64,000 bases of DNA from Methylobacterium sp. (GTDB lineage Bacteria; Pseudomonadota; Alphaproteobacteria; Rhizobiales; Beijerinckiaceae): the NCBI RefSeq assembly GCF_019745455.1, contig NZ_JAIETD010000054.1, forward strand, positions 1-64,000, in the 5' to 3' direction. Position 1 is the first letter of the stretch. The number at the start of each line of letters is the position of its first letter. Both the position numbers and the translations under genes were made by a program. This document shows positions 1-64,000 of the stretch, one piece after another. Under the pieces are notes generated by a model. The model was given only the letters and a program-made list of their open reading frames with translations, did not search any database and was not told where the DNA came from.

Positions 1-158
1 TAGCCGGCATTGAAACCGGCGTAGAATCCCGTCCAGGTGAAGACCGGGACCGGAACGAAGACCGGCGGCGCGGCGCGGCGCGGAAGGTCGGCTGCGAAGG
101 CGGAGCCTGCCAGAGCGATGCCGGCGAGGGCGCTGGCGCCCAGAAGGATCGATTTCAT
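1..158 (-). CDS. Outer-membrane beta-barrel protein (Omp25/Omp31-like), N-terminal fragment
   Basis: Only the first 52 codons lie in the window; the rest continues beyond the left edge. The peptide begins MKSILLGASALAGIALAG and ends its signal at SAFAADLP, a typical Sec signal peptide with an AxA cleavage site. It is followed by a short proline-rich stretch and then FTWTGFYAGFNAG, which is the usual first strand of the small porin-like outer-membrane proteins of Rhizobiales. A clear ribosome binding site, GAGGA, sits seven bases before the ATG at 158. The family assignment rests on this N-terminus alone. Confidence 0.75.
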   Translation of the reverse strand, partial: MKSILLGASALAGIALAGSAFAADLPRRAAPPVFVPVPVFTWTGFYAGFNAG

Positions 159-442
159 TATTTGGTCCTCATTCACATCGGTGAGGCCCGCCGGTGGGCG
201 TCGCCTCACGAAGCCACGTCTGTAGTCCAGCAGCCTGGCAGAAGCTGTTGCGGACCGATCACGCCGACCGCGGCAAACGCGGCCCCTTTGTGGCGACAAC
301 CGATCTTGGATTCGTCGTTCTGCCTTCAGCTACGTGAGTGGAAAACACATCAGAACGGCTAAGGTTCACCTATGGCCACGCTTTTTTATAGCCTGTTCCT
401 TGACAGATTGTCGCAGCCTTTCGTGAAGGATCATTTCTCCTA

Positions 443-1201
443 TCATGCCAGTGCGATAGCGGAGATCAGTCTGCCGTAATCGGCCTCCCTGCGATGGGTC
501 GTTCGCCTGAAACTGTAGAACCGGGTCTCGTCGGCATAGGTGCAGAGTCCAAGGGAGCTCGCATGACCGAGATCCTCCCGTTCAAGGCGCCAGAGGATCA
601 AGCCAGGCAGATCGAACTGCATGTGACCTTCGCGCATCCCTCGATCGAAGAAACGGGCTGCGCCTGGCAGAGAGGCTTCGAACCGGTCGCGCAGATCGGA
701 CCCGACCTCGTAGGAGGGCTGATGAATGGTCGGGCCGAGCACGGCGACGATCGATCGGCGTTCGGCTCCAAGTGCCTCCATCGCCGCCACGGTGGCCGCC
801 GCCACACCTCCTAGTGCCCCTTTCCACCCCGCATGGGCAGCACCGATGACACCGTTACGAGCATCGGCAAAAAGGATCGGACCGCAATCGGCTGTGGCGA
901 TGCCCAAACCGAGACCTTGCGTGCGGGTGACCATCGCGTCGGCCTTCGGCCGTTCGGCGTGGCTCGGCGCCTCCATCAGCACCACGACGTCGGCCGAATG
1001 GACTTGATAGAGGCTGGCGAGGTTCTCGACCTTCAGGGCCTCGCACATCCGACGCCTGTTCTCGCCGACCCTGGCAGGGTCGTCGTTCGAGCCGAGGCCG
1101 CCGTTCAGCGAGGCGTAGAGACCTTCGGAGACGCCGTCTTGCCGAGTGAAGAAGGCGTGCCGGATCCCTGGTACGGCGAGGGCGGGCGACGAGACGAACA
1201 T
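443..1201 (-). CDS. pgeF: Peptidoglycan editing factor PgeF (YfiH / multicopper polyphenol oxidase family)
   Basis: A 252-residue protein of the YfiH family, a cytoplasmic zinc enzyme that in E. coli keeps wrong amino acids out of peptidoglycan precursors; older annotations call it laccase. Visible family marks are the N-terminal HAFFTRQDGVS segment, the QVHSADVV segment with its metal-binding histidine, ATADCGPIL with the conserved cysteine, and AAHAGWKGALGG. The C-terminus keeps the YSFRR motif. The start ATG at 1201 (MFVSSPAL) was chosen because the in-frame extension upstream is arginine-rich and unlike the family. It lies downstream of the bifunctional fatty-acid oxidation gene on the same strand, but a strong hairpin separates them. 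Confidence 0.9.
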   Translation of the reverse strand: MFVSSPALAVPGIRHAFFTRQDGVSEGLYASLNGGLGSNDDPARVGENRRRMCEALKVENLASLYQVHSADVVVLMEAPSHAERPKADAMVTRTQGLGLGIATADCGPILFADARNGVIGAAHAGWKGALGGVAAATVAAMEALGAERRSIVAVLGPTIHQPSYEVGSDLRDRFEASLPGAARFFDRGMREGHMQFDLPGLILWRLEREDLGHASSLGLCTYADETRFYSFRRTTHRREADYGRLISAIALA

Positions 1202-1280
1202 GGCGGCTCCTGGCCGATCGGGATCAATCCCCGAGGCGTACGCGCGTTCATACCGGCCTCGTCGCAGCAGGTCACCGCAT

Positions 1281-1316
1281 AAGAAAAGGGGCCGGCGCCG
1301 CCCCAAGCGCCGGCCC
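1281..1316 (-). terminator. Rho-independent terminator of the FadB-like gene
   Basis: A perfect 10-bp stem, GGGCCGGCGC (1288-1297) with GCGCCGGCCC (1307-1316), has a 9-base loop. Read on the minus strand it is followed by TTTTCTT (1281-1287). It lies 24 bases after the stop of the hydratase/dehydrogenase gene and separates it from pgeF. Confidence 0.85.
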
Positions 1317-1339
1317 TCATCGGGGCATCCAGATGGGCG

Positions 1340-3541
1340 TCAGGCGGCCTTCTTGGCGGCATCGCCATAGAAGGTGCCGCCGGTCTCGGCCATCTGCACC
1401 AGGTTGTCCGGCACCGCGAAGCGCGGCCCGTGCTTGGCTTCGAGGCCCCTGGCCAGCGCTACGAACTCCTTGGCGCCCATGAAGTCAATGTAGGACAGCG
1501 CGCCACCGGTGAACGGCGCGAAGCCGAAGCCGAGGATCGAGCCGACATCCGCCTCGCGCGGATCGGTGACGACACCCTCGCCGACGGTGCGCGCCGCTTC
1601 CAGCGCCTGAACCACGAGGAAGCGGTGCTTCAGCTCGGCGACATCGACAGTGTCGGGATCGACGGTCTTCGGCTGCAGCGCCTTGAGGCCCGGCCACAGG
1701 CGCTTCGGAGCGCCCTCCGGGTAATCGTAGAAGCCCTTCTTGTTCTTGCGACCGAGGCGTCCCTCGGCTTCGACCAGGGTGACGAGGAGCTGCTTCTGGC
1801 CCGGATCGACCGCATCGGGGCCGAGCTGCGCCTCGGTGGCCTTGGCGATCTTGAGGCCGAGATCGAGGGCGACCTCGTCGTTGAGCGAGAGCGGGCCGAC
1901 CGGCATGCCAGCCATCTTGCCGGCGTTCTCGATCATCGCCGCGGGGATGCCTTCGAGGAACATCTTGTGCCCTTCGAGGAGATAGGCGGTGACGCAGCGG
2001 TTTGCGAAGAAGCCGCGGCTGTCGTTGACCACGATCGGCGTCTTCTTGATCGCCCGCACGTAATCGAGGGCGGTCGCGACGGCGCGGTCGCCGGTCTGCT
2101 CCCCGCGGATGATCTCGACCAGCATCATCTTCTCGACCGGCGAGAAGAAGTGGATGCCGACGAACTGGTCCGGACGGCTCGACGAGGTGGCGAGACCGGA
2201 GATCGGCAGGGTCGAGGTGTTGGAGGCGAAGATCACGTCTTCGCCGATTGCGGCCTCGACCTTGGCGATGACGTCCGCCTTCACCTTCGGATCCTCGAAC
2301 ACCGCTTCGATGACGAGGTCGCAGCCCTTTAGGTCGGCATAGTCGGCGCTGGTCGTGATGCGCGCGAGGAGGGCGTCGCGATCGGCGGTCTTTGCACGGC
2401 CCTTATTGATCTGACCCGTCATGAGCTTGTGCGCGTAGGCCTTACCCTTCTCGGCGGCCTCCACGGACTGGTCGATCAGCACCACGTCCATGCCGGCATT
2501 GGCAGTGACGTAGGCGACGCCCGCGCCCATGAAGCCGGCGCCGATGACGCCGACACGTCTCACGCTCGTCGGCGCGACGTCCTTCGGCCGGCGCGCTCCC
2601 TTGTTGAGCTCGCCCATCGAAAGAAACAGCGTGCGGATCATCGCCGCGGCTTCCTTGGAGCGCAGGATCTTGGCGAAATACCGGCTCTCGACCTTGAGGG
2701 CGAGATCCATCGGCAGCTGCAGGCCTTCGTAGACCGCGCCGAGGATCGCCTTGGCGGCAGGGTAGTTGTCGTGGGTCTCGCGGCGGTAGATCGCATTGGC
2801 CGGGGGCCAGATCATCATGCCGGCCGGCGAGTAGACCTTGCCAGAGGGTGCCTTGAACTTCGGCACGTCCCAGGGTGCCACGGCCGAGCCGCCGCCCTTG
2901 ATCCAGGCCTTGGCCTTCTCCACGATATCGGCCTTCGGGGCGACCTCGTGGACGAGGCCCATGTTCCTGGCCATGAGCGCGCGGATCTGCTCGCCCTTGA
3001 ACAGCATCTGCAGGGCGTCTCCCGTCTGCATCAGGCGGGTCACGCGCTGCGTGCCGCCGGCGCCCGGGAACAGGCCGACCTTGATCTCGGGCAGGCCGAC
3101 GCGGGTTTTGTCGTCATCTGAGACCACTCGGTGGTGGCAGGCGAGGGTGAGCTCGAAGGCGCCGCCGAGGCAGACGCCGTTGACCGCCGAGGCGAAGGGT
3201 TTGCCGCAGGTCTCGAGCTTGCGGAACAGGAGGGTGAGCCGGCGCGACTCCTCGAAGAAGTGGCGCATCGCCTCTTCCTCGTTGGTTTGCGCCTTCAGCT
3301 TCTCGTACTCGTTGCCGAGACCCTGCAGCATGGTCAGGTCGGCGCCGCCCGAGAAACTGTCCTTGCCCGAGGTGATGACGCAGCCCTTGATGCCGGCATC
3401 CGCGACGACAGCGTCCACGATCTGATCGAGCTCGGTCATCACGTCGGCGGTGATGACGTTCATCGAGCGGCCGGGCATGTCCCAGGTCGCCAGCGTGATG
3501 CCGTCGGCATCCGTCTCAAAGCGGAAGTTGGTAAGGTTCAT
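1340..3541 (-). CDS. fadB: Bifunctional enoyl-CoA hydratase / 3-hydroxyacyl-CoA dehydrogenase (FadB/FadJ-like)
   Basis: A 733-residue multifunctional alpha subunit of fatty-acid beta-oxidation. It hydrates enoyl-CoA and oxidises 3-hydroxyacyl-CoA with NAD. Residues 1 to about 200 form the crotonase domain, with the oxyanion-hole segment SGGADL, catalytic glutamates expected at E130 (GGAFE) and E152 (LPEIKVG), and FPGAGGTQR. The Rossmann motif GVIGAGFMGAG begins at about residue 331. IHFFSPVEKMMLVEIIRG supplies the dehydrogenase catalytic His and Glu, and two C-terminal helical repeats follow. Length and domain order match FadB and FadJ. A thiolase and an acyl-CoA dehydrogenase lie further upstream on the same strand, separated by other genes. 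Whether it prefers aerobic or anaerobic substrates (FadB versus FadJ) cannot be told. Confidence 0.93.
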   Translation of the reverse strand: MNLTNFRFETDADGITLATWDMPGRSMNVITADVMTELDQIVDAVVADAGIKGCVITSGKDSFSGGADLTMLQGLGNEYEKLKAQTNEEEAMRHFFEESRRLTLLFRKLETCGKPFASAVNGVCLGGAFELTLACHHRVVSDDDKTRVGLPEIKVGLFPGAGGTQRVTRLMQTGDALQMLFKGEQIRALMARNMGLVHEVAPKADIVEKAKAWIKGGGSAVAPWDVPKFKAPSGKVYSPAGMMIWPPANAIYRRETHDNYPAAKAILGAVYEGLQLPMDLALKVESRYFAKILRSKEAAAMIRTLFLSMGELNKGARRPKDVAPTSVRRVGVIGAGFMGAGVAYVTANAGMDVVLIDQSVEAAEKGKAYAHKLMTGQINKGRAKTADRDALLARITTSADYADLKGCDLVIEAVFEDPKVKADVIAKVEAAIGEDVIFASNTSTLPISGLATSSSRPDQFVGIHFFSPVEKMMLVEIIRGEQTGDRAVATALDYVRAIKKTPIVVNDSRGFFANRCVTAYLLEGHKMFLEGIPAAMIENAGKMAGMPVGPLSLNDEVALDLGLKIAKATEAQLGPDAVDPGQKQLLVTLVEAEGRLGRKNKKGFYDYPEGAPKRLWPGLKALQPKTVDPDTVDVAELKHRFLVVQALEAARTVGEGVVTDPREADVGSILGFGFAPFTGGALSYIDFMGAKEFVALARGLEAKHGPRFAVPDNLVQMAETGGTFYGDAAKKAA

Positions 3542-3645
3542 GACAGTTCCCCGGAAGTCTGGCGAAGATGTAGGAGTGTTAATCGGTTAAAAACAATTTG
3601 GACTGACGTTATAGGAAAGACGCCGCATCGTTAACATAGGTAATA

Positions 3646-4434
3646 ATGGTCATGTCGGATCGTGCGATTTGCCAGGGGTGCCGTAACGGAGCCGAACTCG
3701 ACTTTGCGTTCACGATGGCTTTTCAACCGATCGTCGATCTCAAGCAGGGGCGCATCTGGGGCTACGAGGCTCTCGTGCGCGGGCCCGGTGGCGAGTCCGC
3801 CGCGTCCATTCTCGATCGCGTCACGCCGGAGACCATCTACCGGTTCGATCAGGCCGCCCGCGTCAAGGCGATCGAACTCGCCGGAAGGCTCTTCGTCGAC
3901 GACCGAACGAAGCTGTCGATCAACTTCATGCCCAACGCGGTCTACGAGCCCGCAGCCTGTATCCGCGCTTCTCTCGAAGCGGCGCGCCGATGCGGTTTTG
4001 CGCACGATCGCATCATGTTCGAGTTCACCGAGAACGAGAAGTTTCGCGATATCGCTCATGTCCAGCGCATCGTGACCGAGTACCGCAAGCAGGGATTCCT
4101 GACCGCGCTCGACGATTTCGGTGCGGGCTTCGCCGGCATGAACCTTCTGGCCAACTTCCGGCCGGACCTGATCAAGATCGATATGGAACTGCTGCGCGGC
4201 ATCGACGCCGACAGGGGCCGGCAGATCATCGTCGGCGGCATCATCTCTATCGCCCGCGCCCTCGACGTTGCGGTGATCGCCGAGGGCGTCGAGTCGAAGG
4301 AGGAATGCGAAACCCTGCGGGAGCTCGGCGCTCATCTGTTTCAGGGCTACCATTTCGCCAAACCTCGGTTGGAAGGGCTGCCGAAGGTCGCCGGCATCGA
4401 GGCGCAGGAACCGCGCCTCGTCCTCGTGTCGTAA
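3646..4434 (+). CDS. EAL-domain cyclic-di-GMP phosphodiesterase, stand-alone
   Basis: A 262-residue protein made almost entirely of one EAL domain, predicted to hydrolyse cyclic di-GMP to pGpG. All metal and substrate residues are present: E41 in EALVRG, N93 in SINFMPN, E126 and E129 in FEFTENE, D156 and D157 in LDDFGAGF, K177 in LIKIDM, E213 and E216 in AEGVES, and Q233 in FQGYHFAKP. It should therefore be active. No GGDEF, PAS or membrane segment is attached. The only extra feature is a cysteine pair, CQGC, at residues 9-12, which could bind a metal or sense redox state (inference). The start at 3646 has AGG five bases upstream; ATG 3652 is an alternative. It is divergent from the FadB-like gene. 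Confidence 0.92.
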   Translation: MVMSDRAICQGCRNGAELDFAFTMAFQPIVDLKQGRIWGYEALVRGPGGESAASILDRVTPETIYRFDQAARVKAIELAGRLFVDDRTKLSINFMPNAVYEPAACIRASLEAARRCGFAHDRIMFEFTENEKFRDIAHVQRIVTEYRKQGFLTALDDFGAGFAGMNLLANFRPDLIKIDMELLRGIDADRGRQIIVGGIISIARALDVAVIAEGVESKEECETLRELGAHLFQGYHFAKPRLEGLPKVAGIEAQEPRLVLVS

Positions 4435-4469
4435 GGCACGCATCCGCTGGTCGTCCCGACGGAGAACCC

Positions 4470-4955
4470 TCAGCGTGCCGTAGGCATCGGAGGCTGGCCC
4501 GGCGCGCCGGAGCCGTCGCCGGCAGCGGCGATGCTCAGCATGTTGACGAGCTTCGTCACAGCATTCTGCGAGATCAGCGTGATGGTGGAGGCCGGGTCGG
4601 CGTTCATGGTCTGGAACTTCTGATAGACCTTGTCGTCGTAGATTCCGGCGATCCGCTTGATCTCGTCGAGGGTGAATTTGTCGGCGTATTCCTTGGACAG
4701 ACCCTCGACGAGGATGGTGCGCTGACGGTCGAACTCGGCGCGGACCTCGATGCGAACCTTGTCGGCCTTCTCCGCCGGCATCGTGGCGACTGTCTTCTCC
4801 AGGGCGCCGTTGAAGCCGGTCTCCAAGGTCTTGATCACAGTCTTCTGGACCAGGGCCTTGGCGGCCTCGACCCGGTCGGAGGCGTCGTCGGCGCGCGCGC
4901 CGAAGGGCATGCCGAGCACAAGGGCCAGGGCCAGGGCGGGTAGAGCTCTCGTCAT
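4470..4955 (-). CDS. DUF2059-like exported protein
   Basis: A 161-residue protein with a cleavable signal peptide ([22 protein letters not shown]) and a helical, charged mature part. The segment [14 protein letters not shown] and the following KFQTM resemble the DUF2059 family, periplasmic proteins of unknown role. The C-terminus is glycine- and proline-rich ([11 protein letters not shown]). The start at 4955 was chosen because it begins the signal peptide; the in-frame upstream sequence is unlike any protein. It is convergent with the EAL gene, and the short gap holds GGCACGC/GCGTGCC inverted arms (4435-4441, 4473-4479) too far apart for a confident terminator. Confidence 0.7.
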
Positions 4956-5090
4956 CGTGGCGTTCCTCAAGGTTTCGTGTCGAACCGCGCCGGTCGCGGC
5001 GTCGGATGCGCCGCCTCTATCAGGGTTCGCTACGGTCCGGCAGGGCGAGGGATGTCGCTCCCCCGCCACCTCGTTGGCGTGCGGTCGGGA

Positions 5091-6299
5091 TCAGACCCGC
5101 TCGATGATCGTCGCGGTGCCCATGCCGGCGCCGATGCAGAGCGTGACGAGCGCGCGCTCCTTGCCGGTGCGCTCCAGCTCGTCGAGCACCGTGCCGAGGA
5201 TCATCGCCCCGGTGGCGCCGAGGGGGTGACCCATGGCGATGGCGCCGCCATTGACGTTCACCTTGGCCGGATCGACGTCGAAGGCCTGGATGAAGCGGAG
5301 AACCACGGCGGCGAAGGCCTCGTTGACCTCGAACAGGTCGATGTCGTCGAGGGTCATTCCGGCGCGCGCCAGCACCTTCTTCGTCACGTCGACGGGACCC
5401 GTGAGCATCAGGGCCGGATCGGAGCCGATATTGGCGAAGGCGCGGATGCGGGCGCGGGGCTTGAGCCCCGACTTCTCGCCCGCTTCCCGGGAGCCGATCA
5501 GCACGGCCGCGGCGCCGTCGACGATGCCCGACGAGTTGCCGGCGTGATGGACATGCTCGACCATCTCGACATCGGGATGGGCGTCGACGGCGACGGCATC
5601 GAATCCGCCCATCTGGCCCATCTGGATGAAGGAGGCCTTGAGCTGGCCGAGCGACTGCATGTCGGTCGAGGGCCGCATATGCTCGTCGGTGGCAAGCAGA
5701 GTGATGCCGTTGATGTCCCTCACCGGGACGACCGAGTTCTTGAACAGGCCCTCGGCCCAGGATTTGGCCGAGCGCTTCTGCGACTCGACGGCGTAGGCGT
5801 CGCAATCGTCCCGGGTGAAACCGTATTTCGTGGCGATGAGGTCGGCCGAGACGCCCTGCGGCATGAACCATGACTTGATCGCGATGTGCGGGTCGACCGG
5901 CCAGGCGCCGCCCGAGGCGCCGAGTCCGACGCGGCTCATCGATTCAACGCCGCCACCGACGGTGAGGTCGTGCTGGCCGGCCATCACCTGGGCCGCCGCG
6001 AAGTTGATGGCGTCGAGGCCGGAGGCGCAGAAGCGGTTGATCTGGATGCCGGGGACATGGTCGCCGTAATCGGCCACCAGCGCCGCCGCGCGGGCGATGT
6101 CACCGCCGGCCTCGCCGACCGGGTCGACGCAGCCGAGGACGACGTCGTCGACAAGGGTCGTGTCGAGGTCGTTGCGGTCCTTGAGCGCCCGCAGCGCGAC
6201 CTCTGCCAGCCGCAGGGCAGTGACCTCGTGCAGCGAGCCATCGGGCTTGCCGCGGCCGCGGGGCGTGCGGACGTGATCGTAGATATAGGCCTCGGGCAT
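5091..6299 (-). CDS. Thiolase (acetyl-CoA C-acyltransferase, FadA/FadI-like)
   Basis: A 402-residue thiolase that cleaves 3-ketoacyl-CoA with CoA, the last step of beta-oxidation; the reverse condensing direction is also possible. The acyl-accepting cysteine is C91 in [10 protein letters not shown]. The second active-site pair is H358 in [11 protein letters not shown] and C388 in CIGAGMGTA. The start at 6299 ([15 protein letters not shown]) matches the usual thiolase N-terminus. The gene lies on the same strand as the acyl-CoA dehydrogenase upstream, but a palindromic repeat sits between them. The sequence alone does not separate an acetyl-CoA acetyltransferase from a longer-chain thiolase; the beta-oxidation neighbours favour the latter. 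Confidence 0.92.
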
Positions 6300-6383
6300 G
6301 TGCGCTTCCCTTATTGACCGTTTCGCATTCAGGCCTCCGAACCGCAATCGGTCGGCGGGCTTCCATTTCTCATCACGACGCTT

Positions 6384-6488
6384 GTCATTCCGGGGCGCCG
6401 GAGACGAGCCCGGAAGCCATTGCCGCTGACAATGCTCCAGCTTGCCGCGTCGGCGGTTATGGGTTCCGCTTCGCAGCCCCGGAAAGAC
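6384..6488. repeat. Degenerate palindromic intergenic repeat
   Basis: The ends form an inverted repeat: GTCATTCCGGGGC at 6384-6396 and GCCCCGGAAAGAC at 6476-6488, with one mismatch. Inside are the half-matching arms GAGCCCGGAAGCCAT and ATGGGTTCCGCTTCG. This layout is typical of the short palindromic elements scattered between genes in Rhizobiales. It lies between the acyl-CoA dehydrogenase and the thiolase and could act in mRNA termination or stability. Confidence 0.6.
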
Positions 6489-6508
6489 CGGCGTGGCGGA
6501 TCGACCGA

Positions 6509-8302
6509 TTAGAACGCCTCGACCGGCAACGCCATCGTCGTCTCTGCGCCCACCTTGATGCGGGTCAGCCGCATCGCGGTCTCGGGGAGCATCCGCTCCA
6601 TGTAGAAGCGGCCGGTGACGAGCTTGCCGTCCATGCGCTCGGCGACGCCGTTGCCCTCAGCCTTCCGGACGATCGCCGCCTTGGCGATTCGGGCCCACAT
6701 GTAGCCCATGGCGACGAGGCCGAGGAGGTGCATGTAGTCGGTGGCGCCGGCGCCGGCATTGTCGGGCTTCGAGAAAGCGTTCTGCATGAACCACATCGTG
6801 GCGGCCTGCAGGTCGTTGAGGCCGGCCTGGAGCGGCGCGGTGAAGGGCTTGAGGGCCTCGTCCTCGCCATGGTCCTTGATGAAGGTCTGGACCTCGCCGA
6901 GGAACGCCATCATCGCGCGGCCGCCATCCTTGGGCAGCTTGCGGCCGATGAGGTCCATGGCCTGAATGCCGTTGGCGCCCTCGTAGATCATGGCGATACG
7001 GGCATCGCGCACGAACTGCGACATGCCCCATTCCTCGATGTAGCCGTGGCCGCCGAACATCTGCTGGGCGGCGACGGCATTGTCGAAGCCCTTGTCGGTG
7101 AGCACGCCCTTCACCACCGGGGTCATGAGGCCCATGTGGTCCTCGGCCGCCTGGCGCTGGGCTGCGTCGTCCGAGCGATGGCCGATATCGGCCTGCAGTG
7201 CGGTCCAGAGGATCAGCGCCCGGCCGGCCTCGTTGAAGGCGCGGATCGTCATCAGGGTCCGGCGCACGTCGGGATGCACGATGATCGGGTCGGCGGCCTT
7301 GTCAGGCGCCTTGGCGCCGGTCAGCGAACGGCCCTGGAGCCGGTCCTTCGCGTAGGCGACCGCGTTCTGGTAGGCGACCTCCGATTGGCCGAGGCCCTGG
7401 ATGCCGACGGCGAGGCGTGCCTCGTTCATCATCACGAACATGGCGTTGAGGCCGCGGTTCTCCTGGCCGACGAGCCAGCCCCTGGCCCCGTCATAGTTCA
7501 TGACGCAGGTCGAGTTGCCGTGGATGCCCATCTTGTGCTCGAGCGAGCCGCAGGACACGCCGTTGCGCTCGCCGAGCGAACCGTCATCGTTGATCAGGAA
7601 CTTCGGCACCACGAAAAGCGAGATGCCCTTCGTGCCGGCCGGCGCGCCCTCGATCCGGGCAATGACGAGATGGATGATGTTCTCGGCCATGTCGTGTTCG
7701 CCGGCCGAGATGAAGATCTTGGTGCCGGTGAGTCTGTAGGAGCCGTCGCCGTTGGGAACGGCTTTGGTCTTGAGGAGGCCGAGATCCGTGCCGCAATGGG
7801 GCTCGGTCAGGTTCATCGTACCCGTCCAGGCGCCTTCGGCCATCTTCGGCAGATAGGCCTTCTTCTGCTCCTCGGAGCCGTGGACCAGGAGCGCGGCCAT
7901 CGCGCCCTGGGTCAGGCCCGGATACATGCCGAGCGCGAGATTCGCCGCCGAGGCGAATTCCTGGATCGCGCAGTTGAGGGTGTGCGGCAGGGCCTGGCCG
8001 CCATACTCTTCGGGCATCGAGAGCCCCATCCAGCCGCCCTGCGCGTAAGCGTCGTAGGCGGCCTTGAAACCGGTGGGCGTGGTGACGCTGCCGTCCGGGT
8101 TGCGCTTGCAGCCTTCCTTGTCGCCGACGGCATTCAGGGGGGCGAGCACCTCCTCGGCGAGCTTGGCGCCTTCGTTCAAGACCGCCTCTACCACGTCCGG
8201 TGACGCGTCCGAGAAACCCTGAAGATTGTCGTAGCGGTGGAAGCCGAAGACGTCGTTGAGCAGGAACAGGGTGTCTTCGACTGGAGCCCGGTAGCTCGGC
8301 AT
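6509..8302 (-). CDS. Acyl-CoA dehydrogenase with C-terminal AcdA-like extension
   Basis: A 597-residue FAD enzyme that makes the first double bond in acyl-CoA. The core shows TEPHCGTDLG and ISAGEHD, which belong to the FAD-binding middle domain, then KMGIHGNSTCVMNYD and QMFGGHGYIEEWGMSQFVRDARIA; this last region closes the active site and ends in the usual YEGANGIQAMDL. The protein is about 200 residues longer than a short-chain dehydrogenase. The extra C-terminal helical part fits the subgroup that carries an acetyl-CoA-dehydrogenase C-terminal domain. The gene begins 61 bases from an 18-bp near-palindrome (8363-8380) that also occurs before fadD. It is divergent from the Sel1 gene. Confidence 0.92.
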   Translation of the reverse strand: MPSYRAPVEDTLFLLNDVFGFHRYDNLQGFSDASPDVVEAVLNEGAKLAEEVLAPLNAVGDKEGCKRNPDGSVTTPTGFKAAYDAYAQGGWMGLSMPEEYGGQALPHTLNCAIQEFASAANLALGMYPGLTQGAMAALLVHGSEEQKKAYLPKMAEGAWTGTMNLTEPHCGTDLGLLKTKAVPNGDGSYRLTGTKIFISAGEHDMAENIIHLVIARIEGAPAGTKGISLFVVPKFLINDDGSLGERNGVSCGSLEHKMGIHGNSTCVMNYDGARGWLVGQENRGLNAMFVMMNEARLAVGIQGLGQSEVAYQNAVAYAKDRLQGRSLTGAKAPDKAADPIIVHPDVRRTLMTIRAFNEAGRALILWTALQADIGHRSDDAAQRQAAEDHMGLMTPVVKGVLTDKGFDNAVAAQQMFGGHGYIEEWGMSQFVRDARIAMIYEGANGIQAMDLIGRKLPKDGGRAMMAFLGEVQTFIKDHGEDEALKPFTAPLQAGLNDLQAATMWFMQNAFSKPDNAGAGATDYMHLLGLVAMGYMWARIAKAAIVRKAEGNGVAERMDGKLVTGRFYMERMLPETAMRLTRIKVGAETTMALPVEAF

Positions 8303-8362
8303 CTCGCATCCTCCAGGTGTCGGGGACGCCGTTCCAGCCCCTCGGCCGCCGGCTCCCTCTAA

Positions 8363-8380
8363 TGGTTCACATGTAAACTA
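8363..8380. promoter_or_regulatory. Putative operator before the acyl-CoA dehydrogenase, shared with fadD
   Basis: The minus-strand sequence TAGTTTACATGTGAACCA is a near-palindrome centred on ACATGT. It matches the fadD site at 36044-36061 at 15 of 18 positions. A TATAGT hexamer (8377-8382 read on the minus strand), a plausible -10 element for the dehydrogenase, overlaps it. A repressor bound here would block transcription. The regulator is not identified. Confidence 0.5.
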
Positions 8381-8581
8381 TATTGCTGCCGAAACGCAAG
8401 GGCTGTCGTCATCCGAGAGCGTCGAACCGGCATGATTCCCATTCTGGCATAGTCCTTAACTCGGTGTTTACCAAGAATGCGAAATGTCGAGCGCAATCGA
8501 ACCGTTGTACCCGGAATGCGCCACGAGGCTCAGGACGGGCACGGCGGGCTGGATACCGGACCACGCCGCTCAGGTTTGACG

Positions 8582-11500
8582 ATGAAACGCAACGCGACGC
8601 TGAACCTCAAGGGCCTCGATCCAGACGTCGTCGAGGCGGCACGCGATGTCGCCCGCCGCGCCGGCGTCCCCCTCGAGACCTGGATCGCCTCGGTCGTGGG
8701 TGGCGAGGAGAAGCCGCTGCCGCAGCCGCGGCGCAAGCGACAGGTCGACGAGGCCGCTGCTTCGGCCCGTTCTCCTGAGCCGGTCTCCGCCGCCGGTCCG
8801 GAAACGCGCAAGGCAGCGAATGAGCCACGACGCGCGCGGGCTTCCGCTGCGGCAGCGCGTGTGACCGCGCCTGCCTCACCGGCGTCGGCGGATCCGTTCT
8901 CGGCTGCGATCAGCCAGATGCTGCGCCGGCTCGACGCCATCGACGAGAAGATCGACGAGACCCACAAGGTCGCTCAGGACGCGGCGGCACCGGTGCTGGA
9001 GGGCTCTGCTCCGCCGGTTGACGCCATGGCCGAGCGCTTGGCCCTCATCGAGCTCCGGATGACCGAGCTCGGCGAGCAACTCACGCAGACCCGTCCCCTC
9101 GGCCGCCGCGGCCGGCCGGCTGCGATCGAGATGGCCGACGCCGTCGACGAGATCCGCCAGCGCCAGCGCGAGCTCGATGAGCGCGAGGCGGGTCCGCGCG
9201 GTCCCAATGCCGTCGCAGCGATGCAGCAGAACGTCGCAGAAGGTCTCGGCCTTGCCCGGCCGCAGGAGCCATCACCCGCGATCCACGAATTGCAGCAGGA
9301 GACCACCCGGCTCCGCGAAGCCATCGGCGGCCTCGCTACAGGCCAAGACGTCAACGCCCTTGAACAGGCGATGCTGAGCCTCGCAACCGGGGTCCAGCAG
9401 GCCCAGAAGCCGGCCGACCTCGCCGCGATCGTCAAGCCGATCGAGATGATCCAGATCCAGGTCTCGCGACTTGCGGACGACGTGGCGGAGAACGTCCATG
9501 CCCGCGTTGCCGGGGAGGTCGAGCGCCTCGCTGTGAAGTTCGACCGCGCCCTGAGCGCCGGCCCATCCGGCAATGCCGACCGCGACGCCATGGGTGGGCT
9601 CTTCGCCGAGATCGAGGAGATTCGCCGGCTTATCGCAGCGCTTGCCGGTCCGGAGCGTATCCAGAGCCTGGCGCAGGGTCTCCAGGCTCTCAGCGGCCAG
9701 ATCGCCAAGCTTCAGGGCGATACCGCCGAGGACGCCTCGCGCATGGCCGAGCTGCGGCCGCTGCTCGAGGAAATCCGCAGCGGCCTCAAGGCACCGAAGG
9801 CCGAGGGGATCGAGAAGCAGATCCAGGCGATGGGCAAGAAGCTCGACGCCCTGCGCGCACAGTCTCCGGTCGGCGGCGCCGGCTCGGAGGCGATCATCGA
9901 TCGCATCGATGCGCTCTCCGACAAGGTCGACCGTGTCGGTGCGAGTCCGGTCGGGGACCTCCTCGGCCGGCTGGAGGATCTCGGCGAGACCCTTCGCCGC
10001 CCGGCCGTGCCCGGCGGTGACCTCGCCACGATCCACGCGATGCTGCACGACCTCGTCGACAAGGTCGACCGCGTCGGCGGAAGCAAGAACCCGGGCGAGG
10101 GCCTCGACGCCCTGGAGAAGCAGATCGTCGCCCTTTCGCAGCGGATCGATACCCGCGGCAACGATCCGGCGATCGCCAGCCTCGAACGGTCGATGAACGA
10201 TCTCCTGACCCAGGTCGGGACGACGCCCTCCCGGCGCGAGGACGCCGAGATCGGTTCCCTGCGCGAGAGCCTTGCCGAACTCCGCAGCCAGCAGGCCCTG
10301 GCCGAGCAGCGGATGCAGGCGACCCTCAACGGCGTCCACGCTACCCTCGACCGCCTGACCGCTCATTTCGGCGGCACGCCGGCTGCCTCGATCCCGCTGG
10401 CCGAACCGGCGGCGGCGCAGCGCCAGCCCGCATCCAACCGTCGGCCGGAGATGCCGCGTCCGCCGACCCCGCCCCAGCCGGACACCCCGGCCGAGTGGTC
10501 GCGGCAGAAGGACGAGATCCTCGAGCCCGGCGCCGGCCGGCCGGGCCGCTCGCGCCCTGGTCCGAGCCTCGACGGCGCCGAGCCGGACGCGACGGCTCCC
10601 CAGAACAACGACATCAAGTCGAACTTTATCGCCGCCGCACGCCGCGCCGCTCTCGCGGCCCAGGCCGAGGCCGCCGAGATCACGCCTCGGGACCGCCTGC
10701 GCGGCGGCTCCGTCGATCCGCGCCAGTCCGCCGCGGAGGCTCCCGGACCCGAAGCCGGCGATCGGATGCCGACCCGCGCAGCTCAGCTTCGCGCCGGGAT
10801 CGACAAGCGCCGCAAGCACCTTCTTCTCGGCCTCGCAGCCATCATCCTGGCCCTCGGGACCGTCCAGGCGGTTCGCATCTGGGCGCCCGCCGAAGCACCC
10901 GTGATCGAGGCCAAGTCCGAGATGCCGGGTCCCGATACCACCGCGTCGTCGCCCGAGCCGATGCCGTCGATGCCTTCCGCCGACCCGTCGCGCCTCGAGC
11001 CTTCGACCACCCAGTCGATCGCGCCGCCATCCGAAGCTGCCTCGGCACCGCCCGCGAACCACACCGTTCCCGATGAACCCTCGCGGGAGGGTGCGAAACC
11101 GGCTCTACCCGGCGCCCGCAAGATCGTGCCGCGGGTCGCCGATATGAGCGTTCTCGCCACCGACCTCGCAGGCGTGCCGACCGGCCTGGCAGCCGTGAGG
11201 AAGGCGGCCATCGAGGGCGATGGCGCAGCGATCTACGACCTCGCCTCGCGGCTGGCGGATGGCCGCGGCGTCACCCGAGACCTCGCCGTGGGCGCCAAGC
11301 TGTTCGAGAAGCTCGCCGCCGCCGGCTACGCTCCGGCCCAGTACAAGCTCGCCGGCCAATACGAGAAGGGGCTGGGCCTGACCCGCGATCTCGCCGTGGC
11401 AAAGCTCTGGTACGGGCGCGCGGCCGAGCAGGGCAACGTCCGCTCGATGCACAACCTTGCCGTGATCTACGCTGAGAATCCGAGCGCCTCGGGCAAGCCC

Positions 11501-11881
11501 GACTTCGCCACGGCGGCGCAGTGGTTCCGGCGCGGCGCCGAGAGCGGCGTCCGCGATAGCCAGTACAATCTCGCGGTCCTCAACGCCCGCGGCCTCGGCG
11601 TGCCGCAGGATCTCGTCCAATCCTATCTGTGGTTCTCCGCGGCAGCCGCGCAGGGTGACGACGACGCCGCCAAGAAGCGCGACGACGTGGCCGCCAAGCT
11701 CCCGGCCAAGGACTTCGCTACGGCGCGCGGTCTCGCCGAAGCATTCAAGGCCAAGCCCGTCGAGTCCTTCGCCAACGAGCCGCCGGCGGCGGCAGCGTCT
11801 CCGGCAATGACCTTGCTGGGTGCACCGACACCGGCGCCGACGACTACGCCGAAGGTCGCGCCGACGCCTCGTCGGATCTGA
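8582..11881 (+). CDS. PodJ-like / Sel1-repeat membrane protein with long coiled coil
   Basis: A protein of about 1,099 residues. The N-terminus (MKRNATLNLKGLDPDVVEAA) looks like a short ribbon-helix-helix-type segment. Residues roughly 110-620 are rich in Glu, Arg, Leu and Gln and read as long coiled coil with repeated KVDRVG segments. A Pro/Ala linker leads to one membrane helix at about 746-765 (LLLGLAAIILALGTV). The outer part ends in about four Sel1-type repeats (about 870-1,050; for example AQYKLAGQYEKGLGLTRDLA). This layout of cytoplasmic coiled coil, one membrane pass and periplasmic Sel1 repeats resembles the PodJ polar-localisation factors. A role in polarity or envelope growth is inference. 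ATG 8582 was preferred to the in-frame 8477 because conserved-looking sequence starts there. Confidence 0.75.
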   Translation: MKRNATLNLKGLDPDVVEAARDVARRAGVPLETWIASVVGGEEKPLPQPRRKRQVDEAAASARSPEPVSAAGPETRKAANEPRRARASAAAARVTAPASPASADPFSAAISQMLRRLDAIDEKIDETHKVAQDAAAPVLEGSAPPVDAMAERLALIELRMTELGEQLTQTRPLGRRGRPAAIEMADAVDEIRQRQRELDEREAGPRGPNAVAAMQQNVAEGLGLARPQEPSPAIHELQQETTRLREAIGGLATGQDVNALEQAMLSLATGVQQAQKPADLAAIVKPIEMIQIQVSRLADDVAENVHARVAGEVERLAVKFDRALSAGPSGNADRDAMGGLFAEIEEIRRLIAALAGPERIQSLAQGLQALSGQIAKLQGDTAEDASRMAELRPLLEEIRSGLKAPKAEGIEKQIQAMGKKLDALRAQSPVGGAGSEAIIDRIDALSDKVDRVGASPVGDLLGRLEDLGETLRRPAVPGGDLATIHAMLHDLVDKVDRVGGSKNPGEGLDALEKQIVALSQRIDTRGNDPAIASLERSMNDLLTQVGTTPSRREDAEIGSLRESLAELRSQQALAEQRMQATLNGVHATLDRLTAHFGGTPAASIPLAEPAAAQRQPASNRRPEMPRPPTPPQPDTPAEWSRQKDEILEPGAGRPGRSRPGPSLDGAEPDATAPQNNDIKSNFIAAARRAALAAQAEAAEITPRDRLRGGSVDPRQSAAEAPGPEAGDRMPTRAAQLRAGIDKRRKHLLLGLAAIILALGTVQAVRIWAPAEAPVIEAKSEMPGPDTTASSPEPMPSMPSADPSRLEPSTTQSIAPPSEAASAPPANHTVPDEPSREGAKPALPGARKIVPRVADMSVLATDLAGVPTGLAAVRKAAIEGDGAAIYDLASRLADGRGVTRDLAVGAKLFEKLAAAGYAPAQYKLAGQYEKGLGLTRDLAVAKLWYGRAAEQGNVRSMHNLAVIYAENPSASGKPDFATAAQWFRRGAESGVRDSQYNLAVLNARGLGVPQDLVQSYLWFSAAAAQGDDDAAKKRDDVAAKLPAKDFATARGLAEAFKAKPVESFANEPPAAAASPAMTLLGAPTPAPTTTPKVAPTPRRI

Positions 11882-12054
11882 GGCGGGCGCTTCACGAGGC
11901 GGACGAATCGGTATCCTCCGCCTCGATGTCCGGCCGCACTGCGTCAAGCCGCCCCCGGCGTCGTCCTTGCGGGAACCTTGCGTTGCGATGCGAATAGACC
12001 GGTGGGCCGTTCCGGGAAGCCCGCCCCGGCGCGCAATCCCATCCGGAAGGTTCG

Positions 12055-12492
12055 ATGGTGTCTTCAAGACCGGTTCCCATCCTCGCCGTGCTCCTCGGCC
12101 TCGGCGGATTGATCCCCTTCATCGGCTTCGCCGTCCTGGCGGTCAGCGGCAATGATGGCGGCCTCGGAACCATCGGATTGTCGCCGCGGCTCATCCTCTC
12201 GGCCTATGGCGCCGTCATCGCGTCGTTCCTCGGGGGGATACGCTGGGGCGCTGCAGCGGCTCGGGACGGCGGCAGCGCCGACTACCTGATCGCGATCGTG
12301 CCGTCCCTCGTCGCCTGGACGGCCTTGGCCCTCCCGACGCCTTGGGACCTGCGAGTTCTCGGCGTTCTTGTTCTGGGCTGGGGCCTCGTCGACCAGGATC
12401 TGCCCCGCCGCGGCCTCGTCCCGCGCTGGCTCGGGCACCTGAGACTCGCGCTGTCGGGCATTGCAGGAGCGGCGCTTCTGGTGGCGGCCTGA
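12055..12492 (+). CDS. DUF3429 family membrane protein
   Basis: A 145-residue integral membrane protein with about four to five hydrophobic helices and the segments LSAYGAVIASFLGGIRWG and DLRVLGVLVLGWGLVDQ. The first of these is the recognisable core of the DUF3429 family, whose function is unknown. It ends four bases before the stop of the convergent PdeM gene, so the two transcripts probably overlap. Confidence 0.75.
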   Translation: MVSSRPVPILAVLLGLGGLIPFIGFAVLAVSGNDGGLGTIGLSPRLILSAYGAVIASFLGGIRWGAAAARDGGSADYLIAIVPSLVAWTALALPTPWDLRVLGVLVLGWGLVDQDLPRRGLVPRWLGHLRLALSGIAGAALLVAA

Positions 12493-12495
12493 TCC

Positions 12496-13245
12496 TCAAT
12501 CCCGCGCCAGCATTGCCCTCTCGATGGCAAAGATGCGGCCATCGCCGAGGAGATGCGCGGTGAAGCCTTTGGGAAACAAGGGTTCGAAGGCGGTGTTGCG
12601 CACGTTGAGGCCGCCCGCGTAGGCGCCGAACGCCGGCATGACCAGGCGCCGCCCGTCCGTGACGAAGCAGCGCCGGCGTACCGCCCGGCCGCGCATGGCG
12701 ACCTTGCCGCAGGGATGGAGATGGCCGGCGATCTCGCCCTCGGCAGCACCCGCGATGGGCTCGTGCCGCAGGGTCAGTCCGCCGATCGCCATCGTCTCGG
12801 CATAGCGGCCACCGACGCCCGAACTCACGGCGTGGTCGTGGTTGCCGGCGATCCAGACCCAGTCGCGGCCCTCCTGAAGGACCGAGACGAGGGCGCGGTC
12901 GCCGGGCTCCATGCGCTCCGGCCCGCTCGGATCATGGAAGGAATCGCCGAGTGCCACGACGCAGGCCGGGTCGAGCCGGGCAATGACCTCGTGGAGGCAT
13001 GCCAGGGTCTCCCGGGTATCGTAGGGCGGCAGGAACTGACCCGAGCGGGCAGCGAAGGACGAGCCCTTCTCCAAATGCAGGTCGGAGACGACGAGCGTGC
13101 GGTGTTCTGGCAGCCATAGACCGCCGCAAAGATCGAGGCTGAGGGTTTCGCCGGCCAGATTCAGGCCGGGGGTCTTCGTGATTCGTTCGAGTCTCTGGCC
13201 GAGCGCCAAGATCGCATCCTCTTGTCCTGGGTTGGGGCGTCTCAC
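12496..13245 (-). CDS. pdeM: Ligase-associated DNA damage response endonuclease PdeM
   Basis: A 249-residue metallophosphoesterase of the PdeM group, thought to act with the Lhr-like helicase and an ATP-dependent DNA ligase in repair. The five metal motifs are visible: SDLHLEKG, GDSFHD, AGNHDH, the LRHEP strand and GHLHPCG. A GTG start at 13245 overlaps the helicase TGA in a GTGA junction, which implies translational coupling. The frame is open far upstream, but that sequence is the antisense-frame shadow of the helicase and was excluded. The associated ligase and exonuclease genes are not in this window. Confidence 0.88.
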   Translation of the reverse strand: MRRPNPGQEDAILALGQRLERITKTPGLNLAGETLSLDLCGGLWLPEHRTLVVSDLHLEKGSSFAARSGQFLPPYDTRETLACLHEVIARLDPACVVALGDSFHDPSGPERMEPGDRALVSVLQEGRDWVWIAGNHDHAVSSGVGGRYAETMAIGGLTLRHEPIAGAAEGEIAGHLHPCGKVAMRGRAVRRRCFVTDGRRLVMPAFGAYAGGLNVRNTAFEPLFPKGFTAHLLGDGRIFAIERAMLARD

Positions 13246-15899
13246 CCGGCGAGCGCCTCTTCGAGAAGCTGCGCCTCGGCCTCGGCCAAGATCTCGTCGG
13301 CACCCTCGCCGTAGACCTTCTCCCGCCCGATCTCGAGCATGACGGAGACGGACAGGGGCGAGACGCGGTCGAGGGCCTTGTGGATGATTCGCCCCTGGAT
13401 GCGCCTCAACATCATGCCGAGGCGCCCCACGTCCACGAGTCCGGTTGCCGCATCCTGGCGTGCTGCGCGCAGCAGCAGGTGATCGGGCTGGTGCTTGCGC
13501 AGCACGTCGTAGACGAGGTCGGTGGACATCGTGACCTGTCGGCCGGTCTTCTTCTGGCCGGGATGGCGCCGCTCGATCAGCCCTGCGATGACCGCGCATT
13601 GCCGGAAGGTGCGCTTCATGATCGAGCTCTCGTCGAGCCAGGCTTCGAGATCGTCGCCGAGCATGTCCTCGGCGAACAGACCATCGAGGAAATCCGGTTC
13701 GAGGCTGATGCGCTCGTTGATGTCCCGGGTCATCCAGATCGCGATGCCGTAGTCGTTCGCCGCAAAGCCCAGCGGCCGCAGCCTCGCCCGCTCTATGCGA
13801 CGGGTCAGCAGCATCCCCAGGGTCTGGTGTGCGAGTCGCCCCTCGAATGGGAAGGCCGTGAGGTAGTGGCGCCCGCCGCGCGGGAAGGTCTCGACGAGAA
13901 GGTCGGCAGGCCCCGGCAGGACCGAGCGACGGCGCTGCTGCGCGAGGTAATCGCCGACCTGGTTCGGCAGCCGATCCCATTCGAACGGGTCGGCGATCAG
14001 CGCCCGCACCCGCGCGGCGAGAAAGGTCGAGAGGGGGAACTTCGCGCCGGCATAGGAAGGGATCGCCGGATCAGTACCGGGTCCGGCCCGCGTCGCCAGG
14101 GCCTCGTCCTCGTGGAGGCCCTCGAAGCGCAGAACTTCACCGGCGAAGAGAAACGTATCGCCGGGAGTCAGGGTGTCGGCGAAATCCTCCTCGATCTCCC
14201 CGAGCACCCGGCCGGTCTTCGGCAATACCGTTCCGGGCTTCCCCCGGAGCGAGCGACCGAGGCGGACCTTCACCTTCGTCGCCTCGATGATCGTGCCGAT
14301 ATTCATCCGGTATTGCTGCGCTACTCGCCCGTCGCGCACCCGCCACAGCCCGTCCGGCCCGCGCAGGATCTTGGCGAAACGCTCGTAGGCGCGAAGGGCG
14401 TAGCCGCCGGTGGCGACGTAATCGACGGTCCCCTCAAACTCCTCCCAGCTCAAATCCGCATAGGGGGCGGCCGAAACGATCTCGTCGTAGAGCTGGAGCG
14501 GATCGAAGGCATCGGCGCATGCCATGCCGAGGACGTGCTGGGCGAGGACGTCGGGTGCGCCGATACGGGCGTCTGGCGTGTCCTGAGCCGCCTCCTCGAC
14601 GGCATCGAGGGCGGCCTGGCATTCGAGGACCTCGAAGCGGTTGGCCGGCACCAGATAGGCCTTCGAAGGTTCGTCCATGCGGTGGTTGGCCCGCCCGATC
14701 CGCTGCATGATCCGGCTCGCGCCCTTGGGCGCGCCGATATTGATCACGAGGTCGACATCGCCCCAGTCGATGCCGAGGTCGAGAGTGGCGGTGCAAACGA
14801 TGGCCCTGAGCTGACCCGCCGCCATCGCGGCTTCCACCCGCCGTCTCTGGGTCACGTCGAGGGAGCCGTGATGGAGCGCGATGGGAAGCGAGTCGTCGTT
14901 GATGCGCCAGAGTTCCTGGAAGGTGTACTCGGCCTGGAGGCGCGTGTTCACGAAGACCAGCACGGTGCGGTGCTGCCGGATCAGGTCGTAGATCGCCGGC
15001 ATCGCCTGCAGGGCGGTATGGCCCGCGAGCGGGAGCTTGGCGCCGGTCACGAGCATGTGGAGGTCGGGCCGAGCCCCGCCTTCGACGACGACGAGGTCGG
15101 CCATGCCCAGCTCCAGACCCCTCCCCCCTCCGCGGGGGAGGGTGCCTCGCGGGTGCGAGGCGGGAGAGGGGATCGCGACCTCTCCGGACAGACCCGTGCT
15201 CCCCTCTTGCGGGACTTCGTCCCGACCCGACCCGCTTCGCGGGCCACCCTCCCCCGCAGAGGGGAGAGGGAAGGGCCGTTGCGGCACCAGATACCGGCGC
15301 AGGTCGTCCGGCTCCCGCACCGTCGCCGACAGGCCGATCGCGGCAAGTCCTGGGCTGAGCCGATGCAGCCGCGCCAGGCCCAGCGACAGCAAATCCCCGC
15401 GCTTCGATGTGACCAGCGCATGCAACTCGTCGAGGATGACGCAGCGCAGCTCCGAAAACAGCTCCGCCGCCTCGCGATGGGCGATCAGGAGGGCGAGCTG
15501 CTCGGGCGTGGTGAGCAGAATGTCGGGCGGGCGCTCGATCTGGCGGGTGCGCTTGTGCGAGGGCGTATCCCCGGTGCGGGTCTCGACACGGATCGACAGG
15601 CCCATCTCGGCGACCGGCTGGTCGAGGTTGCGGGCGATATCGACGGCCAGTGCCTTGAGCGGAGAGATGTAGAGCGTGTGCAGGCCGCGTCCCTTCTGGC
15701 GGGCCGGCCGCTCCGAGAGGGCGACGAGGCTCGGCAGGAAGCCCGCCAGCGTCTTGCCGGCCCCGGTGGGCGCCACAAGCAGGGCCGAGCGGCCGGCGCG
15801 GCCAAGTGCCAGCAGTTCGAGCTGGTGCGATCGCGGTTCCCATCCGCGCGAGGCGAACCAGGCGGCGAAGCGCTCCGGCAGCGCCTCCCGATCAGGCAA
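13242..15899 (-). CDS. Ligase-associated DNA damage response DEXH-box helicase (Lhr-like)
   Basis: An 885-residue superfamily 2 helicase. Motif I is APTGAGKT near residue 43, motif II is DELH (VILDELHALVTS), motif III is GLSATV, and motif VI is MQRIGRANHR. A winged-helix and Lhr-type C-terminal region follows. It is translationally coupled to the PdeM nuclease downstream (GTGA), and its start overlaps the end of the esterase gene upstream by 8 bases. Residues about 210-259 do not look like helicase sequence: they are encoded by a 150-bp palindromic repeat (15121-15270) that keeps the frame open between the LRRYLVPQ and MADLVVVEGG segments. Confidence 0.9.
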   Translation of the reverse strand: MPDREALPERFAAWFASRGWEPRSHQLELLALGRAGRSALLVAPTGAGKTLAGFLPSLVALSERPARQKGRGLHTLYISPLKALAVDIARNLDQPVAEMGLSIRVETRTGDTPSHKRTRQIERPPDILLTTPEQLALLIAHREAAELFSELRCVILDELHALVTSKRGDLLSLGLARLHRLSPGLAAIGLSATVREPDDLRRYLVPQRPFPLPSAGEGGPRSGSGRDEVPQEGSTGLSGEVAIPSPASHPRGTLPRGGGRGLELGMADLVVVEGGARPDLHMLVTGAKLPLAGHTALQAMPAIYDLIRQHRTVLVFVNTRLQAEYTFQELWRINDDSLPIALHHGSLDVTQRRRVEAAMAAGQLRAIVCTATLDLGIDWGDVDLVINIGAPKGASRIMQRIGRANHRMDEPSKAYLVPANRFEVLECQAALDAVEEAAQDTPDARIGAPDVLAQHVLGMACADAFDPLQLYDEIVSAAPYADLSWEEFEGTVDYVATGGYALRAYERFAKILRGPDGLWRVRDGRVAQQYRMNIGTIIEATKVKVRLGRSLRGKPGTVLPKTGRVLGEIEEDFADTLTPGDTFLFAGEVLRFEGLHEDEALATRAGPGTDPAIPSYAGAKFPLSTFLAARVRALIADPFEWDRLPNQVGDYLAQQRRRSVLPGPADLLVETFPRGGRHYLTAFPFEGRLAHQTLGMLLTRRIERARLRPLGFAANDYGIAIWMTRDINERISLEPDFLDGLFAEDMLGDDLEAWLDESSIMKRTFRQCAVIAGLIERRHPGQKKTGRQVTMSTDLVYDVLRKHQPDHLLLRAARQDAATGLVDVGRLGMMLRRIQGRIIHKALDRVSPLSVSVMLEIGREKVYGEGADEILAEAEAQLLEEALAG
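15121..15270. repeat. 150-bp palindromic (REP/REPIN-like) element inside the helicase gene
   Basis: The two ends are inverted copies: CTCCGCGGGGGAGGGT on the left (15128-15143) and ACCCTCCCCCGCAGAGGGGA on the right (15246-15265). Internal hairpins are GCCTCGC/GCGAGGC (15144-15161), CGGGAC-TTC-GTCCCG and CCCGC-TTC-GCGGG. Elements of this build normally lie between genes. Here the length is a multiple of three and the helicase frame stays open, adding about 50 residues rich in Gly, Pro, Ser and Arg. Confidence 0.75.
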
Positions 15900-16854
15900 G
15901 GGCGGAGAGGAAGCGGTCGATGAGTTCGAGCGCCCGTTCGCTCAATGCGCCGGGATAGCGGACGAAGACGTGGCAGCCGCCCGGGTAGATCGCCGTATGG
16001 CCGCCATTCCCGGCCGCGGCCCAGCGCGAGGACATGTAGAGCGTGTCGTCGAGGAGCGGGTCATGGGTGCCCACCGAGAACAGGGCCGGCGGCAGTCCCT
16101 TGAGGTCGGCATAGAGCGGCGAGACGTCGGGGCGGCGGCGATCGATGCCTTCGCGGACGTAGTCGTTGGCGAACGTGGTGAGGTCGCGGGTGTTCACCAC
16201 CAGCCGCTCCTCACCCCAGTTGCGCACGCTCGGGGTCAGGCCAAGATCGAAGAACCCGGCATTGAGGTTGGCGCCGCGGAACGCACGGGGCTTGCCGTGG
16301 ATGTCGCGCAGTCGAAGCAGGGTCATCACGGCAAGATGCGCGCCGACGGATTCGCCGCCGATGGTGAGAGCCGACACGCCGAATTCCGCCTTGCCAGGTC
16401 CATCGAGCCAGAGAGCCGCTGCCTCGCAATCCTCCAAGGCCGCCGGGTAAGGGTGCTCAGGGGCGAGCCGATATTCGACCGAGAAGCAGACGAAGCCGCA
16501 ATTGTCGGCGATCCGCTCCAGCCAGGGATCCTGCTCGTCGGCCGCCCCCCAAACCCAGCCTCCCCGGTGGATGTGCAGGTAGGCGCCGCGCGGCTTCTGC
16601 CACTTGGTGGCTTTCGGGCGAATCATTCGCAGCAGTAGGGGGCCGCCTGGACCGTCGATGGTGATGGTTTCGGCACGGGCGCTTCGCGGCATCGCCGGAG
16701 AAGCCTGGGTGCCGCGGCGGCGGCGGGCGCGGACCTCCGCGATCGGCAGCGACCACGGGTCTTCCTGCGCCGCATGGGCGGCGATGATCTCGGCGTTGAG
16801 GCGTTTCGTCTCCGGATCGATCGTCGCCGGGTCGAACAGGGCGTGGTCGATCAT
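15892..16854 (-). CDS. Alpha/beta hydrolase, HSL-type esterase
   Basis: A 320-residue carboxylesterase-like protein. The nucleophile is the serine of GGESVGAHLA (GxSxG); the acid is probably Asp in GTHDPLLDD and the base His in GGCHVFV. The oxyanion-hole motif, usually HGGG or HGGW in hormone-sensitive-lipase relatives, reads HRGGW here, with an arginine inserted. EYRLAPEHPYPAALEDCEAA is also typical of the family. The substrate is unknown. Its 3' end overlaps the helicase start by 8 bases, so the three genes esterase, helicase and pdeM probably form one transcript. Confidence 0.85.
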   Translation of the reverse strand: MIDHALFDPATIDPETKRLNAEIIAAHAAQEDPWSLPIAEVRARRRRGTQASPAMPRSARAETITIDGPGGPLLLRMIRPKATKWQKPRGAYLHIHRGGWVWGAADEQDPWLERIADNCGFVCFSVEYRLAPEHPYPAALEDCEAAALWLDGPGKAEFGVSALTIGGESVGAHLAVMTLLRLRDIHGKPRAFRGANLNAGFFDLGLTPSVRNWGEERLVVNTRDLTTFANDYVREGIDRRRPDVSPLYADLKGLPPALFSVGTHDPLLDDTLYMSSRWAAAGNGGHTAIYPGGCHVFVRYPGALSERALELIDRFLSALA

Positions 16855-17104
16855 GGAAATGCTCGTCTCGTCTTCGGGAAGCCGCCCGCAATCTTCGTTC
16901 GATCGAGGCGTGCCGCCTCAAATCTAGCGGCCCGGCTCGGATGATGGATATCAGCACGGAGCCGCAGCGATGCCACCGCCTCGTACGGCATGGAACCGCG
17001 TAACGTTTCATGGCGAGCGCAGTTTCATCAAACTGTGTCGCACGTGCCACGCTTCCGCCGGGTTCTAACGGCTTCAGAGGAGTCCGCCCAAAGGACCCGA
17101 CACG

Positions 17105-17458
17105 ATGATCCTCGATCACGACCCGCGCCGCCAAGGTACCTCGCAAGATACCTCGCAAGGCACACCATACGTCGACCCTTCGCGGGTTCGGAGCCGGTCT
17201 GCCCTCCACCGCTTCCTCGGCGGATCGCCGGCGACGGTCCTGATCAAGCTCCTGCTGCTGTCGATCCTCGTCGGCGCCGGCATGGCGATGCTCGGCCTCA
17301 CCCCCGGCCGATTGTTCTGGCACGCCTACGACACGCTACGGGACCTGATCGATCTCGGCCTCGTGACCTTTCGGGACTTCGGCGGCTGGATCCTTGCCGG
17401 CGCCGTCGTGGTGGTGCCGCTCTGGCTGATCTCGCGGCTCCTCGCCGTCTCGAAGTAG
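17105..17458 (+). CDS. DUF6460 domain membrane protein
   Basis: A 117-residue protein with a polar N-terminus and two hydrophobic helices (about residues 44-64 and 93-112). Between them lies GLTPGRLFWHAYDTLRDLIDLG, the part that recalls the DUF6460 family of Rhizobiales; function unknown. The N-terminal region contains a short tandem duplication of TACCTCGCAAG (near 17138-17160). It precedes the MATE transporter by only 9 bases and is probably co-transcribed with it. Confidence 0.7.
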   Translation: MILDHDPRRQGTSQDTSQGTPYVDPSRVRSRSALHRFLGGSPATVLIKLLLLSILVGAGMAMLGLTPGRLFWHAYDTLRDLIDLGLVTFRDFGGWILAGAVVVVPLWLISRLLAVSK

Positions 17459-17467
17459 CCCGTTGTC

Positions 17468-18850
17468 GTGAGCCATCAGGCACCCGCGACCAGCCGCAGC
17501 GTCCTCGCCCTCGCGCTGCCGATGACGCTCGCCCATGTGACGACGCCGCTTCTCGGCCTCGTCGGGGCGACGGTGATCGGACGTCTCGGGGATGCCGCTC
17601 TCCTCGGCGCGATGGCACTCGGCGCCGTCATCTTCGATGCGATCTTCTGGTCGTTCGGCTCGTTGCGCATGGCGACCGCCGGGCTGACGGCCCAGGCCGT
17701 CGGAGCCCGCGATAACGCCGAGGTCGACCGCACCCTCGCCCGGGCCCTGGCGGCGGCCTGCCTCGTGGGCCTCGTCATGGTCCTGGCGCAGGTCCCGCTC
17801 GCCTCGGCGGCCTTCAGGCTGAGCGGGGCGAGCCCGGAGGTCATCGCCGGGCTCTCCACCTATTTCCATATCCGGATCTTCGCGGCGCCTTTCACCCTGG
17901 CGAACTATTCGATCCTCGGCTCGGTGCTCGGGCGCGGCCGGACCGATCTCGGCCTGCTGATTCAGGTCGCGATCAACCTCGTCAACATCGCCCTGACGTT
18001 GCTCCTCGTCCTCGGCGCGGACATGAGCGTGGCCGGAGCCGGCCTCGCGACCCTGATCGCCGAGGCTGCCGGGACCGGTTTCGGCCTCCTCGTCCTGGCG
18101 CGGCTCGGCTCGCACCCGTTCCGCGTGCCGCTCGCGGCGGTGCGCGACCCGCTCGCGCTGGCGCGGATGCTCAGCGTCAACGCCGACGTCATGATCCGCA
18201 CCCTGCTCCTTGTCGCCTCCATCGTGATCTTCTCGGTGCTCGGCGCCCGCTCCGGAGACGTGACGCTCGCCGCCAATGCCGTTCTGTGGAATCTCTTCCT
18301 CGTCGGCGGCTTCTTCCTAGACGGCTTCGCCACCGCCGCCGAAACGCTATGCGGCCAGGCTGTCGGTGCCCGCGACGAGGCGCGGTTCCGCCGGGCGGTG
18401 GCATTGAGCCTCGCCTGGTGCCTCGCCTTCGGGGGCGCCATCTCCGGTGTGTTCCTGATCGGTGGCGACCATTTCATCGATACGGTGACGACGAATTCCG
18501 AGGTGCGGGAGATGGCCCGGCAGTTCCTGGTGCCGGCGGCCCTCGCGCCGCTCATTGCGGCACTGCCCTTCGCCTTCGATGGAATCTATATCGGCGCGAC
18601 GTGGACTCGCGCGATGCGCAACCTGATGCTCGCCGCGACGCTGGCGTACGGCGCCGTGCTCCTCGCCGGGCAGGGGGCGGGCTGGGGCAATGGCGGCCTC
18701 TGGTTCGCCTTCCTCGGCTTGCTCGGCGCCCGCGGCCTCGGGCAGGCGCTGGCCTATCCCGGCCTCGTCAGGCGGACCTTCGCGGGCTCACGCCCGCTTG
18801 TAGCGGCCGGCGGAGGCGCGGACCTTCGCCTGGGCGGACACGACGCTTAG
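17468..18850 (+). CDS. MATE-family efflux transporter (DinF-like)
   Basis: A 460-residue membrane protein with about twelve hydrophobic helices in two similar halves. The first helix (ALPMTLAHVTTPLLGLVGATVIGRLGD) and MATAGLTAQAVGARD, mirrored by AAETLCGQAVGARDEARFRRA in the second half, mark the DinF branch of the MATE superfamily, which exports drugs or metabolites using Na+ or H+ gradients. The start is GTG at 17468; the first internal ATG would cut into helix 1. The last 63 bases overlap the convergent DUF2336 gene. Confidence 0.88.
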   Translation: MSHQAPATSRSVLALALPMTLAHVTTPLLGLVGATVIGRLGDAALLGAMALGAVIFDAIFWSFGSLRMATAGLTAQAVGARDNAEVDRTLARALAAACLVGLVMVLAQVPLASAAFRLSGASPEVIAGLSTYFHIRIFAAPFTLANYSILGSVLGRGRTDLGLLIQVAINLVNIALTLLLVLGADMSVAGAGLATLIAEAAGTGFGLLVLARLGSHPFRVPLAAVRDPLALARMLSVNADVMIRTLLLVASIVIFSVLGARSGDVTLAANAVLWNLFLVGGFFLDGFATAAETLCGQAVGARDEARFRRAVALSLAWCLAFGGAISGVFLIGGDHFIDTVTTNSEVREMARQFLVPAALAPLIAALPFAFDGIYIGATWTRAMRNLMLAATLAYGAVLLAGQGAGWGNGGLWFAFLGLLGARGLGQALAYPGLVRRTFAGSRPLVAAGGGADLRLGGHDA

Positions 18851-19810
18851 GCTCTGGAACGCCCGCATGACGTCGTGCATCATCTCGGGCGGCGGCTCGC
18901 GCCCGGTCTTCGCCACCACGAAGCTCGACAGAATGCGCCAGCCGAAACGGACCGACCGGACGATGGGCAGGAGTGCCTCGAAGCTTCCGGCCTCATAGGC
19001 TTCGATCGTCATCTCGCTCGGGATTCCGGCGAGACGGGACAAGGCCACCAAGCCTTCCATGGTCCGCCCCGTCTTGACCCAGCCGATGATGACGCCCTCG
19101 TCGATGTCGACCCGTCGCGCCTGATTGCTGACGAAGACCTCCGCGGCCAGCATGGCGTCGCTGCGCGCAGCCACGGGCTTCGTCGGCAGCGGCTCGGCCG
19201 CGTGGGCACGTGCGAAGGTGGCGAGCCGCGCGCGCAACTCCGGCGGCAGGTCGGCTCGTTTGGCGAGAACCGGTCCGAGGGTGGCATCGGAGAAGGCTCT
19301 TTCGCCGAGGGCCAGGAAACCTTGCGGGGAGAACCGGGCGCCGGCATTCGCCGCCAGCTGTTTGACGACCTCGCCATCACCGCGCTTCGCGAGAAGGTCG
19401 GAGACCTTCGGACTAAGGACCTTGCGCCGTGCCACGGCGAGGAGGTGACCTTGACCGCGCTCCGCCGCGACGATGGCGAGATCACCTTCGACGAGCCGTC
19501 CTGAACGCGAGAGGACCGGCCGTGCGACCGACAAGACGGTATCGAGGGCGAGATCGCGCACGACGCTGCGCGGAGCGTTGGGAATGTCGGCGAGCCGCTC
19601 GGAGAGATCTGCGCGCGCGCTGTCCTCCATGGTTCGTGCGAGATGGAGGATCACGACATCGAAGGCATCGACCTGCTCGTCGCCCAGGCGCGCGGCTTCG
19701 TCGGTGAAGAGGTTCGTCAGGCCGCGCAGCATCTCCTCGCGCCGGCCGAGCCCGCCGCGGATGGCCGAAGCCTCGAGGTCCGTGAGAAGCGAAGCGAACG
19801 GGGCCGCCAT
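18788..19810 (-). CDS. DUF2336 domain-containing protein
   Basis: A 340-residue, largely helical soluble protein. Its regular helical repeats (for example ADIPNAPRSVVRDLALD, ITP-free segments with paired Leu and Ala, and the central DGEVVKQLAANAGARFSPQG) match the DUF2336 family, which is common in alphaproteobacteria and often annotated without function. There is no signal peptide or membrane helix. ATG 19810 was taken as start because the preceding in-frame residues lack family character. It is convergent with the MATE gene, with a 63-base overlap. Confidence 0.78.
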   Translation of the reverse strand: MAAPFASLLTDLEASAIRGGLGRREEMLRGLTNLFTDEAARLGDEQVDAFDVVILHLARTMEDSARADLSERLADIPNAPRSVVRDLALDTVLSVARPVLSRSGRLVEGDLAIVAAERGQGHLLAVARRKVLSPKVSDLLAKRGDGEVVKQLAANAGARFSPQGFLALGERAFSDATLGPVLAKRADLPPELRARLATFARAHAAEPLPTKPVAARSDAMLAAEVFVSNQARRVDIDEGVIIGWVKTGRTMEGLVALSRLAGIPSEMTIEAYEAGSFEALLPIVRSVRFGWRILSSFVVAKTGREPPPEMMHDVMRAFQSLSVVSAQAKVRASAGRYKRA

Positions 19811-19965
19811 GGGCTCAGGATTCTCCCATCTGGGGGTAATGCCTCGGCTCCCCGTCATCGATCTTCACCGTGAAGGACAACGTTTAAGGGACCCTCACGA
19901 AACGCGGATCGCGGCTGCCGATGCGACGCGAGTGACGAGGCGGCAGGCGGAGCGAAAGCTCGCCG

Positions 19966-20319
19966 TCACAGGGGAGATCCCGCGAGAGCAATCCCGACCC
20001 GGTCTGCGTCGGAGCTGGCGCGGCCATGGGCATAGATGGTTGCTTCGAGGTCTGCGAGGGCAGCCAGCAGGTGTGTCCGACCCACTTTGTTGGGGCCGGC
20101 GCTTGTCCGCTGCTCGACTGCAATGAGCTTGTCGGCTCCCTCATAGATCGTGCGCCGAGCCCCCACGATTGTAGGATGCGGCTCGACGAAGCGTGTCGCG
20201 CCATCGAGCCATCGCATCAGGGCGTCGGCGAGGCCTTCCTCGCCGGGAGGGTGGCTCACGATAAGATCGCGCACGCTCTGAAACGTTCTGAAAATGTCTT
20301 TGCGGAGCTGTGTCATCAT
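19966..20319 (-). CDS. Hypothetical protein
   Basis: A 117-residue soluble, mostly helical protein that I do not recognise. It begins MMTQLRKDIFRTFQSV. The composition is ordinary for this genome and the frame uses GC-rich third positions, which supports it being coding. Two adjacent ATG codons (20319 and 20316) could start it. It stands alone, divergent from the lyase gene, with a 276-base gap in which no clear element was seen. Confidence 0.55.
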   Translation of the reverse strand: MMTQLRKDIFRTFQSVRDLIVSHPPGEEGLADALMRWLDGATRFVEPHPTIVGARRTIYEGADKLIAVEQRTSAGPNKVGRTHLLAALADLEATIYAHGRASSDADRVGIALAGSPL

Positions 20320-20595
20320 CAGTCGCCCATCCGGATATGCCGCCCGCTGTCAGTGGCGAGGCATCCCTTTTGGACCACGCTCTCGCAACGCCATCTCTCT
20401 GGCGCCGACCCGCTCATCGTCGCATGTCTTGATTAAGTTCCAGTTTGCGTCGCCGGCGGCAGGGGAGGGCCCTGGTTTCGCGAACCGATGACGACCTGGT
20501 TGCAGACCGGCTGGATCGATACCGTTTTCGGCGTTCCGCAGGTGCCTCGGCAGGCTCGTTGCTTTAGGTTCCCACCGCCATACAGGAAATTGCCA

Positions 20596-21480
20596 ATGTC
20601 CGACCTGCGCCTTCGCCGAAGCGTCCTCTACATGCCCGGTTCCAATGCACGGGCGCTGGAGAAGGCGAAGACGCTGCAGGCGGATTCGCTGATCCTCGAC
20701 CTTGAGGACGCGGTCGGGCCGGACGAGAAGGTCCTCGCCCGCGAGCAGGTCTGCGCCGCCTGCAAGGAAGGCGGTTATGGAAACCGTGAGCTCGTGATCC
20801 GAGTCAACGCTCCGCAGACGCCCTGGGGCGAGGCCGACCTCAAGGCGGCCATCGAAGCGCGACCAGACGCCATCCTGATGCCGAAGGTCTCCTCGCCGGC
20901 GGTGCTAGAGAGCATCGCCAATCATCTCGAAGCCCTCGATGCTCCCGAGACCATCGCGATCTGGGCGATGATCGAGACGCCGGCCGCCATCCTCAACATC
21001 CAGGAGATCGCCAAGGCACGGCGGGACCGGCGCACGCGGCTGACCTGCTTCGTCCTCGGGACCAACGATCTCGCCAAGGATACCTGGGCGCAGCTCGTCC
21101 CGGGCCGCGTGCCGATGCTCCCCTGGATGATGTTCACTCTAGCCGCCGCCCGCGCCGAGGGCCTGACCATCTTGGACGGTGTCTGGAACGACATCGCCGA
21201 CGTCGAGGGCTGCCGCATCGAGTGCCGCCAGGCGCGCGACCTCGGCTTCGACGGAAAGACCCTGATCCATCCCAACCAGCTCGAGCCCGCCAACACCTCC
21301 TTCGCCCCGACCGAGGAAGAGGTCCGCCGCGCCACTCTCGTCATCGAGGCCTTCGACAAGCCCGAGAACGCCAAGCGCGGCGCCATCAAGGTCGAGGGCC
21401 GCATGTACGAGCGCCAGCATATCGGCATGGCGCGCCGCGCCGTGAACTGGCACGAGGCGATCGCCGCGAAGGGGTATTAG
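20596..21480 (+). CDS. HpcH/HpaI aldolase / CitE-like CoA-ester lyase
   Basis: A 294-residue TIM-barrel enzyme of the citrate lyase beta / malyl-CoA lyase superfamily, which cleaves or hydrolyses 3-hydroxyacyl-CoA esters such as malyl-CoA or citramalyl-CoA. Family marks are RRSVLYMPGSN at the N-terminus, LILDLEDAV with metal-binding acids, ELVIRVNAP with the catalytic arginine, AMIETPAAI with a metal-binding glutamate, and FDGKTLIHPNQ near the end. It differs from the serine-cycle malyl-CoA lyase MclA in its N-terminus and length, so I call it CitE-like rather than mclA. ATG 20596 has AGGAAA upstream; the longer frame from 20488 is unlikely. Confidence 0.85.
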   Translation: MSDLRLRRSVLYMPGSNARALEKAKTLQADSLILDLEDAVGPDEKVLAREQVCAACKEGGYGNRELVIRVNAPQTPWGEADLKAAIEARPDAILMPKVSSPAVLESIANHLEALDAPETIAIWAMIETPAAILNIQEIAKARRDRRTRLTCFVLGTNDLAKDTWAQLVPGRVPMLPWMMFTLAAARAEGLTILDGVWNDIADVEGCRIECRQARDLGFDGKTLIHPNQLEPANTSFAPTEEEVRRATLVIEAFDKPENAKRGAIKVEGRMYERQHIGMARRAVNWHEAIAAKGY

Positions 21481-21518
21481 CGAATTCCGCCTCTCCCGCG
21501 CCCGGTCGAGGTTTGCCG

Positions 21519-22193
21519 ATGACTATTCCATCCTTCACGATCCGCCGTCTCGGACCGGCTGACCTCACCGAGATCCGCGCCCTGAACGCCATGTTCGGCG
21601 AGGCGTTTTCCGATCCGGCGACCTATGGGGATGCTCCCCCCGACGATGCCTATTTCCAAGGCCTGCTCGCCAAGGACCATATCGCGGTTCTCGTGGCGCT
21701 GGCGGAGGGCCGGATCGTCGGCGGGCTCGTCGCCTACGAGTTCGACAAGTTCGAGCGGGCGAGGCGGGAGGTCTACATCTACGATCTGGCCGTCGCGGCC
21801 GGATATCGGCGTCAGGGTATCGCCACGGCCCTGATCGCGCGGCTAGGCGAACTCGCAGCGAGCAGGGGGGCCTGGGTCATGTCCGTCCAGGCCGATCACG
21901 GCGACGAGCCAGCGATCGCCCTCTATGGCAAACTCGGCGAGCGCGAAGATGTGCTGCATTTCGACATCGCGGTGGGAACGTGGGGTCGCGCGCTGACCCC
22001 GGCAGATGGTCGAGCAGGGCCAGACCAGGTGCACTCTGCTCACGGTCCGTGCCGAGAGCCTGATCAGACAGGCAGCTTGGCGAGTTCCGCCGCGTCGCGG
22101 CCGACGACCGCCCTCAGGCTTGCGGCGCCTTCCGCACGGAGGCGCGCGACGAGTCCGGCCTTGATCGAACCGACGAGGCCCGGCCCGGAATAG
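21519..22193 (+). CDS. GNAT acetyltransferase, AAC(3)-I-like, with unusual C-terminal extension
   Basis: A 224-residue N-acetyltransferase. The acetyl-CoA-binding motif is RRQGIATAL at about 97-105, preceded by EVYIYDLAV and followed by [28 protein letters not shown], which is close to the aminoglycoside 3-N-acetyltransferase type I pattern. Drug resistance is not implied. That family normally ends at about residue 152, just after HFDI. Here the frame runs on for some 70 residues of low-complexity character and overlaps the 3' end of the opposite-strand pyrD by 130 bases, as if the original stop had been lost. Confidence 0.8.
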
Positions 22194-23143
22194 ACCAGCG
22201 CTGAGTACAGCTGCAGCAACGAGGCACCGGCGCGGATCTTGGTCCAGGCGGCCTCGGCCGAGTCGATGCCGCCGACGCCGACCAGGGGGATCGTGTCGCC
22301 GACACGCAGATAGGTCTCGGCCAGAAGCCTGGTTGCAGCGCCGAAGAGAGGACGACCGGAGAGCCCTCCAGTCTCCCTCGCCAGATCGGCCTCTGAGAGG
22401 CTTGCTGGGCGCGCGATCGTCGTATTCGAGACGACGAGGCCCTGAATGCCGCGCCGCAAGGCCGTAGCCGTCATCGCGTCGAGGGCGTCGAGGGTGATGT
22501 CCGGGGCGATCTTGAGGAGGATGGCGGTAGCCGGCTGGACGTCGTCGCGGGCAGCCACGACGCGAGCCAACAATTCGTCGAGGAAGGCCTCGCCCTGAAG
22601 GTCGCGCAGTCCTGGCGTGTTGGGCGAGGAAACGTTGACGGTGATGAAATCCACGAGGGGCGCCAGCGTGGTCGTGCAGGCGACGTAGTCGGCGAGACGA
22701 TCCGTCGATTCCTTGTTGGCACCGATATTGACGCCGACGAGGCCGGGCCGTCCGCGTCGGACGGCGAGGCGCCGGGACACGACGTCGAGGCCCTCGCTGT
22801 TGAGTCCGAAACGGTTGATGACGGCGCCGTCCCGGGCGAGGCGGAAGACCCGCGGGCGCGGGTTGCCGGGCTGAGGCTTCGGGACCACGCCGCCGACCTC
22901 GACGAAGCCGAAGCCGAGCCCGAGCAGGGCGTCGGGAACTTCCGCCCCCTTGTCGAAGCCCGCCGCGAGGCCGACCGGGTTGGGGAAGCTGCGTCCGATG
23001 CACTCGACAGCGAGTGAGGCATGGTCCGGCGCCGTCGCGAGCGGCGGCATCAGCTTGAGAGCGCGCAGTGTCAGGTTATGCGCGGTCTCGGCATCCAGGC
23101 CGTGGAGGATGGGCTTGGCGAAGGGGAAGAGCGCGCCGATCAT
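22064..23143 (-). CDS. pyrD: Dihydroorotate dehydrogenase (quinone), class 2
   Basis: A 359-residue FMN enzyme that oxidises dihydroorotate to orotate and passes electrons to quinone, the fourth step of pyrimidine synthesis. The N-terminal helix pair ([19 protein letters not shown]) that docks to the membrane marks class 2. Other marks are [12 protein letters not shown], the NRFGLNSEG loop, [14 protein letters not shown] with the catalytic serine, LKIAPD, VSNTT and [12 protein letters not shown] for FMN phosphate. The start ATG at 23143 overlaps the stop of the DUF952 gene (ATGA). CarA and carB of the same pathway are also in the window. Confidence 0.95.
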
Positions 23144-23514
23144 GCCTTCGCGCCTTCTTCGATGGAGGCAGGGAAGACAGTGACGGGGAAGACATGGCGG
23201 CCATCCGGTCCGATTGGCAACGGGTCTACCGACCGCACCGCCGAGAGCGGCAGGGTGCCGTAGAGATGCGGGAACAGGTCGCCCCCGCGCGATGGCTCGT
23301 AGCGGAGTGCGGGTCCGAGCGAATCGGCATCCACGGCGACGAGCAGCAGGTCGTCGATGCCTGCGAAATGTCGCGCTGCGGTCTCGATGGCCTGAGCGGC
23401 GGTCGAGAAATGAATGTAGCCGTCCGAGAGATCGATCGCCGCCCCACGGAAGATCCCCTCGGCTTCGGCCTCTTGCCACGGCGCACGCGGGCAGATCTTG
23501 TAGATGAGGGGCAT
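23140..23514 (-). CDS. DUF952 family protein
   Basis: A 124-residue soluble protein. It begins [20 protein letters not shown] and contains [16 protein letters not shown] and FPHLYGTLP, the conserved segments of DUF952, a family with an ADP-ribosyltransferase-like fold but no established role. It overlaps pyrD by four bases (ATGA), so the two are probably translationally coupled. In Rhizobiales a DUF952 gene next to pyrD is a familiar arrangement. Confidence 0.85.
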
Positions 23515-23612
23515 TGCAGATCCTCGCGGAGACACGCCGAAAGCCGATTCTTCAGCCCGCGATAGTGTGGGTCGTCGCAGCCTGCAACATCAGGAACAGG
23601 GGGCGGTAAAGA

Positions 23613-23632
23613 GCGGTTGCCTTTCGAACCGC
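23613..23632. promoter_or_regulatory. Inverted repeat before the S24 regulator, possible autoregulatory site
   Basis: GCGGTT (23613-23618) and AACCGC (23627-23632) form a perfect 6-bp inverted repeat with an 8-base spacer, about 65 bases before the regulator start. LexA-like proteins often repress themselves, which makes this a candidate operator. There is no further support. Confidence 0.3.
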
Positions 23633-23695
23633 CTAGTTCTAATTTCCTACATCTAGGCTGTGTGTCTCAACGTCATCCGTATCCCTGAGCCCGCC

Positions 23696-24328
23696 ATGCT
23701 GTCCCATGAGCAGATCTGGACCGCGATCGACAGGTTGGCCGAGCGCTACGGGCTCTCCGCCTCTGGCCTCGCCCGTCGCGCTGGTCTCGATGCAACGAGT
23801 TTCAACCGCTCCAAGCGGATCGGGCCGGACGGCCGCAAACGCTGGCCCTCCACCGAATCGGTGTCCAAGGTTCTGGCCGCGACCGGCGCCACTCTCGATG
23901 ACTTCCTGCGCCTGATCGAAGTGCGGGTCGGGCCGCAGCGCACCACAGTCCCGCTGGTCGGCATGACGCAGGCCGGCTCGGGCCGGCTCTTCACCGACGA
24001 GGGCATGCCGACGGGCGGTCCGGGCTGGGAGGAGATCGACTTTCCCGATCTGGGCGAGGACCGCGCCTTCGCCCTCGAAGTCCAGGGAGACTCGATGGAG
24101 CCGCTCTACCGCGACGGCGACGTGCTCATCGTCTCGCCCACCGCCAGCATCCGCAAGGGCGACCGGATCGTGGTCAGGCTCGAAGCGGGCGAGGTGCTCG
24201 CCAAGGAGCTCAAGCGGAAGACTGCCCGCACCATCGAGCTCGCCTCGCTCAACAACGACCATCCGGATCGGGTCGTGGCGGTGGGCGAGATCGCCTGGAT
24301 GGCGAGGGTGATGTGGGTGCGCCAGTAG
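23696..24328 (+). CDS. S24-family (LexA/CI-like) transcriptional regulator
   Basis: A 210-residue protein with an N-terminal helix-turn-helix (about 10-60, GLSASGLARRAGLDATSFNRSK) and a C-terminal S24 peptidase-like domain. The serine is S133 in QGDSMEPLY and the lysine K170 in VLAKELK, the Ser-Lys pair of LexA. An Ala-Gly bond at 93-94 (TQAGSG) sits where LexA relatives cleave themselves. Its targets are unknown; the DNA-binding part is not that of LexA itself, so a role in the main SOS response should not be assumed. ATG 23696 was chosen over an upstream GTG. Confidence 0.85.
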   Translation: MLSHEQIWTAIDRLAERYGLSASGLARRAGLDATSFNRSKRIGPDGRKRWPSTESVSKVLAATGATLDDFLRLIEVRVGPQRTTVPLVGMTQAGSGRLFTDEGMPTGGPGWEEIDFPDLGEDRAFALEVQGDSMEPLYRDGDVLIVSPTASIRKGDRIVVRLEAGEVLAKELKRKTARTIELASLNNDHPDRVVAVGEIAWMARVMWVRQ

Positions 24329-24401
24329 GGAATTTGGCCGGCACCGGCATTCGGTTTATCGATGCGCCGTTGAGGGGCGTCCCTGGGATGTCGGATCGAT
24401 C

Positions 24402-25529
24402 ATGGCCTTGCGCGCTGCCGAAGAGACGCCGGGGGGCCGCCGCGAGGCGGTCATGGGCCCTGACCTCGCCGCCCTCCTTGCTGCTTCGGCGGTGCCAGCG
24501 CTTCTGGTCGACCCGGCTGCCGGCGACATGCCGGTCCGTCTCGCCAACCCGGCCTTCCTTGCGCTCACCGGCTACGCCGCCGCCGATGTCCTCGATCATC
24601 CCATCCGGTTTCTGGTCGGCTCCCAGGCCGAACGCGACGCGCGCGGGGGTCTCGTAGCCCTCCTGAGCGAAGGCAGATCGACGGAGATCCTGGCCGCCCG
24701 CAAGGACGGCTCGACCTTCTGGGCCGAGCTCCTGCCGGCCGCTTCCGGGGGAGTGGAGGCGGGAACTCTTCATCTCATCCAGATCGTCGACATCACCCGC
24801 CGCCGCGACGCGGAGGCCGCACTGGCCCTATCGCGGCAGCGCGAGGCACTGGGGCTCCTTACCAACAGCGTCGCCCACGAGTTCAACAACTTCCTTCAGA
24901 TCCTGATCGGCTATATCGACGGCCTGAAGCGACGGCTCGGCGAACAGCCCGAACCCTTCATCCAGCGGGCGATCCTGCGCTCCACGGATGCGGCCGAGCG
25001 AGCAACGATCCTGACCCGGCAATTGCTGGCCTATTCCCGCCGCATCGCACCGGACGTGCGGCCGATCGATCTCGGCGCCGTTGTCACGGAGTTCGCCGAC
25101 ACGGTTCGGCCGACGCTTCCGGAGCGGATCACCCTCGTGGTCGAGACTTCGCCCGACTTGCCCGCCGCGATGAGCAACCCCACCCAGATCGAGTTCGCCC
25201 TCGCCCAGATCCTCGCCAACGCCTGCGAGGCGATGCCGCGCGGAGGAACCGTCACGGTCTCGACCTTTAAGACGGCGCCCATCGATTACGGCATGGCAAG
25301 GCCCGGTGACGGCACCGTCGGCATCGCTGTCGCCGATACCGGGCATGGCATGACGCCAGAGATGACAGGGCGGGCGCTGGCTCCCTTCGCCACCAGCCGC
25401 GAGGCAGGGCGCGGGACAGGCCTCGCCATCGTGCATGGATTGATGAAACGTCAGGGCGGGACCGTGGCGGTGGAAAGCCATCCCGACGAGGGAACGGTGG
25501 TCCGGCTCGTCTTTCCCGCGGTGCGCTGA
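24402..25529 (+). CDS. PAS-domain sensor histidine kinase
   Basis: A 375-residue cytosolic kinase. A PAS domain covers about 25-135 (LANPAFLALTGYAAADVLDHPIRFL, ending in the DITRRRDAE linker). The phospho-accepting histidine is H159 in SVAHEFNNFLQI. The ATPase part shows the N box QILANACEAM, the G1 box VADTGHGMT and the G2 box GRGTGLAIVHG. There are no membrane helices, so it probably senses an internal signal. No receiver domain or response regulator gene is next to it, making it an orphan kinase in this window. Confidence 0.88.
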   Translation: MALRAAEETPGGRREAVMGPDLAALLAASAVPALLVDPAAGDMPVRLANPAFLALTGYAAADVLDHPIRFLVGSQAERDARGGLVALLSEGRSTEILAARKDGSTFWAELLPAASGGVEAGTLHLIQIVDITRRRDAEAALALSRQREALGLLTNSVAHEFNNFLQILIGYIDGLKRRLGEQPEPFIQRAILRSTDAAERATILTRQLLAYSRRIAPDVRPIDLGAVVTEFADTVRPTLPERITLVVETSPDLPAAMSNPTQIEFALAQILANACEAMPRGGTVTVSTFKTAPIDYGMARPGDGTVGIAVADTGHGMTPEMTGRALAPFATSREAGRGTGLAIVHGLMKRQGGTVAVESHPDEGTVVRLVFPAVR

Positions 25530-25658
25530 CGCCGCGACGAACGATTAGCCATGCTACGGTGCAAACGTCCTTGCATGGACTAAAAACCGGCCTGGCACGT
25601 CACCATCTATGTATCGGCACTTCCGCCGGCACCGTTCGATCTTCGCAGAGGCGAAATC

Positions 25659-26663
25659 ATGCTCATGTCCACCTCGCGCTTCAAGCGCGCGGCCACCCTT
25701 CTGACCCTCGCAGCGTCGCTGGCTCTTGCCGCGCCGATCGTCGAGGCCCGTCCGGGCAGCAGCGGCGGAATGGGTTCGCGCGGTTCCAAGACCTACACCG
25801 CGCCGTCCGCGACCCCGACCGCGCCCGGTGCGGCGGCGCCGATCCAGCGCACGCAGACGCAGCCCGGCCCCGCCATGGGAAATCCCGGCATGAATCCGGC
25901 CGCGGCCCAGCGTCCGCGCTTCGGCGGCGGCTTCATGGCCGGCCTCCTCGGCGCCGGTCTGCTCGGTGCGCTCCTGGGTAGCGGCTTCCTCGGTGGGTTG
26001 GGCGGTATCGCCTCCTTCATAGGCCTGCTCCTCCAGGTCGGCCTCCTGGTGCTGATCGTCACCTTCGCGGTGCGCTGGTTCCGTCGCCGTCAGGCCGGTC
26101 CGGCTCCCGCCGCTTATGCCCGCGACTCCGCCGGCTCCGGCATGAATCCAGGTGGCATGAATCCAGGTGGCATGAATCCCGGCGGTATGAATCCCGGCGG
26201 CCTCAATGCCGGCGGGATGTCACCTCGCGGTCCCGGCATGGGCGCGGCTCCCGTGGCGGTCGGCAAGGTCGCCATCGGCCCCGGCGATTTCGAGAGCTTC
26301 GAGCTCGCCCTCAACGACGTTCAGGAGGCCTATGGCCGCGAGGATGTCGCCCGGCTCCGCACGCTCGCGACGCCGGAAATGGCCGGCTACTTCGAGGAGG
26401 AGCTTCGGGCGAATGAGCAGCGCGGCGTCGTCAACCGGATCTCAGGCGTAAAGCTCAACCAGGGCGACCTTTCGGAAGCCTGGAGCGAGGGTCAGACCGA
26501 GTACGCGACGGTCGCCATGCGTTACGCCATCACCGACGTCACCGTCGATCGTCGCACCAACGCGGTGGTGGAGACCGGCGAGCCGGAAGCGGTGGAGCTC
26601 TGGACCTTCGTCCGCCAGCGCGGCGGCCGCTGGCTGGTCTCGGCGATCCAGCAGGGACGCTGA
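25659..26663 (+). CDS. Tim44-like domain protein with signal peptide and MNPGG repeats
   Basis: A 334-residue exported or membrane protein. It has a signal peptide (residues 1-30, ending IVEARPG), a Gly/Pro-rich stretch and a glycine-rich hydrophobic region (about 92-140) with one or two membrane helices. Then come four MNPGG units plus a degenerate LNAGG, and a C-terminal Tim44-like domain (about 205-332; GPGDFESFELALNDVQEAY to GGRWLVSAIQQ). In bacteria this domain is found on envelope proteins of uncertain role. A clear terminator follows at 26688. Confidence 0.82.
   Translation: MLMSTSRFKRAATLLTLAASLALAAPIVEARPGSSGGMGSRGSKTYTAPSATPTAPGAAAPIQRTQTQPGPAMGNPGMNPAAAQRPRFGGGFMAGLLGAGLLGALLGSGFLGGLGGIASFIGLLLQVGLLVLIVTFAVRWFRRRQAGPAPAAYARDSAGSGMNPGGMNPGGMNPGGMNPGGLNAGGMSPRGPGMGAAPVAVGKVAIGPGDFESFELALNDVQEAYGREDVARLRTLATPEMAGYFEEELRANEQRGVVNRISGVKLNQGDLSEAWSEGQTEYATVAMRYAITDVTVDRRTNAVVETGEPEAVELWTFVRQRGGRWLVSAIQQGR
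26142..26216 (+). repeat. 15-bp coding tandem repeat in the Tim44-like gene
   Basis: Five units of 15 bases in register: two ATGAATCCAGGTGGC, then ATGAATCCCGGCGGT, ATGAATCCCGGCGGC and a diverged CTCAATGCCGGCGGG. They encode MNPGG four times and LNAGG once. Two units are identical, so the array may change length by slippage without shifting the frame. Confidence 0.9.
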
Positions 26664-26687
26664 GACTTAGCAATAGCGTGAGATCGA

Positions 26688-26718
26688 AGGCCGTCGGGGA
26701 AACCCGGCGGCCTTTCTC
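26688..26718 (+). terminator. Rho-independent terminator of the Tim44-like gene
   Basis: An 11-bp stem, AGGCCGTCGGG (26688-26698) with CCCGGCGGCCT (26703-26713), carries a GAAA tetraloop and one G-T pair. TTTCTC follows on the plus strand. It lies between convergent genes; the stem could also slow transcripts arriving from rsmA, but the T-run favours the plus strand. Confidence 0.88.
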
Positions 26719-26744
26719 ATGTCAGGCCGCCCTGATGGAAGCCT

Positions 26745-27584
26745 CTACCCCGCGAGCGCCCGCGCCATGGCGACGAAGCCCGCCATCGGTACTTCCTCGG
26801 CCCGTGCGGTTTCCGGGATGCCAGCGGCGGAGAGAAGGACCGAAGGGTCCGGCGTTGCCGCCTTCAGGCTTTGGCGCAGCATCTTGCGGCGCTGGCCGAA
26901 GGCGGCCCGCGTCACCGCCTCCAAGGAACGCACCGAGCAGGTCAGCGGCTCTGCCCTGGGCTTAAGCTGAACGATGCTGGAGGTCACCTTGGGCGGCGGC
27001 ACGAAAGCACCCGGTGCCACGTCGAACAGGATCGAGGCCTGCGTGCGCCAACCGCAGAGGACGCCCAGACGCCCGTAATTCGCCCGGTCGTCCTCGTCCG
27101 CCACGATGCGTTCGGCGACCTCACGCTGAAACATCAGCGTCATCGAGTCCCACCATGGCGGCCAGGCTTCCTGCGTGAGCCAGCCGGTCAGGAGCGGCGT
27201 CCCGACATTGTAGGGGAGGTTGGCGACGATCCTCACCAGGCCCGTTCCGACGATCTCGCGCGGATCGAACCGGAGGGCATCCGCCTCCACCACATCGAGG
27301 CGTCCGGGATAACGCGCGGCGATCTCGGCGAGGGCCGGCAGGGCGCGCGGATCGCGTTCGATGGCGACGACCCGTGCCGCCCCCTCTCTCAGGAGGGCCC
27401 GCGTCAATCCACCCGGTCCTGGGCCGATCTCGACGACGGTGACACCTTCCAGGGGCCCTGCCGACCTGGCGATCCGGCCGGTGAGATTGAGGTCGAACAG
27501 GAAGTTCTGGCCCAGCGCCTTCTTCGGTTCCAATCCGTGCCGGCGCACCACCTCCCTGAGTGGCGGAAGGCCATCCCCGCTCAA
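26745..27584 (-). CDS. rsmA: 16S rRNA (adenine(1518)-N6/adenine(1519)-N6)-dimethyltransferase
   Basis: A 279-residue SAM-dependent enzyme (KsgA) that dimethylates the two adjacent adenines near the 3' end of 16S rRNA. Marks are [11 protein letters not shown], the SAM-binding [14 protein letters not shown], the acidic VAIERD, and the catalytic [12 protein letters not shown]. No ATG exists at the N-terminus. TTG 27584, with GAGGA eight bases upstream, gives [13 protein letters not shown], the usual family start. TTG 27602 also has an AGGA and overlaps the pdxA stop (TTGA); it would add six residues. It is the last gene of the lptF-lptG-lptD-pdxA-rsmA run. Confidence 0.93.
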
Positions 27585-27598
27585 TGCACCGTCCTCGC

Positions 27599-28618
27599 TC
27601 AACGAACAGTCCTGCCGAGGCGCGCGGCGAGGCGCAGGGCCGCCATCAGGCTGTCGGGCCGAGCGACCCCGCGGCCGGCGATGTCGAAGGCCGTGCCGTG
27701 GTCGGGGGAGGTCCGCACGAAGGGCAGCCCGAAGGTGACGTTGACGCCATCGTCGAAGGCGATGGTCTTGATCGGGATCAGAGCTTGGTCGTGGGTCGGC
27801 GTCAGCGCGACGTCGTAGGCCGCCCTGGCGCGCGGATGGAACAGGGTGTCGGCCGGGAGCGGTCCTCTGATGTCGATCCCCTCGGCTTGGAGCGTCGCGA
27901 CGGCGGGCTCCAGGACGTCGCGATCCTCGGTGCCCATCGTCCCGGCCTCGCCGGCATGCGGATTGAGGCCCGAGAGCACGAGGCGCGGCTTGGCGATGCC
28001 GAAGCGGCGCGTGAGATCGGCGGCGACGACCCGGGCGGTGCGTACGACGAGATCCTCGGTCAGGAGGTCGGGCACCCGGCGGAGCGCCACGTGGATCGTC
28101 ACGGGCACGACCGCCAGCGTCTCGCTCCACAGCATCATGACCGGCAGCGGCTGAGTCTCGCCGGGCTCGACACAGAGCGCGGCGAGGAATTCGGTATGGC
28201 CCGGATAGGCGAAGCCGACCTGTGTCAGCACATATTTGGCGATCGGATTGGTGACGAGCGCTGCGGCCATGCCGGTGCGGACGAAGCCTAGAGCGGCCGT
28301 GATGGACTCGAGGGTCGCGCCTGCATTGGCGGGGTCCGGGCGGCCGGCTACCGCGTGGATGCGGGTGCCGCTCGGCAGCGGCACGACGGGAAGCGCTCGG
28401 GGAAACACCTCGACTGCCCAATCGGCCCCGACCTCCGCGATCGGGACCTGAAGGCCGATCTCGCTGGCGCGGCGCTCGACGAAGTCCGGGTCACCGACGA
28501 GGAAGAACGGCGGCAGGCCCGGTCCGTCATCCCGCGCGCGCCATGCAGCGAGCGCGATCTCGGGGCCGATCCCGGCGGGATCGCCGAGGGTCAGGGCGAG
28601 GGGAGCGTGAGCGGTCAT
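27599..28618 (-). CDS. pdxA: 4-hydroxythreonine-4-phosphate dehydrogenase
   Basis: A 339-residue enzyme of pyridoxal phosphate synthesis that oxidises 4-phosphohydroxy-threonine. It starts [20 protein letters not shown], the family signature. FPGHTEFLA with a metal-binding histidine, [12 protein letters not shown] and the [11 protein letters not shown] segment with further metal and phosphate contacts are all present. The start ATG at 28618 lies 41 bases after lptD. In many proteobacteria surA sits between lptD and pdxA; it is absent here. Confidence 0.95.
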
Positions 28619-28659
28619 ATCCGATCCGGTAAATCGCTGAAGAGCGACCACCGGTAGCC

Positions 28660-31332
28660 CTAACGCACGGCGGCGATGCCGTCAGCCGCCGTCACCGAAC
28701 TTACGTTCTGACGCAGGTCCGCCTCGCCGAGGGTCTTCAACTCGATGCGTAGCAGGACCGTCTGGTTTCTCTCGCGGGTGCCGAGCGCCGTCGCGGTGGG
28801 GGCGACGATGTAGTTGAGCGAGACGGTGGTGCACTCATCCTGGTAGCCGCCGCCGACACTCATGCCGGACACGAAGAACCTGTCCGAACGGTCGTAGATC
28901 GGCGCCGTGCCGATCGGGTTGGCAAGGTAGCTGTTGAGCGCATCCGCATAGGTGTCGCGCACGTCGAGATAATGAGTGAGGTCGACCAGCGCCGAGCCGG
29001 TGACGAACCAGTTCGGCGTGACGTGGTAGGTCGCGGATGCTGAGACGCCCTCGCGGCGGTGGCTGAAGCCGAGCGCCGGCTGCGCCTCGTAGTAGGAATA
29101 GAACAGCGAGAGGTCGATCGGCGCGAACGGCGCCAGCCGCGCAATGGCGCCGGTTTCGAAGCGGTTTACCTTGAAGTCGCGCTGGTCGAAGCGGGCGCGG
29201 GCGATCAGGCTGATGTTCTGGTTGGGCGAAACCTGGAAGCGTCCGACATAGTCGGAGGCGCGCCGCTCGAGCCCCGAATCGAGGCCGACATTGGCGATGT
29301 CGCCGCGTCGGAAGGAGTTGACGCCCGCGACCTGGATCGACTCTCCGAAGAGCAGGTTGGCGTACCATCCGGACGGGGTCACCACCGAGTACTGCGCACC
29401 GAGATTCGCGCGCACGCCGCCCTCGACCCGGTCGTAGCCGGAGAATTTGTCCCACTCGAACAGCGAGGTGTCGTCGAAGACGAGGCTCTGCGCATCCTCG
29501 TTCGGCAGGCGGCCGATGCGGGTCTCGCTCGGGCGGGCGATGAGCTGTGCGATCGGCTCGATCGTATGGACGCCGAACGCGCCGAAATTCCCGACGAACG
29601 GATAGCGGTAGTCGATGCCGATCGCCGGCATCACGCGGCCGGAGAAATCCTGGTCCTGCGAGGTGATGTTCTGGACGAGGTTGTTCTGGAAGCCGGTCCG
29701 GCTCGGGTCGACGAAGAAGGCGTCGGTGCGCAGATAGGCGAAGGGCGTGATCGCCTGGCCGAGATCGTCGATGAAGGTCCGGCGCCACGAAGCCTGAGCC
29801 GACACCCGCGTCTGCTCGCCCGCCAGACCGCGGATCAGGCAATTGGCGCGGTTGAAGGTCGTGCAGGTCTCGTAGAGCGGGTAGCTGATCCCGTTGGCGC
29901 TGGGGCTGAACAGGTAGCTGCCGGTGCGAGGGATACCCTGGAAATCCGTCGCCTCGCGGCTGAGATGGGTGATGTTGCTCTCGAAACGGACCTCGCCGCC
30001 GAGCGGCTGCGGACCGTTGATGCGCTTGTCGTAATCGATCACCGGCGCGACGATCGGCTGTTCCTTCTGCCAGTCGAAGCTCGACAGGCCCTTGAAGTAA
30101 TAGGCCCGCGCCTCGAACCAGGAGCGGTCGCCCTGGCCGATCAGGTAGGCGGTGGAAACCGCCTCGCGGAAATAATCGGTCGTGATGCTCTGGTTGCGGA
30201 TGCGGTAATTGTCGAGGAACCACTTGTCGGTGACTCCGACGAGCTCCCAGCCCGTCCGCCAGCGGTCGTTGATGTAGAACTGGCCCTTGGATTCGATCGA
30301 GCCGCGGAAATCGCGGTCGCCCGCACCGAGCGGTCCGGGCAGGAAGGCGCTCGGCGTCGTCTGGAAGATGCCGCTGAGCCGCAGGTTATAGGAGCCGCTG
30401 TCGAGGCGGTGGCGGAACTCGCCCTGGCCGAGGACGCCCTGGTTGCTGAGGAAGGCGGGCGAGAGCGTGAGGTCGTAGTTCGGCGCGAGATTGAAGAAGT
30501 ACGGCACCGCGATGCCGCTGCCGAGCGCCGTCGACGAAATGAAGCGCGGCGCCAGGAACCCCGACTTGCGCCTCACCGTGGGATCGGCCGCCTCGAAATA
30601 CGGCAGGTAGGCCACCGGAATTCCGGCGATCTCGAGGGTCGATTCCTCGAAGGCGATCGTGTGCGTCTCGTTGTTGTGGACGATCCTGGTGGCGCGGACC
30701 TGCCACAGTGGCGGCGTCTCGGGTCTCGCCTTGCACGGTTCGCAGGCGGTGTAGGTGCCGTATTCGAAGCTCGTCTGCTCGCCCTCGATCCGCTCGGCGC
30801 GCGGGGCGGAGAAGCGGGCCCGCACGACCTCGCCCTTGGTCTCGACGTTCTGCTGGATGCGCAGGGCATCGATGAAGCCGTTCTTGAAATCGTCCGTCAG
30901 CTCCATCCGGTCGCCGGTGAGTACCGCGCCGGTCTCGTCGGTGAGCCGGACGTTGCCCTCCGCGAAGACGCGTGAGGTGGCGCGATCGTATCGCACGCGG
31001 TCGGCGAGCAGGGTGCGCGGCCCGTAGTGCAACTCCGCATTGCCGCGGGCGGTGACGGTGTTGTTGTCGTTGTCGTAGATGAGCTCCGCGGCCTCGACGA
31101 GCAGGCGGTCGCCCGGCTTGTCCGATTTCGGCTTGGGCGCAGCCCTCGTCTGGGCAGCCGCAGGGGTCACCGCTGCCAGCGGCAGGGCGACGACCAGCAG
31201 CGCCGGTAATCCGGCTGCGATCGCGATGGTGGCGACCTTACGCAACGCTTGTCCCAACCTCTGCCGCAACCCGGTGTGCCGCAACGCCCGATACCAAACG
31301 AATCTCCTGTTCCGTCCACGCTGTGCCGGCAT
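28660..31332 (-). CDS. lptD: LPS-assembly protein LptD (OstA)
   Basis: An 890-residue outer-membrane protein that inserts lipopolysaccharide into the outer leaflet. After a basic N-terminus and a long hydrophobic signal region (about 35-60, ending AAAQTRA) come the OstA jelly-roll (LLVEAAELIYDNDNNTVTARG and VRYDRATSRVFAEGNV) and a large beta-barrel rich in aromatic residues. Cysteines occur in TACEPCKA, ETCTTFNRANC and QDECTTVSL and could form the disulphides that E. coli LptD needs. The ATG at 31332 shares one base with the lptG stop (TGATG), so the two are tightly coupled. Confidence 0.95.
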   Translation of the reverse strand: MPAQRGRNRRFVWYRALRHTGLRQRLGQALRKVATIAIAAGLPALLVVALPLAAVTPAAAQTRAAPKPKSDKPGDRLLVEAAELIYDNDNNTVTARGNAELHYGPRTLLADRVRYDRATSRVFAEGNVRLTDETGAVLTGDRMELTDDFKNGFIDALRIQQNVETKGEVVRARFSAPRAERIEGEQTSFEYGTYTACEPCKARPETPPLWQVRATRIVHNNETHTIAFEESTLEIAGIPVAYLPYFEAADPTVRRKSGFLAPRFISSTALGSGIAVPYFFNLAPNYDLTLSPAFLSNQGVLGQGEFRHRLDSGSYNLRLSGIFQTTPSAFLPGPLGAGDRDFRGSIESKGQFYINDRWRTGWELVGVTDKWFLDNYRIRNQSITTDYFREAVSTAYLIGQGDRSWFEARAYYFKGLSSFDWQKEQPIVAPVIDYDKRINGPQPLGGEVRFESNITHLSREATDFQGIPRTGSYLFSPSANGISYPLYETCTTFNRANCLIRGLAGEQTRVSAQASWRRTFIDDLGQAITPFAYLRTDAFFVDPSRTGFQNNLVQNITSQDQDFSGRVMPAIGIDYRYPFVGNFGAFGVHTIEPIAQLIARPSETRIGRLPNEDAQSLVFDDTSLFEWDKFSGYDRVEGGVRANLGAQYSVVTPSGWYANLLFGESIQVAGVNSFRRGDIANVGLDSGLERRASDYVGRFQVSPNQNISLIARARFDQRDFKVNRFETGAIARLAPFAPIDLSLFYSYYEAQPALGFSHRREGVSASATYHVTPNWFVTGSALVDLTHYLDVRDTYADALNSYLANPIGTAPIYDRSDRFFVSGMSVGGGYQDECTTVSLNYIVAPTATALGTRERNQTVLLRIELKTLGEADLRQNVSSVTAADGIAAVR

Positions 31333-32420
31333 CAGCCGTCCTCCTGATGGAGAAGCGTGAGCGTACCCAGAAGACTCCCTACCACGGCGGGGAACCACGC
31401 CGCCACCGTCGGCGCGACGATCCCCGACGCGCCGAGCCCCTCCATCACCTGCCTGGCGACGTAGAGCAGGAAGCCGGCCGCCACACCGCCGAGTACAAGA
31501 CGGCCCACTCCACCAAAGCGGAAGAACCTTAAGGAAACGCTGGCGGCCACCAGCACCATGGCTATGAAGAGGAGCGGTCTCGCCATCAGGACACCGTACT
31601 GGAGTCGGTAACGGGTCGCATCCAGCCCGGCCCGCTCGGTGCGTGAGATGGTCTCTGGAAGTTGCCAGAAAGGCACAGATTCCGCAGGGGTGAAGCGCTG
31701 GCGGATCTGTGCCTGGTCGAGGTTCGAGGCGATGAGATAGGTGCCGAAGCTCTCTGGCGGCGCGCCCTCGCCCATCAGTCGCGCTTCGGTCAGCTCCCAG
31801 TAGCCGTCGTGAAGGTTCGCCCTCGCCGCCTCGATCTGGGAGACGAAACGCCCGTCCTCGTCGAAGTTGAACACCGAAACCCCGGCGAGCGAGGTCGTTC
31901 CCTCCACAGCCGTCTCAGCCCGGATGATGGCCTGCCCGTCGAGACTGCGCTGGCGGATCCAGAGATCCTTGCCCGAATTGGCCTTGGTCGAGCGGGCGAA
32001 GATCTTCGCCTCGATCTCGGTGGAGCGCTGCTTCATCAGCGCGGAGGCCGGATTGTAGATCGCTACCGTGAACACGCCGATACCCAGCGCCACGAACAGT
32101 CCCGGCTGCAGGAACTGCCAGGCCGAGATGCCGGCAGCGCGGGCGACCACGAGTTCGAGCTTACGCGAGAGCTGGAGCAGGGCCGCCATCGAGCCGAACA
32201 GGATGGCGAATGGCAGCACGCCCTCTGCCACCGCCGGGGTGCGGTAGAGGGAGAGCTGCGCCATCAGCCCCGTCGAAGCGCCGGCCGTGTCGCCTGCACG
32301 CCGCAGCAATTCGATGAAATCGAGGGTGTAGACCAGGGCGAAGACAGTGAGGAACACGCCCAGGATCGTGCGCAGGAAGCGCGCCGCGAAGTAGCGGCCG
32401 AGGGTGGCGCCGATCAGCAT
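31332..32420 (-). CDS. lptG: LPS export ABC transporter permease LptG
   Basis: A 362-residue inner-membrane permease of the LptBFG transporter. It begins MLIGATLGRYFAARFLRTIL and has about six membrane helices with a periplasmic beta-jelly-roll domain between helices 3 and 4 (about 130-260). AAGISAWQFLQPGLFVA is the coupling region that meets the ATPase LptB. It follows lptF by 13 bases and overlaps the lptD start by one. The assignment of the pair as F then G follows gene order and helix sequence. Confidence 0.93.
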   Translation of the reverse strand: MLIGATLGRYFAARFLRTILGVFLTVFALVYTLDFIELLRRAGDTAGASTGLMAQLSLYRTPAVAEGVLPFAILFGSMAALLQLSRKLELVVARAAGISAWQFLQPGLFVALGIGVFTVAIYNPASALMKQRSTEIEAKIFARSTKANSGKDLWIRQRSLDGQAIIRAETAVEGTTSLAGVSVFNFDEDGRFVSQIEAARANLHDGYWELTEARLMGEGAPPESFGTYLIASNLDQAQIRQRFTPAESVPFWQLPETISRTERAGLDATRYRLQYGVLMARPLLFIAMVLVAASVSLRFFRFGGVGRLVLGGVAAGFLLYVARQVMEGLGASGIVAPTVAAWFPAVVGSLLGTLTLLHQEDG

Positions 32421-32433
32421 GACAGCGGGACCC

Positions 32434-33591
32434 TCAACCGAGCCTCGTCCGGCGGGGCGCAATCATTCCCTGCAGGCCGCGCGACAGGCGCTCGGCGGCC
32501 GCGCGCAGGGCCGTCCCGCGGAAGATCATCAGCGATGAGAGGACGATCGCAAGGAGCGGTACCGCGTAGATGGCGAAGACCGCACCCTGGCTCCGGACCG
32601 CTGCGCTGCTTGCCGTGAAGCCCGCGATGCGCAGGAGTACGACGGCGATCACCGCCCCGGCCACCGCCATGCCGCGGCCCTGGCGTGTCGTGCGGGGGTC
32701 GCCGAGTGCCGCGAAGGCGATGAAGGCGATAGCCAGGGGGTAGAGCCAGGCCGAAAGCCGGTCGTGGAGCTCGGCCCGGAAGCGGCCCTTCTGGAGCGTG
32801 TAGTAGAATTCGGACCGGTCCGGGAACAGCAACTGGCTCGTCGAGCGCTCGCGCGGCTTGAAGACCACCTCGCCGTCTGGCGGCGTGAAGGCTGCGAGAT
32901 CCACCGTGTAGCGCTCGAAGGTGATGATCGAGGCCTCGCGCGTGTCCTTCTGCTGCCTATGGATGCTGCCCTTCTCGAGAGCGAGATAGCTTTGGCCGTC
33001 ATAATCCACCGCCTGGCCGCGCTCAGCGAGGTAGACCACCGTCTTTCCCGCCTCCCGCTTATCCTGGATGAAGAGGCCAAGCAGCGTGCCGCCAGGGCCG
33101 CGCTCGCGGAAATGGAAGGTGATGCCGTTGTCGAGGCTGGTGAACTGGCCTTCCTTGACGACGTTGGCAATGAAATCGCCGCGCACGCGTGTCACCACGT
33201 CGCGCAGTTCCTGGAAGCTCGACGGCATCACCTGAATCGTCAGGAAAGCGACGGCGAGGCTCACCGCGAGTCCGAGAGTCAGGAACGGGCGCAGGATGCG
33301 CCGCGGCTCCATGCCGGCGGCTGACATCACGATCAGCTCGGAATCGCCGTTGAGCTTGTTCAGGGCGTAGACGATGGCGATGAACAGCGCGACCGGGGCG
33401 ATCACGGTGATCAGGGTCGGCAGCGACAGACCGGTGATCAAGAAGAAGATCACCAGGGTCTGGCCCTTGGCGGTGATGAGGTCGAGTTCGCGCAGGGCCT
33501 GCGTCACCCAGATCGTGCCGGTGAGGCCGATCAGGCAGGCAAAGAACGCCGAGAGTGCGATCCGGAAGATGTATCGCTGGATCTGCGTCAT
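32434..33591 (-). CDS. lptF: LPS export ABC transporter permease LptF
   Basis: A 385-residue partner of LptG. It begins [20 protein letters not shown] and shows six membrane helices, the coupling segment [19 protein letters not shown], and a periplasmic domain (about 125-265) with [19 protein letters not shown]. The ATG at 33591 begins the conserved QRYIFR segment; the longer open frame upstream is unlike the family. First gene of the LPS-export operon, divergent from pepA with about 200 bases between them. Confidence 0.93.
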
Positions 33592-33794
33592 CGGCTCTCG
33601 CGGTCGCGCCACATCGTCTGTGTGTCCAGGGCGGCCGGCCTCCTGCCGGACGAGGATGCGCCCCTGAACCGAGGCCTTTTCGCGGCGCCGTCCCCGCGTT
33701 GCGTTCTCGGCCTCAATCGGTACACAGGATGCGCGAACCCGCCCCTGATGGTGGGTGCCGAAGCACACATCGGATAGAGTGGAAAGCGAAGGTC

Positions 33795-35285
33795 ATGGCG
33801 GACGGTATCACGATCGCATTCGGGCCGCTCGGCCCCGTGGACCACGGCGATCTGGTGGTTTTCGTCGGAGACGACCTCACCCTTGCTCCCAGCGTCCTCG
33901 AAGTGCTCGGACGCAACGTCGCCGACCTGATCGCGCGCGCCGCGCCGAGCGAGCGGTTCAAGGGCAAATCGCTCTCCGCGCTCAGCCTTCCGGCTCCCGC
34001 CGGCCTGAAGGCGGACCGCCTCGTGGTGGTCGGCCTCGGCTCCGAGGCCGATCGGGCCAAGACCGACTGGTTGGCCCTCGGAGGATTCACGGCGAGCAAG
34101 CTCTCCGGCCGTACTGCGCATCTGGCCCTCGCTGTTCCGGGCATGACCGCTGCCAACGTCGCAGACGTCGCCCTCGGGGCGCGCCTGCGGCATTACAGCT
34201 TCGACCGGTACAAGACCAAGAAGAAGCCCGATGCCGAGGACACCAAGCTCACTGCGCTGACGCTCATGACGTCGGACCCGGCCGCCGCCGCCGCCGCCGC
34301 CAGGACCACCGACGCCGTGGCGGACGGCGTCATGCTCGCCCGCGAGCTCGTGAACGAGCCGCCGAACGTCCTCTATCCGGAGGAGTTCGCCCGTCGTGCA
34401 CAGGCACTCACCGAACTCGGCGTGAGCGTCGAGGTGCTGGGGCCGAAGGAGCTGTCCGAACTCGGCATGCGCGCCCTGCTCGCCGTCGCCCAGGGCTCGA
34501 CCAAGGAAGCCCGCGTCGTGATCATGCGCTGGAATGGGGCTTCCGATCCGAACGAGACGCCGATCGCCTTCATCGGCAAGGGCGTGTGCTTCGACTCGGG
34601 CGGCATCTCGATCAAGTCGGCCGGCGGCATGGAGGACATGAAGGGTGACATGGGCGGGGCCGCCTGCGTCGTCGGCACCATGCATGCGCTGGCCGCCCGG
34701 AAGGCTAAGGTCAACGTCATCGGCGCCATCGGGATCGTCGAGAACATGCCCGACGGCAACGCCCAGCGCCCCGGCGACATCGTCACCTCTATGTCAGGCC
34801 AGACCATCGAGATCATCAACACCGATGCCGAAGGCCGCCTCGTCCTCGCCGACGTCATCTGGCACATTCAGGGCGCCTACAAGCCGAAGCTCATGGTCGA
34901 TCTCGCGACCCTCACCGGCGCCATCATCGTCGCACTCGGGCAGGACATCGCGGGCCTGTACTCGAACGACGACGAACTCGCCGCCAAGCTCTCCGCAGCG
35001 GGCGAGGCCACCGGCGAGGCGGTGTGGCGGATGCCGCTCATTCCCGCCTACGACAAGGCGATCGATTCGAAGTTCGCCGACATGAAGAACTCGGGCGGCC
35101 GCCATGGCGGGGCGGCTACCGCGGCCTCGTTCATCAAGCGCTACGTCAACGACGTGCCTTGGGCGCATCTCGACATCGCGGGTGTCGCAATGTCGTCCAA
35201 TGCCAGCGAGATCAACCGGTCCTGGGGCGCTGGCTGGGGCGTGCGCCTCCTCGACCGTCTTGTCCGGGACAACTACGAGTCATGA
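33795..35285 (+). CDS. pepA: Leucyl aminopeptidase (M17)
   Basis: A 496-residue cytosolic dizinc aminopeptidase that removes N-terminal residues from peptides; E. coli PepA also binds DNA. The catalytic C-terminal half has [15 protein letters not shown] (metal lysine and aspartate), [10 protein letters not shown] and the signature [12 protein letters not shown] with the active-site arginine. The N-terminal macrodomain-like half spans about 1-170. The ATG at 33795 has GAAGG upstream. The TGA overlaps the next gene start (ATGA). The usual alphaproteobacterial neighbour holC is not seen. Confidence 0.95.
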
Positions 35286-35977
35286 GCTCGATCGCCGCCG
35301 CCGGGCTCCCCCTAGCGGCGGTCGTCATCGCGATCCTGGCGGCGTGGGCGGCCGGGTTCGATCATCGCAGCGCGCTGCCGCCGGGTCTCTCGGCGTCATT
35401 CTACGGCTTCTTCCTCGATCGATACCCGCTCTTTGCTGCCGCCATCGTCTATGGCCTCGCCAGGCTCGTCGTAGCCGCAACGGCGCCCGGCCCCTCCGGC
35501 ACGATTCGGCGAGCGGTCGGACTCGGTATCGGCGCCGTCCTTCTCCTCGGCCTCAGTCTCTATCCGACCTTTGGCGGTCTCGTCCTTCGCGGGGCCTTCG
35601 CGACCGGCGGCATGGCGTTCCTCAATCAGCAGCCGATGATCGTCGCCTACGGCCTCGGTGCCGCGACCGCAGCGTTTCTCTTCGCGATCGCTCTTGGGCT
35701 CGGGGGCCTCGCTGCGGGCGCCGAAAGAGGGCCTCGTGGCTTCAGGAGCATCGCCGTTGCGACCATCATCGGCTTCCTCTTCCTATGGTTCGCTTTCGCT
35801 GTCCTCGGAATCGCTCGGGAGGCCGGTTTTGGTAACTGGCCACGCGGTCCCCTTCGCTCCGGCGACGCTTTCGTAGCGATAGGCTTGGCGCTGGTGGCTT
35901 TCCTGCCGCACGCCCTGCTCGTTGCCTTCCGCCGATCAAGGCAATTCGGGCATACAGAACGGCTGGTTAGTGCCTAA
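35282..35977 (+). CDS. Hypothetical multi-pass membrane protein
   Basis: A 231-residue protein with about six hydrophobic helices and small basic loops (for example SGTIRR and [10 protein letters not shown]). No family recognised. It is translationally coupled to pepA by an ATGA overlap, so it is expressed with the peptidase. The codon and GC pattern match its neighbours. Confidence 0.65.
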
Positions 35978-36015
35978 GATCCTGTCGACGACACCGTGAA
36001 CGCATCTACGCTGGG

Positions 36016-36044
36016 TTGATCGCTATGGCAGGATATCGATAAAT
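36016..36044 (+). promoter_or_regulatory. Likely sigma-70 promoter of fadD
   Basis: TTGATC (36016-36021) and ATAAAT (36039-36044) are separated by 17 bases, close to the vegetative -35 and -10 pattern. The 18-bp near-palindrome at 36044-36061 begins at the last base of the -10 hexamer, so it covers the transcription start. Confidence 0.5.
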
Positions 36045-36061
36045 GGTTCAGATATGAACTA
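36044..36061. promoter_or_regulatory. Putative fadD operator, shared with the acyl-CoA dehydrogenase
   Basis: TGGTTCAGATATGAACTA has the perfect arms GTTCA and TGAAC around GATA. It matches the site at 8363-8380 at 15 of 18 positions. Its place at the probable transcription start suggests a repressor, perhaps a TetR or MarR type that senses acyl-CoA (inference). Confidence 0.55.
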
Positions 36062-36100
36062 AGGCGAAAAATCGCCATTTCGAACAACAGGGAGAACGCC

Positions 36101-37795
36101 ATGCTCACGAACCAGAAAGCTGCGCGACCGTGGCTGTCTGCTTATCCGCCAGGCGTTCCCGCCGAGATCGAAGCCGATCGTCTCGGCACCCTCGTCGACC
36201 TGTTCGAGACCAGCGTGTCCCAGTTCGCGGACAAACCTGCCGTCCAGTGCTTCGGCGCGACACTGACCTATTCTTCCGTGGCCGCTTCGGCACGAGACAT
36301 GGCGGCTTGGCTCGCCTCGCAGGGACTGGGCAAGGGCGACCGCGTCGCCCTGATGATGCCGAATGTCCCAGCCTATCCGATCGCGATCATGGGCGTGCTG
36401 CTCGCTGGCTGCACTGTCGTGAACATCAATCCGCTCTACACGCCGCGCGAACTCACCGCCCAGCTCAATGATTCTGGCTCCCGCATCATCGTGGTGCTCG
36501 AAAATTTCGCTCGAACGGTCGCCGAGTCGCTGCCCGATGTCAGGCTCGACCGCGTCGTGGTGTCCGGCCCCGGAGACGCCCTCGGCCTACGCGGCCGCGT
36601 CATCGGCCTCGCCTCCCGCTACATCAAGAAGGCCGTGCCGGCCTACACCTTACCGGCCGGCCTGAAGATCGGCTTCGAGGCGATGCTGAAGGACGGCCGC
36701 TCTCGCAAGCGCGCCGCCGCCGCGATCTCGCCGGACGACATCGCGTTCCTCCAATATACCGGCGGCACCACGGGCGTCGCAAAGGCGGCGATGCTGACCC
36801 ATCGCAACATCATGGCGAACGTCACCCAATCCGATGCTTGGTTCGGCCTCAGCCGCGCCGGCACGAATGGCTCGGGCAAGGTGATGGTGACGGCGCTGCC
36901 CCTCTATCATATCTTCGCGCTGACCTGCTGCTTCTTCTTCTTCTTCAAGGTGGGCGGCTGCTGCCTCCTGATCCCGAACCCTCGCGACGCGGCCGGATTC
37001 ATCAAGACCCTGAAGTCGAATCGCTTCACGCATCTGTCGGGCGTGAACACGCTCTTCAACCTGCTGCTCAACCAGCCCGGCTTCGACACGGTCGACTTCT
37101 CCAAGGTCGAGTTCACCATCGCGGGCGGCATGGCGGTTCAATCCGCCGTGGCCACGAGATGGCAGGCGCTGACCGGACATGCGATCATCGAAGGCTATGG
37201 CCTGTCGGAAACCTCTCCGGTGGTGTGCGTCAACCCGCCGGGATTGAAGCAGTGGTCGGGTACGATCGGGTTTCCGCTCCCCTCGACGGACGTCGCGGTC
37301 CGCGGACTTGACGGTTACGAGGTGGCGCCGGGTGAGGCGGGCGAGCTCTGTGTTCGCGGACCGCAGGTGATGGCAGGCTACTGGAACCGTCCCGACGAGA
37401 CTGCGCGCGCCACGACCCCGGACGGATATTTCCGAACCGGCGACGTGGCGGTTCTGCTGCCTGATGGCCAACTTCGGATCGTCGACCGGATGAAGGACAT
37501 GATCCTGGTTTCGGGCTTCAACGTCTATCCCAATGAGATCGAGGACGTGATCGCCGGCCATCCCGGCGTGCTCGAATGCGCCGTGGTCGGCGCGGCCTTC
37601 GAGGAAACCGGCGAGATGGTCGTGGCCCATGTGGTCCGCAGGGACGAGGCGCTCACGACCGAAATCCTGCGCAGCTACGCCCGGTCGCAACTCACCGGAT
37701 ACAAGGTGCCGCGGCGGATCGTCTTCCACGACAGCCTGCCGAAGACGAATGTCGGCAAGGTCCTGCGCCGGGCTTTGCGCGACGACGCGGCCTGA
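36101..37795 (+). CDS. fadD: Long-chain fatty-acid--CoA ligase
   Basis: A 564-residue acyl-activating enzyme that joins fatty acid to CoA using ATP, feeding beta-oxidation. The AMP-binding signature is FLQYTGGTTGVAKAAMLTH at about residue 213. GYGLSETSPV, YFRTGDVAVL and RMKDMILVSGFNVYPNEIE follow, and the catalytic lysine lies in PKTNVGKVLRR near the end. GGGAGA precedes the ATG by six bases. The gene has its own promoter and operator and a terminator at 37833, so it is a single-gene unit sharing a control motif with the distant acyl-CoA dehydrogenase. Confidence 0.94.
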   Translation: MLTNQKAARPWLSAYPPGVPAEIEADRLGTLVDLFETSVSQFADKPAVQCFGATLTYSSVAASARDMAAWLASQGLGKGDRVALMMPNVPAYPIAIMGVLLAGCTVVNINPLYTPRELTAQLNDSGSRIIVVLENFARTVAESLPDVRLDRVVVSGPGDALGLRGRVIGLASRYIKKAVPAYTLPAGLKIGFEAMLKDGRSRKRAAAAISPDDIAFLQYTGGTTGVAKAAMLTHRNIMANVTQSDAWFGLSRAGTNGSGKVMVTALPLYHIFALTCCFFFFFKVGGCCLLIPNPRDAAGFIKTLKSNRFTHLSGVNTLFNLLLNQPGFDTVDFSKVEFTIAGGMAVQSAVATRWQALTGHAIIEGYGLSETSPVVCVNPPGLKQWSGTIGFPLPSTDVAVRGLDGYEVAPGEAGELCVRGPQVMAGYWNRPDETARATTPDGYFRTGDVAVLLPDGQLRIVDRMKDMILVSGFNVYPNEIEDVIAGHPGVLECAVVGAAFEETGEMVVAHVVRRDEALTTEILRSYARSQLTGYKVPRRIVFHDSLPKTNVGKVLRRALRDDAA

Positions 37796-37832
37796 AAACT
37801 CGGACGATCCGCATTCCGACGTAACCGCCGCA

Positions 37833-37866
37833 CGATCCTCGCCGAAAGGTGAGGGTCGTTGCGCTT
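37833..37866 (+). terminator. Likely terminator of fadD
   Basis: An 11-bp stem, CGATCCTCGCC (37833-37843) with GGTGAGGGTCG (37848-37858), closes on a GAAA tetraloop; two of the pairs are G-T. The tail TTGCGCTTG has few T residues, so termination may be incomplete and msrP could receive some read-through. Confidence 0.55.
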
Positions 37867-37942
37867 GCCTCCAGGAGGCGGCGTACCGATGTGAGGGAAG
37901 GGTGCCGGCTGCACCTCCGTTGCGGAAGACCGAGGAACCACG

Positions 37943-38887
37943 ATGTACATCAAGCGCCAGCGCGGATGGGAAATCTCAGAACGGGAAGCGACTCCCGAGA
38001 GCGTCTTTCTCAATCGCCGTGTGTTGCTCGGAAGTGCCGCTGGCCTCGTGGCCGCCTCTGCTTTCGAAGGACGGGCTGTCTACGCCGCGGGCGACCTCTA
38101 TCCTGCGACCCGCAACGGGGCCTACACCCTCGACCGGGCGGTTACGCCCGAGAAATACAGCGCCAATTACAACAACTTCTATGAGTTCAGCCTTTCGAAG
38201 ACGGTTCTTCCCGAGGCTAACGCCTTGAAGACCAAGCCCTGGACGATCAAGGTCGACGGCCTCGTCGAGAAGCCGTTCGAGATCGACGTCGAAGAGCTCG
38301 TGCGCAAGGTCGGGTTGGAGGAAAGGCTGTACCGCCACCGCTGCGTCGAGGCGTGGTCGATGTCGGTGCCGTGGACCGGCTTCCCGCTCGCCAAGCTTGT
38401 GGCTCTCGCGAAGCCCCTATCGGGGGCCAAGTACCTGCAGATGCAGACCTTCATGGACAAGGCCGTGGCGCCGGTGCAACGCCAGTTCATCTATCCGTGG
38501 CCCTATACCGAGGGGCTGACCATGGCCGAGGCCGGCAACGACCTGGCCTTCTTGGCGACCGGCATCTACGGCAAGCCCCTGCCCAATCAATTCGGTGCCC
38601 CGATCCGGCTGGCAGTGCCGTGGAAATACGGCTTCAAGTCGATCAAGTCGATCAACAAGATCTCGTTCGTGGAGGCTCGGCCCAAGACTTTCTGGGAGGG
38701 CCTGCAAGCGGCCGAGTACGGCTTCTGGGCCAACGTCAACCCGGCGGTGTCGCACCCGCGCTGGAGCCAGGCCAGCGAGCGGGTGCTCGGCACCGATCAG
38801 CGGGTGCCGACACTGATCTATAACGGCTATGGCGATCAGGTCGCCGATCTCTACAAGGGTCTCGAGAAAGAGCGGCTGTTCGTGTGA
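37943..38887 (+). CDS. msrP: Protein-methionine-sulfoxide reductase catalytic subunit MsrP (YedY)
   Basis: A 314-residue periplasmic molybdopterin enzyme that repairs oxidised methionines in envelope proteins. A Tat signal with RR at 25-26 (LNRRVLLGSAAG) leads the folded protein through the Tat pathway. The molybdenum ligand is C134 in YRHRCVEAWSM. Further marks are WTGFPLAKL, YPWPYTEGLT and GAPIRLAVPWKYGFK. GAGGA lies about seven bases before the ATG. The membrane haem partner MsrQ (YedZ), often the next gene, is not here; the following gene is a convergent LysR regulator. Confidence 0.94.
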   Translation: MYIKRQRGWEISEREATPESVFLNRRVLLGSAAGLVAASAFEGRAVYAAGDLYPATRNGAYTLDRAVTPEKYSANYNNFYEFSLSKTVLPEANALKTKPWTIKVDGLVEKPFEIDVEELVRKVGLEERLYRHRCVEAWSMSVPWTGFPLAKLVALAKPLSGAKYLQMQTFMDKAVAPVQRQFIYPWPYTEGLTMAEAGNDLAFLATGIYGKPLPNQFGAPIRLAVPWKYGFKSIKSINKISFVEARPKTFWEGLQAAEYGFWANVNPAVSHPRWSQASERVLGTDQRVPTLIYNGYGDQVADLYKGLEKERLFV

Positions 38888-38920
38888 CGGCACCCTCCCG
38901 CCAGGGGAAGGAAGCACCGT

Positions 38921-39829
38921 TCAATACGTCCAGCGCTGAGCCTTCGCGACCAGAAAATCGCGGAACGCCTGGACGCGTGCCACGGTCCTCATCTCCTCCG
39001 CGTAGACGAGATAGCTCTCCATGTGCGGCATCTCGCTGTCGCGCATGACCTGCACGATGCCGTCGCGCCCGTCTGCAGCGTAATCCGGCAGGATACCGAT
39101 GCCGGCGCCCGTCTCGATCGCATTCTGGAGGGCAGCGATGTTGTTGACGGTGAAGTGAATGGTGCGCCGTTCCTGCCCCTCACGCCCGACCGTCGCGAGC
39201 CAATGGGTGGCTAGAAGGTAAGAAGGCTCGTTTCCGCCGAACGACACCAGGCGATGCTCATCGAGGTCCGCGATGGATTTGGGCTCGCCGAAACGCTTGA
39301 CGTAATCCTGGCTGGCGAAGGCATGATAATGCACGGTGAAGAGCCGGCGCTGGATCAAGTCGGGCTGGGCTGGCCGTCGCATCCGGATCGCCACGTCGGC
39401 CTCGCGCATGGCGAGGTCGAGCTCCTCGTTGGTCAGGATGAGTTCGACCCGAACGTCCGGGTATAGGTCGAGGAACTCGGCGATCCGGTGAGACAGCCAC
39501 GAAGTGCCGAGGCCCGTCGTCGTCGTCACCTTGAGGTCGCCGCTGGGCCGCTCGCTGGTCTCCACGAGCCGCGCACGGGTGTTCTCGAGCCGCATCTTCA
39601 TGTCGCGGGCGGCACGAAACAGCAGGTCGCCCTGCTCGGTCAGAATCAGCCCGCGCGCATGGCGGTGGAATAGGGGCGCCTTGAGCTCGCGTTCAAGCGC
39701 ACTGATCTGGCGGCTCACCGCCGATTGGCTCAACCCGATATCGTCACCGGCCTTGGTGAAACTGCCGGCCTCCGCGACGTTGAGGAAGATGCGGATCTTA
39801 TCCCAGTCCAAGGCCGAACAACTCCCCAA
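38921..39829 (-). CDS. LysR-family transcriptional regulator
   Basis: A 302-residue regulator. The winged helix-turn-helix covers about 7-66 (IRIFLNVAEAGSFTKAGDDIGLSQSAVSRQI), and the substrate-binding domain runs from about 95 to the end. No ATG is available: TTG 39829 gives the full frame, while TTG 39811 (LDWDK) has GGGGAG about ten bases upstream and may be the true start. It lies downstream of trxB on the same strand, an arrangement common in Rhizobiales, but its targets are unknown. Convergent with msrP. Confidence 0.88.
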   Translation of the reverse strand: MGSCSALDWDKIRIFLNVAEAGSFTKAGDDIGLSQSAVSRQISALERELKAPLFHRHARGLILTEQGDLLFRAARDMKMRLENTRARLVETSERPSGDLKVTTTTGLGTSWLSHRIAEFLDLYPDVRVELILTNEELDLAMREADVAIRMRRPAQPDLIQRRLFTVHYHAFASQDYVKRFGEPKSIADLDEHRLVSFGGNEPSYLLATHWLATVGREGQERRTIHFTVNNIAALQNAIETGAGIGILPDYAADGRDGIVQVMRDSEMPHMESYLVYAEEMRTVARVQAFRDFLVAKAQRWTY

Positions 39830-39985
39830 CGCAACGTCTTACAACCGTTTCGCGCGAGAGAACGATGCGGCCCCTCGCAGTCCGTGACAAGAATAAATCA
39901 ACGGCGTTGCGAATGTGTTGAGGTCATTGCCGGACGATTTCACAGTGTTTTGCGTGCGGATGACGTCGGACGGCCCGTGCCGCCA

Positions 39986-40960
39986 CTACTCCGCAGCTGC
40001 CTGTTGCGGGGTTTCCCCGACATCGAGTGCGGCGAGATACTTTTCCGCTTCGAGCGCGGCCATGCAGCCCATGCCCGCCGCAGTGATGGCTTGGCGATAG
40101 ACGTCGTCGGTGACGTCGCCGGCGGCATAGACGCCGGGAATCGCCGTGGCGGTCGTGCCCTTCTCGGTCTCGATATAACCGCCGTGGCGCATGGCGAGCT
40201 GGCCCTCGAAGATGCCGGTCGCGGGCTGGTGACCGATCGCGATGAATACGCCGTCGGCCTTGCGCTCGACGATCTCGCCGCTGCGCACGTCCTTGAGACG
40301 CAGATGGGTGACCGAGGGCGGCTTGTCGCCGCCGCAGATTTCCTCGACCGCATGATGCCAGAGCACCTCGACATTGGGGTGCTTGAACAGGCGCTCCTGA
40401 AGGATGCGCTCGGCCCGGAATTCGCCGCGGCGGTGAATCACCGTCACCTTGGCGGCGAGGTTGGCGAGGTACAGCGCCTCCTCCACGGCGGTGTTGCCGC
40501 CGCCGACAACGGCGACTTCCTTGCCGCGGAAAAAAAACCCGTCGCAGGTTGCGCAGGCCGAGACGCCGAAGCCCTGGAATTTGGCCTCGGAGGGCAGCCC
40601 GAGCCACTTCGCCTGGGCGCCTGTCGCGATGATCAGGGCGTCGCAGGAATAGGTCTCACCCGAATCGGCTTCGAGCTGGAACGGCCGGCTCTTGAGGTCG
40701 ACCTTCGTGATGTATTCCGACACGATGTCGGTGCCGACATGCTCGGCCTGGAGCCGCATCTGCTCCATCAGCCAGGGACCCTGGATCGCGTCCGCGAAGC
40801 CCGGATAGTTCTCGACCTCTGTGGTGATCATGAGCTGCCCGCCGGGCTGGAAGCCGGAGATCATCAGCGGTTTCACCATGGCGCGGGCGGCGTAGATGGC
40901 CGCCGTATAGCCGGCCGGGCCCGAGCCGATGATGACGAGGCGGGCGTGTCGGTGGGCCAT
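39986..40960 (-). CDS. trxB: Thioredoxin-disulfide reductase
   Basis: A 324-residue FAD and NADPH enzyme that reduces thioredoxin. The FAD motif is IIGSGPAGYTAAIYAAR at about 10. The redox-active pair is C136 and C139 in SACATCDGFFF. The NADPH motif is VVGGGNTAVEEAL, and GVYAAGDVTDDVYRQAITAAGMGC is the second FAD contact. The start at 40960 (MAHRHARLVI) was chosen; the frame stays open upstream in the shadow of the next gene. A tail of about ten residues (DVGETPQQAAAE) follows the core. Confidence 0.95.
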   Translation of the reverse strand: MAHRHARLVIIGSGPAGYTAAIYAARAMVKPLMISGFQPGGQLMITTEVENYPGFADAIQGPWLMEQMRLQAEHVGTDIVSEYITKVDLKSRPFQLEADSGETYSCDALIIATGAQAKWLGLPSEAKFQGFGVSACATCDGFFFRGKEVAVVGGGNTAVEEALYLANLAAKVTVIHRRGEFRAERILQERLFKHPNVEVLWHHAVEEICGGDKPPSVTHLRLKDVRSGEIVERKADGVFIAIGHQPATGIFEGQLAMRHGGYIETEKGTTATAIPGVYAAGDVTDDVYRQAITAAGMGCMAALEAEKYLAALDVGETPQQAAAE

Positions 40961-40982
40961 GGTCGGGGAACTCCTTGGGCGG

Positions 40983-41990
40983 TCAGAGCGCGGATGCGAT
41001 CCGTGCCTGATGCGCAATGTAGGCATCGCGAAGGCTTTGCGCGATCCCGGGTGTGGCGTCGATCGGTGCGTAATGCACCGTTTCGAGCCGGCCGGTGAAC
41101 GGCACGAGGGCGCCGGCCTGCGCCAGCCCCGCAAAGAAGCGCTGGTGCCGGCCATACGTCCCAGGCAGGTCGAAAAGCAGGACCGGTGCCCCCGTGCAGA
41201 CCGACTCGCCGACCATGTTGGCGGAATCCGAGGTGACAACGACGGCGTCGGCGAGCGCCAGCATCGCGACATAGGGATTGTCGCCTCTGCCGTCCCACAG
41301 GAAGCCCTGCCTCTCTACCGCCAGTGCCTGTAGGGCGCTTCGCAGGGCGGGAGTGGTGCGGCGGGAGACCGTGAGCATCAGAGAGGCGCCGTCCTCGCTC
41401 AAGCGGCGCAGATTCGCGAGGAGGCGCGCGACATCGTCTTTCCCGAACCGCAGGTGGCGGCTGTCGCCACCGACGAGAACCGCCACACGTGGCTGAGGTA
41501 GCGCGGCTAGGCGCCGGTCCGGTTCCGCTCGCGCGGCTGCGAGGCGCTCGGGCGTCACCCGATGCGGCGGCGTCGGCGTCGTCAGGACATTCGGGCCGCG
41601 GAGATCGTCGTAATCCGGCAACCAAATGAAGTCGGCGCTGCGGGCACCTGTCCGCGGGTCCTTCATGAAGGCTGTGAAGGTCCGGCCGCCGCTCGCTCGT
41701 CGCACCGCCCGCAGAGCCGGTACGGCTCGGCGCCCGGAGGCAATCAGGAGATCGGGGAGGGGGCCGGCCAAAGCACCGCCTGGGCGGCCTGGCGCGTCAC
41801 GGGGATCTACCGGTCCCCAAGGCGAGAGCCAGGCGAAAGGCGCTCTCCCGGCGACGTGCCGTAGTTCGAAGGACAGCCCGAGGGTCTCGGCGATGCCGAT
41901 GCACTGGTTCTCGTCGCCGGCCTTGCCGTCCGTGACGATCCAGGCTCGGGCATCGCGAAGATCGGGCAGAGGCCCGGCCGAAGCGGTCAC
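40983..41990 (-). CDS. Mitochondrial fission ELM1 family protein (glycosyltransferase-like)
   Basis: A 335-residue protein of the ELM1 (DUF1022) family, widespread in alphaproteobacteria and in plants, where ELM1 takes part in mitochondrial fission; the bacterial role is not established. Marks are AWIVTDGKAGDENQCIGIAE near the N-terminus, the PDLLIASGRRAVP segment, VLVGGDSRHLRF, TVSRRTTPALRSAL and VTSDSANMVGESVCTGAPV, which resemble GT-B glycosyltransferase folds. GTG 41990 overlaps the preceding gene stop as GTGA; ATG 42017 is an alternative without a ribosome binding site. Confidence 0.82.
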   Translation of the reverse strand: MTASAGPLPDLRDARAWIVTDGKAGDENQCIGIAETLGLSFELRHVAGRAPFAWLSPWGPVDPRDAPGRPGGALAGPLPDLLIASGRRAVPALRAVRRASGGRTFTAFMKDPRTGARSADFIWLPDYDDLRGPNVLTTPTPPHRVTPERLAAARAEPDRRLAALPQPRVAVLVGGDSRHLRFGKDDVARLLANLRRLSEDGASLMLTVSRRTTPALRSALQALAVERQGFLWDGRGDNPYVAMLALADAVVVTSDSANMVGESVCTGAPVLLFDLPGTYGRHQRFFAGLAQAGALVPFTGRLETVHYAPIDATPGIAQSLRDAYIAHQARIASAL

Positions 41991-42487
41991 TCTGCCGGCA
42001 GGGCGCGGCGGAGCCATTGCGCGTAGTGCTCGGCCAGGGCCGTTAGCCGGCGCCGCTCGGAATCCGGATCATACCAGGCTCCGCCGGAACTCGCCGGAAG
42101 GGCCGAGAGCTGCGGGTGGCGCGCTAGGATCTCGCCGCGACGTCCGACAAGGAGAGCCTCGCCGTCGAGGTAATCGCTCTGACTGCCACCGCCGAAGCCG
42201 TGACGGCCGCCCTGTGAGCCCGCATAGGCGGCGAGCGTCAGACCGGTGATCCGGACGACGAGAGAGGGTCCGCGGCCATTGAGGCGATCCGCAAAGCTGC
42301 GTTGCAGCGCCTCGGTCAGGTCGGAGCGTAACGCTTCGGCCGGCAGGCCGCCGCCCTCTGCCAGCAGCGGGCGAACATCGACCCGAACCGTCGAAAACCC
42401 GGCCTTTCCGGCGACCTCAAAGCTCTCGGCGTAAGACGAGACCGCGAAGGCGAGCAGGCCCGCGAACGCGGCCGCGAGACGGGGCAT
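41987..42487 (-). CDS. Hypothetical exported protein
   Basis: A 166-residue protein with a signal peptide (MPRLAAAFAGLLAFAVSSYA, cleaved before ESF). The mature part has a glycine-rich loop (GSQGGRHGFGGGSQSDY) and ends in helices with WYDPDSERRRLTALAEHYAQWL. I do not recognise the family; secondary-structure feel is mixed alpha/beta, as in small periplasmic lipoprotein-like proteins, though no lipobox cysteine is seen. It is coupled to the ELM1 gene by a GTGA overlap and follows greA by 13 bases. Confidence 0.65.
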   Translation of the reverse strand: MPRLAAAFAGLLAFAVSSYAESFEVAGKAGFSTVRVDVRPLLAEGGGLPAEALRSDLTEALQRSFADRLNGRGPSLVVRITGLTLAAYAGSQGGRHGFGGGSQSDYLDGEALLVGRRGEILARHPQLSALPASSGGAWYDPDSERRRLTALAEHYAQWLRRALPAE

Positions 42488-42500
42488 TCGGCGAGGCCGC

Positions 42501-42983
42501 TCAACCGCCGTACTGGACGGCGACGACCTCGTAGGACTTGCCGCCGCCAGGCGTCGTCACCTCGACGGTGTCGCCCACGCCCTTGCCGATCAGCGCGCGT
42601 GCAATAGGCGAGGTGATCGAGACGAGTCCCGAGCGAACGTCCGCCTCGGGCTCTCCGACCAGCTGGTAGGTCTTCTCTTCCTCGGTATCCTCGTCGACGA
42701 GCTTCACGGTCGCGCCGAACTTGATCTTGGTGCCCGACAGCTTCGTCACGTCGATGACCTCGGCCCGCGAGATCATGCTCTCCAGCTCGAGAACGCGCCC
42801 CTCGTTATGGGACTGCGCCTCCTTGGCAGCATGATACTCGGCGTTCTCCGACAGATCGCCGAGGGCGCGCGCCTCGGAGATGGCCTGGATGATGCGCTGC
42901 CGCTCCACCTGCTGGCGATGCTTCAGCTCGGCTTCCAGAGCCGCGAAGCCCCGCACCGTCATCGGAACCTTGTCTATCGTCAT
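42501..42983 (-). CDS. greA: Transcription elongation factor GreA
   Basis: A 160-residue factor that enters the RNA polymerase secondary channel and rescues backtracked complexes by transcript cleavage. The N-terminal coiled coil has the tip acids in [20 protein letters not shown], and the C-terminal FKBP-like domain has [14 protein letters not shown]-like [17 protein letters not shown]. The start at 42983 ([12 protein letters not shown]) fits the family; the frame is open five codons further. It follows carB across a hairpin. Confidence 0.95.
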
Positions 42984-43004
42984 GGTCTCGCGCCACAATG
43001 AATA

Positions 43005-43039
43005 GGCCCGGCCGGGAACGTCTCCGTTCCCTCCGGGCC
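43005..43039 (-). terminator. Hairpin between carB and greA, possible terminator
   Basis: GGCCCGG (43005-43011, 43033-43039 arms on opposite strands) and an inner GGAACG/CGTTCC form a long stem with small internal bulges and a GAGA-like loop. On the minus strand it is followed only by TATTCATT, so it may attenuate rather than fully stop carB transcription before greA. Confidence 0.4.
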
Positions 43040-43104
43040 AAATGAAGAAAGCCTTGGATCACCCGCTTTCCTGCGGCCGTCCAAGACGGTCTCCGCGGAA
43101 TGAT

Positions 43105-46100
43105 TCAAGCCGCGAAGTATTCCTGCAAGGCGCGGACCTGAAGGTCGCCCTCAAGGTAGGCCTTGATGCCCTCAGCCGCCGCCATCGCTCCGGCTAGAGT
43201 GGTGTAGTACGGCACTTTATGCAAGAGGGCCGCACGGCGGAGCGAGCGCGAGTCCGAGAGCGCACCCGCCCCCTCGGTGGTGTTGAGGACGAGTTGGATA
43301 TCGCCGTTCTTGATCGAGTCGACCACGTGCGGCCGGCCCTCCAGCACCTTGTTGATGCGATCGCAGGCGACCCCGTTCTCGACGAGGAAACGCTGGGTGC
43401 CGCTCGTCGCCACGATCTCGAAACCGAGCTCGGAGAGCAGCCGCATCGTCGGCAGGATGCGCGCCTTGTCGGCGTCGCGCACCGAGACGAAGACCCGCCC
43501 GCTCTTCGGCACGGTCGTGCCTGAGCCGAGCTGGCTCTTGGCGAAGGCGACACCGAAGCTGGCATCGAGGCCGATGACCTCGCCGGTCGAGCGCATTTCC
43601 GGCCCGAGCAGCACGTCGACGCCGGGGAAGCGCGCGAAGGGGAAGACCGCCTCCTTGACCGCGATGTGGTCGAGGACTTTCGGCTTCAGGCCGAACCCGG
43701 CCAGGGCTTCGCCGGCCATCACCCGGGCGGCGATCTTGGCGATGGGCTCGCCGATCACCTTGGCGACGAAGGGCACGGTGCGCGAGGCGCGCGGGTTCAC
43801 TTCGAGCACGTAGATCGCGCCGTCCTTGATCGCGTACTGGACGTTCATCAGGCCGCCGACTTTGAGGGCCAGCGCCATCGCCTTCGTCTGGCGCTCCAGT
43901 TCGGCGATGATCTCGGGCGAGAGCGAGCGGGATGGCAGCGAGCAGGCGGAATCGCCCGAATGGATGCCCGCCTCCTCGATGTGCTCCATGATGCCGGCGA
44001 TGAAGACGTCGGTCCCGTCGCAGATCGCGTCGACATCGATCTCGGTTGCGTCCGAAAGGTAGCGGTCGAACAGGAGCGGGTTCTTGCCCAGGACCGTGTT
44101 GATCTGCCCCGTCTTATCGTTGGGATAGCGCGACTTGACGTCGGACGGGATCAGGCTCGGCAGGGTGTCGAGGAGATAATCGGCGAACTGCGCCTCGTCG
44201 CGGATGATCGCCATGGCGCGGCCGCCCAGCACGTAGCTCGGGCGCACCACGAAGGGCAGGCCGAGATCCGAGGCGACGAGCCGGCTCTGTTCCACCGAAT
44301 AGGCGATGCCGTTCTTCGGCTGCTTCATTCCGAGCTTGTCGAGCAGCCGCTTGAACTGGTCGCGGTCCTCGGCGAGGTCGATGGCGTCGGGCGAGGTCCC
44401 GAGGATCGGTACGCCGGCGGCTTCGAGGGCGCGAGCGAGCTTGAGCGGGGTCTGGCCGCCGAACTGGACGATGATGCCGTGGAGCGTACCGGCCTGGCGC
44501 TCTGTCTCGATGATCTCCAAGACGTCCTCCGTCGTCAGCGGCTCGAAATAAAGCCGGTCGGAGGTGTCGTAGTCGGTCGAGACCGTCTCGGGATTGCAGT
44601 TGACCATGATGGTCTCGTACCCGGCTTCGGTCAGCGCGAAGCAGGCGTGGCAGCAGCAATAGTCGAACTCGATGCCCTGGCCGATCCGGTTCGGGCCGCC
44701 GCCGAGGATGATGACCTTCTTCGCATCGGTCGGGCGCGCTTCGTCGACGACGGTGCCGGCGAAGGGCGCGACATAGGTCGAATACATGTAGGCGGTGGGA
44801 GCCTGGAACTCTGCCGCACAGGTATCGATGCGCTTGAATACGGGGCGGACGGCCAGAGCGCGGCGCTGGCGCCGAACCTCGTCCTCATCCATCCCGGCGA
44901 GGACGGCGAGGCGGGCATCGGAGAAGCCGGCCGCCTTGAGCTGGCGCAGGGCACCGGGCGTCGTGGGGATCCCGTGGGCCCTGACGCGGTTCTCGAGGTC
45001 GATGATGCCCTGAAGCTGCTCCAGGAACCACGGGTCGATCTTGCAGGAGGCGTAGACCTCTTCGTGGCTCACCCCGAGGCGAAGCGCCTGGGCCACCTTG
45101 AGCAGCCGGTCCGGCGTCGGCGTGCCGAGCGCGGCCTTGATCGCGTTGTGGTCGTCCCCCTTGCCGAGGCCCTCGATCTCGATGTCGTCGAGACCGGTCA
45201 GGCCGGTCTCGAGCGAGCGCAAAGCCTTCTGCAGAGATTCAGCGAAGCAGCGGCCGATCGCCATGGCCTCACCCACCGACTTCATCGCGGTGGTCAGGGT
45301 CGGTTCGGCGCCGGGGAATTTCTCAAAGGCGAAACGCGGGATCTTGGTGACGACGTAGTCGATCGTCGGCTCGAAGGAGGCCGGTGTCGCACCGCCGGTG
45401 ATGTCGTTGGCGATCTCGTCGAGGGTGTAGCCGACGGCGAGCTTGGCCGCGACCTTTGCGATGGGGAAGCCCGTCGCCTTCGAGGCGAGCGCCGAGGAGC
45501 GCGAGACGCGCGGGTTCATCTCGATGACGATCATCCGGCCGGTGGCCGGATCGATGGCGAACTGCACGTTCGAGCCGCCCGTCTCGACGCCGATCTCCCG
45601 GAGCACCGCGAGCGATGCGTCGCGCATCACCTGGTATTCCTTGTCGGTCAGCGTCAGGGCCGGGGCGACCGTTATCGAATCGCCGGTATGGACGCCCATC
45701 GGGTCGATGTTCTCGATGGAGCAGACGATGATGCAGTTGTCGTTCCTGTCGCGGACGACCTCCATCTCGTACTCTTTCCAGCCGAGCACGCTCTCCTCGA
45801 TTAGAACCTCGTTCGTCGGCGAGGCGTCGATGCCGCGCTCGACGATGTCCAAGAACTCTTCCCGGTTGTAGGCGATGCCGCCGCCGGTGCCGCCCATGGT
45901 GAAGGAGGGGCGGATGATCGCCGGCAGCCCGACCTCGGCCAGCGCGATGAGCGCCTGCCCGATGGCGTGTTCGCCGTAGCGCTTGCGCCGCTCCGATTCG
46001 CCTGATTGCCACTTCTTCTCGAAGGCCTTGAGCGCAGCGGGGCGCTCTTCCTCGTCGGTGGAGGCCTCGATCCGGGCCATCTCGGCGAGGTACTTCTCGC

Positions 46101-46590
46101 GGTCGGCCTTCTTGGCGGCCGAGGCGTTGGCGAGAGCGGATTTCGGCGTCTCCAACCCGATCTTGGTCATGGCGTCGCGGAACAGGTGCCGGTCCTCGGC
46201 CTTGTCGATCGCCTCAGCCGTCGCGCCGATCATCTGGACGTCGTATTTTTCCAGCGTGCCCATCTTCTTGAGCGAGAGGGCACAGTTCAGCGCGGTCTGG
46301 CCGCCCATGGTCGGCAGCAGGGCGAAGCCACCGGGAAGGACGTTCCGCTCCTTCTCGATGATCTTGGCGACGATCTCGGGCGTGATCGGCTCGACATAGG
46401 TCGCGTCGGCCATGTCCGGGTCGGTCATGATCGTCGCCGGGTTCGAGTTCACCAGGACGATGCGATAGCCTTCCTCGCGCAGGGCCTTGCAGGCCTGGGT
46501 GCCGGAGTAATCGAACTCGCACGCCTGCCCGATGACGATCGGGCCGGCGCCGATGATGAGGATGGTGGAGAGATCGGTGCGCTTCGGCAT
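43105..46590 (-). CDS. carB: Carbamoyl phosphate synthase large subunit
   Basis: A 1,161-residue ATP-dependent synthetase that makes carbamoyl phosphate for arginine and pyrimidine synthesis. It has two homologous ATP-grasp halves: the first begins with [21 protein letters not shown], the second with [21 protein letters not shown] near residue 640. Both carry NCNPET/NSNPAT and the ATP-site [12 protein letters not shown] and EVNPRASRT motifs. The C-terminal MGS-like allosteric domain ([17 protein letters not shown]) follows. It is about 90 residues longer than E. coli CarB because of a charged insert at about 160-210 ([20 protein letters not shown]), a feature often seen in Rhizobiales. Confidence 0.96.
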
Positions 46591-46842
46591 CGGACGCCTT
46601 CGATGCGGCCGCGCGCACCCGTCCTCGCCGGGCGCCGGGAGGCGGCACGGGCGAAGGGGCGCTGGTGGCCGGGATGATCGTTAGACCCGGGCCTTACACG
46701 GCGAGACAGCGGTTTGGAAGGGTGTGCAGCGCGCGGTCAGGGATGCCGCCATCGCGATCATGCGCGAGCCGCGACAATCCAGGGCCAAGACAGAGGAGCT
46801 TGAGCCGAGCGGATAGCGCGCGTCGGCCGCTCCTGTCCGGTC

Positions 46843-47220
46843 TCACATCCCGATGTAGAGCGCCGCCACCGCGCGGTCGATGGACAGGTAGAATACGCCG
46901 AAGGCGACGAGGGCAGCCGCTGCGAACTCGACGGCGAGGTTCGGAAGTGTCTGCGAGCGGCGCATGATCTCGCGTCCGAAATGGAAGGTGACCCAGGCGA
47001 TGGTCAGAATCACCGGCATGGCGAAGAGGAACGACCAAGTGCTCTCGATTCGATCGAGGCCCGTGGTCGGGTCGATCAGGGCCCGGATGTTGCGAACCCA
47101 CGGCGCGTAACAGGCCGAGTAGAGCGACGTCATCCACGACAGGCCGACGGCGACGCCGAAATGGAAGGTGAAGATCCCATGCAGACGCGTGAAGTCGTCG
47201 CGCGTGTCGTCAGCCGTCAT
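46843..47220 (-). CDS. Small membrane protein between carA and carB
   Basis: A 125-residue protein with three hydrophobic helices (about 17-38, 62-83 and 96-120) and short basic loops such as HFGREIMRRSQT. No family recognised. ATG 47220 (MTADDTRDDF) is preferred to TTG 47226. It lies between carA and carB on the same strand, 123 bases after carA and 252 before carB, so it may share their transcript. Nothing in it suggests a role in carbamoyl phosphate synthesis. Confidence 0.65.
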   Translation of the reverse strand: MTADDTRDDFTRLHGIFTFHFGVAVGLSWMTSLYSACYAPWVRNIRALIDPTTGLDRIESTWSFLFAMPVILTIAWVTFHFGREIMRRSQTLPNLAVEFAAAALVAFGVFYLSIDRAVAALYIGM

Positions 47221-47343
47221 CTTCAACCCCTTGTCAGCACCGTTGGGACCGTACGACGAATCTTTGGCCGTCTTGGTTAGCGATCCGTTAACGAGGCGTC
47301 TGGTGGGGGCGAAACCTGTGTTTTTTGTGACGCCGGCCGTGGC

Positions 47344-48576
47344 TCATTCCGCAGAGGTCGTGATCTCCGGCTTGCCCGAGCGCATCAATGCGACGAACCG
47401 CTCGAACAGGTAGTGGCTGTCGCGCGGTCCCGGCGAGGCCTCAGGGTGGTGCTGCACCGAGAAGGCTGGGCGATCCGTGAGGGTGAGCCCGCAATTCGAG
47501 CCGTCGAACAGCGAGACGTGAGTCTCCACCGCATTCGCCGGCAGGCTCGCCGGATCGACGGCGAAGCCGTGATTCATCGAGACGATCTCGACCTTGCCGG
47601 TGGTCTTGTCCTTCACCGGATGGTTCGCGCCATGGTGGCCCTGCGCCATCTTCATCGTGCGCCCGCCGAGCGCCAGGCCCATGAGCTGATGGCCGAGACA
47701 GATGCCGAAGGTCGGCACATGTCCGTCGAGCAGTTCGCGGATCACCGGCACGGCGTATTCGCCGGTCGCCGCCGGGTCGCCGGGGCCGTTGGAGAGGAAG
47801 ACGCCATCGGGCTTCATCGCCATGATTTCCTGCGCCGTGGTGGTGGCCGGTACGATGGTGACGTCGCAGCCGGCTTCGGCCAGCAGCCGAAGGATGTTGC
47901 GCTTCACGCCGTAATCGATGGCGACGACCTTGAGGCCCTCGCCGATCTTGCGGCTGCCGTATCCGCCCTGCACCGCCCAAGTGGTCTGGGACCATTCGGA
48001 CGCGGCCTTGCTGGTCACCGGCGGCACGAGATCGAGGCCTTCCATCGGTGCCAGGGCCGCGGCACGGGCTTTGAGGGCATCGCGATCGAAGCGGCCTTCC
48101 GGATCGTTGGCGATGATGGCGTTCGGCATGCCGTTGTCGCGGATGAGCGCCGTGAGCGCTCGCGTGTCGACGCCCGTGATGCCGACGATGCCACGGGCCT
48201 TCAGCCAGGCGTCGAGATGGCTCGACGAGCGCCAGTTCGACGGATTCGTGACGGCTGAGGCGACGACCGCACCGCGCACGCCAGAGGCGGGAGCGTCGGC
48301 GAGGCTCTCGAGGTCCTCGTCGTTGGTGCCGGTATTGCCGATATGCGGGAAGGTGAAGGTGACGATCTGCCCGGCATAGGATGGGTCCGTCAGGATCTCC
48401 TGATACCCCGTCATGGCCGTGTTGAAGCAGACCTCACCGTCGGCGGCACCGGTCTGGCCGATGCCGAAGCCTTCGAGGATGGTCCCGTCCGCCAGGACGA
48501 GGAGGGCGGTGGCCACCGGCTCGGCCCAGGGTGCAGGCGCAGGGGAGCGCGCTTGATCGGCAGCGTCTTGCAGCAT
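47344..48576 (-). CDS. carA: Carbamoyl phosphate synthase small (glutamine amidotransferase) subunit
   Basis: A 410-residue subunit that releases ammonia from glutamine for CarB. The N-terminal half has VCFNTAMTGYQEILTDPSY. The class I amidotransferase half has VFLSNGPGDP, the nucleophile Cys in FGICLGHQL, and the His-Glu pair in VQHHPEASPGP. The start at 48576 leaves a short N-terminal extension (MLQDAADQARSPAPAP). It is divergent from yqeY; pairing with carB is interrupted by the small membrane gene. Confidence 0.95.
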   Translation of the reverse strand: MLQDAADQARSPAPAPWAEPVATALLVLADGTILEGFGIGQTGAADGEVCFNTAMTGYQEILTDPSYAGQIVTFTFPHIGNTGTNDEDLESLADAPASGVRGAVVASAVTNPSNWRSSSHLDAWLKARGIVGITGVDTRALTALIRDNGMPNAIIANDPEGRFDRDALKARAAALAPMEGLDLVPPVTSKAASEWSQTTWAVQGGYGSRKIGEGLKVVAIDYGVKRNILRLLAEAGCDVTIVPATTTAQEIMAMKPDGVFLSNGPGDPAATGEYAVPVIRELLDGHVPTFGICLGHQLMGLALGGRTMKMAQGHHGANHPVKDKTTGKVEIVSMNHGFAVDPASLPANAVETHVSLFDGSNCGLTLTDRPAFSVQHHPEASPGPRDSHYLFERFVALMRSGKPEITTSAE

Positions 48577-48754
48577 CGGCGTGATCTCGCTTATGTCCGC
48601 CCGATCCCGGCGCCGCATGAGACGGCGCGTGCGGGTGGCTCATTGTGCAGCGCTCATACCGAGTGGCCCGCGACGGGGTCAATGTGGCCCTTGTTCCGGC
48701 GCGGCTCAACCGCCGCAAATCGCAGACCACCCCCGAATTTCCAGGAGTCGACCC

Positions 48755-49216
48755 ATGCTTCGCGCCCGCCTCACCACCGAGATGAAAGAAGCCATGAAGG
48801 CCGGCGAGAAGGCGAAGCTCGCCACCGTGCGGATGATCCAGGTCGCCCTGAAGGACAAGGACATCGAGGCGCGCGGGCTGGGCAAGGAGCCGGCGAGCGA
48901 CGAGGAAATCCTCGCGCTCCTCCAGAAGATGATCAAGCAGCGCAACGAATCGGCCAGCGTCTACGATCAAGGCGGCCGGCCCGAGCTCGCCGAGAACGAG
49001 CGCGCCGAAGTCGCCATCATCGCGAGCTTCCTGCCTCAGCAGATGGACGAGGGCGAGACCAAGGCGGCGATCGAGTCCGCCATCGCCGAGACCGGCGCGG
49101 CGGGGCCGAAGGACATGGGCAAGGTCATCGGTGCGCTCAAAGGCCAGTATGCAGGCCGGATGGATTTCGGGAAGGCGAGCGGTCTGGTGAAGGAGGCGCT
49201 GAACGCGAAGGGGTGA
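48755..49216 (+). CDS. yqeY: GatB/YqeY domain protein
   Basis: A 153-residue helical protein of the YqeY family, which resembles the tail of GatB and the tRNA-binding part of amidotransferases; its exact role is unknown. Marks are KLATVRMIQVALKDKDIEARG, MIKQRNESASVYDQGGR and SFLPQQMDEGE. AGGAG lies seven bases before the ATG. In alphaproteobacteria it normally stands between carA and dnaG, as here, except that a toxin-antitoxin pair has been placed between it and dnaG. Confidence 0.92.
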   Translation: MLRARLTTEMKEAMKAGEKAKLATVRMIQVALKDKDIEARGLGKEPASDEEILALLQKMIKQRNESASVYDQGGRPELAENERAEVAIIASFLPQQMDEGETKAAIESAIAETGAAGPKDMGKVIGALKGQYAGRMDFGKASGLVKEALNAKG

Positions 49217-49309
49217 CAGGAGCTGGTCTTTACTGTCGCGCGCGCCCGGCTCCTCGGGCTCCATTTCCTTGGTACTATGACCACCCTGACCATCAGAGGG
49301 TTGGGATTG

Positions 49310-49567
49310 ATGTCTGAGAACGCGAACTGGACCGTCGCAGAAGCGAAGGCCAAATTCAGTCAGGTTGTCGAGAACGCCCGGACCACCGGACCGCAGACGA
49401 TCACGCGTAACGGGCGTCGGGCGGTCGTCGTGGTCTCCGTCGAAGAATGGGACCGCAAGGTTCGCCGGCAGGGAAACCTGGCGGAGCTTCTTGCCGCCTC
49501 GCCGCTGACGGGCTCAGATCTCGACCTCTCGCGTGTCGGCACCGGTTCGCGCCCGCCCGACCTGTGA
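49310..49567 (+). CDS. Phd/YefM-family antitoxin
   Basis: An 85-residue antitoxin. The N-terminal DNA-binding part has NWTVAEAKAKFSQVVENAR, and TGPQTITRNGRRAVVVVSVEEWD is the typical Phd/YefM strand-helix segment. The C-terminal tail (ASPLTGSDLDLSRVG) should bind and block the toxin. ATG 49310 starts the family-like sequence; an upstream in-frame ATG is unlikely. Its stop overlaps the toxin start (GTGA), the usual coupling that keeps antitoxin in excess. It probably represses its own promoter. Confidence 0.88.
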   Translation: MSENANWTVAEAKAKFSQVVENARTTGPQTITRNGRRAVVVVSVEEWDRKVRRQGNLAELLAASPLTGSDLDLSRVGTGSRPPDL

Positions 49568-49986
49568 CTTTTCTCCTCGATACCAACGTCCTGTCCGAAT
49601 GGGTGAAGCCGAGCCCGCACATCCGCGTCGCGGCGTGGCTCGCTGGCATCGATGAGGATATCGTTTTCCTCAGCGTGATGACCCTCGGCGAGATCAGGCA
49701 TGGCATCGAGCGACTGCCGCCCAGTGCGAGGCGATCACGGCTTGAAGCCTGGCTGACGGTGGATCTGCCGCTCCGCTTCGAAGGCCGCCTGCTTCAAATC
49801 GACGAGGCGACAGCCGATCGTTGGGGGCGTCTGATGGCGGCAGGGCAGGACTGCGGTCGTCCGATGAGCGCGGTCGACGGCCTGATCGCCGCCATCGCCT
49901 GCCGTCATGACCTCACGCTCGTCACGCGCAACATCCGCGATTCCGAGGCACTGGAGATCAGGCTGCTGAATCCTTGGGAGGCTTGA
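49564..49986 (+). CDS. PIN-domain toxin (VapC/FitB-like ribonuclease)
   Basis: A 140-residue PIN-domain nuclease, predicted to cut RNA when freed from its antitoxin. The four acidic metal-binding residues are D6 (LLDTNVLSEW), E43 (TLGEIRHGI), D105 (SAVDGLIAA) and D126 (TRNIRDSE). The GTG start at 49564 overlaps the antitoxin stop. The pairing of a Phd/YefM antitoxin with a PIN toxin is common. All key residues are intact, so the module looks functional. A 97-base gap separates it from dnaG. Confidence 0.9.
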   Translation: MTFLLDTNVLSEWVKPSPHIRVAAWLAGIDEDIVFLSVMTLGEIRHGIERLPPSARRSRLEAWLTVDLPLRFEGRLLQIDEATADRWGRLMAAGQDCGRPMSAVDGLIAAIACRHDLTLVTRNIRDSEALEIRLLNPWEA

Positions 49987-50083
49987 ACGCCTGAACATAT
50001 GAGGATTTTGAAAGCATCGGGACTCGGTAAGGCCTGCTGCGCTATGAGTCGGGGTCCCTCGAACCCGATCGCCTGAAAGCACC

Positions 50084-51997
50084 GTGCGCTACCCGCCCCA
50101 CATCCTCGAAGAGATCAGAGCGCGGCTTCCCGCCTCCGACGTGGTCGGGCGGCGGGTGCGGCTGAAGAAGGCGGGGCGGGAGTGGCGCGGGCTCTCGCCG
50201 TTCAACGCCGAGAAGACGCCTTCGTTCTACGTGAACGACCAGAAGCAGTTCTACCACTGTTTCTCCTCCGGTAAGCACGGCGACGTCTTCACCTTCCTGA
50301 TGGAGACGGAAGGCTTGAGCTTTCCCGAGGCGGTGGAGCGCCTGGCGGGCGAAGCCGGCGTCGCACTACCGGCGCCGAGCGCCGACACCCGCGAGATGGA
50401 GACGAAGCGCAAGAGCGCCTTCGAGGTGATGGAGCTTGCCGCCGCTTTCTTCGAAGAGCAGCTGCGCGGCCGCCTCGGCACTCAGGCCCGGGCCTATCTC
50501 GACGGACGCGGTCTCGGCCCAGAGATCCGCGCCCGGTTCCGCCTCGGTTACGCGACGAGCGACCGCTACGGGCTCCGCGATCACCTCGCGGCCAAGGACG
50601 TCGAGAAGGAGCTGATGGCCGAACTCGGCCTCCTCGTAACCGGTGATGACGTCGCCGTACCATTCGACAAGTTCCGCGACCGCATCATCTTCCCGATCAC
50701 CGACACGCGCGGCCGGGTGATCGCCTTCGGCGGTCGGGCGATGCAGGCCGATGCCAAGGCGAAGTACCTGAACTCGCCGGAGACCCCGCTCTTCCACAAA
50801 GGCCAAGTGCTCTACAACCTGCACGGCGCCCGCAAGGCCGCCCATGACCGCGGCACCATCGTCGCCGTGGAGGGTTATGTCGACGTCATCGCCATGACCA
50901 TGGCGGGACACGCCAACGCGGTGGCGCCGATGGGCACGGCGCTCACCGAGGAGCAACTCGCGCTGCTCTGGCGCCATGCCGACGAGCCGATCCTGTGCTT
51001 CGACGGCGATTCCGCCGGGCAGCGGGCGGCGCTGAGGGCGATCGAGACGGCACTGCCATCGCTCGAACCCGGCAAGTCGCTTCGCTTCGCGCTCCTCCCC
51101 GAGGGCCAGGATCCCGACGACCTCCTGCGCTCGAACGGCCCTGCGGCCATCGACAAGGTGCTGGAGGGCGCACGTCCGCTTGTCGATGTGCTCTGGTCGC
51201 GGGCGGTCGAGGCGGCGCCCGTCGATACGCCCGAGCGCCGGGCTGGTCTCGCCAAATCGGTTCGGGCGATGGTGGCGGGCATCCGCGACGAGACCGTGCG
51301 GCGATTTTATCGCGATGAGATCGAAGGCAGACTACGCAGTCTCTCGCCTCAAAGCGACGGCGCATTGCGGCAGCGCTATCAGCGGCCGTCGTATCAGGGT
51401 GGATCCCGCCGCGGGCGAATGGACGATCCGGCACCCTCGCCCCGGATCACGACGACCTTCAACCCGCTCTTTGCCGGAGCCACGGGCGCATCGGGCCACG
51501 CCGCCTTCCGTGACAGGGAGGCGATGATCGTCGGAAGCCTCCTCGTCCACCCGGAACTCCTCGGGATCGAGGCGGAAGATCTCGCCGCCCTGTCCCTTGA
51601 CGACCCGGATGCGCAGGCCCTGCGTTCGCTTCTTCTCGACGTTCATGCCGAGACGGAACGCCTCGACGTCGAAGTTCTCGGGAGCCGCATCGCGCGAGCG
51701 GGTTTGCAGATGGCTGCCGAACGACTATCTTCACACGTACGTCCCGGCGACCGCTGGGTCCTCGATCCGCACGCTGACGCGTTGCGGCTTGAAGACGCAT
51801 TGCGTCAGGCCGTGATCTTGCACTGCAAGTCAGGCGCGCTAAATAGCGAGCTCCGCCAAGCCGAGCGGGCCCTGGTCGATGATCCGACCGAGGCCAATTT
51901 CGCTTGGCTGTGCGACGTGAAGGAACGTCTGGCCGTGATCGCCGGCGCCGAGGCGGAGGTGGATGCGCCCGACCCTGGTGGACCGCCGACGCTGTGA
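50084..51997 (+). CDS. dnaG: DNA primase
   Basis: A 637-residue primase that makes RNA primers for replication. GTG start at 50084. The N-terminal CHC2-type region is recognisable (GLSPFNAEKTPSFYV and FYHCFSSGKHGD), but three of the four zinc ligands are changed: S38, N41 and S62 replace Cys, His and Cys, and only C59 remains. The TOPRIM core is intact (IVAVEGYVDVIAM and CFDGDSAGQRAA), as is the basic RNA polymerase domain. The C-terminal helicase-binding part (from about 480) is diverged. It lies upstream of rpoD as in most bacteria. Confidence 0.95.
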   Translation: MRYPPHILEEIRARLPASDVVGRRVRLKKAGREWRGLSPFNAEKTPSFYVNDQKQFYHCFSSGKHGDVFTFLMETEGLSFPEAVERLAGEAGVALPAPSADTREMETKRKSAFEVMELAAAFFEEQLRGRLGTQARAYLDGRGLGPEIRARFRLGYATSDRYGLRDHLAAKDVEKELMAELGLLVTGDDVAVPFDKFRDRIIFPITDTRGRVIAFGGRAMQADAKAKYLNSPETPLFHKGQVLYNLHGARKAAHDRGTIVAVEGYVDVIAMTMAGHANAVAPMGTALTEEQLALLWRHADEPILCFDGDSAGQRAALRAIETALPSLEPGKSLRFALLPEGQDPDDLLRSNGPAAIDKVLEGARPLVDVLWSRAVEAAPVDTPERRAGLAKSVRAMVAGIRDETVRRFYRDEIEGRLRSLSPQSDGALRQRYQRPSYQGGSRRGRMDDPAPSPRITTTFNPLFAGATGASGHAAFRDREAMIVGSLLVHPELLGIEAEDLAALSLDDPDAQALRSLLLDVHAETERLDVEVLGSRIARAGLQMAAERLSSHVRPGDRWVLDPHADALRLEDALRQAVILHCKSGALNSELRQAERALVDDPTEANFAWLCDVKERLAVIAGAEAEVDAPDPGGPPTL

Positions 51998-52181
51998 GAC
52001 CGGAGGTTTTCGCGTCGGACGCGAGCCATAGTTAACAATCGGTCAAGCGTCTTGCTTGCATACCGGAATCTGAGATCGACGCGGTCGCGCCTGAGCCTCC
52101 GCAGACCCATATGAGTGTACGGCGGCGTACGTTGGGGCAAGGGCTCCCGTTCGCCGAACGTGCGGCAACGATAGGCTGATC

Positions 52182-54182
<2,001 letters not shown>

Positions 54183-54249
54183 CCTGACCTTACAGGGGCA
54201 GGCGGGTTCCTCGATCGATTATACTGATGCTTCGGCGTGCGGCTTAGCG

Positions 54250-55548
54250 ATGACGATCGGATCTCTACCGGTTGTCGTTGAGGGACACACGACCCACCTA
54301 GGCCGTATGCTCGACCGCGCTCCGCCACAGCCGACCGCCGACGCCGATGGATCGGAGGCCAACGACGTCCCGTTTGGCTCGCTTCAGGCTTGCGTTGCCG
54401 TACGCGACTGGCTTCTCAGCGAGGGCGCCCGGCTACCCAAGGCCGATGACCTCGTCGCAGGTCTGTCGGAACGCTTGATCAAACTCGGCGTGCCCATCGA
54501 ACGCGCCACGACCGCGATCGATACCCTGCACTCGGAATATTCCGGCGTCGGCCGCTACTGGACGCCTGAGGAGGGGTCGTCGGTGCGGCTTTTCCCGCAC
54601 GGTGAGGCCTCCGACAAGGCCTATCGCGAGAGCCCATTCTTCACCGTCCACGAGACCGGCGAATGGCTGATCCTTGATCTCGCCGATACGCCCGACGGCC
54701 TCTACTCGGTGCTGCCAGAGCTGAAGGCGGCCGGCTACACCCATTACGTGGTGGCGCCGTTGTTCTTCACCAACGGCACCCGCAACGGCATCACCTTCGC
54801 CACGCGCTCCCCGGACGGGTTCCGCGACGACGATATCGCAATCCTTCGCTTCGTCATGCCGACGCTGGCGGCCGTGATGGAGATGCGGATCGTCAACAAG
54901 ACCCTCGACCAGGTCTTGCGGATCTATGTCGGCGACGAGCCGCATACGGCGATCCTGGCCGGCGACATCCGCCGCGGACAGGTCCGCCGCATCCGGTCGG
55001 CCATCCTGTTCGCCGATATGCGCGACTACACCCGGATTTCCGCCGACCTGACGCCCGAGGAGGCTGTTTCGCTCCTCAACGTGTTCTTCGACTGCCTCGT
55101 GCCCGCGATCGAGCGGGAGGGTGGCGAGGTGCTGAAATACCTCGGCGACGGGTTGCTGGCGATCTTTCGCGAGCGCGGCGACGACCTCGGCACGGCGGCC
55201 AAGGGCGCCCTCACCGCAGCGCAGAACGCTTTGAAGGCTCTCGACGATGCGAATGCGCATGACCGATTCGCCAATCCGGTTGAGGCTGGCATCGCCCTCC
55301 ATCACGGGGAGGCGGCCTATGGCAATGTCGGTTCAGGCGCTCGCCTCGACTTCACCGTGATCGGCCGCGACGTGAATCTCGCGAGCCGGCTGGCGCAGCT
55401 CAACAAGCAGCTCGGCGAGCCGCTGCTGATGTCCAAACCCTTCGTCGATTTTCTCTGGGGCCATCCCGAACCGCTCGGCGAGCACCAACTCGACGGCTTC
55501 CGCGAAGCCATGATGGTGTATCGGCCCTCCCGCCCTGCTTCGTCCTGA
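54250..55548 (+). CDS. Class III adenylate/guanylate cyclase
   Basis: A 432-residue cytosolic nucleotide cyclase. Residues about 50-230 form a sensor-like region without a recognised family. The catalytic domain (about 248-425) has both metal-binding aspartates, D256 ([10 protein letters not shown]) and D300 ([11 protein letters not shown]). The substrate-specifying pair is K296 and D367 ([12 protein letters not shown]), the adenylate-type combination, and the transition-state pair is N375 and R380. It should therefore make cAMP. The sensor part with [14 protein letters not shown]-like [19 protein letters not shown] resembles the GAF-like region seen in other rhizobial cyclases. ATG 54307 is a possible internal start. 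Confidence 0.88.
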
Positions 55549-55591
55549 GTGAGGGATTGACCGCGGCACCTGTTGAGACCACATCAGGGAT

Positions 55592-55708
55592 GTTCCAGGG
55601 AGATCCCCGACAAGGGGCTGAGAAACCGATGAGCCGGCTCGCATGAGGCCCGGCGGCGCGGAAATCCTTCGAACCTGAACCGGCTCATACCGGCGTAGGG
55701 ATTGGACC
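55592..55708 (+). promoter_or_regulatory. TPP riboswitch (THI element) controlling thiO-thiS-thiG-thiE
   Basis: The conserved core is present: GGGGCTGAGA (55614-55623) and, downstream, CCTTCGAACCTGAACCGG (55666-55683) followed by ATACCGGCGTAGGGA (55688-55702). TCCA at 55594 can pair with TGGA at 55703-55706 to close stem P1. A variable P3a arm (GAGCCGGCTC...) lies between. Binding of thiamine pyrophosphate should reduce expression of the thiamine genes that start 83 bases later, most likely at translation because no terminator with a T-run follows. Confidence 0.92.
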
Positions 55709-55790
55709 GCGGGTCTTGATCGAGGCCCGGCTTGCTCCTCGAAACGGGGCGAATGGACTCCTTTCTCTGCGGCCAGACGCGGAGAGACTC

Positions 55791-57008
55791 GTGGCGGATC
55801 AGCCAACCACCATCGGAGCGCGACGCCAGCTAGGCGAAGCCTGGACGTCGGCGAGCTTGCCGGCACGGGCCGACGTCGCCGTCGTCGGGGCCGGCATCAT
55901 CGGTCTGTCGATCGCATGGCGCCTGGCGCAAACTGGTCGCTCGGTGACGGTGCTGGAGCGCGCCAGAATCGGCGCCGGGGCAAGTCTCGCCGCCACCGGC
56001 ATGCTGGCTCCTGCAGCAGAGCACGAACCCGGCTCCGATCCGCTCCTGCCGCTCGCTCTCGACAGCCTCGCCCGCTGGCCGGGTTTCCGCGATGATCTCC
56101 AGGCGGCATCCGGCCTCGACATCGACTATCGCACCCACGGGACTCTCGTCCTCGCCATCGGGCGCGACGAAGTCGAGCGCCTGCGCTTCCGTCATAGCCT
56201 GCAGACCCGCTCCGGCATCCGCACGCGCTGGCTCTCGGGACCGGATGCACGCGAGCGCGAGCCGATGCTTCGCCCTTCCGTCAGTGCCGGCATCCTGTGC
56301 GAGGACGACCATCAGGTCGATCCGCGCAGGGTCATGGCCGCCCTCACCAGGGCTTGCCGCAGAGCGGGTGTCACCCTGGTAGCGCCCTGTACGGTCGAGG
56401 CCCTCGATTGGGCAGCAGGCCGGGTTCGCGGCGTGAGGACACCGGAGGGTCACGTCCAGGCCGAGACCGTCATTCTCGCTTCCGGCGCCTGGAGCGGCGC
56501 GGAAGGCCTGCTGCCTGCCGAACTCGCCCTGCCGGTCCGACCAATCAAGGGTCAGGCTCTGGCCGTGAAGACCACCCCTCGTACCGGCACGCTGACCCAC
56601 ATGGTCTGGACCGAGCAGGTCCACATGGCGCCGAAGGGCGACGGCGATCTCATCGTCGGAGCGACGGTCGAGGATTGCGGTTTCCGCTCCGGCCTCACCG
56701 CAGGAGGCCTCTACGCCGTGCTGGAAGGCGCCCGGCGCGTCCTTCCGGGCATCGAGGAGATGGAGGTCACCGCCATGTGGAGCGGCTATCGCCCGACCTC
56801 GGACGACGACGCGCCGATCGTCGACGAATTGGCACCGGGCCTCGTCGTCGCCACGGGGCACCATCGTAACGGATACCTCCTGACACCGGCGACTGCCGAC
56901 GCGGTGACGGCGCTGATCGCGACCGGAGAACTGCCGGCCTTTGCCAGGAATTTCGGCGTTGCCCGCTTCAGGCTGCCCGTCAGGGAGCCCGAGAGGCAAT
57001 CGGCATGA
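55791..57008 (+). CDS. thiO: Glycine oxidase ThiO
   Basis: A 405-residue FAD enzyme that oxidises glycine to the imine used for the thiazole ring of thiamine. The FAD motif is VAVVGAGIIGLSIAWRL at about 28-44. GAGASLAATGMLAPAAEHE, VHMAPKGDGDLIVGATVED and GLVVATGHHRNGYLL are typical. The start is GTG at 55791, with GGAGAG seven bases upstream; an upstream TTG would place the start next to the riboswitch and lacks a binding site. Its stop overlaps the thiS start (ATGA). Confidence 0.9.
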   Translation: MADQPTTIGARRQLGEAWTSASLPARADVAVVGAGIIGLSIAWRLAQTGRSVTVLERARIGAGASLAATGMLAPAAEHEPGSDPLLPLALDSLARWPGFRDDLQAASGLDIDYRTHGTLVLAIGRDEVERLRFRHSLQTRSGIRTRWLSGPDAREREPMLRPSVSAGILCEDDHQVDPRRVMAALTRACRRAGVTLVAPCTVEALDWAAGRVRGVRTPEGHVQAETVILASGAWSGAEGLLPAELALPVRPIKGQALAVKTTPRTGTLTHMVWTEQVHMAPKGDGDLIVGATVEDCGFRSGLTAGGLYAVLEGARRVLPGIEEMEVTAMWSGYRPTSDDDAPIVDELAPGLVVATGHHRNGYLLTPATADAVTALIATGELPAFARNFGVARFRLPVREPERQSA

Positions 57009-57217
57009 AGCTCACCGTCAACGGAACACCGCGCGAGTACGAGGTGCGCGACATCGAGACCCTGTTCCGGATCGAGGCCGAAGAGACCGGCATCGAGAGC
57101 CCGCAGGGCATCGCCATCGCACTCAACGGCCGCGTCGTGCGCCGCCGTGACTGGGCGGAGACAACGCTCGTCGATGGCGATCGGGTCGAGATCGTGCGCG
57201 CCATGCAGGGGGGATGA
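57005..57217 (+). CDS. thiS: Sulfur carrier protein ThiS
   Basis: A 70-residue ubiquitin-like protein that carries sulfur as a C-terminal thiocarboxylate to thiazole synthase. It ends in the required GG (AMQGG) and starts [14 protein letters not shown]. The middle [29 protein letters not shown] is typical. It is coupled to thiO by an ATGA overlap and precedes thiG by four bases. The adenylating enzyme ThiF is not in the window. Confidence 0.95.
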
Positions 57218-57221
57218 CAGG

Positions 57222-58010
57222 ATGACTGCAACGACGAATACCGCCGACGCGCCGCTCGTCATCGCCGGGATCAGACTCGCCTCGCGGCTGTTCATCGGCA
57301 CGGCGGGATACCCGACGCAGAGCATCATGGTCGATGCGGTCGAAGCGTCGGGAGCCGAGGTGGTGACCGCCTCGATCCGTAGGGTCTCGCTGGCCGGGCA
57401 CGGCTCGGACACGGTCAAGCGGCTGAAGGGCTTTCGCTTCCTGCCCAATACCGCCGGCTGCGAGACCGCTCGCGACGCGATCATGACGGCGGAGCTCGCC
57501 CGCGAGGCCCTCGACACTACCTGGATCAAGGTCGAGGTCATCGGAGACCGCGAGACGCTTTATCCGGATGTCGCCGAACTCATCGCCGCCTGCCGGCATC
57601 TCGTCGATGACGGCTTCACGGTGCTGCCCTATTGCAACGACGATCCCGTCACCTGCCAGCGCCTCGAAGATATCGGCTGTGCCGCGGTGATGCCGATGGG
57701 CTCGCTGATCGGATCGGGCATGGGAATCGCCAACCCTGCCAACCTCGAACTGATCTGCCGGCGAGCGGGCGTCCCCGTCATCGTCGATGCCGGGATCGGG
57801 ACGGCGTCCGACGCGGTGATCGCGATGGAACTCGGCGCTGCCGGGTGTCTCCTCAATACCGCGGTAGCGAAGGCCGACGACCCGGTACGGATGGCCCGGG
57901 CGATGCGCCACGCGGTCGAGGCGGGCCGCGAGGCGCATCTCGCCGGGCGTATCCCGCGACGAGGACGGGCCGAGCCGTCGAGCCCTCAGCTGGGGCTTGT
58001 CGGTTCGTGA
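57222..58010 (+). CDS. thiG: Thiazole synthase
   Basis: A 262-residue TIM-barrel enzyme that forms the thiazole phosphate of thiamine from deoxyxylulose phosphate, the glycine imine and ThiS thiocarboxylate. The Schiff-base lysine is in [10 protein letters not shown]. The phosphate-binding [10 protein letters not shown] and the [16 protein letters not shown] strand are present. The ATG at 57222 has CAGGATG-like AGG just upstream. Its stop overlaps the thiE start (GTGA). Confidence 0.96.
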
Positions 58011-58648
58011 CGGCACTGCCGTCGCCGCTGCTGGTGGTGACGGATCGTCTCGCGTGCGGAAACCTTTCTTTGGTTGCCACCATCGACTCCGTTATGGCCG
58101 CCGGAGGCCGCTGGGTCTGGTTCCGTGAACGCGACATGGATGGCGGGGACCGATTGGGCCTCGCCGTCGCTGTCATGGAGCCGGTGCGGGCCATCGGCGG
58201 GACATTCAGCCTCGGTGGCGACGCAGCCATGGCGGCGGCGATCGACGCGGACGGTGTTCACCTGCCGGGTGGGGCCGCCCCGGACGAGATCCGCCGTGCC
58301 CGCGATCTCCTGCCCGACGGCCTTATCGGCATCTCGGCGCACAGCCTCCGCGAGGTGGAGGCCGCAGCGCGTGCCGGCGCAGATTATTGTACCCTCAGCC
58401 CGATCTTCGCGACGGCGAGCAAGCCTGGCTACGGTCCCGCCCTCGGGACCGAGGCGATCCGCTCGGCGAGCGCGTCCGGCATGTCAATCGTCGCCCTAGG
58501 CGGCATCTCGCCGGACACGGTGGGCGACTGCCGCGACGCGGGTGCCGCCGGCATCGCGATCATGGGCGGCCTGATGCGGACGGCGGATCCTGGAGCTGCG
58601 GCTCTCGACTTGCTGCAGGCATTGAATCAGCGTCCGGAGGGACCATAG
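58007..58648 (+). CDS. thiE: Thiamine phosphate synthase
   Basis: A 213-residue TIM-barrel enzyme that joins the thiazole and pyrimidine halves to make thiamine phosphate. The start is GTG 58007, overlapping the thiG stop. Marks are [22 protein letters not shown] with the substrate arginines, [39 protein letters not shown] and [13 protein letters not shown]. The usual HLGQ reads HLPG here. The 3' end overlaps the convergent Anbu gene by 22 bases. The pyrimidine gene thiC is elsewhere. Confidence 0.9.
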
Positions 58649-59376
58649 GGCGGTCGCGGGATTGCCCGGTGCGCCGCCCGAAGGGCCGCCGACCAACGCT
58701 CGCGCAGGTCGTGAAAATAGCTCTCGCCCGCCTCGATCCGGTAGTTGACTTCCGTGTCGAGGGAGCCGACCCGCGAGACTGCGATGTCGATCGGCAATCC
58801 GACGCCGAGGTTCGAGCGCATGGTCGAATCCATCGAGACGAGCCCGACCTTGAGGGCGTCGTAGAGGTCGGTCTCGTATTTCACGGCGCGATCGAGGATG
58901 GGCTTGCCGTATTTATGTTCGCCGACCTGCAGGAACGGAGCATCCCGGCTGCACTCAATGAAATTGCCGGCCGAATAGATCATGAACAGCCGCATCGGCT
59001 CCGAGCCGATCTGCCCGCCGAACAGGAACGACACGTCCATCCGGAGGTTCGCGGATTCGAAGCCCTCGCGCTCGATCGCGCGCACCCTGCGGATCGCTCT
59101 GCCGACGAGCTGGGCCGCCTTGAACATGGTCGGCTGTTGCAGGATCGTCTGGAACGCCTCGCCCTCGCGGTCGTCGACACCCTCGGAGAGCATACTCAGC
59201 ACCGATTGCGTCATCGACAGGTTGCCGGCGGAAGCCAGCATCATCACGCGTTCGCCCGGCACGTTGAAATGGTGGAGCTTGCGGTAGGTCGAGATGTTGT
59301 CGAGCCCCGCATTGGTGCGGGTGTCGGCGATCATCACGAGCCCGTCCTCGACGAGGAGCCCGACGCAGTAGGTCAT
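58627..59376 (-). CDS. Anbu-type (proteasome-like) peptidase
   Basis: A 249-residue protein of the Anbu family, a bacterial relative of the proteasome beta subunit that assembles into open rings; its substrates are not known. The catalytic threonine is T2, exposed once the initiator Met is removed, with D18 (MIADTRTNAG) and K33 (TYRKLHHF) forming the proteasome-type site. GAGG lies seven bases before the ATG. In many genomes Anbu sits directly beside a transglutaminase-like, an alpha-E and an ATP-grasp gene; here those three lie upstream on the same strand but are separated by a 1.9-kb insert. Convergent with thiE. Confidence 0.92.
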   Translation of the reverse strand: MTYCVGLLVEDGLVMIADTRTNAGLDNISTYRKLHHFNVPGERVMMLASAGNLSMTQSVLSMLSEGVDDREGEAFQTILQQPTMFKAAQLVGRAIRRVRAIEREGFESANLRMDVSFLFGGQIGSEPMRLFMIYSAGNFIECSRDAPFLQVGEHKYGKPILDRAVKYETDLYDALKVGLVSMDSTMRSNLGVGLPIDIAVSRVGSLDTEVNYRIEAGESYFHDLRERWSAALRAAHRAIPRPPYGPSGR

Positions 59377-59508
59377 CGCGCAGCCTCATTGGGGTCGATG
59401 GACGGTCAGTCGATGTCGATGGCATGCCCCTTGTCGCGTCGCAAGGGTCGCCGCCGGCCTCACGTGATGACCGTCTTGTACAACGACGCAACGACGCCAT
59501 GGCCGTCC

Positions 59509-59531
59509 GGGGAGCTTAGTTATCGCTCCCC
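59509..59531. other. Hairpin after the unknown gene of the insert
   Basis: GGGGAGC (59509-59515) and GCTCCCC (59525-59531) form a perfect 7-bp stem with a 9-base loop, 56 bases after the stop of the unknown gene. No T-run follows on either strand, so it is at best a weak terminator. The 210-base gap around it shows nothing else clear and probably holds the Anbu promoter. Confidence 0.35.
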
Positions 59532-59586
59532 GGCAAACACTTACAGACTACAGATTAAAGGCGGGATCGAGTCACGAGATCGACGT

Positions 59587-60516
59587 CTAGCTGAAGATCG
59601 CGGTTCCGGCCGCGTTGCTCGTACACATCAATCCGCGGTACGGCCCTCCGGTCGGACCAACCGGGTATTCTCCGTACACCTGGATGGCATTCGGGTTACT
59701 CAGATTCGTGACCGTGACCGGTGAAAGGAAGTTGGCGGCGCTACCGGTGGATATGGTCGCGGTTCCCGCTTCGTTTCTGACCTCTGCATTTGGTCCTGGC
59801 ACGATACCGGACCAATCGTCGGCGTCCGACAGACTGAAGAGCGCGAAGGGTGTGACGGACCACGTCCCGTCAGCGTTATAGGCGACATTGAACGTCGTAT
59901 ATCCAGGCGTCGCATCGCAGAGCGCCGCGGTCGCCGATGACGACGTGAAGTTCATCACCGTACCGGGAGTATAGGTCCCGGTCGCGACATAGAACTGCAG
60001 CACGGGCTGGCAATCCAGGTTGCTGTTGGGTGTCGCGGTGACGAAGTTCGACAGCGTGACGCCGCCCGATACGGTTTGGATCGCAGAGCCCGCATTGTAG
60101 CTCTGCAGGACGGGATTGTACGGCGGCGTGATGATGCGAAAGGACCCGGCCTGCGGACCCTGCGTGGACACCGGAACGGTCAATCCCAGCGACGGCAGGA
60201 GCATGGTCGTGGTGTTGTTCGTTGGCGTCCCGCCGGCTGCTGGCGTCAGGCCGATCGGCTGGCTCGCCGCCAGTTGTCCCGAAGGCTGACCGACGACCGG
60301 GGGCGAAACCTGCTGCTGAACACCCGCCAGAAACTGGAGTATGAGCGAGAATGTCAGCACTGCTCCGGACGTGCTGTAAGGAAGCAGCGTCTGTGTATAG
60401 AGACTGTTTGTGTAAACGTTCGTTCCGCCTGAATAGATCGCAGGAGCCTGAAAGAAGAAAAAGCTCTGGGGAGTAGAGCTCATATTTTTGACGTTGATCG
60501 TGATCGGTGTTGGCAT
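59587..60516 (-). CDS. Protein of unknown family, in an insert within the Anbu cluster
   Basis: A 309-residue protein I cannot place. It begins MPTPITINVKNMSSTPQS and continues with FFFFQAPAIYSGG. The composition is rich in Ser, Thr, Gly, Asn, Gln and aromatic residues and poor in Lys, suggesting beta-sheet. There is no signal peptide or clear membrane helix. Cysteines are few (LDCQP, ALCDA, LMCTS). ATG 60516 has AGGA seven bases upstream; ATG 60585 lacks a site. Base composition and codon choice are less GC-rich than in neighbours, which points to acquired DNA. Two palindromes lie 103-148 bases upstream. A surface, toxin-like or structural role would be a guess. Confidence 0.7.
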   Translation of the reverse strand: MPTPITINVKNMSSTPQSFFFFQAPAIYSGGTNVYTNSLYTQTLLPYSTSGAVLTFSLILQFLAGVQQQVSPPVVGQPSGQLAASQPIGLTPAAGGTPTNNTTTMLLPSLGLTVPVSTQGPQAGSFRIITPPYNPVLQSYNAGSAIQTVSGGVTLSNFVTATPNSNLDCQPVLQFYVATGTYTPGTVMNFTSSSATAALCDATPGYTTFNVAYNADGTWSVTPFALFSLSDADDWSGIVPGPNAEVRNEAGTATISTGSAANFLSPVTVTNLSNPNAIQVYGEYPVGPTGGPYRGLMCTSNAAGTAIFS

Positions 60517-60618
60517 TTCCGTATCCTGAATGTTCGCATTGGGTGCACCGAACCGCTCATTCGGCGACTGACCCATCGAAACCATAGATAGAAAATGAGA
60601 CCGAGGTTCTTATCTTGG

Positions 60619-60633
60619 TTGCGCGCAGCGCAA
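60619..60633. promoter_or_regulatory. Palindromic operator copy 1
   Basis: TTGCGCGCAGCGCAA: perfect 6-bp arms around a 3-base centre. It is 103 bases upstream of the ATG at 60516 of the unknown gene and matches copy 2 at 60650-60664 in both arms. The adjacent XRE regulator is the natural candidate to bind it. Confidence 0.65.
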
Positions 60634-60649
60634 TCGGGCATACGGTTTC

Positions 60650-60664
60650 TTGCGCGTTGCGCAA
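60650..60664. promoter_or_regulatory. Palindromic operator copy 2
   Basis: TTGCGCGTTGCGCAA: the same arms as copy 1. The centres are 31 bases apart, about three helical turns, so two dimers would sit on the same face of the DNA. When the two are placed in opposite orientation the match extends outward by GG. It lies just after the regulator stop codon. Confidence 0.65.
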
Positions 60665-60674
60665 CCTGTCGACA

Positions 60675-61022
60675 TCATATCTCAGGGAATGAATCGAAGA
60701 AATTCAGGAGAGGGGCTTTCGCTGTCTCGTTCATGCGCTGTGCCAAACGATGAAACGAAGCAACGAGTTTATCGTCGCCATTATCGTATTGAGTCAGCGA
60801 TGGTTTATGCTGGTCGATATTCCCATCGCCAGTTAGAAACCAATCCAGTGATACATCCAGATATCGGCAAACTGATATTGCATTGTCGATCGACATGGGT
60901 CCGTCGTTTTTCCAGCGCGTAACTGTGCTTTCGTTCACTCCCAGACTATAAGCAAGTGCAAGCTGTTTCTGCATTTTGCGTTTTTCCATCGCTTCGACGA
61001 GTCGTTGCCCGCGTGTAGACAT
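60675..61022 (-). CDS. XRE-family helix-turn-helix regulator
   Basis: A 115-residue DNA-binding protein. The helix-turn-helix spans about 18-60 (KQLALAYSLGVNESTVTRWKNDG, then SIDNAISVCRYLDVSLDWFLTGDG), the pattern of phage repressor-type regulators that end in a WFL(T/L)G segment. The short C-terminal part (about 72-115) has no peptidase motif. The gene is clearly AT-richer than the chromosome around it and lies directly upstream of the unknown gene, same strand, with two palindromes between them. It probably controls that gene. Upstream, ACCTTAG (61077-61083) and CTAAGGT (61108-61114) form an inverted repeat. Confidence 0.82.
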   Translation of the reverse strand: MSTRGQRLVEAMEKRKMQKQLALAYSLGVNESTVTRWKNDGPMSIDNAISVCRYLDVSLDWFLTGDGNIDQHKPSLTQYDNGDDKLVASFHRLAQRMNETAKAPLLNFFDSFPEI

Positions 61023-61251
61023 CTCTATCGCCCTGGCTGTGCTTTCAGGAGGTCCGATCCGCGGGGAGAGGATGCCACCTTAGAGATATCTAATGAGCAG
61101 AATCATCCTAAGGTCGGGTGAAGTAGGCCGCTACAGGTGCTACGTCGGCTTGGGACACGCGCGTCGGGTGTGATCGGGCCTGATGCCGGGACCACGCGTA
61201 CAGGACCACCGTGTCCAGCGTACATCAACGGGCGGTCACGCGAAGGAGGGA

Positions 61252-62091
61252 TCAGCCTTGAGACTGACTTTGCTGAGCCTGGGCTTGTTCTTCGACGCGC
61301 AGCCGCACGTCCAGAGTTTCGGTGCCTCCGCCCATGCGGCTACCACGGATCGGCGCGGCCCCGAGGTAGTCGAGGCCGATCGCAACCCGAATATGAGCCT
61401 CTGTCGTCCCGATGCAGTTGGCCGGATCAAACCCGACCCAGCCGAGATCCGGCACCAGGGCCTCGACCCAGCCGTGGCCTGCTTCCTGGTCGATCACCCC
61501 GTCGGCGCGGTGGAAATAGCCCGAAACGTAGCGAGCCGGTATCTCCAAGAACCGCGATGCGGCAATGAAGATGTGAGCCATGTCCTGGCAAACGCCCTTG
61601 CGCGCCTCGAAGGACTGGGCCGCGCTGGTGCTCGCGCTCGCCGGACCAGCCTCGTAGTCGATATGATCGCTAATGGCGGCCATGAGCCGATGCAGGATCG
61701 CGAGCGGCGCTGCGTCACCCGCTGCGGCCACCGACTTGGCGAAAGCCTGGATCTCGGAATTGGCGACCGCGAGGTCCGAATCGCGCAGGTAGAACACGTC
61801 CGGCAGCCGCTCGATCGTGCCGCGGACGATCCCGTGCATCTCGTTCGTGTCGACTTCGCCGACGACGCGGATCGTCAGCGCATCGGCCGGCTCGTCGGCG
61901 GTGAACCAATGGACGACGTTGCCGAATCCATCCTCGCGCTCGCTGATCCGTCCGTCCACGGAAGGCTCGATCCGCCATTTGCGGACATATTGCCCGTCAT
62001 GGTCGCGCGGCCGCAATCTCAGCACCTGGATCAGCCCGCGGGCCGGATGCTCGTAGGTGTATTGGGTCTCGTGGACGACGCGAATGCGCAT
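61252..62091 (-). CDS. Transglutaminase-like cysteine peptidase family protein of the Anbu cluster
   Basis: A 279-residue protein. The N-terminal beta domain (about 1-110) has HETQYTYEHPARGLIQVLRLRPR. The transglutaminase core has the triad C168 (KGVCQDMAHIFIA), H206 (AGHGWVEALV) and D222 (WVGFDPAN). Such proteins act as peptidases or amidases rather than cross-linkers in bacteria. The ATG at 62091 starts the family sequence; the frame is open far upstream in the shadow of the alpha-E gene. The tail is Gln-rich (EEQAQAQQSQSQG). It follows alpha-E by 37 bases. Confidence 0.9.
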   Translation of the reverse strand: MRIRVVHETQYTYEHPARGLIQVLRLRPRDHDGQYVRKWRIEPSVDGRISEREDGFGNVVHWFTADEPADALTIRVVGEVDTNEMHGIVRGTIERLPDVFYLRDSDLAVANSEIQAFAKSVAAAGDAAPLAILHRLMAAISDHIDYEAGPASASTSAAQSFEARKGVCQDMAHIFIAASRFLEIPARYVSGYFHRADGVIDQEAGHGWVEALVPDLGWVGFDPANCIGTTEAHIRVAIGLDYLGAAPIRGSRMGGGTETLDVRLRVEEQAQAQQSQSQG

Positions 62092-62128
62092 GCGGGAACC
62101 TTGTCGCGCGGGCCTCTCAGTCTCGACC

Positions 62129-63073
62129 CTACACCAGATATTGTTCGATGATTGCCGCGCCGAGGCGATTGTTCTCGGCGATGAAGGCGGTAACGAACTC
62201 GTGCAGGCCCGAGTTGAAGACTCGCTCGATATTCTCGCCCTCGAGCCGCGCCAGGGTGTTGCTGGCAAGGCGCTGGCTCGCGCCGCGCCGGCCGTACGCG
62301 TCGGCGACCAGGTCGAGGTGCTCCACGAGCATGCCGTAGCAATTGGCGAGTGAGCGCGGCATCTGGCGGTTCAACAGCAGCAGATCGGCCACCAGCAGCG
62401 GCTTGACGCTCTCGCGGTAGACCCAGTGATAGGCGTTGAAGGCCGAGACCTCGCGCAGGATCGTGGTCCACTGGAAGTAGTCGAGACTGCCGCCGACCCG
62501 CTCGGTATCGGGCAGGAGGATGCGGTACTTCACGTCGAGGATGCGGGCGGTGTTGTCGGCGCGTTCGATGGCGGTGCCGAGCCGCGTGAACCAATAGGCG
62601 TCGTTGCGCAGCATCGTCCGGTAGGCCGAGCCGTCGAAGGCCAGTGACACGCCCTTCACCCAGTCGAGGAAATGCGAGAACTCCTCGCGGTTCAGGTCAC
62701 GGCCCTCGTAGTTGCGAAGCTCTAGCCAGGCGCCGTTGATGGCGTCCCACATCTCGGTGGTGAGCGCCGTGCGGACGCTGCGGGCATTCTCGCGCGCGGT
62801 CTCGATGCAGGAGCGGATCGAGGATGGATTATGCGGGCTGAAGGCGAGGAAGTTGCAGACCGTGGCCTCGTTCACGCTGCCGTAAAGCGGCTTGAACACC
62901 TCCGGATCGCCGGCCGAGGCCAGGGCCGAGGCCCATTCGTTGGTCTCGCCGCCGCCATAGCTCGACGGCAAGGCCGCGAGGCGGTGCGCCGCGTCGAGAA
63001 TGCGCGCCACGAACTCGGCCCGCTCGACGTAGCGGGAGAGCCAGTACAGGTTGTCGGCAGTCCGGGAGAGCAT
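62129..63073 (-). CDS. Alpha-E domain protein of the Anbu cluster
   Basis: A 314-residue, all-helical protein that begins MLSRTADNLYWLSRYVERAE, the signature of the alpha-E family. RENARSVRTALTTEMWDAIN and FTRLGTAIERADNTARILDVKY are the other conserved acidic and arginine-rich helices. The family is known from its constant linkage to ATP-grasp and transglutaminase genes; its biochemical role is not established, though an amide-bond ligase or peptide-tagging complex has been proposed. It lies 95 bases after the ATP-grasp gene. Confidence 0.92.
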   Translation of the reverse strand: MLSRTADNLYWLSRYVERAEFVARILDAAHRLAALPSSYGGGETNEWASALASAGDPEVFKPLYGSVNEATVCNFLAFSPHNPSSIRSCIETARENARSVRTALTTEMWDAINGAWLELRNYEGRDLNREEFSHFLDWVKGVSLAFDGSAYRTMLRNDAYWFTRLGTAIERADNTARILDVKYRILLPDTERVGGSLDYFQWTTILREVSAFNAYHWVYRESVKPLLVADLLLLNRQMPRSLANCYGMLVEHLDLVADAYGRRGASQRLASNTLARLEGENIERVFNSGLHEFVTAFIAENNRLGAAIIEQYLV

Positions 63074-63168
63074 GGGCTTCCGTTGTCGGGCGGACCGGAC
63101 CGTCGCCGGGCCGGGGGTTGAGACGAGCCCGTATCAGATACAGGCGGTCGGTGGCCTTAGGACGACGA

Positions 63169-64000
63169 TCAGGCGTCGAGCACCCAGGTATCCTTGGTGC
63201 CGCCCCCCTGGCTCGAATTCACCACCAGCGAGCCCTCCTTCAGGGCGACGCGGGTCAGGCCGCCAGGCACGATGCGAATCTCGTCTGCGCCGCAGAGCAC
63301 GAACGGCCGCAGGTCGACGTGGCGCGGGGCGACACCGGAGGCGACGAAGGTCGGGCAGGTCGAGAGGGCGAGGGTCGGCTGGGCGATGAAGCCGTCCGGC
63401 GCGTGACGCAGCTTCTTGGCGAACTCCTCGATCTCGCGCTTGGTGGCGTGCGGCCCGACCAGCATGCCGTAACCGCCCGATCCGTTGACCTCTTTCACGA
63501 CGAGTTCGGCGAGGTTGTCCATGACGTAGGAAAAAGCCTCCTTCTCGCGGCAGCGATAGGTCGGCACGTTGTGCAGGATCGGCTCCTCGCCGGTGAAGAA
63601 TTTGATGATGTCCGGCATGTAGCTGTAGACCGCCTTGTCGTCGGCGATTCCGGTGCCGACAGCATTCGCCAGCGTGACGGTGCCGCGCTCGTAGGCGTTC
63701 ATGAGGCCGGGCACGCCGAGCACCGAATCAGGACGGAAGACGAGCGGATCGAGGAAGTCGTCGTCGAGGCGGCGGTAGATCACGTCGACCCGCCGCGGCC
63801 CTTCGGTCGTGCGCATGTAGACGACGTCGTCCTTGGTGAAGAGGTCCGACGCCTCGACGAGGTCGACGCCGAGCTTGTCGGCCAGGAAGGAGTGCTCATA
63901 GAAGGCCGAGTTGTAGCGGCCCGGGGTCAGCAGCACGACTGTGGGGTCGCGGGTCGCCGTCTGCGGCGCGAGGCTGCGCAGAGTCGCCAGCAAGGCATCG
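63169..64000 (-). CDS. Circularly permuted ATP-grasp protein (type 2), C-terminal part
   Basis: The C-terminal 276 or so residues of a protein that continues beyond the right edge; the frame is open to position 64000. [55 protein letters not shown] and [24 protein letters not shown] are typical of the circularly permuted ATP-grasp family found beside alpha-E and transglutaminase genes. ATP-grasp enzymes form carboxylate-amine bonds through an acyl phosphate. The ending [13 protein letters not shown] is conserved in the group. It should be the first gene of the cluster in the window. Confidence 0.92.

Follow-up and report, generated by a model that had tools for sequence, protein, structure and literature searches.

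We identified a pair of palindromic sites that are very probably the operators through which an adjacent XRE-type regulator controls a RhiA-like gene, whichever the sign of that control. The pair is located in a 64,000-nucleotide stretch of Methylobacterium DNA, hereafter the window, between the gene of a 115-residue regulator of the XRE/Cro-CI type and a target gene whose product is remotely related to RhiA of Rhizobium leguminosarum (Table 1). Judged from sequence comparison, the regulator gene, the two sites and the target gene form a module, which is found inside the Anbu operon here and at other places in Rhodopseudomonas. In the open-access literature on RhiA with RhiR, a helix-turn-helix repressor, Methylobacterium or RhiA/B/C, we found no paper appearing to describe this module. 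With a candidate operator now named, binding is testable by a simple gel shift, and removal of the XRE could show when and why a RhiA-like protein is made.

Table 1. Module features and flanking genes in the window (position 1 is its first letter).
Feature	Position	Strand	Description
Anbu-like proteasome-fold gene	58627..59376	-	Pfam Proteasome 9.7e-5, just above cut-off
Target gene, 309-aa protein	59587..60516	-	residues 3-227 remotely related to RhiA; longer ORF from 60585
Operator O2 (predicted)	60619-60633	.	TTGC-N7-GCAA type, TTGCGCGCAGCGCAA; 31 bp from O1, on the target-gene side
Operator O1 (predicted)	60650-60664	.	TTGC-N7-GCAA, here TTGCGC-N3-GCGCAA, TTGCGCGTTGCGCAA; 10 bp past the XRE stop codon
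XRE/Cro-CI type regulator, 115 aa	60675..61022	-	Phage_CI_repr, HTH_26, HTH_3 (Pfam)
Transglutaminase-like gene of the Anbu operon	61252..62094	-	on the other side of the module from Anbu

The palindrome pair and the regulator type

The initial annotation had pointed out two perfect TTGCGC-N3-GCGCAA palindromes 31 bp apart, placed between an XRE gene and its downstream neighbour. Exact matches were present at both positions, between the XRE gene and the start of the downstream gene on the same strand. O1 and O2 were the sole pair of palindromes with the same arms within 200 bp across the window (6-bp arms, spacers of 0-8), and 60 dinucleotide shuffles of the window contained a mean of 0.15 such pairs (largest 3), or 0.017 (largest 1) with a spacer of 3. 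The exact sequence occurs three times genome-wide, O1 and O2 included. The third match (L028:5174-5188; C19:52173-52187 in its own genome) is located 24 bp before the ATG of a 264-aa ORF, which looks secreted by eye and is possibly a further target.

Absence of the motif beside homologues of the regulator, which the initial annotation had named as contrary evidence, was not observed: Methylobacterium soli and Rhodopseudomonas keep the pair with its 31-bp spacing. In M. soli (G048/L029), whose XRE and target gene are 64% and 69% identical to their counterparts in the window, the space between the XRE gene and the target gene carries TTGCGCGCGATGCAA and TTGCTCGCGGAGCAA, likewise 31 bp apart. A search with the target-gene alignment yielded 14 loci, six of which have a close XRE just upstream. 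Five of these six carry the exact pair, located at -117 to -152 relative to the start codon; in L031, the remaining locus, a full site is accompanied by a degenerate one, O1 not being complete. Counting the window, these six loci and three loci found through the pattern itself, the exact pair at 31 bp occurs in 9/10 loci with a close homologue of the 115-aa XRE, or in 6/7 after subtraction of the three pattern-found loci. What the relatives have in common is a doubled TTGC-N7-GCAA with 31-bp spacing. Between 3 and 8 of nine sequences lack base pairs 5 and 6 of the arms, so the perfect 6-bp arms are present in the window but not kept as a conserved trait; since only the outer TTGC/GCAA is invariant across the relatives, the longer arms are a trait of the window genome. 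The 16 core positions showed a mean identity of 95% against 37.5% in the flanks over the 10 loci, several of which are Rhodopseudomonas loci that are close relatives and hence not independent. This conservation indicates that the palindromes are real sites.

The exact pair was absent from all 20 other loci of the target-gene family, in which 300 bp upstream were scanned and where either no XRE was found or the XRE has a different recognition stretch; these 20 include several Rhizobium plasmids that are close relatives of one another. A single site was seen in one of them, L066. The counts of 9/10 and 0/20 leave out L038, which comes without upstream DNA, second gene copies, and L055-L057, which are remote relatives from the order sample and whose genomes lack the exact pair. 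In L041 and L042 the XRE lies more than 300 bp upstream; the 350 bp after the XRE were scanned in L006 and L007, which hold the same genes, and contained no site. The helix-turn-helix stretch NESTxTRWKN is common to all ten XREs of the close type, and XREs beside the target-gene family without the motif have VSxAAVSRWQ or ISPAAxTKW instead. The pair of sites stands beside close XRE homologues and was not found where that XRE type is absent. Because 9/10 close-XRE loci have the pair against 0/20 other family loci, the motif tracks the regulator type and not the target gene. For the second XRE type, on Rhizobium plasmids, a common operator was sought and not found; a CAAC-N8-GTTG-like element, recognised by eye in five of its loci and imperfectly in one of these, amounts to no more than a lead. 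In another Methylobacterium (L008; L025:4186-5764), a related XRE has one TTGCGGGAGGCGCAA 16 bp past its stop codon, next to a different ORF of 409 aa.

We ran the 46-bp double pattern, that is, two TTGC-N7-GCAA at 31 bp, over sets of genomes. It was found in 2/111 genomes of the genus, both times at this pair of XRE and target gene, and in 3/397 genomes of an order sample, namely that of the window and two whose 3-kb locus contained neither XRE nor gene. Across the family around a Rhodopseudomonas genome, 11/391 genomes were positive (reversed control, 1/391). The module was present at the pattern in seven of the 11, four already known and three new (G675, G695, G734), so that the pattern used alone on 391 genomes led to three further copies of the module. 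In the remaining four (G610, G838, G851, G868), the 3-kb locus showed neither an XRE nor a convincing target gene, G851 giving only a 23-residue match (E 0.043); the place and letters in G610 are the same as in G280, a positive of the order sample. Of the nine genomes behind named loci, four, all Rhodopseudomonas, contain the double pattern once each and five, L031's genome among them, not at all. Two genomes (L074, L075) have in common a TTGC-N7-GCAA pair of similar make-up, spaced at 31 bp but located elsewhere, with no XRE or RhiA-like match in the 3-kb locus of either; the pair in L074 adjoins an ORF that is LysR-like by eye.

The target gene and RhiA

The start of the target gene was set at 60516 because relatives align from its methionine and an AGGA lies just upstream. 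The gene had been called unknown, and with respect to curated families it remained so, as the protein gave nothing credible in Pfam, NCBIfam, PHROGs, PADLOC or PDB sequences; profile comparison, however, now makes it a remote relative of RhiA. Even with an E-value limit of 1, this partner of the XRE had no match in Pfam, NCBIfam, PHROG or PADLOC, toxin families included. Eighteen family members compared with Pfam hit three families, one member each (best E 0.0021), and the 18-row family profile gave one match in PDB sequences (E 0.21). When the same profile was aligned by hhalign with a two-row RhiA profile, the match reached 94.6% (E 6.6e-8, 196 columns), against 0.3% for the reversed control and at most 0.7% for 100 column shuffles. 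Plain BLASTP between the two single sequences (E 0.091) and hhalign of a 4-row target profile with RhiA alone (0.4%) were not significant. On the strength of the profile match and its controls, we call the target protein a remote, collinear relative of RhiA, and not RhiA. The predicted structure (pLDDT 85.6) is mostly beta. No fold is claimed from this model because Foldseek returned no match at E 0.001 or better and the VIA second look did not exceed Z 5.6, its best row covering the C-terminal part only.

A 2008 paper presents RhiA as a small cytoplasmic protein with high expression (PMC2275737); the target protein is probably cytoplasmic. Reports of RhiA as an abundant protein go back to 1984-1992, and the 2008 paper still gives its function as unknown (PMC2275737). 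Induction of rhiABC is reported to proceed via RhiR (PMC4149787). In the true rhi layout, rhiA is followed by rhiB (annotated as a tail fibre protein) and rhiC, with rhiI/rhiR beside. The identity of the target with RhiA itself was dropped, as strain 3841 carries the rhi genes apart from its target-family member on the same plasmid. Nor is the target the rhiA of a rhiABC operon, since its neighbours are the proteasome-fold Anbu and transglutaminase genes and not rhiB, rhiC, rhiI or rhiR. Compared with the rhiI - rhiABC - rhiR system, a neighbouring XRE would stand in for quorum control in the module. The two are alike in that XRE and target relatives adjoin LuxI/LuxR genes on Rhizobium plasmids; in L044, L046, L065, L067 and L068, LuxR and LuxI diverge from the XRE and RhiA-like genes in a rhi-like layout, and a second target-family member follows in L044 and L046.

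The target gene was found in 4/111 genomes of the genus, all four with an XRE relative upstream, and, with the family profile, in 5/397 of the order sample. Relatives were found in Rhodopseudomonas, Bradyrhizobium, Pseudomonas and a cyanobacterium, among others. Plasmid records with a relative number 101 (45 of Rhizobium, 29 of Serratia, 21 of Phaeobacter, the rest of four other genera); phage records contained none at E 1e-5. RhiA is hereby linked, remotely, to a wider family across bacteria and plasmids that in part has its own XRE gene. In Pseudomonas sp. MF4836, the family member has a homologue of RhiA as its next gene (30% over 211 positions; E 3e-17 when the search covered the collected loci). 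A second target-family copy, 33-55% identical to the window protein, follows the first in L030, L032, L036, L041 and L042. No second copy follows the target gene in the window, where the next gene is Anbu, 210 bp further on and encoded on the same strand; no terminator-like site was called in the gap.

Proposed mechanism and sign of control

The regulator has an N-terminal XRE-type helix-turn-helix domain, to which all its Pfam matches belong (Phage_CI_repr, 4.2e-8; HTH_26 and HTH_3 above cut-offs), and the palindromic sites adjoin its gene and are conserved with its type. Its best matches among solved structures were weak (P22 C2 repressor, E 0.022), and its predicted structure (pLDDT 47) was not used. 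P22 C2 and lambda CI are phage repressors with clustered operators. Like CI/Cro/C2-type repressors, the module combines an XRE-type helix-turn-helix with several palindromic operators beside the regulator gene. In contrast to them, the XRE is just 115 aa long, and its Pfam matches up to E 1 include no C-terminal S24 peptidase domain, in which it is unlike an SOS-cleavable phage CI repressor. The module also differs in that sites were found ahead of the downstream gene alone: none was present in the 250 bp preceding the XRE gene in 7/7 loci, and hence there is no sign of XRE autoregulation.

We infer that the 115-aa XRE binds the sites. One XRE dimer would read each TTGC-N7-GCAA, and a pair of dimers, lying on the same face of the helix at a distance of about three turns, would bind together, both dimers and cooperativity being presumed. 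The bound XRE would then switch the promoter of the downstream RhiA-like gene, and the XRE, its operators and the gene would constitute a cassette between the transglutaminase and Anbu genes. As for the sign, repression is more likely than activation, and we somewhat favour a model in which the gene is repressed until some signal acts on the XRE.

A possible reading that differs in sign only, and which we consider rather doubtful, is that the XRE is an activator whose two sites just upstream of a weak -35 recruit RNA polymerase to the RhiA-like gene. No sigma-70-like promoter was called in 58500-61400, which suits this reading, as do the missing sites before the XRE gene itself. In several Rhodopseudomonas-type loci, by eye, a TTG-starting hexamer 7 bp after O2 is followed 17-18 bp on by a CTA/TTA-starting hexamer; this possible -35 just downstream of O2 would suit an activator as well, with the sites centred near -50 and -81. 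The -35-like hexamer was not seen in the two Methylobacterium loci, however, and most of the families that match the XRE best are termed repressors.

It is improbable that the sites serve another regulator, such as a PraR-like XRE, instead of the neighbouring one. PraR, a small XRE-type repressor of rhiR in R. leguminosarum, resembles the module XRE in its cro/CI-like helix-turn-helix and has a reported consensus, TTGCAA, that looks like two half-sites joined (PMC4149787). By its description there, however, PraR acts on many promoters, and this description sets it apart from a local pair with a fixed 31-bp spacing. The double pattern occurs once per positive genome, here, unlike sites for a regulator of many promoters, and the pair follows the neighbouring XRE type and not the gene family. 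The xre-luxR-luxI modules of Phaeobacter prophages likewise have an XRE gene in a compact mobile regulatory unit; the passages describing them mention no RhiA-like target, and the authors set rhiABC-linked luxI genes aside (PMC13345283).

We regard it as very improbable that the palindromes are RNA hairpins that end or stabilise the XRE transcript. Each site can pair 6-3-6, O1 starts close behind the XRE stop codon, and two inner O2 pairs are changed on both sides, with a count of further pair types reached by only 29/500 shuffles. The share of paired cells is nevertheless no higher than in shuffles (266/500 reach it), and the covariation score was reached by 48/500. What tells against the hairpin is that most of the inner stem pairing is not preserved, pairs 5 and 6 being unpaired in the same 3 to 8 of nine sequences noted above; no terminator-like site was called at the palindromes, and a fixed 31-bp spacing would not be expected. 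Chance palindromes in GC-rich DNA can practically be dismissed in view of the pair statistics and the conservation, even though the window, with two mismatches allowed, contains no more single sites than shuffles do (5 observed, 7.05 expected).

The module in the Anbu operon

An Anbu operon with transglutaminase, ATP-grasp and Alpha-E genes is already described (PMC5666114). We took the name Anbu from the neighbour genes and that paper, and compared the gene order in relatives. The transglutaminase of the window (Bact_transglu_N, 1.4e-22; Transglut_core, 9.2e-22) had matches in 16/21 genomes, the best locus of each being examined. In 13 of these 16 loci (11 of the genus), Anbu begins 44-261 bp beyond the transglutaminase match, and one locus showed no Anbu in the stretch examined. 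The window and M. soli have the module between the two genes, which are 1875 and 2133 bp apart. At the other 13 of the 14 target-gene loci, a search for six proteins that neighbour the module in the window found none of them within up to 6 kb on each side. The identities of XRE and target gene are correlated (r 0.68; 1/2000 permutations as high). The suggestion of a self-contained module thus held up, in that the two identities go together and the block is found at different genomic places; these neighbourhoods indicate that the module moves. Nothing resembling insertion borders was found among repeats in 59300-61300.

A travelling cassette of XRE, operators and RhiA-like gene may have entered the Anbu operon such that its switch now also governs the downstream Anbu gene, which we consider unlikely; if true, a conserved peptidase system would be tied to the signal sensed by the XRE. 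In the span 58627-63993, the conserved set of Anbu, transglutaminase and Alpha-E genes is interrupted by the module.
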